A DNA stretch of 35,562 nt from Alloscardovia omnicolens DSM 21503 (GTDB taxonomy: Bacteria; Actinomycetota; Actinomycetes; Actinomycetales; Bifidobacteriaceae), in assembly GCF_000420505.1 (NCBI RefSeq), contig NZ_ATVB01000017.1:1-35562 (forward strand), given 5' to 3'. Under the pieces are notes generated by a model that saw only the letters and a program-made list of their open reading frames with translations, searched no databases and was not told the origin of the DNA. Position 1 is the stretch's first letter, and every line of letters begins with the position of its first letter. Below are positions 1-35,562 of this stretch, piece after piece. The translations under genes and the position numbers were made by a program.

Positions 1-19
1 TCGAATCTCCTCGTCTCCG
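1..19 (+). tRNA. tRNA-Ser, 3' end only (partial)
   Basis: The window opens inside the T-loop of a tRNA. The 3' half of the T-stem (CTCCT, 7-11), the 3' acceptor strand CGTCTCC (12-18) and discriminator G (19) are visible, with no encoded CCA. A G discriminator and a GGAGACG-type 5' acceptor partner (outside the window) suit tRNA-Ser. The anticodon cannot be seen, so the isoacceptor is not determined. A terminator follows at once. Confidence 0.75.
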
Positions 20-24
20 CGTTT

Positions 25-59
25 GGCTTTCAGAAGAAATTCTGAAAGCCTTTATTTTT
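25..59 (+). terminator. Intrinsic terminator of the partial tRNA-Ser
   Basis: A perfect 11-bp stem GGCTTTCAGAA (25-35) and TTCTGAAAGCC (40-50) encloses a GAAA loop and is followed by a T-rich run (51-59). It closely resembles the terminator of the tRNA-Ser at the other end of the window. Confidence 0.88.
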
Positions 60-152
60 ACTTGTTAACCGCTTGTTTTCAACGGTTTCAGGCTGTTGTG
101 CTCATTCTCAGTTAGTTGCATAAGAGAGCATATGAGGAGGGGGAACTCAAGG

Positions 153-311
153 GTGGGGAAAAAACTTTTGGGTTATATGACAAATATTGACCATGATGAA
201 GTTTCACATGAAATTCTACGATGTATTACTACAAAGCCAATCGAGGAAGTAATCCAAATAAACCCTGATGAGGCTTCTCGACATTTGAAAAGTAATGACC
301 GATCGATCTAA
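153..311 (+). CDS. Small hypothetical protein (doubtful)
   Basis: An open frame of about 52 codons starts at a GTG (153) placed 9 nt after a strong Shine-Dalgarno-like GAGGAGGGGG (135-143). An upstream ATG at 132 is in frame but would place the purine run inside the gene. The product is hydrophilic and acidic in the middle, with no signal peptide, membrane segment or family I recognise. It sits alone between a tRNA terminator and a tRNA-Tyr-like gene in AT-rich DNA. It could be a remnant of a mobile element or not a gene at all. The ribosome binding site is the only positive evidence. Confidence 0.25.
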   Translation: MGKKLLGYMTNIDHDEVSHEILRCITTKPIEEVIQINPDEASRHLKSNDRSI

Positions 312-368
312 GTTCGGACAGCTCCGAACCCTTATATGTCGGTCTCACCTCTAAGTTTACGGATTAAT

Positions 369-452
369 ACCGTGATCGTGCAGCGGTATAAGACATCAGA
401 CTGTAAATCTGACGCAGCTATTGCTACACAAGTTCGAATCTTGCTCACGGCA
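369..452 (+). tRNA. Divergent tRNA-Tyr(GTA)-like gene
   Basis: The sequence folds as a class II tRNA. The anticodon arm is perfect, TCAGA (396-400), loop CTGTAAA with anticodon GTA, and TCTGA (408-412). The long variable arm (413-427) pairs 4 of 5, as in bacterial tRNA-Tyr. The T-loop is TTCGAAT, and A14 and the G18G19 equivalents are in place. The acceptor ACCGTGA (369-375) pairs with TCACGGC (445-451) at 6 of 7 positions, with discriminator A, which suits Tyr. Oddities: A-C mismatches at the outer acceptor pair and the first T-stem pair, and only two good D-stem pairs. No CCA is encoded. It may be a mobile-element tRNA, a decaying copy, or a functional odd isoacceptor. Confidence 0.6.
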
Positions 453-526
453 CTAGAATTCCATATTCCGGTGTGAGGCTTTCTATCTTGAACGTGAACA
501 CAAGAATTGATTGCCCCAATAAGAAA

Positions 527-574
527 AATAGGAGATGCTCGCACAATCACTGGGAAGTTGAGGAATCTCCTATT
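527..574. repeat. 10-bp perfect inverted repeat
   Basis: AATAGGAGAT (527-536) and ATCTCCTATT (565-574) are exact reverse complements around a 28-nt spacer. No T-run follows, so it is not a standard terminator. It lies in the otherwise gene-free stretch between the tRNA-Tyr-like gene and the Abi locus. It could be an RNA hairpin or a protein-binding site. Confidence 0.6.
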
Positions 575-602
575 AATCGACTTGTAACCTATATTTCGAA
601 TC

Positions 603-639
603 AGTAATGTGATTAGCGATACAGCTTTGCATCATTACT
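603..639. repeat. 7-bp inverted repeat upstream of the Abi-linked RNA
   Basis: AGTAATG (603-609) pairs exactly with CATTACT (633-639) around a 23-nt loop. It is immediately upstream of the candidate structured RNA at 660-791. Its role is unknown; it may belong to the same transcript or mark a promoter-proximal operator. Confidence 0.4.
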
Positions 640-660
640 CATGAGGAAATATTGACATAT

Positions 661-791
661 GGACCACTCTAGGAGGCATAATCTCAACACTCGTACTCTT
701 TTACAAGAGTTCTCAGTTGTGATATTATTCCTACTAACAGTAGCCCCCTAAGCCTCTTAATAATGCTCAAATCTGGGGGCTCTTTTTATTT
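661..791 (+). ncRNA. Candidate pseudoknotted RNA preceding the Abi/HEPN gene
   Basis: Hand folding shows three linked elements. Helix ATCTCAAC (681-688) with GTTGTGAT (716-723) has one T-T mismatch. It encloses hairpin ACTCTT (695-700) with AAGAGT (705-710) and a TTAC loop. AGCCCCC (742-748) pairs with GGGGGCT (775-781), followed by a T-run. AGGAGGC (671-677) pairs with GCCTCTT (752-758), which lies inside the loop of the previous helix, giving a pseudoknot. The RNA would end 11 nt before the Abi start codon. Structured RNAs have been reported next to AbiF-type genes, but I cannot verify homology here. A TTGACA box occurs at 652-657 but no convincing -10 was fixed, so the 5' end is uncertain. 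Confidence 0.5.
742..791 (+). terminator. Rho-independent terminator-like hairpin before the Abi gene
   Basis: A 7-bp GC-rich stem, AGCCCCC (742-748) with GGGGGCT (775-781), is followed by CTTTTTATTT. The 26-nt loop is longer than usual and contains the partner strand of an upstream helix, so folding may be conditional. It would separate a short upstream transcript from the Abi coding region, or attenuate read-through into it. Confidence 0.65.
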
Positions 792-802
792 ACAGAGGTA
801 AT

Positions 803-1682
803 ATGAAGTCAGCAAAAACCATCGATGAAATGATTAAACTTTTCGAAGATCGAGAGTTAATAATCGCTGATGAAGAGCATTTCCGTGACCTTTTGTATAA
901 CAACAATTATTATCGACTATCCGGGATATTTTCGTGTATTTCAAATAGATCCATCGAATGGTGACAATAGGTTCATTGCTGGCACTACTGAGGAAGATTT
1001 CATCACTCCGTATATTCTTGATGCTAAGTTGAGAGCGTTGATTCTTCAAGGAATCAGTATCCTAGAGATTACTCTACGTTCCCGTTTTGCGTATGAAATA
1101 GCACAAGACGGGCATGCTTATGATTACGTGTCGTTATCGGCTTACAAGCATTTGGCGAAGAGGAAGACTTCTTCTTATCAAGAGAGACTAATACTAAAAA
1201 TCAATGACTGGATAGAAAAATCTTCAGAGGTTTGTATTAGGCACTACCATGAAGTCGGGAAAGATATTCCCGTTTGGGCGGCTGTCGAAGTGCTGCCATT
1301 TGATACGGTTTCAAAGATGTTGTCTTCTCATATCGATTCGCAGGCGCTGAGACAAGTCTATAAATCAATAGGCTTACCTAAAAACCCGAGAATTGGGTCT
1401 AGCATTGTTCATGCGATGGTTTACCTTCGTAATTTGTGTGCTCACCATTCACGACTATGGAAACGAGAAACAATCATTTCAGTTCCTCATATTTCGTACG
1501 TTGAGGAAACAATTAATGGTATTTCTTATGAACAAAAATCCGTTGCGGCCTCTTTGATTCTTCTCATGCATATGGTGGATTTCATTAATCACAGCTCGGA
1601 ATATTCTGAAGAAATTCTAAGTTTCTTAAGAGCAAATAATTCCTATGTCAACGGGTTAGCTACTCCTGTTCACTGGAAATAA
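803..1682 (+). pseudogene. Abi_2-family (AbiD/AbiF-like) HEPN abortive-infection protein, frameshifted
   Basis: The gene begins at ATG 803 after an AGAGGT ribosome binding site. It encodes an N-terminus ending in NNNYYRLSG (to about 925) and continues in the next frame from YFRVFQID (927). Removing one base from the GGG at 923-925 restores a 292-residue Abi_2 protein. The YYRLSGY element is the typical family N-terminal motif. RNLCAHH (codons at 1428-1448) is the R-x4-H signature of HEPN RNases. Family members act in phage-triggered growth arrest or toxin-antitoxin pairs. As sequenced, an internal ATG at 870 would give 270 residues, but its first 19 residues are out of frame with the family. 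Possibilities are a real pseudogene, phase variation at the G-run, or a sequencing error. Confidence 0.82.
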
Positions 1683-1724
1683 AACTATCTTCTTTCAAGC
1701 ACAAAATCTGAGGAACTACCTCTG

Positions 1725-3407
1725 CTAATTTACCCCAATCATCTGCAGAGTTTTTTGCCCTCTAAACTCGTTGTAGTTCAAACGCACGCGTGCACTTATC
1801 GGCACATCTTCGGTATTCCAAAGCAGTACTGGCGGGCAGCCAGGCATCTGCAACTTGAGGTGCTGTTGTTCTTTACCGATGCGGCTTATCTCAGTATCAG
1901 CAGGGAAAATAATCTCCATAATAGGGTAGTCGAAATTCTTACCAAAAGGTGCCACACAATCTAAGAACTGCGTAATCTCATTGAGAGCAGTTGTATCCCA
2001 CCAAGCAACGTCAATATCTGGACCGTTATCGCCAATCAATAACGCTGGCTCTTCCTCAAAATCAGAAGGAACACGCACCCCTTGCAAAGCATCAACTAAA
2101 GCATCCAGCGAACCTGTAACGCCGCCGGCTCCCTGATGTCCTACGACCTTGAGGCCATCGCGGTCATTGAGCATATCGATAATTGGGTAAAAATCTGGCG
2201 AACGCATCGATCCCTCAACTTGCTTGCCGTGCGTGCGATCGTAGGCTACGTGAACCACAGCTGTGGGAAGTCCAGAAGCGTGCATCAATTTGCCGGCGAG
2301 CAAACCCAACATACCGCGAGGCGCGTCTGTAATGTACACGTATGGCGCATACGTATCAACCAGCGTATCTATATACTCATCAACAAGTTTCTTGCGCTTA
2401 GCGTTGGCAGCAATCAAACGAACGATAGCAGCGCGACGCTCAGCCCGATCATCCGACATAAACACACAAAAAGCGTCACTCATCGACGAGCCCACACGCC
2501 GCGGCGCGTTAAACATCGGAGCCAGAGTAAAACCATAAAAACCCTCATTGCACTGCGCAAGCGACACCTCAAGCTCCTCAAGAAGCTGAGCGTACCCTTC
2601 GAAAGCAGTCAAAAACGCGCGGTTTACGCTAGCGTCACCGCGCAAAGAATTCAAAGCGGTCGGACGGGCAATCAACTCGCGCGTAAGGCTTAACGACTTG
2701 CGCACTAAAGCGCGGTTATCGTGCACCAGAGGCATCACATCGGACACCGTGCCAATGCCCACGAACAGTTGCAGCAGGTTAAGATACTTGCGCTGCTCGG
2801 CGCTCACAAAACGGCGCGCGTACGCACTAATCATTAAAAACGCAACGGCCGCACCGCAAATGCCTGGCAGCGGATACGAGGAGTTGCGGCAGCACGGATC
2901 AATCATGGCGTCGGCCGGGCAATCGATTTCTTGATCGTGATGGTCCGTAATCAAAACTGCTAAACCGAGCGACTGCGCGTAACGTATGCCGTCGGTCGAA
3001 TTTACCCCGCTATCGCAGGTGAGAATAACCGTGGTGTCGGGAAAACGGCGCATAATATCGTCCACATCATCGCGGCAAAAATCGTGACCGCTCTCATAGT
3101 CGGGCACCGACAGTTCCACCTGAAAACCCAGCTGCTTCAAACCCGCGTACGAAATCGTGCCCGAGGTAATGCCATCCATATCGAAATCCGGGTAAATGGC
3201 GAGCCGCGCATCGCGATAACTGTGCAGTTTCTCAATAAACGCATCCATACCATCGAGCTGCTCGCCATACGGCGTGTTAATTTCGCGTAGAAAATCAGGC
3301 GATAAACCGGTGCGCTCAATAAGCGTGCGCAAGCCGGCGGAGCAGGTGTCGAGCGAGAAGTTCGGCGCGAACGGGTTAATAAGGGCAATCTCTACGTTTT
3401 CAGGCAC
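1725..3407 (-). CDS. recJ: RecJ-like single-stranded DNA exonuclease (DHH family)
   Basis: The 560-residue protein carries DHH phosphoesterase motifs in order: DFDMDG (about 74-79), CDSGV (about 131) and TDHHD (about 154-158). These residues bind the catalytic Mn2+. A C-terminal DHHA1-type GHQGAGGVTGS follows near residue 455. RecJ enzymes degrade 5' single-stranded ends in recombination and mismatch repair. I place the start at GTG 3407 because the frame upstream has no family similarity. A TACAAT box (3419 to 3414 on this strand) lies only 6 nt before the GTG and there is no Shine-Dalgarno, implying a leaderless mRNA. The gene is divergent from the hydrolase at 3480. The assignment to RecJ, rather than another DHH exonuclease, is likely but not certain. 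Confidence 0.85.
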   Translation of the reverse strand: MPENVEIALINPFAPNFSLDTCSAGLRTLIERTGLSPDFLREINTPYGEQLDGMDAFIEKLHSYRDARLAIYPDFDMDGITSGTISYAGLKQLGFQVELSVPDYESGHDFCRDDVDDIMRRFPDTTVILTCDSGVNSTDGIRYAQSLGLAVLITDHHDQEIDCPADAMIDPCCRNSSYPLPGICGAAVAFLMISAYARRFVSAEQRKYLNLLQLFVGIGTVSDVMPLVHDNRALVRKSLSLTRELIARPTALNSLRGDASVNRAFLTAFEGYAQLLEELEVSLAQCNEGFYGFTLAPMFNAPRRVGSSMSDAFCVFMSDDRAERRAAIVRLIAANAKRKKLVDEYIDTLVDTYAPYVYITDAPRGMLGLLAGKLMHASGLPTAVVHVAYDRTHGKQVEGSMRSPDFYPIIDMLNDRDGLKVVGHQGAGGVTGSLDALVDALQGVRVPSDFEEEPALLIGDNGPDIDVAWWDTTALNEITQFLDCVAPFGKNFDYPIMEIIFPADTEISRIGKEQQHLKLQMPGCPPVLLWNTEDVPISARVRLNYNEFRGQKTLQMIGVN

Positions 3408-3413
3408 GAGATT

Positions 3414-3479
3414 ATTGTAAGGCGAGCGAAAGAAGAGCGTTACTGAGCGCGCTCCACAACTCAGCCTAAAATAGTTCGC
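3414..3479. promoter_or_regulatory. Divergent leaderless promoters
   Basis: TACAAT on the minus strand (3419-3414) ends 6 nt before the recJ GTG. TAAAAT on the plus strand (3467-3472) ends 7 nt before the hydrolase ATG. Both spacings put the transcription start on the start codon. The -35 regions are weak. The two promoters share a gap of about 50 bp. Confidence 0.55.
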
Positions 3480-4823
3480 ATGAGTGCCGAAACAATTGTG
3501 ACTTATGCGCGTACCATGTTGCGCACCTTCGACGACGTGCCGTTTAACAACGTGGATGCAGCGATTCTTTCGCAGCTGGCTTACGCGCAGCTCGATGGTG
3601 AACAGGTGCCTTCGCTCGTGCACACGCGTGCTGAGTATCAGGCGCGATACAAGAAAAAGTACGGTTCGCCGACCGGTAAAATCTTGCGCGCAGTAGCCGC
3701 AGGTCTTACGAAAAAGAAATCTAGCCCGCTCTTGCACGACGAGGAGCGTTTCGTCTCGCTTTATACGGCTTTGTGGCGCGCGGAAGATTTCGAGAACATT
3801 TTCCCTTCCCTGTCCACACGCGAGATGATGATTGAGCTGGTCAGCGCTGTTGTGGCGTCACCTCGTTTCCGCGATATTAAAGTAGGGGAGTTTACCTACG
3901 AGTTCAATAATGATCGTGAGCATCAGCAGCAGTTCGCGGCTATGACCTTCTTACTACCGGAAAACGCCTACGACTCAAACGACTCAAAAACCACAGAATT
4001 CATCGCTTTCCGCGGCACTGAAACTTCCTTCGTTGGTTGGCGCGAAGACTTCGAGCTGGCTTTCCATAAAGATATTCCTTCGCAGCTGTCTGCTGCACGC
4101 TATGTGGAAGATATTTACCGTCACTCGCATGGCAGAAACCTTGTTATTGCTGGCCATTCCAAGGGCGGCAACACGGCCGTGTATGCGGCTACGAAAGTTC
4201 CTGCGAACGTGCAAAACGCAATCCAGCAGATCTACTCTTTCGACGGACCAGGTTTTATTACCAACCTTCTGGATTCGCCTGAATACAAGCGCATTGAGCC
4301 GAATCTTACGAAACTTATTCCGCAAGATTCCTTCGTGGGCATGATGTTTGCCGGTCGCGAGCCATACCGCGTTGTGCACAGTGACGAAGCTTCTGTTATG
4401 CAGCACTTTATGTACAAGTGGGCGGTCGACCTCGACAGCGCTGACTTCGTGTATGACCAAGAGATTTCGTCGCGCGCGCTCAAGATAGCCGATTCCTATG
4501 TTGAGTGGACCAATTCGCTCGACTTGGCTACACGTCGCAAAGTTATCGACGCAATTTTTGCGATTTTCGAGGCTACTGGATACGAATCCTTCACCGAAAT
4601 TGCAGACAATATCAGTACTGCAGCACCGATGATGTGGCAAGCCGCGCAAGAAACCGACAGCGCTGTGCGCGATATTACGGTTACTGCGCTGCGTGATTTG
4701 TTCTCCATGATTTTCGGCTTTAACAACTTCTCCAAGTACACCACGCAGTGGGAAGCGATGGTGGCGAAGGTGTCGCAAAGCCTGCCTTTTAGTAAAAACG
4801 CGGAAGAAATCGAGCAGAACTAA
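3480..4823 (+). CDS. Mbeg1-like alpha/beta hydrolase (DUF2974 family)
   Basis: The 447-residue protein has a lipase-type nucleophile elbow GHSKGG (225-230, Ser227). An upstream FRGTETSFVGWREDF block (about 177-191) is typical of DUF2974/Mbeg1-like hydrolases. No signal peptide or membrane helix is evident, so it is probably cytoplasmic. The natural substrate is unknown. The start is ATG 3480, 7 nt after a TAAAAT box and without a Shine-Dalgarno, hence probably leaderless. The stop codon abuts the start of the next gene, so it heads a tightly packed three-gene unit. Confidence 0.8.
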   Translation: MSAETIVTYARTMLRTFDDVPFNNVDAAILSQLAYAQLDGEQVPSLVHTRAEYQARYKKKYGSPTGKILRAVAAGLTKKKSSPLLHDEERFVSLYTALWRAEDFENIFPSLSTREMMIELVSAVVASPRFRDIKVGEFTYEFNNDREHQQQFAAMTFLLPENAYDSNDSKTTEFIAFRGTETSFVGWREDFELAFHKDIPSQLSAARYVEDIYRHSHGRNLVIAGHSKGGNTAVYAATKVPANVQNAIQQIYSFDGPGFITNLLDSPEYKRIEPNLTKLIPQDSFVGMMFAGREPYRVVHSDEASVMQHFMYKWAVDLDSADFVYDQEISSRALKIADSYVEWTNSLDLATRRKVIDAIFAIFEATGYESFTEIADNISTAAPMMWQAAQETDSAVRDITVTALRDLFSMIFGFNNFSKYTTQWEAMVAKVSQSLPFSKNAEEIEQN

Positions 4824-5462
4824 ATGCGCACGATTACGAACCCTGCCAGCAATCCGGCGCACTACTCGTATATCGAGAAGAAATCAGAGTTCATCGGCGA
4901 TGCGTGTCATATCGATTCGCTCGACGAGGCGGTTGAGTTTGTCGAGCAGATCCGCGCGCAGCACCCCAAAGCACGGCACGTGTGCTTCGCGGCTGTTATG
5001 GGAGCCAGTCAAGCGCAGTTTAACGAACGTATGAGCGATGACGGGGAACCGAGCGGTACCGCGGGCAAACCGATACTGAACGTGCTGCGGCAGTCAGAAA
5101 CAACGGATACCGTTATCGCGGTTACGCGCTATTTTGGCGGTATACTTTTGGGAGCCGGCGGTCTGGTACGCGCGTACTCGACGGCTGCGGCCGAAGCACT
5201 TCGCGTGGCTAATCTTGGTAACGTTATCCCAGCGCGCGAGTTTATGTGCACGGTTGACTACGCTCAGCATTCGCTTATCCAGCGGCTTATCGCCCAACAT
5301 AGCGGGCGCGTACATCATGAGGACTTTAGCGATAAAGTCGTGGTAAAATTTGTGATTCCAACCGATCGCGTGCTCTCGATGGAACAGATGGTGCAGCAGA
5401 CATTTAACGCGTCTGTACAGCTGATAGCCGGCGCGGAAAGTTCGTTGATGGAGAAAGAGTAG
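4824..5462 (+). CDS. yigZ: YigZ/IMPACT family protein (UPF0029)
   Basis: The 212-residue product matches the YigZ family. DDGEPSGTAGKP (about 72-83) and TRYFGGILLGAGGLVRAYS (101-119) are its hallmark blocks in the N-terminal UPF0029 domain. A smaller C-terminal domain with a ferredoxin-like fold is expected after about residue 135. Eukaryotic IMPACT modulates Gcn2 signalling; the bacterial role is unsettled. The ATG follows the upstream stop directly, suggesting translational coupling. The gap to the next gene is 2 nt. Confidence 0.9.
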   Translation: MRTITNPASNPAHYSYIEKKSEFIGDACHIDSLDEAVEFVEQIRAQHPKARHVCFAAVMGASQAQFNERMSDDGEPSGTAGKPILNVLRQSETTDTVIAVTRYFGGILLGAGGLVRAYSTAAAEALRVANLGNVIPAREFMCTVDYAQHSLIQRLIAQHSGRVHHEDFSDKVVVKFVIPTDRVLSMEQMVQQTFNASVQLIAGAESSLMEKE

Positions 5463-5464
5463 AG

Positions 5465-6067
5465 ATGGCAGAAACTGAATCTTTAAGCGCGGAGTATGAA
5501 TTTTTGCGTCATACCGAGGATGCTGCTGAGTTGAGTAAGCGCTGCCATACGCCGCTTCCGGACGTGAGCGATGCTGCCGCGTTCTCGCGTGCTACCGCTT
5601 TACTCGAAGCTGTTGCGGGAAATATGCACACGCCGTTAGAAGATCGTATCTTTTTGGCGCAAACCATGCCGTACCCAAATATTTTGGTGAAGCTATCCAC
5701 TGATCCCGAGGCTAGCGTGCGCGAGGCTGTGGCTGCTAATACTGATTCGAAAGATTGGCTCGTTGGGCGTTTAACCAAAGATAGCGATGATAATGTGCGC
5801 GCAAAAGCGCTGATGAACCCGGTAACGACCTGGCGTATGCGTATGGAAGGTGCACAAGATTCGCGCACGCCGGCTTCCGTTTTGGCTCATTTGGGCGCTT
5901 TGGGGACAGAAGAAGATAGTAAATCGCCAGCAGTGTTGGCGGCGATGGTGCGCAGAGCTGTGGCTCAGAACCCGAATGTTGATGACGAAACCTTGCGCGT
6001 GCTGGTTGCAGATAACGTTCCTGATGTAGCTGTTGCGGCCCGCGAAACTCAACAGGCACGCGGATAA
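5465..6067 (+). CDS. HEAT/variant-leucine-rich-repeat-like protein
   Basis: The 200-residue, acidic, helical protein contains repeated units of the type [49 protein letters not shown] and [12 protein letters not shown]. These resemble HEAT-like or variant leucine-rich repeats, which usually form protein-protein scaffolds. No catalytic motif, signal or membrane segment is visible. It is the last gene of the unit starting at 3480, 2 nt after yigZ, with a GAGAAAGAG ribosome binding site. The function is unknown. Confidence 0.72.
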
Positions 6068-6075
6068 GGGCCACT

Positions 6076-6105
6076 TTGACCCTGGTCGTTACTGTGCGCT
6101 ATTAT
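6076..6105 (+). promoter_or_regulatory. Promoter of rplM-rpsI
   Basis: TTGACC (6076-6081), an 18-nt spacer and TATTAT (6100-6105) form a good housekeeping promoter just after the previous gene. The transcript would have a leader of about 125 nt containing a perfect 14-bp palindrome GGAAAGCGCTTTCC (6138-6151). Confidence 0.65.
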
Positions 6106-6236
6106 TGCAGATTGTTGTGTTTCCCTACAGGGGTCCAGGAAAGCGCTTTCCCACTCGCTCACTAGGACTTTCAGGGAGCCCACGGATAAAGGATGCCATA
6201 AGGTATCTGGAACACAATGAAAGAAAAGGTTATACA

Positions 6237-6686
6237 GTGAAGACTTTCACTCCAAAGCCAAGTGATTTGACTCACGAATGGTACGTCGTAGACGCTACCG
6301 ACGTGGTGCTCGGTCGTTTGTCGGTACAGGTAGCAAATTTGCTTCGCGGCAAGAACAAGCCAACTTTCGCTCCACATGCAGATGGCGGTAACTTCGTTAT
6401 CGTTATTAACGCAGACAAGATTTCTTTGAGCGGAAACAAGCTGAACAAGAATCTCTACAGCCACTCTGGTTACCCAAGTGGTTTGCGTGCAGATTCTTAT
6501 GCTGAGCTTCTTGAGAAGGATCCAGAGCGTATTATTCGCGCAGCAGTTAAGGGCATGATGCCTAAGAACAAGCTTGCTAAGGTACAGCTTGGTCGTTTGC
6601 GCGTTTATGCAGGAGATCAGCATCCACATACCCCAAACCAGCCACAAGTTGTTGAGATCGCACAGGTCTCCCAGCAGGCTAACTAG
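6237..6686 (+). CDS. rplM: 50S ribosomal protein L13
   Basis: The 149-residue product starts [19 protein letters not shown] and carries [17 protein letters not shown], both typical of actinobacterial L13, an early assembly protein of the large subunit. I choose GTG 6237, preceded by AAAAGG (6225-6229 region), because upstream in-frame sequence has no L13 similarity. It is followed 20 nt later by rpsI, the usual partner. L13 can autoregulate its mRNA in Escherichia coli; the long leader here leaves room for that, but it is not shown. Confidence 0.96.
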
Positions 6687-6706
6687 GACCGAAAGGAGAA
6701 TCCATA

Positions 6707-7195
6707 ATGGCTGAAAATGCAAGCTCCGCGGTTCTTGAAACCGAGGTAGAACTCACTTCTTACACTTCTGAAACCAATGCAGGTGCTGGTACCGGTACTT
6801 CTGCTATTGCTCCCGGCTACGGCACTGGTCGTCGTAAGGAAGCTGTAGCTCGTGTACGTTTGGTTCCAGGCTCTGGTAAGTGGACCGTTAATGGTCGCAC
6901 TCTCGAAGAGTACTTCCCAAGCCGTTTGCACCAGCGCGAAGTTAACTCACCGATCGTTTTGCTCAAGCTCGAAAACAAGTTCGATGTTATCGTTCTTGTT
7001 GATGGTGGCGGCGTAACTGGTCAGGCAGGTGCAATCCGTCTTGGCGTTGCTCGTGCTTTGAACAGCATTGATCGTGATGCTAACCGCGCAGCTTTGAAGA
7101 AGGCCGGTTTCTTGACTCGCGACGCACGCGTCGTAGAGCGCAAGAAGGCTGGTTTGCACAAGGCACGCAAGGCTTCTCAGTACTCCAAGCGTTAA
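6707..7195 (+). CDS. rpsI: 30S ribosomal protein S9
   Basis: The 162-residue protein has about 35 acidic, low-complexity N-terminal residues, as in actinobacterial S9. The conserved core begins [14 protein letters not shown] and runs to the C-terminus, ending QYSKR. The terminal Lys-Arg reaches the P-site tRNA in the ribosome. A clear AAAGGAG site (6690-6696) precedes the ATG. It is co-transcribed with rplM and closed by a hairpin at 7216-7250. Confidence 0.96.
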
Positions 7196-7215
7196 GTTTT
7201 ACTTTTCGTTTATTT

Positions 7216-7257
7216 CAAGTCCTCTATCTTTTCTAAAGGTAGGGGACTTGTTATATT
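7216..7257 (+). terminator. Terminator after rpsI
   Basis: CAAGTCC (7216-7222) pairs with GGACTTG (7244-7250), with further imperfect pairing inside. The following TTATATT is only moderately T-rich, so efficiency is uncertain. Confidence 0.65.
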
Positions 7258-7289
7258 GAGAGAAGAGTTATCTCACAAGAAAAGGTACT

Positions 7290-7994
7290 ATTACGAGCAA
7301 CGAACCATATGAACAATTCGGACAGGACGAATCTGTATATCCTCATAATGCTGACAATGCTGTGAATTCTGAATTCAATGGCGATCCAGTTGCCAATGAT
7401 GCAAATGCAGGTGCTCCTGCTGCGCAAGCTTATGCACAGCCACATCCTCAGGTTCAGCCTGCGCAAGCTCCTTCGCAGGTCTATGAACAGCAGCCATACG
7501 TTCAAGCGCAACCACAGTATGCGCAGCCTGTGCAACCGCAGTATACTCAACCAACGCAGCAAGCACCATACGTACAGCAGGCGCCTTATGGTCAACAAGC
7601 GCCTTACGGTCAACCTCAGCCACAACAGCAGGCTCCATATGGGCAGTATGTTCCACCGCAGTTTAATAATGGTGTGCCAAATGCGGGTACTCCGGGCGTT
7701 TCGGGTGTTCCAGGTGCGTTCCCACAGGCACAACCACTTATGGTTGGCTCTAAAAGCAAAATTGTTGCTGCTGTTCTAGCGTTTTTCCTAGGTGCTCTCG
7801 GCATTCATAACTTCTATTTAGGAAAGACTACCCGCGCTATTGTTCAGCTACTTATGACAGTAGTTGGTTGGATTCTTATTCTTCCTCCTATCATTTGCGG
7901 TATCTGGGCTTTCGTGGAATTCATTTTGATTCTTGTCTCTTCACCAGGATCTAGCTATCACAAAGATGGTTATGGTTTGGAATTGCAAGACTAG
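7290..7994 (+). CDS. TM2-domain membrane protein with Q/P/A-rich N-terminus
   Basis: The first roughly 125 residues are rich in Gln, Pro, Ala and Tyr (repeats of QAPYGQ type) and lack a signal peptide. They are followed by a TM2 domain: a KSKIVAAVLAFFLGALGIHNFY helix, GKTTRA turn and a second helix, as in TM2 family proteins. The role of such proteins in bacteria is unclear. The start is a problem: no ATG, GTG or TTG lies in frame at a ribosome binding site. The frame is open from 7260 and ATT 7290 (reading ITSNEPYEQF) sits 4 nt after AAAAGG. The first in-frame standard start is GTG 7362, with no Shine-Dalgarno. I therefore prefer an ATT start, giving about 234 residues. Confidence 0.78.
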   Translation: MTSNEPYEQFGQDESVYPHNADNAVNSEFNGDPVANDANAGAPAAQAYAQPHPQVQPAQAPSQVYEQQPYVQAQPQYAQPVQPQYTQPTQQAPYVQQAPYGQQAPYGQPQPQQQAPYGQYVPPQFNNGVPNAGTPGVSGVPGAFPQAQPLMVGSKSKIVAAVLAFFLGALGIHNFYLGKTTRAIVQLLMTVVGWILILPPIICGIWAFVEFILILVSSPGSSYHKDGYGLELQD

Positions 7995-8012
7995 AGCCTC
8001 ATTATTGCGGAT

Positions 8013-8049
8013 AAGTCACCTTCACTTTGATGTGAGGGTGACTTTTTAT
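8013..8049 (+). terminator. Terminator of the TM2-protein gene
   Basis: AAGTCACC (8013-8020) and GGTGACTT (8037-8044) pair perfectly, with inner TCAC/GTGA pairs. A T-run overlaps the 3' arm (8043-8047). Confidence 0.85.
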
Positions 8050-8111
8050 ATGCGGCTTACTGTTGAGTACGCAGTATGGTTTGGATTCATGAGTGAAGTC
8101 GATACGCGCAA

Positions 8112-8162
8112 CCGATATGCCACTTGTGAAGCCATTTTTCCGCATTAAAAGTGGCATATCGG
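8112..8162. repeat. 14-bp perfect inverted repeat
   Basis: CCGATATGCCACTT (8112-8125) is the exact reverse complement of AAGTGGCATATCGG (8149-8162), with a 23-nt spacer. No T-run follows on the plus strand. An alternative helix, AACCGAT (8110-8116) with ATCGGTT (8171-8179 region), would compete with its outer part. It lies in the 680-bp gene-free spacer before adhE. Confidence 0.65.
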
Positions 8163-8185
8163 GTGTATTAATCGGTTAAGCAGAA

Positions 8186-8259
8186 TGCGTGAGAGTAATA
8201 AATCCTCGAATTTAACGCAGTGCGAAGCCTGACTGCGCGGAACGGCTGCTAGTCACGCA
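8186..8259 (+). ncRNA. Candidate structured RNA in the adhE upstream spacer
   Basis: TGCGTGA (8186-8192) pairs with TCACGCA (8253-8259). It encloses hairpin CGCAGT (8216-8221) with ACTGCG (8232-8237) and a 10-nt loop. The nested perfect helices suggest an RNA element or decayed RNA gene. I recognise no known family, and the strand is assumed. The rest of the spacer to 8525 shows no convincing gene. Confidence 0.3.
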
Positions 8260-8525
8260 CCCGCAACCGAAAAAACAAACAAATCCCACTAATAAAACCG
8301 TTGAACTGGTATATGTATTCGATGAGCGAGACAAACAATCGTTTTAACTGCAGATACGTAACCGTTCGTTTCAGGATTTTCTGCAGAATACGCGGCTATT
8401 GTATTCTTAAAACTGCTTTATCTCGTACGGCTGACGATATCTGTAAGCGTTAAAGCTTCGTGAGGGTTGCTGATGTAAGAATGTAAAGCCGTAACTGCTT
8501 GGTTGCTTCTAAAATGGGCTATCCA

Positions 8526-8552
8526 TCAAAACAATCAAAACAATCAAAACCA
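8526..8552. repeat. Three tandem 9-bp units
   Basis: TCAAAACAA occurs at 8526-8534 and 8535-8543, with a variant TCAAAACCA at 8544-8552. This is a simple A-rich tandem repeat in non-coding DNA upstream of adhE. It may be slippage-prone; no function can be inferred. Confidence 0.6.
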
Positions 8553-8707
8553 ATCTCAAAACCCATGCTTCAATATGAAAATCCGAGCCGCTGCACAAGG
8601 TATAGTTCCTCCCAAAACCCAACAAATCAAACCCTTACCGCACTTTAATAAAACAACTTTACAAAAGTCTCGGTCAAAACTTGCGCGCACAAAACTTCTC
8701 TCATAAA

Positions 8708-8748
8708 GTGTGAGCTAGAACACACAAAGGTTGTGGTTTCTCACACAA
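8708..8748 (+). promoter_or_regulatory. Two tandem Rex-like operators upstream of adhE
   Basis: TTGTG-8 nt-CACAA (8731-8748) matches the NADH-sensing repressor Rex consensus (TTGTGA-6 nt-TCACAA) at 10 of 12 defined positions. A second site with the same geometry, GTGTG-8 nt-CACAC, lies at 8708-8725, 23 bp upstream. Both are between a weak -10-like CATAAA (8702-8707) and the ribosome binding site, a position suited to repression of adhE at low NADH. The identification is by consensus only. Confidence 0.6.
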
Positions 8749-8763
8749 TTGAGGAGGTCACTC

Positions 8764-11469
8764 GTGGCAAAAGCAGCTACTAAGGATCAAACACCAGCTA
8801 AGGAAGCTGAACCTGTAATGTCTGAAGCAGAGAAGGAAGTTGACGGTCTTGTTCAGCGGGCTCTCGTCGCTCTCGATGAATATCAGAGCTTCGACCAGAA
8901 GAAGATCGACTACATTGTTGCTAAGGCTTCTATCGATGCGCTGCACGCTCATCTCGAGCTGGCAAAGATGGCTGTGGACGAAACTGGTCGCGGTATGGTC
9001 GAAGATAAGGCAACGAAGAACATCTTCGCATGCGAACATATTACGCATCACCTCGCTAACCAGCGCACTGTAGGCGTTATTAACGAAAGTGACGTAGATG
9101 GCATCACCGAAATCGCAGAACCTGTGGGTGTGGTTGCAGGCGTCACCCCAGTAACGAACCCAACCTCTACCGCCATCTTTAAGGCGCTCATCGCATTAAA
9201 GACTCGCTGTCCAATAGTTTTCGGATTCCATCCATTCGCTCAGGAGTGCTCGAAGGCAGCAGCAAAGATTGTTCGTGATGCAGCAGTAGCAGCAGGTGCT
9301 CCAAAGGACTGCATTCAGTGGATTGAACACCCATCCATCGAAGCAACCGGCGCTTTGATGAAGCACCCAAGCGTTGCAACCATTCTGGCAACCGGTGGTC
9401 CAGGCATGGTAAAGGCAGCATACTCCTCGGGTAAGCCGGCATTGGGTGTAGGTGCAGGTAATGCTCCAGCATACGTCGACAGCAATGTAGACCTTGATCG
9501 CGCTGTGAACGATTTGGTTCTCTCCAAGCACTTCGATTACGGTATGATCTGCGCAACCGAGCAGGCTATTATCGCACACACCGATATTTATGATTCCTTG
9601 ATTGAAAAGCTCAAGGCTCGTCACACCTATTTTGTGAAGGGTGAAGAAAAGACGAAGCTTGAAAAGTTCATGTTTGGCACCACAGCTTATGCAAAAGATG
9701 GCTCGAAGCCAGTTTTGAACTCCAAGGTTCCAGGCAAGTCCCCACTGTGGATTGCTGAGCAGGCGGGTATTACTATCCCAGAAGATACTGTTATTATCGC
9801 TGCAGAGTGCAAGGAAGTGGGCGATAACGAGCCGCTGACCATGGAAAAGCTCGCTCCTGTTCACGCAGTATTGCGCGCTAACAATAAGGACGAAGCATTC
9901 GTTATGTGCGAGCAGATGCTGGTACATGGCGAAGGTCACACGGCAGCAATTCACACCGATAACGAAGATCTCGTTCGTGAATACGGTCTGCGTATGCATG
10001 CATGCCGCGTTATCTGGAACTCCCCATCATCCTTGGGTGGTATTGGCGACATCTACAATGCGATTGCTCCTTCGCTGACTTTGGGATGCGGTTCATATGG
10101 CGGCAACTCGGTAGCTGGCAACGTTCAAGCAGTCAACCTTATTAATGTCAAGCGTGTAGCACGAAGGAATAATAATATGCAGTGGTTCAAGATTCCACCA
10201 AAGACGTACTTTGAGCCAAACGCCATCCGCTATCTGCGCGATATGGTGGATGTGAACCGCGTTGTATTTGTGTGCGATAAGGTTATTCTCGATTTAGGTA
10301 TTATTGACAAGGCTATTGCACAGCTTCAGCAGCGTTTGAATAAGGTGGAATGGCGCATTATCGATTATGTGGAGTCAGAGCCATCTATTGAAACAGTTGA
10401 GCGCGGCGCAGCGATGATGCGTGATGAGTTCCAGCCAGATACAATTATTGCTATTGGTGGCGGTTCTCCAATGGATGCCGCAAAGATTATGTGGCTGCTG
10501 TATGAACACCCAGAAATTGAGTTCCGCGATATTCGCGAGAAGTTCTTCGATATTCGCAAGCGCGCTTTCCGTCTTCCAGAATTAGGTAAGAAGGCAAAGC
10601 TCGTATGCGTGCCAACTACCTCGGGTACAGGTTCGGAAGTAACTCCGTACGCTGTTATTACCGATACCAAGACGGGTATTAAGTATCCAATTACGGATTA
10701 CTCGCTGACCCCGTCGGTTGCAGTGGTTGATCCAGTTTTGGCTCGCACTCAGCCTCGTCGCGTAGCTAGCGACTCTGGTTTTGATGCGATTACGCACGCT
10801 ATGGAAGCATATGTGTCCGCTTATGCCAACGACTTCACTGATGGATTGGCATTGCATTCTGTAAAGTTGCTGTGGGAGAATTTGGCATCTTCTGTTAACG
10901 AGGGTCAGGCAAATCCACAGGCACAGGAAAAGGTGCACAACGCTGCAACAATGGCGGGTATGGCTTTCGGCTCTGCATTCTTGGGTATGTGCCACTCCAT
11001 GGCTCACACTATTGGTGCGCTCTGCCACGTGGCTCACGGTCGATGCAACTCTATCTTGTTGCCATACGTTATCCGTTACAATGGTCAGATTCCTCTGGAG
11101 CCAATTTCTTGGCCAAAGTACAACAAGTACGTGGCGCCACAACGCTACCAGGATATTGCTAAGCAGCTCGGTCTTCCAGCCGACACCGCCGATGAGGCCG
11201 TAGAAAACCTCGCGAATGCAGTGGCTGATTACCGTGACAACAAGCTGGGCATGGACGCGTCCTTCCAAGCAGCAGGCGTTGATGAGAAACACTTCTGGTC
11301 TGTTCTCGATCAGATTGGCATGCGTGCATATGAAGATCAGTGCACACCTGCAAATCCTCGTATTCCTCAGATTGAAGATATGAAGGATATTGCCATCGCA
11401 GCATATTACGGTGTATCTCAGGCTGAAGGTAAGAAGTTGCGCGCACAGCGTGAAACTGCTCAAGCATAG
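8764..11469 (+). CDS. adhE: Bifunctional acetaldehyde-CoA/alcohol dehydrogenase AdhE
   Basis: The 901-residue fusion reduces acetyl-CoA to acetaldehyde and then ethanol with two NADH, regenerating NAD+ in fermentation. The N-terminal aldehyde dehydrogenase half has the catalytic Cys263 in GMICATEQ. A linker near MQWFKIPPKTYFEPNAIRYL joins it to an iron-type alcohol dehydrogenase half. That half contains IGGGSPMDAAK, TTSGTGSEVTPYAV and the metal-ligand histidines in DAITHAMEAYVS and HTIGALCHVAHG. AdhE forms long helical filaments (spirosomes) in other bacteria. The start is GTG 8764 after GAGGAGG (8751-8757). Tandem Rex-like sites lie directly upstream. It is a monocistronic gene closed by a terminator at 11516. 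Confidence 0.97.
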   Translation: MAKAATKDQTPAKEAEPVMSEAEKEVDGLVQRALVALDEYQSFDQKKIDYIVAKASIDALHAHLELAKMAVDETGRGMVEDKATKNIFACEHITHHLANQRTVGVINESDVDGITEIAEPVGVVAGVTPVTNPTSTAIFKALIALKTRCPIVFGFHPFAQECSKAAAKIVRDAAVAAGAPKDCIQWIEHPSIEATGALMKHPSVATILATGGPGMVKAAYSSGKPALGVGAGNAPAYVDSNVDLDRAVNDLVLSKHFDYGMICATEQAIIAHTDIYDSLIEKLKARHTYFVKGEEKTKLEKFMFGTTAYAKDGSKPVLNSKVPGKSPLWIAEQAGITIPEDTVIIAAECKEVGDNEPLTMEKLAPVHAVLRANNKDEAFVMCEQMLVHGEGHTAAIHTDNEDLVREYGLRMHACRVIWNSPSSLGGIGDIYNAIAPSLTLGCGSYGGNSVAGNVQAVNLINVKRVARRNNNMQWFKIPPKTYFEPNAIRYLRDMVDVNRVVFVCDKVILDLGIIDKAIAQLQQRLNKVEWRIIDYVESEPSIETVERGAAMMRDEFQPDTIIAIGGGSPMDAAKIMWLLYEHPEIEFRDIREKFFDIRKRAFRLPELGKKAKLVCVPTTSGTGSEVTPYAVITDTKTGIKYPITDYSLTPSVAVVDPVLARTQPRRVASDSGFDAITHAMEAYVSAYANDFTDGLALHSVKLLWENLASSVNEGQANPQAQEKVHNAATMAGMAFGSAFLGMCHSMAHTIGALCHVAHGRCNSILLPYVIRYNGQIPLEPISWPKYNKYVAPQRYQDIAKQLGLPADTADEAVENLANAVADYRDNKLGMDASFQAAGVDEKHFWSVLDQIGMRAYEDQCTPANPRIPQIEDMKDIAIAAYYGVSQAEGKKLRAQRETAQA

Positions 11470-11515
11470 TTCAATGCTTACTGAACGCTTACTGATACTA
11501 TAGATAAAACTAACG

Positions 11516-11562
11516 AAAGGTGCTGGGGCTTAAATGAATGAGCTGCCTCCGGCACCTTTTGT
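11516..11562 (+). terminator. Terminator of adhE
   Basis: AAAGGTGC (11516-11523) pairs with GCACCTTT (11552-11559) and the arms extend inward imperfectly. A TTTTGTT stretch follows. The stem-loop is large but the T-run is well placed. Confidence 0.75.
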
Positions 11563-11588
11563 TATGCAGTCGTGTTGTTATGCAGTCG
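11561..11588. repeat. Short tandem direct repeat
   Basis: GTTATGCAGTCG occurs at 11561-11572 and again at 11577-11588, a 16-bp period. It lies just after the adhE terminator in non-coding DNA. The remaining stretch to 11770 shows no gene. Confidence 0.55.
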
Positions 11589-11771
11589 CGCGTTACACAC
11601 AACTGCTCTGTGAGATCTAGATCAGCTTAGTTCTGGACATCCGAGTATGGAATCTTCTTGTAAACCGTGTTCACATCATGTTAGGATTTTTTGTGTTTTT
11701 ACTCTCACATCGCTGTGGTGAGGAGGGAACACATAGGGAGACAAGAATAAGCTACAGGAAGAAAGTTGAAT

Positions 11772-12538
11772 ATGATACCTCTCAAATCAATCTTTAGCCC
11801 TTTTCTTCCTGATGGACAAACACATAAGCGGCGCATATCGCTTTTCTGAACCTTGGCTATCGTAGGCTTTGTTGTATATATCTTTTATATACGTTTTTAT
11901 GATCCCGCAAGGCGCGTGGAAACTTTATATATCTCTTCTTGTGCATATTATTTATATTTTCGTAGGTCTTGCTTTTCTTTTGCTTGCAATAGCTATGTTT
12001 GATATTCGCTTGTTTTCCGAGATTATTACTCGTCGTACTGAAGACGCACAGAAGCGACAGTATCGACGAGAACGGATAAAAATTATTGTATAGCGTTTTG
12101 GCTTTCAATTGTTGGAGTGCTTTTTATTATCGCTGGCGTTACGAGCACGATAGATAACGTTCAAGATATACGCGAGGGTAGCATACAAGGAGTTGTTCGA
12201 GCAGTCAATCTGAAAAAGCCTACGTCGCGGTACGGTCGTGCATACGTAATCACGTACCGCGGTCATTATTGGAAAGAAATCAGTAATAATCGCACTGTCG
12301 CTCTCGATAATACGCGCGAAGTAGAGGTATGGTATAGACCAAGTTTTTTGATACAAACGCGAATAACGTTGCTGATCCACGAACTTTATACGTCATTACT
12401 GTGTATCCTCATTCAGGTCAACTCGTCAGCATAACTGCCATAAAAGTACCTGTAGATAATAGTAAGAACAACAACTCTTTTAGCAAATCTCTTTTAGAGA
12501 ATAAAGAACTTCTCGATAATTTATTGCAGAAACAATAG
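11772..12538 (+). pseudogene. Decayed membrane-protein gene
   Basis: Successive frames join into one plausible protein of about 250 residues. It starts at ATG 11772 (MIPLKSIFSP) and meets a TGA at 11847. It continues in the same frame as a hydrophobic helix (TLAIVGFVVYIFYI). It then shifts near 11920 into a second hydrophobic helix and a basic stretch. A further shift at the A-run near 12080 leads to WLSIVGVLFIIAGV and a soluble beta-rich part. The last shift, at a T6 run near 12347, leads to NVADPRTLYVITVYP and a stop at 12536. The soluble part faintly recalls DUF3592-type envelope proteins. Two of the three shifts fall at homopolymers, so sequencing error could account for some lesions, but not the nonsense codon. 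Confidence 0.6.
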
Positions 12539-12553
12539 AATCTGTTGTAGGTG

Positions 12554-12565
12554 TGACAAATGTCA
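12554..12565 (+). promoter_or_regulatory. Palindrome upstream of the ABC transporter operon
   Basis: TGACA-AA-TGTCA (12554-12565) is a compact inverted repeat 82 nt before the ABC gene. Its position suits a binding site for the NarL-type regulator encoded in the same unit. That is inference; no promoter hexamers could be fixed with confidence. Confidence 0.35.
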
Positions 12566-12647
12566 TGCCTGTATCACTGCAAAAGCTCTTCTATCTTCGT
12601 GATAAACAGCACTTCTTCTCTAGCTGTATCAAGCCAAGAATAGAAGT

Positions 12648-13418
12648 ATGAACACAACAGACTATATTCTCGAAACCCGTCAGCTGACGCGCACCTTTTC
12701 TACTCCTGACGGTCCTCTTCATGCAGTCAATAATCTTACTCTCAATATTGAGCGGGGTAAGACCGTAGCCTTACTGGGGTCTAATGGAGCAGGTAAGAGC
12801 ACATTAATTAATATGATGATTAATCTCGATAAACCTAGCTCAGGCTTTCTGTCTGTGTGCGGACAGACAGCAGCACAGGCTCAATCGCAATCGCTTGTAA
12901 CCGCCATCATGCAATCTGGTGGCCTACTTCCTGAATGGACAGTGCGCGAAACAATCGTAACGATGTGTGCAATTCGCAAACAATCGCATCGAGTTGACGA
13001 GATTACCCAGAAATCAGGAGTACAAACATTCCTCAATCGCCATATTCGTGACTGTTCAGGCGGACAAGTGCAAAGACTTCGTTTAGCCTTAGCGCTTATT
13101 ACACCAGGTGAACTCTTGATTTTAGACGAACCGACTGCAGGTATGGATCCGCATGCCCGCAGGGAATTATGGAATGAAATCAATGCGCTGCATGATCAAG
13201 GAATAACAATTCTGTGTGCCACTCATTTTCTTGATGAAGCAACGCGCAATGCCGACGACATTGTGGTGATGCACAAAGGTCAATTACTTGCTCATGGAAC
13301 ACTGACCGAGATTCTGGATTTGACGTCCACTCACAGTCTTGACGAAGCATTCTTTGCACTCACTGATACAGCCGATTCTCAGATATCCCAACCAACTCTT
13401 CACCCAACTCGTCATTAA
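12648..13418 (+). CDS. ABC transporter ATP-binding protein
   Basis: The 256-residue ATPase has Walker A GSNGAGKST (44-52), a Q-loop in IMQSGG, signature CSGGQ (136-140), Walker B LLILDEP (156-162) and the H-loop in ATHFLDEA. It belongs to the drug/antibiotic-type exporters that pair with ABC-2 permeases, and the permease follows 11 nt later. The two would form a membrane exporter with two ATPase and two permease subunits. The start is ATG 12648; the preceding AGAAG is a weak ribosome binding site. The genetic link to a sensor kinase and regulator suggests substrate-induced expression. The substrate is unknown. Confidence 0.93.
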   Translation: MNTTDYILETRQLTRTFSTPDGPLHAVNNLTLNIERGKTVALLGSNGAGKSTLINMMINLDKPSSGFLSVCGQTAAQAQSQSLVTAIMQSGGLLPEWTVRETIVTMCAIRKQSHRVDEITQKSGVQTFLNRHIRDCSGGQVQRLRLALALITPGELLILDEPTAGMDPHARRELWNEINALHDQGITILCATHFLDEATRNADDIVVMHKGQLLAHGTLTEILDLTSTHSLDEAFFALTDTADSQISQPTLHPTRH

Positions 13419-13429
13419 GGACACACATC

Positions 13430-14170
13430 ATGCGCACCTATTTTCTTACGCGACTTCGTCACGAAATACTATCTCCATACCAAATTCTTTTTAGCATTCT
13501 CATGCCCATACTTATGTTCAATATTTTTGGACATTCAAAAGGCTCAGACTACATGTTGCCTACCGGCGCAAACGTATCGGGCATCATTGTTATACAAATG
13601 GCATTTTATTCAGCAATTTTAGCCTCCACAATGTCTGGATCAATGCTTGCTCACGAGCGCGAAACGCAATGGACTCGCACCCTGTATCTCGCTGGAGCAT
13701 CAGTGCCAATGTTGGTTCTGTCTCGTTTTGCAGTCAGCCTGTGTATGAGCGTGATTCCAACAACCCTGCTGTATATTATTGCCGCATGCACAGGAGCAAT
13801 ACTGCCTACGCGCTGGTGGATTATCACATGGATACTCATTGTTGTTATCAGTACGCTCTTCTCAGGTTTTGGACAATACATAGGAAGTATTTTCCCTGAC
13901 CGCACTGCAGGAGGACTTGCTAGTGGTCTGATTGTTTTGTTGGCATTCATGTCTGATATTTTTGTACCTTTAGAAGGATTCATGTTCAGATGTGCTCAGT
14001 TCATGCCGCTTTTTGGTTTCAAAAGTGCTTTAACGTGGGAACTGCTCAGCGGTCACAATGCAACAGGGGAGCAGCTTAATCTTGCCTTTGTCTCAGCTAA
14101 TATAGCTGTATGGTCGCTTATTATGCTGACATTGTCGGTTGTAGCAGTGCGTTTATCACGTCGGCGTTAA
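13430..14170 (+). CDS. ABC-2 type transporter permease
   Basis: The 246-residue protein has about six hydrophobic segments, at roughly residues 15-33, 47-68, 92-120, 125-145, 155-180 and 220-240. It lacks the large extracellular loop of lipid exporters. This is the size and layout of ABC-2 permeases paired with a separate ATPase. AAGGA lies upstream of ATG 13430. A 14-bp hairpin separates it from the histidine kinase gene. Confidence 0.9.
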   Translation: MRTYFLTRLRHEILSPYQILFSILMPILMFNIFGHSKGSDYMLPTGANVSGIIVIQMAFYSAILASTMSGSMLAHERETQWTRTLYLAGASVPMLVLSRFAVSLCMSVIPTTLLYIIAACTGAILPTRWWIITWILIVVISTLFSGFGQYIGSIFPDRTAGGLASGLIVLLAFMSDIFVPLEGFMFRCAQFMPLFGFKSALTWELLSGHNATGEQLNLAFVSANIAVWSLIMLTLSVVAVRLSRRR

Positions 14171-14199
14171 ACTCAAACATACGATTATTGTGCATAGCA

Positions 14200-14234
14200 G
14201 CGTTGGGATATACGCATGGAGTATGTCCCAACGC
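14200..14234 (+). promoter_or_regulatory. Long hairpin between permease and kinase genes
   Basis: GCGTTGGGATATAC (14200-14213) pairs with GTATGTCCCAACGC (14221-14234): 14 pairs with one G-U and a 7-nt loop. No T-run follows, so it is not a standard terminator. It may be an mRNA stability or processing element that sets different exporter and kinase levels, or an operator. Confidence 0.55.
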
Positions 14235-14260
14235 ATAGAGGTTAGACAGAGGTACTTATA

Positions 14261-15382
14261 ATGGCGTTGTCCCAAGAATCAACATCTCAACGAGAGTTAC
14301 ATAAATACAGCGCGCGCTCGCGTCGTATTGGATACATTTTTGCGAGCGTATGGATTATCTTTCTTGCTTTTCCGCTCTATTTTGCTTTTGCTTATCCTCG
14401 ACAAAATATATTGCAAGAGATTGCTTTAGTCCTAGATATCTTATTGATTGCTCCGGTTTTTCTGTACGGTAGCATAAAACTTAACGTTTTGAACCCTCGT
14501 CGTAAACAATCAACTGTTCAATCTATTATCGTTCTTACTCTTCTGCTCGTTCTGACTGCCGGCGCTGTATTTTTTGGCGAGAACTGGGAATATATTACCT
14601 GCTTTAACTTTTTCCTAGGCTGTGCGCTATATATTTTACCGTTAAGAACTTCTGTATGTGCTGCTTTTATAAGTCTGATTGCATTCTATATATGCGCGGT
14701 TTTAGGAGGAGGTTTTCGCGTAGTAAACCAGTATTTCATTATTATGGTTATATGGTCAGCAATAGTTTTATTAGGGCGATACTCAGATAATAATTCTGTA
14801 CGTTTTGCTCAACTGAAAGATCGTATTAGTCGCATGGAGGAGCGCGAGCGGGCAGCCAGTGATATTCATGATTTGCTCGGACAAACTCTCACAGCTATTA
14901 GCCTTAAAACCCAAATTCTTGCAGCATCAACTCAAGATTTAACAGTTAAAGCGGGTGTAGAAGAAATACACGATATAGCTGTTCAAGGTATTGAACAAAT
15001 GCACCATACCTTAAACCAGATGCGCAGCCTCGATTTAGACGAGGAGATGAGACAGGCACAGTTACTGTGCGCAAACATGGGGATAACATGTGAAATTATT
15101 GGGTCGCCGCTATCGTTGTCTCAGACGGTTCGCTCAGAATGCGCAGCAGTTCTTCATGAAGGAATAACCAATATTCTTCGTCATTCGCATGCTCATACAG
15201 TGCGCATAACAATAGATGAGCATGAATTTGTTATTGACGATGATGGCGTAGGTTTTACTCAGCCTCTTCAAGGAACGGGCTTAGAATCTTTGCGCCGTCG
15301 TATGGAAGGTATAGGTGCTCAACTCTATACAGAAACATCGGATTTGGGTGGTGCGCGTGTGCGCGTAGTATTAGATGAATAA
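14261..15382 (+). CDS. Sensor histidine kinase (HisKA_3 type)
   Basis: The 373-residue protein has about six N-terminal membrane helices (residues 24 to 172) with little extracellular sequence. A coiled linker and HisKA_3 dimerisation box ERERAASDIHDLLGQTL follow, with phospho-acceptor His203. The ATPase domain shows an N-box in HEGITNILRHSHA and a G-box in DDDGVGF. Such intramembrane-sensing kinases (DesK/LiaS-like) commonly detect envelope stress or peptides. The start is ATG 14261 with AGAGGT upstream. The response regulator follows after 32 nt, and the adjacent ABC exporter is the probable target. Confidence 0.93.
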   Translation: MALSQESTSQRELHKYSARSRRIGYIFASVWIIFLAFPLYFAFAYPRQNILQEIALVLDILLIAPVFLYGSIKLNVLNPRRKQSTVQSIIVLTLLLVLTAGAVFFGENWEYITCFNFFLGCALYILPLRTSVCAAFISLIAFYICAVLGGGFRVVNQYFIIMVIWSAIVLLGRYSDNNSVRFAQLKDRISRMEERERAASDIHDLLGQTLTAISLKTQILAASTQDLTVKAGVEEIHDIAVQGIEQMHHTLNQMRSLDLDEEMRQAQLLCANMGITCEIIGSPLSLSQTVRSECAAVLHEGITNILRHSHAHTVRITIDEHEFVIDDDGVGFTQPLQGTGLESLRRRMEGIGAQLYTETSDLGGARVRVVLDE

Positions 15383-15414
15383 ATCTCTCACTGTGCATAA
15401 ACAAGGATATAAAG

Positions 15415-16023
15415 ATGACTATTCGTGTTCTCCTTGCTGATGATCAAGCAATGGTGCTGGAAGCTTTGGCAACCTTGCTGAATTTGCAAGAAGATATTGA
15501 AGTGGTGTCCACATGCTCGTCCAGTGGGGACGTACTGCCAGCTATTGAACAAACACATCCCGATGTATGTTTAATTGATATAGAAATGCCACATATGGAT
15601 GGTTTAAGTCTTATTGAAATTCTCACACGAACACATCCCGAACTTCCCTGTATTGTTGTAACCACTTTTGGGCGGCCTGGCTATGTTCAGCGCTCGCTGA
15701 GCGCAGGTGCTAAAGGTTTCCTCGTAAAATCCTCATCAGCCACAGTATTAGCTGAATCTATTCGCCGAGTAATAGCTGGGCAGATTGTTGTTGATCCTGA
15801 GCTAGCAGTAGCTGCAATGACAGCAGGCGCTAATCCGCTCACCGAGCGTGAACGTGATATTATGCGTTTAGTGCGTCAAGGAAAGCATGATGCAGATATT
15901 GCTAAAACTCTTATGACGTCATCAGGAACAGTACGCAATCACGTTTCGTCAGTATTATCTAAAACTCACGCATCGTCGCGCATGGAAGCTGCTTTGATTG
16001 TTGAAGAATCAGGATGGCTCTAA
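15415..16023 (+). CDS. NarL/FixJ-family response regulator
   Basis: The 202-residue protein has a receiver domain with acidic pocket residues Asp9 and Asp10, phospho-acceptor Asp55 in LIDIEMP and the conserved Lys in GFLVKSS. A LuxR-type helix-turn-helix follows, in LTERERDIMRLVRQGKHDADIAKTL and its recognition helix SSGTVRNHVSSVLSK. It is the partner of the kinase upstream and probably controls the ABC exporter. A terminator follows at 16077. Confidence 0.95.
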   Translation: MTIRVLLADDQAMVLEALATLLNLQEDIEVVSTCSSSGDVLPAIEQTHPDVCLIDIEMPHMDGLSLIEILTRTHPELPCIVVTTFGRPGYVQRSLSAGAKGFLVKSSSATVLAESIRRVIAGQIVVDPELAVAAMTAGANPLTERERDIMRLVRQGKHDADIAKTLMTSSGTVRNHVSSVLSKTHASSRMEAALIVEESGWL

Positions 16024-16076
16024 ATATATCGATTCGTAAGTCTATGCGTGTCGAATTCAGGGCAGCATGTATAGTA

Positions 16077-16122
16077 GCGGGGTACTCACAAAGCAGATTG
16101 CCGTTGAACCCCGCATTTTTTA
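16077..16122 (+). terminator. Terminator after the response regulator gene
   Basis: GCGGGGT (16077-16083) pairs with ACCCCGC (16108-16114) and is followed by ATTTTTTA. It is nested inside a 10-bp perfect inverted repeat, GCGTGTCGAA (16046-16055) with TTCGACACGC (16135-16144). That makes an extended cruciform-like structure. Confidence 0.8.
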
Positions 16123-16193
16123 GCCAGACTGGGGTTCGACACGCCCGGATAAAATCGGGGCAGGGGTCATGCTTAAATATATGAGTTGCCTGT

Positions 16194-16223
16194 TTTAGGC
16201 TCGCATGTTTTTATGCTTAATAT
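16194..16223 (+). promoter_or_regulatory. Probable promoter of the S10 operon
   Basis: A TAATAT -10 box (16218-16223) follows a weak TTTAGG -35 at 18 nt. A related sequence, ATGCTTAAATAT (16169-16180), repeats the -10 environment (ATGCTTAATAT, 16213-16223), so tandem promoters are possible. The implied leader of the ribosomal operon is about 125 nt. Confidence 0.4.
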
Positions 16224-16235
16224 TTTAAATAGCGA

Positions 16236-16266
16236 GCGTGGCAGCGGTAAGTGCCGCTAGCCACGC
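16236..16266 (+). promoter_or_regulatory. Stable hairpin in the S10 operon leader
   Basis: GCGTGGC-AGCGG (16236-16247) pairs with CCGCT-A-GCCACGC (16254-16266): 12 pairs with one bulged A and a 6-nt loop. No T-run follows. It lies early in the leader, where ribosomal operons are often autoregulated (L4 in Escherichia coli). Regulation here is inference. Confidence 0.6.
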
Positions 16267-16356
16267 ACTGATGGGGATTCGTCCATGAGGCGAAGTGCCG
16301 GATAGTGCTCTGAACAGGTTGGAAATGTATCGATCGCAAGAAAGGGCGGACGGCGA

Positions 16357-16665
16357 ATGGCGGGACAGAAAATCCGCATCAGGCTAAAGTCCTATGACCA
16401 CGAGGTCATCGACCAGTCGGCAAAGAAGATTGTCGAAACGGTCACGAACGCAGGCGCAACTGTAGTTGGCCCAGTTCCACTTCCTACCGAGAAGAACGTG
16501 TTTGTTGTTATCCGTTCTCCTCACAAGTACAAGGATTCTCGCGAACACTTCGAGATGCGCACACATAAGCGCCTTATTGACATCGTAGATCCAACTCCAA
16601 AGGCAGTTGATTCTTTGATGCGTCTCGATTTGCCAGCAGACGTAAACATTGAGATCAAGCTGTAG
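16357..16665 (+). CDS. rpsJ: 30S ribosomal protein S10
   Basis: The 102-residue product has the S10 core ([17 protein letters not shown] near the start and [20 protein letters not shown] in the middle). It is the first gene of the S10 operon. Besides its place in the 30S head it acts as NusE in transcription antitermination, as known for the family. ATG 16357 follows AAAGGG, and rplC begins 11 nt after the stop. Confidence 0.98.
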
Positions 16666-16676
16666 GGAGGGGAGAA

Positions 16677-17327
16677 ATGGTATCTAAGAACAATCGCCAG
16701 GCATTGTTGGGTAAGAAGCTCGGCATGTCTCAGGTTTGGGATGAGAACGGTTTCTTCGTTCCAGTAACTTTGGTGGAAGTAGACACCAACGTTGTAACAG
16801 CTGTAAAGAACGAGGAATCTGACGGCTACAAGGCTGTTCAGATTGCTTTCGGCGCAATTGACCCTACTAAGGTGAGCAAGCCATTGGCTGGTCACTTTGC
16901 TAAGGCAGGTGTAACCCCACGCCGTCATCTCGTTGAGTTCCGTACCGAGGACGTAGAAAACTACGAGCTAGGTCAGGAACTGACCGCAGAAATCTTCCCT
17001 GATGGTGCAGTAGTAGATGTAACTGGTACCACCAAGGGTAAGGGATTCGCAGGTACAATTAAGCGCTGGGGCTTCAAGTCCTACCGTCGTACCCACGGTT
17101 CCCACAAGAACGAGCGTCGCCCAGGTTCTGTAGGCGCATGCGCAACTCCAAGCCGTATTCTTAAGGGCAAGCGCATGGCTGGTCGTATGGGTCACGACAC
17201 TCACACCACACTCAACTTGACCGTTGTGTCCTCCGACGCAGCTAACGGCATTATTGCTGTTAAGGGTGCTGTTCCAGGACCAAAGGGTTCTCTCGTTGTA
17301 GTGCGTACTGCTGTGAAGGGAGCATAA
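16677..17327 (+). CDS. rplC: 50S ribosomal protein L3
   Basis: The 216-residue protein has the actinobacterial N-terminus [15 protein letters not shown]. The conserved [17 protein letters not shown] loop reaches toward the peptidyl transferase centre. It is an assembly initiator of the 50S subunit. A very strong GGGAGGGGAG ribosome binding site precedes ATG 16677. The start of rplD is 4 nt after its stop. Confidence 0.98.
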
Positions 17328-17331
17328 GGTC

Positions 17332-17988
17332 ATGACAAATGTAACTTTGAACATCACCGATGCTAACGGTAAGGCAGCTGGTTCTGTTGAAGCTCCAGTA
17401 GAGCTCTTCGGTATCGAGCAGGATGTTGTGCGTGCACACGTTCCACTCGTACACCAGGTTGTTGTAGCACAGCTTGCAGCTGCTCGTCAGGGCACTCACG
17501 CTGTAAAGAATCGCGCACGCATCTCTGGCGGCGGCAAGAAGCCATGGAAGCAGAAGGGCACCGGTCGTGCTCGTCAGGGTTCCATCCGCGCTCCACAGTT
17601 CGCAGGTGGTGCAGTAGTTCATGGTCCAGTACCACGTGACTACTCCCAGCGCACTCCAAAGAAGATGAAGGCAGCAGCTCTTCGCTACGTACTCTCTGAT
17701 CGCTTTAATGCAGGTCGCGTACACGTAGTTGACTTCGGTGTGAACGAAACTCCATCTACGAAGACTGCTAAAGCAGCTCTTTCTGTAGTAGATAACCGCT
17801 TCACGACCGTTGTTGTATCCCGTGAGAACATTAACGAATGGCTTTCCGTTCGCAACCTCACCTACGTACACGTTCTGTTCGCAGATCAGTTGAACACGTA
17901 CGACGTTGTAACTGCTGAAGATGTCGTCTTCACCAAGGAAGGCTTCGAAGCTTTCGTTGCTGCTAAGACTGCTGTTAAGGAGGCCTAA
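17332..17988 (+). CDS. rplD: 50S ribosomal protein L4
   Basis: The 218-residue protein contains the conserved exit-tunnel loop region [19 protein letters not shown] (around residues 64-82), where macrolide-resistance changes occur in other species; the motif here looks wild-type. In Escherichia coli L4 autoregulates the S10 operon. ATG 17332 overlaps a ribosome binding region in the end of rplC. Confidence 0.98.
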
Positions 17989-17993
17989 GTACA

Positions 17994-18290
17994 ATGGTCG
18001 CAATTCATAAGCCAGCGCATGACATCATTATTAAGCCAGTAGTTTCTGAAAAGGCTTACGCTAATTCCGATCGCGGTCAGTACACCTTCGTGGTGGCTCC
18101 AACCGCTAACAAGATTGAAATCAAGCAGGCTGTAGAAGAAATCTTCAAGGTTAAGGTTACCAACGTTAACACTCTGAACCGCGCAGGCAAGCGTCAGCGC
18201 ACTCGCACTGGTTTCGGTCAGCGTGCTTCTCAGAAGCGTGCAATCGTAACCCTTGCAGCAGGTCAGACAATTGACGTCTTCGGTAACTAA
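17994..18290 (+). CDS. rplW: 50S ribosomal protein L23
   Basis: The 98-residue product shows the L23 pattern: [12 protein letters not shown] near the start and an internal [16 protein letters not shown]23 sits at the tunnel exit and docks trigger factor, SRP and the translocon. AAGGAGG lies in the end of rplD, and the intergenic gap is 5 nt. Confidence 0.97.
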
Positions 18291-18322
18291 GCAGTAGCCG
18301 AGAAAGTTAAGGTAAACATATT

Positions 18323-19153
18323 ATGGCTATCCGCGTATATAAGCCAACGACTGCAGGTCGTCGTAACGCATCTGTTTCAGACTTCTCTGAAATTACGCGT
18401 TCCACACCTGAAAAGTCTTTGCTGCGTAAGCTCAGCAAGACTGGCGGCCGTAACTCTTATGGTCGTATTACAAGCCGTCACCGTGGTGGCGGTCACAAGC
18501 GCCAGTACCGTCTCATCGACTTTAAGCGTTGGGACAAGGACGGCATCCCAGCAAAGGTTGCACACATCGAGTATGATCCAAACCGTTCTGCTCGCATTGC
18601 TCTGCTTCACTTTGCAGATGGCGAAAAGCGCTACATCATCGCTCCTGAAGGCGTAAAGCAGGGCGACACCATCGAAACTGGTGCACAGGCAGATATTAAG
18701 CCAGGTAACAACTTGCCATTGCGCAACATCCCAACCGGTACCGTTGTTCACGCTATTGAACTTCGCCCATTGGGTGGTGCAAAGATCGCACGTTCCGCTG
18801 GCGCATCTGTACAGCTTGTTGCTAAGGATGGTAACCTCGCTCAGCTGCGTATGCCATCTGGAGAAATCCGCAACGTAGACGCACGCTGCCGCGCAACTGT
18901 TGGCGAAGTAGGTAACTCCGAACACGCTAATATCGAGCTCGGTAAGGCAGGTCGCGCACGCTGGATGGGCAAGCGCCCACATACACGTGGTGAATCCATG
19001 AACCCAGTAGATCATCCACATGGTGGTCGTACACGCGGTGGTAAGCCACCAGTGTCCCCATGGGGTAAGGGTGAGGTTCGTACACGTCGTCCTAAGAAGG
19101 CATCGAACAAGATGATTGTTCGTCGTCGTCCTAACGGTAAGAACCGCAAGTAA
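18323..19153 (+). CDS. rplB: 50S ribosomal protein L2
   Basis: The 276-residue protein has [19 protein letters not shown] (N-terminal RNA-binding region) and [10 protein letters not shown] near the C-terminus. The latter contains the conserved His implicated in peptidyl transferase activity. The length is normal for the family. A weak AGTTAAGG site precedes ATG 18323. Confidence 0.98.
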
Positions 19154-19168
19154 GGGAGTGTCGAAGAG

Positions 19169-19447
19169 ATGACTCGAAGCATCAAGAAGGGCCCATTCGT
19201 CGACGCCCACTTGCAGAAGAAAGTCGACGCTCAGAACGAAAAGGGTACTCACGACGTTATTAAGACTTGGTCTCGTCGTTCCATGATTACCCCTGACTTC
19301 ATTGGTCACACTTTCGCCGTTCATGACGGTCGTAAGCACGTACCAGTGTTCGTTACTGAATCGATGGTAGGTCACAAGCTCGGAGAGTTCGCTCCAACGC
19401 GCACTTTCAAGGGCCACATTAAGGATGATAAGAAGGGACGCCGCTAA
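19169..19447 (+). CDS. rpsS: 30S ribosomal protein S19
   Basis: The 92-residue product starts [14 protein letters not shown] and has [20 protein letters not shown], both standard for S19 in the 30S head, where it contacts S13 and tRNA. Its stop codon adjoins the rplV start codon, so the two are translationally coupled. Confidence 0.98.
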
Positions 19448-19807
19448 ATGGAAGCTAAGGCAATTGCACGTCACGTACGCGTGACGCCACGCAAGGCTCG
19501 CCGCGTCGTAGACCTCATCCGAGGCAAGAAGACGACTGAAGCCATCACCATTTTGAAGTTCGCTCCACAAGCAGCGTCTACTCCAGTACTCAAGGTACTC
19601 GAGTCTGCTATTGCAAACGCTCGTGTGAAGGCAGAACAGGCAAATGAGCCATTCCGTGAGAACGAATTGGTAGTCGCAGCAACCTACGTAGATGAGGGTG
19701 TAACTCTCAAGCGTTTCCGTGCTCGTGCACAGGGCCGCGCAGGTCGCATTAACAAGCGTACTTCCCACATCACGGTAATCGTCGCAGATAAGGAAGGTGC
19801 ACGCTAA
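19448..19807 (+). CDS. rplV: 50S ribosomal protein L22
   Basis: The 119-residue protein carries [18 protein letters not shown] and the C-terminal beta-hairpin [20 protein letters not shown], which lines the exit tunnel. Mutations in this hairpin cause macrolide resistance elsewhere; none is evident. The stop overlaps the rpsC start (TAATG). Confidence 0.98.
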
Positions 19808-20619
19808 TGGGCCAGAAGGTTAATCCATTTGGTTACCGCCTCGGCGTAACCGAGTATCACCGTTCGAAGTGGTTCTCTGATTCCACTAAGCAGGGCGAAC
19901 GTTACCGCGATTTCGTTCTCGAAGATGACAAGATCCGTAAGGCAATGAACAAGGATCTGGAACGTGCAGGCGTTTCTCGCGTTGTTATCGAACGTACACG
20001 TGACCGTGTGCGTGTAGATATTCACACTGCTCGTCCAGGTATCGTCATCGGCCGCCGTGGTGCAGAAGCTGACCGCGTTCGCGCAAAGCTCGAAAAGATT
20101 ACCGGCAAGCAGGTTCAGCTCAACATCTTCGAAGTAAAGAATGCAGCTATCGATGCTCAGCTCGTGGCACAGTCCATCGCTGAACAGTTGGCAAACCGCG
20201 TTACCTTCCGTCGCGCAATGCGCAAGGCACAGCAGGACGCTATGCGTGCTGGTGCAAAGGGTATTCGTATTAAGCTCTCCGGTCGCTTGGGTGGTGCAGA
20301 AATGTCTCGCTCCGAGTTCTACCGTGAAGGCCGTGTGCCACTGCAGACTCTTCGTGCATTGATTGACTATGGTTTCTTCGAAGCAAGCACAACCTACGGT
20401 CAGATCGGTGTGAAGGTATGGATCTACAAGGGCGATATGACGGAGAAGGAATTCGAAGAGCAGCAAGCTCAGCAGAACAATCGTTCCCGTCGTGGTTCCA
20501 ACGATCGTCGCCCACGTCGTAACAACCGTGGTGCAGCTGCACAGCGTGGCAACCAGGAAGCAGCCCCTAAGGCTGAAGCTCCTGCAGCCCCAGCTGAAAC
20601 TGCAGAAGTAAAGGAGTAA
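19807..20619 (+). CDS. rpsC: 30S ribosomal protein S3
   Basis: The 270-residue protein has the KH RNA-binding domain ([18 protein letters not shown]) and the conserved C-terminal domain with [13 protein letters not shown]. Beyond about residue 215 it ends in an Arg/Asn- then Ala/Glu/Pro-rich tail, longer than in Escherichia coli and common in actinobacteria. S3 forms part of the mRNA entry channel. It overlaps rplV by 1 nt. Confidence 0.98.
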
Positions 20620-20625
20620 GTGAGA

Positions 20626-21045
20626 ATGCTTATCCCAAAGAGAACAAAGTACCGCAAGCAGCACCGTCCAGTTCGTTCTGGTATGTCTAAGGGTGGCAAC
20701 ACCATCGCTTTCGGTGAGTTCGGTATCCAGGCTCTTGCTCCTGCTTACATTACCAACCGTCAGATTGAAGCTGCACGTATTGCAATGACCCGCTACATCA
20801 AGCGTGGTGGCCGCGTGTGGATTACAATCTTCCCAGATCGTCCTTTGACGAAGCATGCTCTCGGCGCTCGAATGGGTTCCGGTAAGGGTGCACCTGAGTT
20901 CTGGGTTGCTAATGTTCGTCCAGGACGCGTAATGTTCGAAATTTCAGGCGTTTCTGAAGAAGTTGCTCGCGAAGCACTTCGCCGTGCAGTAGATAAGCTG
21001 CCTATGAAGTGCCGCATCATTGCACGTGAAGGCGGTGACAACTAA
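20626..21045 (+). CDS. rplP: 50S ribosomal protein L16
   Basis: The 139-residue product starts [14 protein letters not shown] and has [20 protein letters not shown], typical of L16 near the A-site tRNA elbow. I choose ATG 20626 over GTG 20620 because the family starts with MLIPKR and AAAGGAG lies at a good distance. Its stop abuts rpmC. Confidence 0.98.
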
Positions 21046-21279
21046 ATGGCAAATGCATCAGAATACTCGATCAAGAACTTGAACGAGAAGACTAACGCAG
21101 AAATTGAGGACTTCCTCAAGAAGTCGAAGGAAGAACTTTTCAATCTTCGCTTCCAGAACGCTACCGGTCAGTTGGATAACTCATCCCGCATTAAGACTGT
21201 AAAGCGTGATATTGCCCGCATGTACACTGTTCTTCGCGAACGTGAACTCGGCATTACCGAGTCCCCAGTGCAGGACTAA
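21046..21279 (+). CDS. rpmC: 50S ribosomal protein L29
   Basis: The 77-residue protein has the L29 helical pair with [15 protein letters not shown] and [18 protein letters not shown]29 sits at the tunnel exit next to L23. It is directly fused in layout to rplP (stop and start adjoin). Confidence 0.97.
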
Positions 21280-21298
21280 GAAAGTCTGAGGAGTAAAA

Positions 21299-21565
21299 AT
21301 GGCTGAAAAGCTGGAACGCAACGATCGTAAGGTTCGCACTGGCTACGTAGTGTCAGAAGCAATGGACAAGACGATTACCGTTGAGTTGGAGCAGCGTTCG
21401 ACCCACCCATTGTATGGTAAGGTTGTACGCAGCAACAGCAAGGTCAAGGTCCATGACGAGAACAACGACGCACATGTCGGTGATCTTGTTACAATTATGG
21501 AGACAAGGCCTTTGAGCAAGACGAAGCGTTGGCGTCTCAACGCTATCGTTGAGCGTGCTAAGTAA
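21299..21565 (+). CDS. rpsQ: 30S ribosomal protein S17
   Basis: The 88-residue product has [19 protein letters not shown] and [20 protein letters not shown], the S17 core (an OB fold binding 16S rRNA near the 5' domain). A GAGGAG site precedes ATG 21299. A structured 105-nt spacer follows before rplN. Confidence 0.97.
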
Positions 21566-21588
21566 ATAAGTTCGGCAAGGCTCCGTGT

Positions 21589-21638
21589 ACACCCGAGGAC
21601 TGCTACTCTCTTTCGAGAGCAGCAGCGGTTCTGGGTGT
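21589..21638 (+). promoter_or_regulatory. Two-tier hairpin between rpsQ and rplN
   Basis: An inner stem CTGCT-CTCTC (21600-21610, one A bulge) pairs with GAGAG-AGCAG (21615-21625, one C bulge) around TTTC. Outside it, ACACCC (21589-21594) pairs with GGGTGT (21633-21638). No T-run follows. It marks the boundary between the classical S10 and spc operons and could be an mRNA processing or protein-binding element. Confidence 0.6.
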
Positions 21639-21670
21639 GCGGGGAGGACCAGCTCGGCTAAGGAGAATCA

Positions 21671-22039
21671 ATGATTCAGCAAGAATCGCGACTTCATGTC
21701 GCCGACAACACGGGTGCTAAGGAAATCTTGGCAATTCGCGTGCTCGGTGGATCGAAGCGACGCTATGCCGGAATTGGCGACGTTATCGTTGCCTCCGTTA
21801 AGGATGCTATTCCTGGCGGTTCGGTAAAGAAGGGTGACGTAGTTAAGGCTGTCGTCGTCCGTACTGTAAAGGAACGTCGTCGTGCAGACGGTTCCTACAT
21901 CAAGTTTGATGAGAACGCTGCTGTTATCTTGGGTAACGGCCGCGAACCAAAGGGCACACGTATCTTCGGACCAGTGGGTCGTGAATTGCGCGATAAGCGC
22001 TTCATGAAGATCGTTTCTTTGGCACCGGAGGTGATCTAA
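21671..22039 (+). CDS. rplN: 50S ribosomal protein L14
   Basis: The 122-residue protein matches L14 throughout ([18 protein letters not shown] at the start, [20 protein letters not shown] near the end). It is the first gene of the spc block. L14 forms an intersubunit bridge. AAGGAG lies upstream of ATG 21671, and the stop overlaps the rplX start. Confidence 0.98.
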
Positions 22040-22371
22040 TGGTAGCTAAGATCAAGAAGGGTGACCTCGTAAAGGTTATCCGTGGTAAGGATCGCGGCGC
22101 AGAAGGCACCGTTCAGCGCGTACTTCCTAACGATCGTCTGATCGTTGAAGGCGTACAGATTGTCAAGAAGCATATTCGTGCACGAGTCCAGGGTCAGCAG
22201 TCCGGAATCGTATCCGTGGAAGCACCTATTCACCGTTCCAACGTAATGCTCATCGATCCAGAAACCAAGAAGCCAACCCGCGTTGGTGTTGTGGTGAAGG
22301 AAGAAGCTCGTGACGGTAAGGTAAAGCGCGTGCGTGTCCGTGTAGCTAAGAAGTCTGGAAAGGAGCTGTAA
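22039..22371 (+). CDS. rplX: 50S ribosomal protein L24
   Basis: The 110-residue protein has an N-terminal KOW motif ([19 protein letters not shown]) and the L24 C-terminal region ([17 protein letters not shown]). It is an early 23S rRNA assembly factor. It overlaps both neighbours by 1 nt (TAATG junctions). Confidence 0.97.
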
Positions 22372-22943
22372 TGAGCGAAGTAAATATCGAGACTCCTGCA
22401 ACTCCACGTCTCAAGGCTCGCTACAAGGAAGAAATCATTCCTGCTTTGGAAAAGGAATTCAGCATCTCTAATCCAATGCGCGTTCCAGGCGTGGAAAAGG
22501 TTGTTGTATCCATGGGTGTTGGTGCCGCAGCTCGCGACTCCAAGCTCATTGAAGGCGCAGTGCGTGATTTGACTGCAATTACAGGTCAGAAGCCAAAGAT
22601 TACTTTGGCAAAGAAGTCTGTTGCACAGTTCCACCTGCGTGAAGGTCAGGCAATTGGCGCATTCGTAACTCTGCGCGGTGACCGCATGTGGGAGTTCCTG
22701 GATCGTCTTTTGACTTTGGCTTTGCCACGTATCCGTGATTTCCGTGGTATCAACGGCAATCAGTTCGATGGTAACGGTAACTACAACTTCGGTTTAACCG
22801 AACAGTCTATGTTCCATGAAATCGATCCTGATTCCATCGATCACCGCCGTGGTATGGACATCACCGTAGTAACCTCGACCAAGAGTGATGAGGAAGGCAA
22901 GGCTTTGCTTAAGCACCTCGGCTTCCCATTCAAGGAGGACTAA
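22371..22943 (+). CDS. rplE: 50S ribosomal protein L5
   Basis: The 190-residue product has [15 protein letters not shown], the [20 protein letters not shown] block and [21 protein letters not shown]. These are diagnostic for L5, which binds 5S rRNA. The length is normal and the start follows rplX directly with AAAGGAG inside it. The type Z S14 gene begins 3 nt after the stop. Confidence 0.98.
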
Positions 22944-22946
22944 GAG

Positions 22947-23132
22947 ATGGCAAAGACAGCTCTCAAGAACAAGGCTGCTCGCAAGCCAAAGTTCGCAGTA
23001 CGTGCATACACTCGCTGTGAGGTTTGCGGACGTCCACATTCCGTTTATCGCAAGTTCGGTCTCTGCCGCGTATGCCTTCGTGAGAAGGCTCATCGTGGTG
23101 AGCTTCCAGGCGTAACGAAGTCCAGTTGGTAA
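22947..23132 (+). CDS. rpsZ: 30S ribosomal protein S14, zinc-binding type Z
   Basis: The 61-residue product has two CxxC pairs, CEVC and CRVC, forming the zinc ribbon of the short S14 form (C+). Many actinobacteria also encode a zinc-free paralogue for zinc starvation elsewhere; none is in this window. AAGGAGG lies in the end of rplE. Confidence 0.97.
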
Positions 23133-23144
23133 ATCGACGTTGAA

Positions 23145-23173
23145 GGTCCGCGGTCCACAGGGCGGCGGAAACC
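23145..23173 (+). promoter_or_regulatory. Hairpin between rpsZ and rpsH
   Basis: GGT-CCGC (23145-23151) pairs with GCGG-AA-ACC (23165-23173), with two unpaired A residues on the 3' side. No T-run is present. Its role is unknown; it may be a processing element or incidental. Confidence 0.35.
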
Positions 23174-23198
23174 ACGACGAGGAAGGGCATCAGCCCAA

Positions 23199-23597
23199 AT
23201 GACAATGACAGATCCAATCGCAGATATGCTTACACGTCTGCGTAATGCGAGTGCGGCAAAACACGAAACCGTGGACATGCCATACTCCAAGTTCAAGGCA
23301 CATATTGCCGAAATCCTCAAGCGTGAGGGTTATATCGCTGATTTTGCAGCGAAAGAAGCACGTGTGGGTCAGACTCTTGAGATTACTCTCAAGTACGGCA
23401 AGCACGGCGAACAGAGCATCCAGGGAATTAAGCGCGTATCCAAGCCAGGTTTGCGTCGTTACGCTAAGTCCGACGCACTTCCAATGCCACTTGGTGGTTT
23501 GGGTATTGCAATCATCTCTACCAGCTCTGGCTTAATGACTCAGAAGGAATGCCTGGAAAAGGGCATCGGCGGCGAAATCGTCGCTTATGTGTGGTAA
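23199..23597 (+). CDS. rpsH: 30S ribosomal protein S8
   Basis: The 132-residue protein has [17 protein letters not shown] at the start and [20 protein letters not shown] near the C-terminus. Both are typical of S8, a primary 16S rRNA binder that in Escherichia coli represses the spc operon. A GGAAGGGC stretch precedes the ATG by about 14 nt, a rather long spacing. Confidence 0.97.
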
Positions 23598-23611
23598 GGA
23601 GGGCTTAAATT

Positions 23612-24151
23612 ATGGCATCACATATTGGTAAGCTCCCTATCGCTGTTCCAGCTGGAGTAGAAATTACTGTTAATGGAAGCATCTTCCAGGCTAAGGGCCC
23701 AAAGGGTACCGATTCTTTCGAATTGCCTGAAGGTATTTCCGTATCCGTAGAAGACGGTCACGTTACCTTCACCCCTGAAGATGATGCTCGCCCAACCCGT
23801 GCAAAGCATGGTTTGGCTCGCTCTTTGGCAGCAGGCATTATCGAGGGTGTGTCTAAGGGCTTCGAAAAGCGTCTTCTTATTGTTGGTACCGGTTACCGTG
23901 TTGTAGCTAAGGGCAAGAACCTCGAGTTCTTCTTGGGTTACTCCCACACCATTAATGTGGAAGCACCTGCAGGAATTGAATTCGAAGTTGTTAACCCAAA
24001 TGAGCTTTTGGTTAAGGGTATCGACAAGCAGGCTGTTGGCCAGATTGCTGCAAACATCCGCAAGCTTCGTGCTCCAGAACCATACAAGGGTAAGGGCATT
24101 AAGTACGCAGATGAGCGCATCATCCGCAAGGCTGGAAAGGCTGGTAAGTAA
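23612..24151 (+). CDS. rplF: 50S ribosomal protein L6
   Basis: The 179-residue protein contains two L6 repeats. The C-terminal signature PEPYKGKGIKYADERIIRKAGK confirms the family. It lies near the GTPase centre of the 50S subunit. AAGGAGG lies upstream of ATG 23612. The rplR start directly follows its stop. Confidence 0.98.
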   Translation: MASHIGKLPIAVPAGVEITVNGSIFQAKGPKGTDSFELPEGISVSVEDGHVTFTPEDDARPTRAKHGLARSLAAGIIEGVSKGFEKRLLIVGTGYRVVAKGKNLEFFLGYSHTINVEAPAGIEFEVVNPNELLVKGIDKQAVGQIAANIRKLRAPEPYKGKGIKYADERIIRKAGKAGK

Positions 24152-24523
24152 ATGACGGTAAAGATTTATGGTAAGGGCAAGAACGTTGCTCGCTTGCGCC
24201 GTCACGCACGTCTTCGCAAGAAGCTTGCCGGCACTGCAGAGCGTCCACGTCTCGTAGTTACTCGTTCCAACCGCAACATGGTGGCACAGATTGTTGATGA
24301 CACCAAGGGCATTACTCTCGTGAGCGAATCTACTTTGCACAACGACTTCGGTGCTTTTGAAGGTACCAAGGTTGAAGCTGCAAAGAAGGTTGGCGAACTG
24401 ATTGCTAAGAAGGCAGTTGCTGCTGGTATTACCACAGTTGTATTCGACCGCGGTGGTAACAAGTATCATGGTCGCGTTGCTGCAGTAGCAGAAGGCGCAC
24501 GTGAGGGAGGTCTGCAGCTGTGA
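24152..24523 (+). CDS. rplR: 50S ribosomal protein L18
   Basis: The 123-residue protein has [19 protein letters not shown] and [23 protein letters not shown], matching L18, the 5S rRNA-binding protein. The stop TGA overlaps the GTG start of rpsE by 4 nt, giving translational coupling. Confidence 0.97.
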
Positions 24524-25236
24524 GCGATAACGAAAAGGAAATCAACGTGGCTGAAGAGACTCAAACAACCGAGCAGGCTCCAGCAGCTGAAGAGCGCAAA
24601 GGTCGCCGCGGTAACCGTGGCGAAGGCCGTCGTGGCGAGCGTCGTAACCGTCGTGACCGCAACGAACAGCGTGAAGAGCTTCTCGATCGCGTAGTAACAA
24701 TCAAGCGCGTCAGCAAGACCAACAAGGGTGGTCGTACAATGAGCTTCGCGGCTCTCGTCGTAGTCGGTGACGGTAACGGAACCGTAGGCGTAGGCTATGG
24801 CAAGTCTCATGAAGTACCTTCTGCAATTGCTAAGGGTCAGCTTGACGCTAAGAAGCACATGTTCACCGTTCCACGTGTTCGTGGTACCATTACTCATCCA
24901 GTAATTGGTCACGAATCCGCTGGTACTGTTCTTCTGCGTCCAGCAGCACCAGGTACTGGTGTTATTGCTGGTGGTGCAGTTCGTGCAGTACTCGAGTGCG
25001 CAGGTATTACCGATATTCTGTCTAAGGACATGGGTTCAGGTAATGCAATCAACACTGTGCGTGCAACTGTAGCAGCTTTGAAGCAGCTCGAAGAGCCAGA
25101 AGAAGTTGCAGCTCGTCGTGAGCTGTCTCTGTCTGAAGTAGCTCCAGATCGTCTTCTGCGTGAACGCGCATTGGGCATCGAAGAAGCTCGCAAGGCTCGT
25201 GAAGAAGCTCAGGCAGCAGCAAAGGATGGTGAATAA
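24520..25236 (+). CDS. rpsE: 30S ribosomal protein S5
   Basis: The 238-residue protein has an acidic then Arg-rich N-terminal extension of about 45 residues. The double-stranded RNA-binding-like S5 core follows ([28 protein letters not shown]), with a charged C-terminal tail. The extensions make it much longer than Escherichia coli S5, as in other bifidobacteria. S5 contributes to decoding fidelity. The start is GTG 24520 overlapping rplR, with GGGAGG upstream. Confidence 0.97.
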
Positions 25237-25421
25237 TGGCTAAGCAGCTTAAGATCACCTTGAAGAAGGGTCTTGTAGGCTCCACCCAGGTACAGAAGGA
25301 CAACGTTCACTCTTTGGGTCTTCGTAAGATTCACCAGACAGTGATTCGTGAAGATACTCCTGTATACCGTGGAATGGCTAACAAGGTTCGTCATCTTGTA
25401 ACAGTGGAGGAGATTGACTAA
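25236..25421 (+). CDS. rpmD: 50S ribosomal protein L30
   Basis: The 61-residue product has [20 protein letters not shown] and [21 protein letters not shown], the complete L30 domain. It overlaps rpsE and rplO by 1 nt each (TAATG junctions), so all three are coupled. Confidence 0.97.
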
Positions 25422-25882
25422 TGGCAAATACTAATGACGTCGATATCCTTCAGATGCATGACTTGCGTCCAGCTCCAGGAGCTAAGAAGTCCAAGACCCG
25501 TGTTGGTCGTGGTGAAGGTTCCAAGGGTAAGACCTCTGGCCGCGGTATGAAGGGTACGCATGCACGTTATCAGGTTCGTCCTGGTTTCGAAGGTGGTCAG
25601 CTTCCACTCTACATGCGCCTTCCAAAGCTTCGTGGCTTCAAGTCTCCATTCAAGGTAGAGTATCAGGTAGTTAACCTCGCTGATGTTGCTACTGCTTTCC
25701 CTCAGGGTGGCGATGTAACCGTTGAAGCACTCATTAACGCAGGTCTTGTTCGTAAGAACCAGCCAGTTAAGGTGCTCGGTGATGGTGAAGTATCCGCAGC
25801 ATACACTTTCAAGGGTGTAAAGTCCTCTGCATCTGCAAAGGCAAAGATTGAAGCAGCAGGCGGTTCTATTTCCGAAGATTAA
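25421..25882 (+). CDS. rplO: 50S ribosomal protein L15
   Basis: The 153-residue protein has the glycine-rich N-terminal region [19 protein letters not shown] and the C-terminal L15 domain. It is a late assembly protein of the 50S subunit. It is the last gene of the S10-spc transcript; a strong terminator follows 45 nt later. Confidence 0.97.
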
Positions 25883-25926
25883 TCGAATAAAATCGATTAA
25901 ATCGCAGTGATTGACCGCGAATTTGC

Positions 25927-25966
25927 AAGGTCCTTGGCACATAAGAGTGTCAAGGACCTTATCTTT
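25927..25966 (+). terminator. Terminator of the S10-spc transcript
   Basis: AAGGTCCTTGGCAC (25927-25940) pairs with GTGTCAAGGACCTT (25947-25960), 14 pairs including one G-U, with an ATAAGA loop. ATCTTTTG follows. It should end or strongly reduce transcription before secY. Confidence 0.88.
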
Positions 25967-25969
25967 TGT

Positions 25970-25975
25970 TATAGT
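25970..25975 (+). promoter_or_regulatory. Possible -10 box of secY-adk
   Basis: TATAGT lies 46 nt before the secY start and just after the rplO terminator. Its -35 would fall within the terminator stem (GTGTCA, 25947-25952, at 17 nt), which is poor. It is suggested by the need for a promoter between terminator and secY. Confidence 0.4.
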
Positions 25976-26020
25976 GGTTAACAGTGTGTCTCAAAACAAA
26001 GACACTGCAGGAGGATTTCA

Positions 26021-27457
26021 GTGAAAACGCTTATTCAAGCATTGCGCGCTAAGGAATTGCGCAATAAGATTCTTTTCACGTTAATGATTGTGATTATTTA
26101 CCGTATTGGTGCTTCTATTCCAACTCCCGGTATTGATTACAAAGTTGTGAGTGAAACAGTTAAAAAAGCAGCAGGTGGAGAAAACTTCGTAGCTCTCGTC
26201 AACCTGTTCTCCGGCGGCGCTTTGCTGCAGCTGTCCGTCTTCGCTCTGGGTATTATGCCATACATTACCGCGTCCATTGTTGTGCAGCTGCTGCGCGTGG
26301 TTATTCCACGATTCGAGGCTTTGCACAAGGAAGGTCAGTCTGGTGAGGCTAAGCTCACCGAGTACACCCGTTACATGACCATTGGTTTGGCATTCTTACA
26401 GTCCACCACAATTTTGGTTACTGCCCAGACCGGCGCCCTGTTCGGTAGAGCTGCAACCGGCAAGATTATTCCAGACGGCTCCGTACACAACATGCTGTTT
26501 ATGATTATTATTATGACCGGTGGTACAGGTCTCGTTATGTGGATGGCTGAGTTGATTACCGATAAGGGTATTGGTAACGGTATGTCCGTGCTCATCTTCA
26601 CCTCGATCTGCTCCGGCTTCCTGCCACAGCTGTGGGAGATTGGCTACCAGCAGAAGCAGTGGGCTAAGTTCGGTATTGTTGCCGGCACTTTGGTTGTCGT
26701 TCTTATCTTCGTTGTGTACGTTGAGCTTATGCAGCGCCGTATTCCAGTGCAGTACACGCGCCGCATGATTGGCCGTAAGATGTACGGCGGCACCTCCACC
26801 TACCTGCCATTGAAGGTGAATATGTCTGGTGTTATTCCACCAATCTTCGCATCCTCCATTTTGGCTATTCCAACGTTGATCGCACAATTTGGTAAGTCTG
26901 ACGCCAACTGGGTGAAGTGGATTAACGCAAATCTGGCTAATACTACATCTTTGTGGTACATCGGTTTGTACTCGGTAATGATTGTATTCTTCACCTTCTT
27001 CTACACGTCGATTACCTTTAACACTGACGAAACTGCTGACAATATGAAGCAGTACGGCGGCTTTATTCCAGGTATCCGTGCAGGCCGTGCAACCAGCGAA
27101 TACCTTACCTATATTATTAACCGTTTGAATACGGTTGGTGCTGTATATTTGCTCTTCGTTGCATTGATTCCAACAGTACTTATTTTGGCTTTGAGCATTG
27201 GTTCGAAGATGCCATTCGGTGGCACAACGATTTTGATTATTGCAGGCGTAGGTTTGGATACCTTGCGTCAGGCACGTGCTCAGACTGAACAGTTCCAGTA
27301 TGAAGGCTTCTTAGATATTGAGGCTGATAAGGAAGCAGAACAGCTTAAGAGCGAGAAGACTGCTACTGCAGTTCTTGAAGAGACCAAGACAGATAATATT
27401 GAAGAAGATCAGGCAGAAGAAAGCGCAGTAGACGCTGACGAACAGAAAGAAGATTAA
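26021..27457 (+). CDS. secY: Preprotein translocase subunit SecY
   Basis: The 478-residue membrane protein forms the Sec channel with SecE and SecG. Ten transmembrane helices can be traced. Family motifs include the plug-region GGALLQLSVFALGIMPYITASI and PFGGTTILIIAGVGLDT near the last helix. A charged tail of about 50 residues, ending EEDQAEESAVDADEQKED, is longer than in Escherichia coli. The start is GTG 26021 after GGAGGA. It is followed by adk with a 1-nt gap. Confidence 0.98.
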   Translation: MKTLIQALRAKELRNKILFTLMIVIIYRIGASIPTPGIDYKVVSETVKKAAGGENFVALVNLFSGGALLQLSVFALGIMPYITASIVVQLLRVVIPRFEALHKEGQSGEAKLTEYTRYMTIGLAFLQSTTILVTAQTGALFGRAATGKIIPDGSVHNMLFMIIIMTGGTGLVMWMAELITDKGIGNGMSVLIFTSICSGFLPQLWEIGYQQKQWAKFGIVAGTLVVVLIFVVYVELMQRRIPVQYTRRMIGRKMYGGTSTYLPLKVNMSGVIPPIFASSILAIPTLIAQFGKSDANWVKWINANLANTTSLWYIGLYSVMIVFFTFFYTSITFNTDETADNMKQYGGFIPGIRAGRATSEYLTYIINRLNTVGAVYLLFVALIPTVLILALSIGSKMPFGGTTILIIAGVGLDTLRQARAQTEQFQYEGFLDIEADKEAEQLKSEKTATAVLEETKTDNIEEDQAEESAVDADEQKED

Positions 27458-27458
27458 T

Positions 27459-28022
27459 ATGCGTTTGCTTATTATGGGCCCACAAGGTGTGGGTAAAGGC
27501 ACACAAGCTGCAAAGCTTGCCGAGCATTTTGGTATTCCTGCGATTTCTACAGGTGATATTTTCCGCTATAACCTGAAGAACCAGACTGAACTGGGTAAAC
27601 AGGCACAGGCTTTTATTGATAAGGGCGAACTCGTTCCAGATGAATTGACTAATTCTATCGTGAAAGATCGCTTAGCTATGGATGATGCTCAGGGCGGTTG
27701 GATTTTAGATGGTTACCCACGTAATGCATCTCAGGTAGAAGCATTAGACACAATGCTCGAAGAACTCGGCACTCCTTTGGATGCAGTTGTTGCTTTGGAT
27801 GCAGACCATGACGTGCTTATGGAACGTATGATGAAGCGCGCCGAAATCGAAGGTCGTGCAGACGATACTCCAGAAGTTATTGCAAAGCGTCTTGAAGTAT
27901 ATGCAGCTGAAACAGCTCCTTTGCTCAACATCTACGCTGACCGTGGTGTGCTCGTGAAGATCAATGGTGTAGGTGACATTGATGCAATCCAAGCAAATAT
28001 CGTAGCTGAGTTAACTAAGTAA
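27459..28022 (+). CDS. adk: Adenylate kinase (short type)
   Basis: The 187-residue enzyme interconverts AMP and ATP with two ADP. It has the P-loop GPQGVGKGT (7-15), the AMP-binding region STGDIFR, and DGYPRNASQVEALD. The LID region is short, without zinc cysteines, as in actinobacteria. It is co-transcribed with secY and closed by a perfect terminator. The usual neighbour map (methionine aminopeptidase) is absent. Confidence 0.98.
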   Translation: MRLLIMGPQGVGKGTQAAKLAEHFGIPAISTGDIFRYNLKNQTELGKQAQAFIDKGELVPDELTNSIVKDRLAMDDAQGGWILDGYPRNASQVEALDTMLEELGTPLDAVVALDADHDVLMERMMKRAEIEGRADDTPEVIAKRLEVYAAETAPLLNIYADRGVLVKINGVGDIDAIQANIVAELTK

Positions 28023-28049
28023 CAGTCACACGCACTGAAATCCTCTCAA

Positions 28050-28087
28050 CGGCTTGTTCCCTCGCGTGGGAACAAGCCGTAAATTTT
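28050..28087 (+). terminator. Terminator of secY-adk
   Basis: CGGCTTGTTCCC (28050-28061) and GGGAACAAGCCG (28068-28079) form a perfect 12-bp stem with a 6-nt loop, followed by TAAATTTTT. Confidence 0.93.
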
Positions 28088-28115
28088 TGCGTAAAATTTT
28101 CTCTGCGCTGCATTC

Positions 28116-28121
28116 TAAAAT
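28116..28121 (+). promoter_or_regulatory. -10 box of lemA, leaderless
   Basis: TAAAAT (28116-28121) ends 6 nt before the lemA ATG (28128), so transcription should begin at or next to the start codon. No Shine-Dalgarno is present, which supports leaderless initiation. Confidence 0.55.
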
Positions 28122-28127
28122 CTAACT

Positions 28128-28697
28128 ATGAAAACACTAATTATTATTGCAATCGTTGTTGTTCTTGTTATTGCACTTATTGCGTGGATAGCTTCAACCT
28201 ACAACAACCTCGTTAATCTCCGTAATCGCGTGGCGAACGGATGGGCACAAATCGATGTGCAGCTCAAACAGCGTGCAGATCTTATCCCAAACTTAGTCAA
28301 TACTGTTAAGGGCTATGCTACACATGAGTCAAGCGTTTTCGAGGCGGTAACGCAAGCTCGTTCTGCAGTAAAAGCTGCAGCAGATAGCGGAAATATTGCT
28401 CAGCGTGCTCAGGCAGAAAATGCTTTAGATAAAGCTATTATTAATGTTCTTGCTGTTGCAGAAGCATATCCAGAGCTGAAAGCAAATAGCAACTTTATGG
28501 ATTTACAATCCCAATTAAAGACTCTTGAAGATAAAATTGCTTACGCTCGCCAGTTCTACAACGATGTAGCGTTGAAGATGAATAATGCCGTTGAAATGTT
28601 CCCAAGTAATATTATTGCTGGATTATTCCATTTCGAGAAGGCTGAGTACTACCGTGTAGAGGAATCTGCACGCGAAGTTCCACAGGTTCAGTTCTAA
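28128..28697 (+). CDS. lemA: LemA family protein
   Basis: The 189-residue protein has one N-terminal membrane helix (residues 4-24). The LemA helical domain follows, with STYNNLVNLRNRVANGWAQIDVQLKQRADLIPNLV, and ARQFYNDVALKMNNAVEMFPSN in the second half. LemA proteins are membrane-anchored with a helical domain; their function is not settled. The next gene encodes a DUF2207 protein, a frequent genomic partner, so they probably act together at the membrane. Confidence 0.94.
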   Translation: MKTLIIIAIVVVLVIALIAWIASTYNNLVNLRNRVANGWAQIDVQLKQRADLIPNLVNTVKGYATHESSVFEAVTQARSAVKAAADSGNIAQRAQAENALDKAIINVLAVAEAYPELKANSNFMDLQSQLKTLEDKIAYARQFYNDVALKMNNAVEMFPSNIIAGLFHFEKAEYYRVEESAREVPQVQF

Positions 28698-28730
28698 CAG
28701 TAGCAACTTTGGCTTCATAGGGGACAAGTT

Positions 28731-31088
28731 ATGAAAACTCGTACACCAATTCTTAAAGCTCTTATTTACGGCATAGTGGCGGTGATTGTATATTGCCTCA
28801 TTGCTGCAGGTATTGGCAATTTTATACGGTCGATGAGTCCTCAATCTATAGAGTCGGACTTGGTGTACGACAGCTTGGACTATAAAGTGCAAGTGCTCAA
28901 AAATGGCGATATGACAATGACTCAAACTATTGCCGTCAACATGTCTGATCGCAAACGCCCATGGCGTCAGTTATTTCAGGAATACAATCTATCTAGCGCG
29001 AACCTCACAAATATCAGCGATATATCGGTGACCAATCTGACTACTGGCGAGCAGTATAGTCGCAAAAATTTCAGTTTCGTCGATACGGAAAAAGTATCTA
29101 TTGATCAGTGGAATACTGTAGCAGCACGTTCTTGGTATCTGGTAGATCCAGTAACAAAACAGGATATAACACAGGCAGATACTCTTCGCGTTTCTCAGCA
29201 CAATGAGAAAGCAAAGACTCGCGGAGTTGAGCTGGGATGGAATATTCCTCTGACTCGTTCAGGCGTGCAGACTTTCCGTATTACTATGACGTTTAAAGAC
29301 GTTGCCACGGCATTGCAAGACGGCGTCTATACCATGTGGGAGCCAATTTCGAGGTGGAATGTTATCCCGATTAAACATTTGACCGGAACTATTAGATATC
29401 CAGACAAAACAACTGCGTCATGGATGTTGATGCACTATACAGGCAAAGGTAAGACGCATAAGGTAGATAATAAAACCTTCACTTTTTCAGCCGATAACGT
29501 GCAGCGTAGCCGCTATGTAGACTTTGTTATACTGTACCGTAGCTCGGACGTTCAGTCTGTTCAACAGATTTCTCGGAAAAATACTGACCGAAGCGTCAAA
29601 ACCGTTCTGAACGATGAGAAAAATCAAGCTGAACAGTGGGCGCTGAAGCAGCGCACAGCTGCACGTAATCGTTTAACCATTTTGATTGTATGCATGTTGC
29701 CTGTAATCGTTATGATTATCTGGCTCGTAGCCGGAGCTGTGCACACCAAGAAACGTGCGAAATACAGAGGAGATATAGAATACTTCCGCGATTTGCCTGC
29801 TATATCACCAGCAGCTGCAGCACGCTTGTATGGTGTGATGGAGCAGGGAAAGAGTGCATCTGCGCACATTCAGCAACGTGCATTAAGCGCAACTATGCTA
29901 TCGCTCGTATCTAAGCATGCGCTTTTTATACTTCCTGGTTCTGCACGCGGATACGAGAATGTTTCTTTTGACTACGCAACAGCCGCACAGATAGATTCTA
30001 TGATTCAGTCAGCAATGCGTGGTACGAGTACTACGCAGGTGAGCGAAGATCAGATAAGCAGTATTCGTCAAGCTGTGTCTGATGCTGCTGCACAACGTTC
30101 TGCAGATATGACCTATATTTTGTCTCTTGATTCTTTTGAAAATGATTTTGCGGAAAAGCATCATCTGAGTCAATCAGAGAAGAAACTACTTGCAGTACTG
30201 CATGAAGTTTCTGATAAGAAAAACACTCTTGTGCTCAGCAACGATGATATTAAAGAGATAGCAGGCACCCGCGGTTCAGTATGCGCATCGCTTATTAAAT
30301 TGATGTATGCCAAATTTGATGCAGAGTATGACGCATTACGTGTTGAGTCAGGAACAGCAGTATATAGGGCTATTCCGCGAACACTATCTTTCCTACTCAT
30401 TATTGCATTAACTATCTATGGCTTAACTACGCCGTATTTTGCTGCATATCTGATTGCTTCAGCACTGTGGGTATTTTTCCTCTTCTTTACAGATGTTGGG
30501 GGTGCCCACGTTATTTTGAAAGACCCGTATGCGCGCAGTGCCGGTGAGGTGTGGGGCTTAGCACGCTATTTGAATGATTTCAGTGACTTCTCTGATAGAG
30601 GCATAGCAGATATGCATCTGTGGGATCGCTACCTCGTATATGCTGCAGCCTTCGGTATGAGTTCGAAAGTAGCAAAGTCAATGCGCACACTGGCAATGCA
30701 ACAATCTGCTACTGAAGAAGATATGAATATGTTGCCATATACGTCAACAAGTTGGATGTATATGCCATGGCATCATAGTTTCTATGCTTCCAGCGCAAGT
30801 AGTGCAGTAACTTCTTCACCTTCTACTAATACTGCTATGTGGTCAGATGGATTAGCAGATTTCTCGAGCTTTGATGCTTTTACAGAATCATTTAACAGCA
30901 GTTTGAGCGCAATTCAAGATGACTTTGCTACAGCCATAAAACCTGTTGAGAATTATAGTTCGAGCGATGGCTCATCTGGAAACTCCGGATGGAGCTCTGA
31001 AAGTTTCGGAGGAAGCTCCGGATGGAGCTCTGGAAGTTTCGGAGGCAGCTTCGGCGGTAGCGGCGGTGGAAGCTTCGGAGGACGTTAA
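28731..31088 (+). CDS. DUF2207 domain membrane protein
   Basis: The 785-residue protein has an N-terminal membrane helix or signal anchor (about 11-32) and an extracytoplasmic DUF2207 domain (about 40-300). Another helix follows (about 320-342), then a cytoplasmic region, a helical pair (about 552-592) and a Ser/Gly-rich tail ending [11 protein letters not shown]. The tail contains an 11-residue tandem repeat (SGWSS-SFGGS type, DNA period 33 bp). The function is unknown. Linkage to LemA is recurrent in bacteria and suggests a joint envelope role. A GGGGACA site precedes ATG 28731. No terminator is evident before infA. Confidence 0.88.
30983..31048 (+). repeat. 33-bp tandem repeat in the DUF2207 gene
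   Basis: A unit beginning CTCCGGATGGAGCTCTG at 30983 recurs at 31016 with few differences. It encodes the 11-residue SGWSS(E/G)SFGGS repeat. Copy number could vary by slippage without shifting the frame. Confidence 0.7.
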
Positions 31089-31207
31089 AGACGATAAAGA
31101 AAGAGCACATACTGCGGACTGGAAATCGTCTCCGTATTCTGTTATTATTCAATGTTGGTGTGTTTTCACAAGAAAATGCTCTAGTAATCAAGCGAGGAAT
31201 GAGGCCA

Positions 31208-31426
31208 ATGGCTAAAGACGGTGTTATCGAAGTCGAAGGACAAGTAGTAGAGGCTCTGCCTAATGCAATGTTCCGTGTCGAATTAGAGAACAAGCATATC
31301 GTTTTGGCTACGATCTCTGGAAAGATGCGTAAGAATTATATTCGTATTCTTCCTCAAGATCGTGTGGTTCTGGAAATGAGCCCATACGATTTAACTCGCG
31401 GTCGTATTACATACCGTTACAAGTAA
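31208..31426 (+). CDS. infA: Translation initiation factor IF-1
   Basis: The 72-residue protein is a single OB-fold S1 domain ([20 protein letters not shown] at the start, [21 protein letters not shown] at the end). It covers the A site during initiation. The start is ATG 31208, matching the family; in-frame upstream ATGs have no similarity. It heads the alpha block, and rpmJ begins 12 nt later. Confidence 0.98.
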
Positions 31427-31438
31427 AAGGAAAGCCCC

Positions 31439-31555
31439 ATGAAGGTTAGCCCAAGTGTAAAGCGTATCTGCGACTCTTGCCGCGTGATTCGCCGTCACGG
31501 TCGCGTAATGGTAATCTGCAACGCAAACCCACGTCATAAGCAGCGTCAGGGCTAA
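31439..31555 (+). CDS. rpmJ: 50S ribosomal protein L36
   Basis: The short 38-residue protein starts [14 protein letters not shown] and ends PRHKQRQG. Cys11, Cys14, Cys27 and His33 form the zinc ribbon of the C+ type, with the single-residue-longer spacing also seen in some proteobacterial forms. AAAGGAAAG precedes the ATG. It lies between infA and rpsM, as in most bacteria. Confidence 0.96.
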
Positions 31556-31627
31556 GAGTTACAGGTCTCGCGACCACAATAAAGGCGCTAAATCACAGGT
31601 GCTCTACAAGTAGTAGTTCACTTGAAC

Positions 31628-31647
31628 CCCAAGTACGGAGGCTTGGG
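31628..31647 (+). promoter_or_regulatory. Hairpin in the rpmJ-rpsM spacer
   Basis: CCCAAG (31628-31633) pairs with CTTGGG (31642-31647) around an 8-nt loop, 58 nt before rpsM. The 149-nt spacer has no gene. In Escherichia coli the alpha operon leader before rpsM binds S4; no claim of homology is made. Confidence 0.4.
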
Positions 31648-31704
31648 CCGCAATAGCGGAAGATTTGGTGCACGACCCCCGTAGAACAGAAAAGGAATTC
31701 GAAG

Positions 31705-32082
31705 ATGGCACGTCTTGCCGGAGTCGACATCCCTAATGAGAAGCGCATTGAAATTGCTCTCACCTATATTTTCGGTGTGGGCCGCACTCGCGCTAAGGAG
31801 ACACTCGAAGCAACTGGTATCAATCCAGATACTCGTGTAAAGGATCTCTCTGACGAACAGCTCATTCAGCTTCGTGATTTCATTGAAGCAAACTACAAGA
31901 TTGAGGGCGATTTGCGTCGTGAAATCGACGCTGATATTCGTCGTAAGATTCAGATCAATTCTTATCAGGGTATGCGCCACCGCCGTCACCTTCCAGTGCG
32001 CGGTCAGCGTACCAAGACTAACGCACGTACTCGCAAGGGTCCAAAGCGCACGGTTGCTGGAAAGAAGAAGGCTACTAAGTAG
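31705..32082 (+). CDS. rpsM: 30S ribosomal protein S13
   Basis: The 125-residue protein begins [21 protein letters not shown]. It contains [26 protein letters not shown], the S13 signature, with a basic C-terminal tail that reaches the P-site tRNA. An AAAGGAA site precedes ATG 31705. Confidence 0.98.
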
Positions 32083-32155
32083 TAGATATAAGCCACGCGT
32101 TGAATAAACGCATCGCTTACATTACATATAAGCTATAAGGAAATGAGGGTCTCTC

Positions 32156-32554
32156 ATGGCAGCTGCAAAGCAGGCCACGCGCAAGCCTCGTCGTAAGGAT
32201 CGTAAGTCGGTTCCAGTCGGCCAAGCGCATATTAAGTCCACATTCAACAACACTATTATCTCCATTACGGATCCATCTGGAGCAGTTATCTCCTGGGCAT
32301 CCGGTGGCGATGTAGGCTTCAAGGGCTCCCGTAAGTCCACTCCTTACGCAGCAGGTATGGCAGCAGAAGCTGCAGCTCGCAAGGCACAGGAACACGGTGT
32401 TAAGAAGGTTGATGTATTTGTAAAGGGTCCAGGTTCCGGTCGTGAAACCGCTATCCGTTCCCTCCAGTCTGCAGGTCTCGAAGTTGGTTCTATCTCCGAC
32501 GTGACCCCACAGGCACACAATGGTGTACGCCCTCCAAAGCGTCGCCGCGTCTGA
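32156..32554 (+). CDS. rpsK: 30S ribosomal protein S11
   Basis: The 132-residue protein has [19 protein letters not shown] and the C-terminal [21 protein letters not shown], typical of S11 on the 30S platform near the Shine-Dalgarno helix. AAGGAA lies upstream of ATG 32156. The rpsD gene, which often follows rpsK, is absent; rpoA comes next, as in bifidobacteria. Confidence 0.98.
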
Positions 32555-32632
32555 GCACAAGACAGACAATTATTAGTCCAACCCGCGAAGATCAGGAAGT
32601 GCACACTGGTCTTAAGCTGAAAGGATACGAAG

Positions 32633-33628
32633 GTGCTTATTGCACAGCGTCCGTCACTGACAGAGGAAGTTATTAATCCTCAGCGTTCACGCTTCACTTT
32701 CACCCCATTGGAGCCAGGTTTTGGCTATACCTTGGGTAACTCATTGCGTCGTACGCTCCTCAGCTCCATTCCTGGTGCTGCAGTGACATCGGTTCGCATC
32801 TCTGGTGCTTTGCATGAGTTCACCACTCTGCCAGGCGTGAAGGAAGATGTAACCGAAATCCTCCTCAATATCAAGGGGATTGTGCTCACTAGCGAATACG
32901 ATGAGCCAGTTGCAATTTACTTGCATAAGAGCGGCGAAGGTGAAGTTACCGCAGGTGATATTACCGAAGTTGCAGGCGTCGTAGTAGCAAATCCAGATTT
33001 GCACATCGCAACTCTCGCAGAAGATGGCGAATTGGAGATCGAGTTCACAGTCGAGCGTGGTCGTGGTTACGTGCCAGCTCAAATGAATAAGCAGGATAAT
33101 GATGAAATCGGCCGTATTCCAGTCGATTCCATTTATTCTCCAGTACTCAAGGTGAGCTACAAAGTTGAGGCTACCCGTGTGGATCAGCGCACTGACTTTG
33201 ACAAGCTTATTCTTGACGTTGAAACTAAGCAGGCGATTTCTCCTCGCGATGCTATTGCTTCCGCAGGTTCTACTTTGGTAGAGCTGTTCGGTTTGGCACG
33301 TGAGCTGAATGTAGAAGCTGAGGGTATTGAAGTTGGTGCTGCTCCAGTAGTAGAAGAAGCCGACCCAGAGCTCGAGATTCCTATTGAGGATCTCAACCTC
33401 ACCCAGCGTTCCTACAACTGCCTCAAGCGTGAAGGTATTCACACTGTTGGCGAGCTTGTAAAGCGTACTGAGCAAGATTTGCTTGATATTCGTAATTTCG
33501 GAATGAAGTCCATTGATGAAGTTAAGGAAAAGCTCGAAGCTCGTGGTCTTTCCTTAAAGGCTTCTCCATTAGGATTCAATCCAGTTGATCTCGAAGGTGG
33601 CACATTCTTCACTCCAGACGATATGTAA
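32633..33628 (+). CDS. rpoA: DNA-directed RNA polymerase subunit alpha
   Basis: The 331-residue protein has the N-terminal dimerisation domain ([23 protein letters not shown]) and a linker rich in acidic residues. The C-terminal domain ([37 protein letters not shown]) contacts UP elements and activators. The start is GTG 32633 after AAAGGA. The length is typical for actinobacteria. Confidence 0.98.
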
Positions 33629-33685
33629 GCTCCATTGCTTCATACGTTTTTGTGAGTTCTAGAATTCACCGTTATAACTAAAAAC

Positions 33686-33723
33686 CCAGCACGGATGTTC
33701 GGGCTCATGCCCACCTGTGCCGG
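33686..33723 (+). promoter_or_regulatory. Hairpin directly upstream of rplQ
   Basis: CC-A-GCAC-GG (33686-33694) pairs with CC-T-GTGC-C-GG (33714-33723). An inner GGGC/GCCC stem (33701-33712) has a TCAT loop. It ends just before the rplQ ribosome binding site (AAGGAG), so its folding could influence L17 translation; this is inference. Confidence 0.5.
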
Positions 33724-33737
33724 ATAAGGAGAACAAA

Positions 33738-34220
33738 ATGCCAAGACCAAAGAAGGGTCCACGTCTGGCTTCAAGTCCAGCTCACGAGCGTCTTATGCTC
33801 GCGAACATGGCTACAAGCTTGTTCCAGAACGGTCGCATTACCACAACTTTGCCAAAGGCAAAGCGTTTGCGCCCACTTGCTGAGCGTCTTATCACTTTCG
33901 CAAAGCGTGGTGATTTGCACTCTCGTCGTCGCGTGATGCGCGTGATTCGCAACAAGTCTGTTGTACACGCTCTCTTCACCGTGATTGCTGAGCAGATGGA
34001 ACAGCGTGAAGGTGGTTACACTCGCATTGTTAAGCTCGCTCCACGTCAGGGCGATAACGCTGCAATGGCAGTAATCGAGCTCGTAACCGAACCAGTATCC
34101 CCAAAGAAGGCTGCTGTTAAGGAAGCTGAAGCTGCTGTAAAGGTAGCAGAAGCTAAGGCTGAAGAAGCTGTTGAAGCTCCAGTTGAAGAAACTGCAACTG
34201 AAGAGGTAGCAGCAGAGTAA
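33738..34220 (+). CDS. rplQ: 50S ribosomal protein L17
   Basis: The 160-residue protein starts [21 protein letters not shown] and contains the L17 domain to about residue 115. An Ala/Glu/Val-rich tail of about 45 residues follows, common in actinobacteria. ATG 33738 is chosen over an in-frame ATG at 33717 because the family begins MPRPKKG and AAGGAG is placed correctly. It is the last gene of the alpha block. Confidence 0.98.
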
Positions 34221-34256
34221 ATATCATGGATATTCCTGCGCTCTCGCCAGTGAGCT

Positions 34257-34299
34257 AAAAGACCTAGGATTCGAAAGAGTCCTAGGTCTTTTCTATTTC
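34257..34299 (+). terminator. Terminator of the alpha operon
   Basis: AAAAGACCTAGGA (34257-34269) pairs with TCCTAGGTCTTTT (34280-34292), a perfect 13-bp stem with a 10-nt loop. A T-rich CTATTTCTTTC stretch continues the tail. Confidence 0.92.
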
Positions 34300-34340
34300 T
34301 TTCTCTGTCTGCCCGTGGTTTGCGCGTATGTAGCAATCTT

Positions 34341-34346
34341 TACAAT
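34341..34346 (+). promoter_or_regulatory. -10 box of truA, leaderless
   Basis: TACAAT (34341-34346) ends 7 nt before ATG 34354 and no Shine-Dalgarno is present. A TTTGCG (34319-34324) 16 nt upstream could serve as -35. Confidence 0.5.
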
Positions 34347-34353
34347 GTACTGT

Positions 34354-35310
34354 ATGCGATTACGAATAGACCTTGCTTATGATGGAACGGATTTTCATGG
34401 TTGGGCACGCCAAACCGGACAACGCACTGTACAAGGAGAAATCGAAGCAGCAATTGCTAAACTTCTACGTTTAGATGCTTCAGAAGTGTGCCTTACCGTA
34501 GCAGGTCGTACGGATGCCGGCGTACATGCACGTGGCCAAGTGTGTCATATCGATGTAGAAGATAACGTTCTTGAACGTACCATCGGACATATGAGCGGTG
34601 TTACGCCTGTACAGGCTTTAGAACGACGGATTAAACGTATCGTTCCTGCTGATATTTCTATTTTTTCTGTACAGCCTGCTCCTCAAGGCTTTGACGCTCG
34701 GTTTTCTGCTTCTGACCGTGTGTATGTGTACCGTATTGCTGATGAGTTCAGTGTGCGCGATCCTCGTTTGCGCGCTATGGTTTTGCGTGTAGATGATACT
34801 TTAGACGTTGATGTAATGAACCAGGCTGCTCGGCTGACTATCGGCTTACATGATTTTGGATCTTTTGCCTTACCGAATCCTGGGGGAACGACTATTAGGG
34901 AGGTCAAGTTTGCGTCATGGCAACGAGTGCCTCGTTACGCTTTAACTCCAGAAATTGTGTATGCTGGGGGAGCAGAACAGAGAACAACTCAGGCTGTTGG
35001 AGCAGATCCTCGTGACCAGAGCACTGCGTATGAAATTTCCAGTGCTGAATCTGGTTTATTAACTTTTACTATTATTGCTGATGCTTTTGCTCGCAATATG
35101 GTTCGTTCGCTTGTTGGAGCATGTATTGCTGTGGGACGCGGTAAGAAAACTGTTGATTGGTTTGCAGATAAAATAGCTGTGCCTGCACGTGAAGGTTTAA
35201 CAGGACCAGCTCCTGCTTGCGGTCTAACTTTAGAAAGAGTTAATTATCCGTCTGATGATATGCTTGAACAGCGTGCGCAAGCTATTAGAGCTGTGCGAAG
35301 CTTGGAATAA
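34354..35310 (+). CDS. truA: tRNA pseudouridine(38-40) synthase TruA
   Basis: The 318-residue enzyme converts uridines 38-40 of the tRNA anticodon arm to pseudouridine. The N-terminal AYDGTDFHGWARQ and the catalytic Asp54 in GRTDAGVHARGQ identify TruA. The second half has FARNMVRSLVGACIAVGRGK. It is longer than the Escherichia coli enzyme through an insertion around residues 205-232 (GGAEQRTTQAVGADPRDQ). ATG 34354 is preferred because the family begins near MRLRID and a -10 box sits 7 nt upstream. It follows rplQ, as in many bacteria, but has its own promoter. Confidence 0.95.
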   Translation: MRLRIDLAYDGTDFHGWARQTGQRTVQGEIEAAIAKLLRLDASEVCLTVAGRTDAGVHARGQVCHIDVEDNVLERTIGHMSGVTPVQALERRIKRIVPADISIFSVQPAPQGFDARFSASDRVYVYRIADEFSVRDPRLRAMVLRVDDTLDVDVMNQAARLTIGLHDFGSFALPNPGGTTIREVKFASWQRVPRYALTPEIVYAGGAEQRTTQAVGADPRDQSTAYEISSAESGLLTFTIIADAFARNMVRSLVGACIAVGRGKKTVDWFADKIAVPAREGLTGPAPACGLTLERVNYPSDDMLEQRAQAIRAVRSLE

Positions 35311-35395
35311 ATTTTTAAGTAAGTTGCTGACTAGCGCTTTTCCTGTGCTTGTGGCATACTTGAAAAGTTGCATTTAGTTAGTTACTGATGCACAT

Positions 35396-35481
35396 GGATG
35401 ATTGTCCGAGCGGTCGAAGGAGCACGACTCGAAATCGTGTGAGGCTAAACACCTCCAAGGGTTCAAATCCCTTATCATCCG
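35396..35481 (+). tRNA. tRNA-Ser(CGA)
   Basis: A class II tRNA of 86 nt. The acceptor GGATGAT pairs perfectly with ATCATCC, discriminator G. The anticodon stem CACGA/TCGTG encloses CTCGAAA with anticodon CGA. The variable arm is long and the T-loop is TTCAAAT. No CCA is encoded. A terminator follows. Confidence 0.96.
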
Positions 35482-35486
35482 CGTAG

Positions 35487-35522
35487 GGGTTTCAGGAGAA
35501 AATTCTGAAACCCTTATTTTTT
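35487..35522 (+). terminator. Terminator of tRNA-Ser(CGA)
   Basis: GGGTTTCAG (35487-35495) pairs with CTGAAACCC (35505-35513), with additional inner pairs. TTATTTTTT follows. Confidence 0.88.
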
Positions 35523-35562
35523 GCCGGTAGGCGCATGTTTTCAACGTTTCTAGACTGTTTTA

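Follow-up and report, generated by a model that had tools for sequence, protein, structure and literature searches.

What is the structured RNA that stands before an Abi gene in Alloscardovia omnicolens DSM 21503, and what could such an RNA do where its toxin gene is broken or absent? We analysed a window of 35,562 nucleotides, which is contig 17 of a 1.85-Mb draft assembly (43 contigs). In this window an abiF RNA and an Abi_2/HEPN gene form a unit at 700-1682, between tRNA genes and a DHH gene. The unit is very probably an AbiF-type locus, with an RNA antitoxin and a HEPN toxin. The locus itself is ordinary, and its novelty is only that of a further member of the known, type III-like AbiF RNA-antitoxin kind. 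The part worth following is the RNAs without a toxin, above all those in phages.

Identity, extent and promoter of the RNA

The Rfam model of the abiF RNA (RF03085) matched the window at 744-780 with 51.8 bits (cut-off 37), on the same strand as the Abi_2/HEPN gene and 22 nt before it. This search had been suggested in an earlier note on the same DNA, which named a structured RNA beside AbiF-type genes; RF03085 is that known family. Also named there, and likewise in print, are RNA-HEPN pairs as antitoxin-toxin systems with a link to Cas13 (PMC12373285, PMC12737573, PMC12165695). Model R1, to whose seed the window belongs, scored 70.7 bits at 736-784. The features of the RNA and its surroundings are as follows.

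700-728, + strand: candidate promoter, TTTACA (700-705), 17 nt, TATTAT (723-728), with TG at 720-721 (extended -10); from a consensus scan
736-787, + strand: abiF RNA (AbiFr-type antitoxin RNA), start predicted at 735-736, end in the U tract 783-787; from R1, RF03085 and blastn
742-781, + strand: outer stem, 742-748 with 775-781, also a terminator-like hairpin; 97.5% paired, 5 of 7 pairs changed on both sides in 30 distinct sequences
751-767, + strand: inner helix, 751-753 with 765-767, loop 754-764, internal loop 749-750 / 768-774; 98.9% of cells paired

By blastn, similarity to the nearest relative (G007) begins at 735, and two loci without a whole gene, one of them with a short remnant, match the window at 735-785 and 735-786. 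Fourteen loci, chosen from the 26 distinct elements before any pair was counted, were aligned; the alignment is poor before 735 and shows full conservation from AACAG, 736, behind a weaker -10 signal. The RNA of the window is probably about 50 nt long, predicted to run from 736 to about 787, because conservation starts at 735 and the -10 box sits at the distance typical of the family.

The consensus scan for promoters found 4 sites where 3.2 were expected, which is near chance and not evidence alone. A -10-like hexamer begins precisely 13 nt upstream of the element in 14 of the 18 family elements that have an abi gene, the window included (10 with TGn), and in 23 of 53 without one (9 with TGn); the mean numbers of such hexamers per distant offset are 0.43 and 1.29, respectively. 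A second sample consisted mostly of Bacteroidales. Of its 73 loci with enough upstream sequence (7 of the 80 had too little), 45 have TAnnTTTG beginning 25 nt ahead of AAGCC and 55 have it there or one base to either side; the promoter box there is TAnnTTTG and not a sigma-70-type -10 as in the window. In the C. difficile RNA RCd22 the first abiF motif lies at 9-41 from the transcription start (PMC12373285). Position 744 of the window would likewise be +9 if the RNA starts at 736. The window locus gives a picture of where its predicted RNA would start, which the 37-nt Rfam model does not give. A promoter-like pair found by eye at 652-682 (TTGACA, 19 nt, CATAAT) was rejected, as, again by eye, it is not conserved in the alignment.

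A conserved hairpin

Covariation was scored in 32 family sequences (30 distinct) that were aligned by sequence only and later served as the seed of model R1. Over the outer stem and the inner helix together, 98.0% of cells were paired and 6 of 10 pairs had changed on both sides. The hairpin covariation score was reached by 0 of 500 shuffles and the number of pairs changed on both sides by 1 of 500, scores that kinship may inflate, as relatedness alone can lift sequences above shuffles even where there is no structure. Further pair types were no more numerous than in shuffles (12 vs. 11.5; 223 of 500 as high). In the inner helix, the pair 751/767 is AU in 17, CG in 10, GC in 1, GU in 1 and other in 1 of the 30 sequences, and the other two pairs are invariant.

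The U tract at 783-787 lies directly 3' of the hairpin, and the hairpin that the earlier note read just upstream of the gene is confirmed. A terminator scan made no call at this hairpin, because its loop exceeds the length that the scan allows. By eye, two other elements, L055 (G006:C19:43491-43553) and L016, carry extra hairpin-like bases in the loop, and the abiF loop seems to tolerate an insertion.

The toxin gene is split in the assembly

The gene downstream of the RNA was read as two frames.

794-798, + strand: AGAGG, ribosome-binding-site-like, 4 nt before the ATG at 803; read from the sequence
803-964, + strand: N-terminal abi part with its stop at 962-964; the first 40 residues align gap-free with the G007 relative (L003), then the frame changes
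870-1682, + strand: downstream open frame P0001, the remaining Abi_2/HEPN protein (PF07751; PADLOC AbiD; PDB 8vz6; 67% to G007)
1428-1445, + strand: RNLCAH, the HEPN R-x4-H motif, aligned with RNSCCH of 8vz6

P0001 belongs to Abi_2 (PF07751, 127.3 bits, cut-off 25.6), matches PDB 8vz6, an 'Abi family protein', with E 2.9e-11, and is homologous to its relatives from about residue 17. The Abi_2 protein with an R-x4-H signature described in the earlier note is thus present, with one motif that ends at 1445 and not at 1448. Pfam placed a single Abi_2 domain in P0001. A Cas13 protein of type VI CRISPR carries two HEPN domains; here P0001 contains a single R-x4-H, and the 53-residue N-terminal frame lacks the motif.

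The earlier note had overlooked a frame break near 925-935: the frame from the ATG at 803 stops at 962, and the remainder is in another frame. The abi gene of G007 is uninterrupted. After the break the two genes are 68% identical over 247 codons with dN/dS 0.23, a pairwise average that cannot date the break. Because the downstream frame is still open and constrained, the break is either recent or a sequencing error, and the assembled unit, with its toxin frame interrupted, does not amount to a working pair. Judged from the assembly, the toxin gene is damaged or mis-sequenced, and the locus is related to AbiF systems by descent. Searching the contig set with the downstream frame gave no relative; the whole-genome search found one.

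When positions 1-1800 of the window were compared with the G007 locus (blastn), similarity spanned 735-1684, covering RNA and gene, and both units adjoin the same DHH gene. Upstream of the abi unit the window has a tRNA-Tyr gene (369-453); the G007 locus (L003) shows tRNA-Ser and no tRNA-Tyr. The first bases of the contig (1-21) appear to be the 3' end of a tRNA-Ser gene, with 100% identity over 21 bases to the tRNA-Ser of G008 (L267). By eye, G005 and G008 have a different gene between tRNA-Ser and the DHH gene, the site of the abi unit here and in G007. A second, weaker abiF-like element lies elsewhere in the same genome (G000:C18:30619-30669, locus L134; 37.0 bits with R1), and the Abi HMM recognised no Abi frame up to 1.5 kb to either side of it.

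Toxin-less RNAs in the family

Model R1 found 71 elements in 56 of 189 family genomes (E 0.001 or better), of which 16 score below 50 bits and may in part be false. With the Abi HMM applied up to 1.5 kb to either side (some loci are shorter), 16 elements had an uninterrupted abi gene, 2 a split one (the window and G087), 6 a remnant and 47 none recognised; the remnant labels of G008:C4 (E 0.009) and G066:C7 (E 0.008) are weak and that of G060 was given by eye. At 50 bits or more, the 55 elements divide into 16 whole, 2 split, 5 remnant and 32 none. Scores of 60 bits or more were reached by 23 of the 53 elements without abi. Matches by tblastn at or before the RNA were discarded as artefacts of query frames running through the RNA.

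Upstream of several abi-less elements, the DNA matches that of a whole locus in another species (G013/G053, 92% over 617; G100/G102, 88% over 505; G063/G155, 86% over 528), which suggests that the toxin was lost and the RNA kept. Evidence for selection on the RNAs without a toxin is mixed. In some pairs, for example G102/G095 and G036/G155, element identity is 0.94-0.96 and the flanks are near-random (about 0.43-0.55), though flanks may also differ because of insertions or rearrangement. In close pairs of groups g3, g4 and g5, element and flanks have diverged to a similar degree, with g5 and part of g3 being low-scoring. We found no shared new partner gene downstream of RNAs without abi; by eye, neighbours looked unrelated except at orthologous sites.

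RNAs in other genomes and in phages

An exact pattern of 19 fixed bases of the conserved loop matched at least 119 genome stretches and 88 viral stretches, and 80 loci of each were examined. Loci counted as usable had 1 kb of downstream sequence and a flanking 6-pair stem; 23 genome and 38 viral loci were dropped on this basis. Among the matches listed, 57 genome loci were usable, with a full Abi frame in 33, a partial one in 8 and none in 16; the Abi frame of L162, L188 and L193 starts further upstream. By comparison, 1 of 42 usable viral loci had a full Abi frame and 41 had none (genome vs. viral, Fisher p = 1.6e-13).

A flanking stem of 6 pairs or more was present in 52 of the 80 viral loci (L270-L349, IMG/VR contigs). 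Shuffled flanks pass at a rate of 0.125, so about ten of the 80 could pass by chance. Rfam, given 18 loci hand-picked from these 52, reported RF03085 above the cut-off in 17, with no match in L271. The 52 loci comprise 46 distinct ones; a same-strand tRNA lies within 500 nt in 17, against an expectation of 7.1 for positions drawn at random within these loci, and an opposite-strand tRNA within 500 nt in none. The family form of the pattern had 0 viral matches. The viral elements of L321, L331, L324 and L336 look tandem by eye.

RF03085 was also present in 6 of 8 records of named phages. In the Mycobacterium phages DyoEdafos, Bromden and Chaser, RF03085 lies between tRNA-Gly and tRNA-Lys, and in Douge just before tRNA-Lys, at places where no feature is listed (L358-L361, in the order DyoEdafos, Bromden, Douge, Chaser). 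LittleE and Acinetobacter phage Acj61 also contain RF03085, with no tRNA listed in the stretch examined. The stretches examined of Faith1 and MiaZeal had no RF03085.

Alternative explanations

The earlier note proposed a guard RNA of about 130 nt, from 661 to 790, held together by a pseudoknot (671-677 with 752-758) and by helices within 685-719. Such an RNA is very improbable. The pseudoknot can be drawn in the window (7 pairs, one G-U), and 661-790 folds somewhat better than its shuffled versions do (z = -1.96, matched by 7 of 200). In the 14 loci, however, the pseudoknot was paired in 52.9% of cells vs. a shuffled mean of 50.3% (a value equalled or exceeded in 96 of 500 shuffles), and the upstream helices (685-688/716-719 and 695-700/705-710) in 33.9% vs. 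33.4%. The hairpin covaries. The pseudoknot and the upstream helices show no covariation in these 14 loci, which align poorly before 735, and lie before the inferred transcription start; both were rejected. The pseudoknot also conflicts with the conserved inner helix (751-753/765-767), because 752-753 cannot serve both, and the candidate promoter lies between its two arms. Nor is 661-790 a conserved region, as before 735 only the -10 box is conserved. The remark that this example may be new holds for a new member only; the RNA kind is known already and the 130-nt pseudoknotted fold is not conserved. An unlikely, though less remote, alternative is that the hairpin is only a terminator or attenuator of the abi gene, with no RNA acting in trans. 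This would suit the stem followed by the U tract. It would also suit C. difficile, where a terminator ahead of the gene ends most transcription and the element reduces expression of the gene (PMC12373285). Yet bases that a terminator need not keep are invariant in the loops of all 32 sequences (GCCT 752-755, TGC 764-766, CAA 768-770), and the element occurs without any abi gene and inside phage tRNA arrays.

The other two alternatives concern the missing toxin. It is quite possible, if somewhat short of even, that the living strain has an undamaged gene and that the break is an assembly or sequencing error; a draft of 43 contigs and a remaining frame still open and constrained fit this, while a second family locus with an RNA (G087) is likewise split into two frames and RNAs without a whole toxin gene are common in the family. 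An error would be compatible with the explanation we prefer, and the pair would then still work. The RNAs without a toxin gene could also be neutral, functionless leftovers of toxin loss, which comes close to an even chance. Element and flanks diverge alike where flanks still align (e.g., G119/G121, G121/G122, G053/G073 and, in g4, G031/G032), the -10 box is less frequent without abi than with it (23 of 53 vs. 14 of 18), scores of elements without abi fall to 26 bits, and finding elements by a model misses decayed ones, so that conservation is overrated. Against this stand the pairs in which the element is kept despite near-random flanks, the 23 elements without abi at 60 bits or more, and the viral loci, nearly all of which have the RNA but no Abi frame.

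A working model and its relation to known systems

At this locus we observe the parts, their order, the covariation of the hairpin and the spacing of the promoter; that the RNA is transcribed in this host, binds and neutralises the toxin, and that phage triggers the system, is inferred. The candidate promoter at 700-728 would yield an RNA of roughly 50 nt that folds into a single abiF hairpin. By analogy with the mapped C. difficile case, the hairpin may be a leaky terminator, giving mostly free RNA and few transcripts that reach the toxin gene. By homology, the RNA would bind the HEPN protein and block its RNase, and a phage that upsets the balance of RNA and toxin might thereby release the toxin and bring growth to a halt. 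Should the break be real, the RNA is probably all that the locus still produces.

The closest mapped system, AbiF-Cd/RCd22 of the C. difficile phi027 prophage, has a same-strand RF03085 RNA before an Abi_2 HEPN toxin, its first motif at +9 from the RNA start (predicted here) and a terminator before the gene (PMC12373285). The toxicity of AbiF-Cd is neutralised by its RNA, which binds the toxin directly and acts both in cis and in trans; changes that break the stem abolish neutralisation (PMC12373285). In contrast to the window, RCd22 has two motifs instead of one and AbiF-Cd lies in a prophage lysis module rather than between tRNA genes and a DHH gene (PMC12373285); the toxin frame is broken only in the window. 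PbAbiF-AbiFr of a Prevotellaceae bacterium (PDB 8vz6) has a homologous protein with an aligned R-x4-H, though distant in sequence, and binds one RNA per monomer (PMC12737573).

We hypothesize that the abiF RNA is also a free-standing antidote. Phages would carry it without a toxin, in many cases alongside tRNA genes, to silence AbiF-type HEPN toxins of the host, and bacteria of the family would keep it after toxin loss against incoming AbiF, the window being a snapshot with the RNA intact and the toxin just broken. We hold this tentatively, at rather less than even. In ToxIN, an RNA antitoxin holds an RNase toxin, and a phage RNA may mimic the antitoxin. A phage can carry such a pseudo-ToxI RNA, which is the known model for an RNA antidote (PMC3475682). 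The toxin of ToxIN is of a different family from AbiF, and ToxI is a pseudoknot repeat (PMC12373285), whereas no pseudoknot was supported at the window RNA. A phage abiF RNA is already in print for cyanophage S-CREM1, with three phage entries counted in Rfam (PMC9964418), and a review describes the role of phage abiF RNA as unconfirmed (PMC12197685). In the literature searched we found no proposal of phage abiF RNA as an anti-AbiF antidote; the primary abiF RNA and AbiF papers of 2017 and 2025, which may already contain the idea, lay outside this search.

The abiF RNA has been described as the cis antitoxin of AbiF; in 41 of 42 usable viral loci, and in many bacterial loci, it has no Abi gene beside it. 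If these RNAs are antidotes, they form a counter-defence made of RNA alone, directed at the toxin family proposed to be ancestral to Cas13. Some of them adjoin phage tRNAs that may answer the same damage, provided that AbiF cuts tRNA, as we infer.
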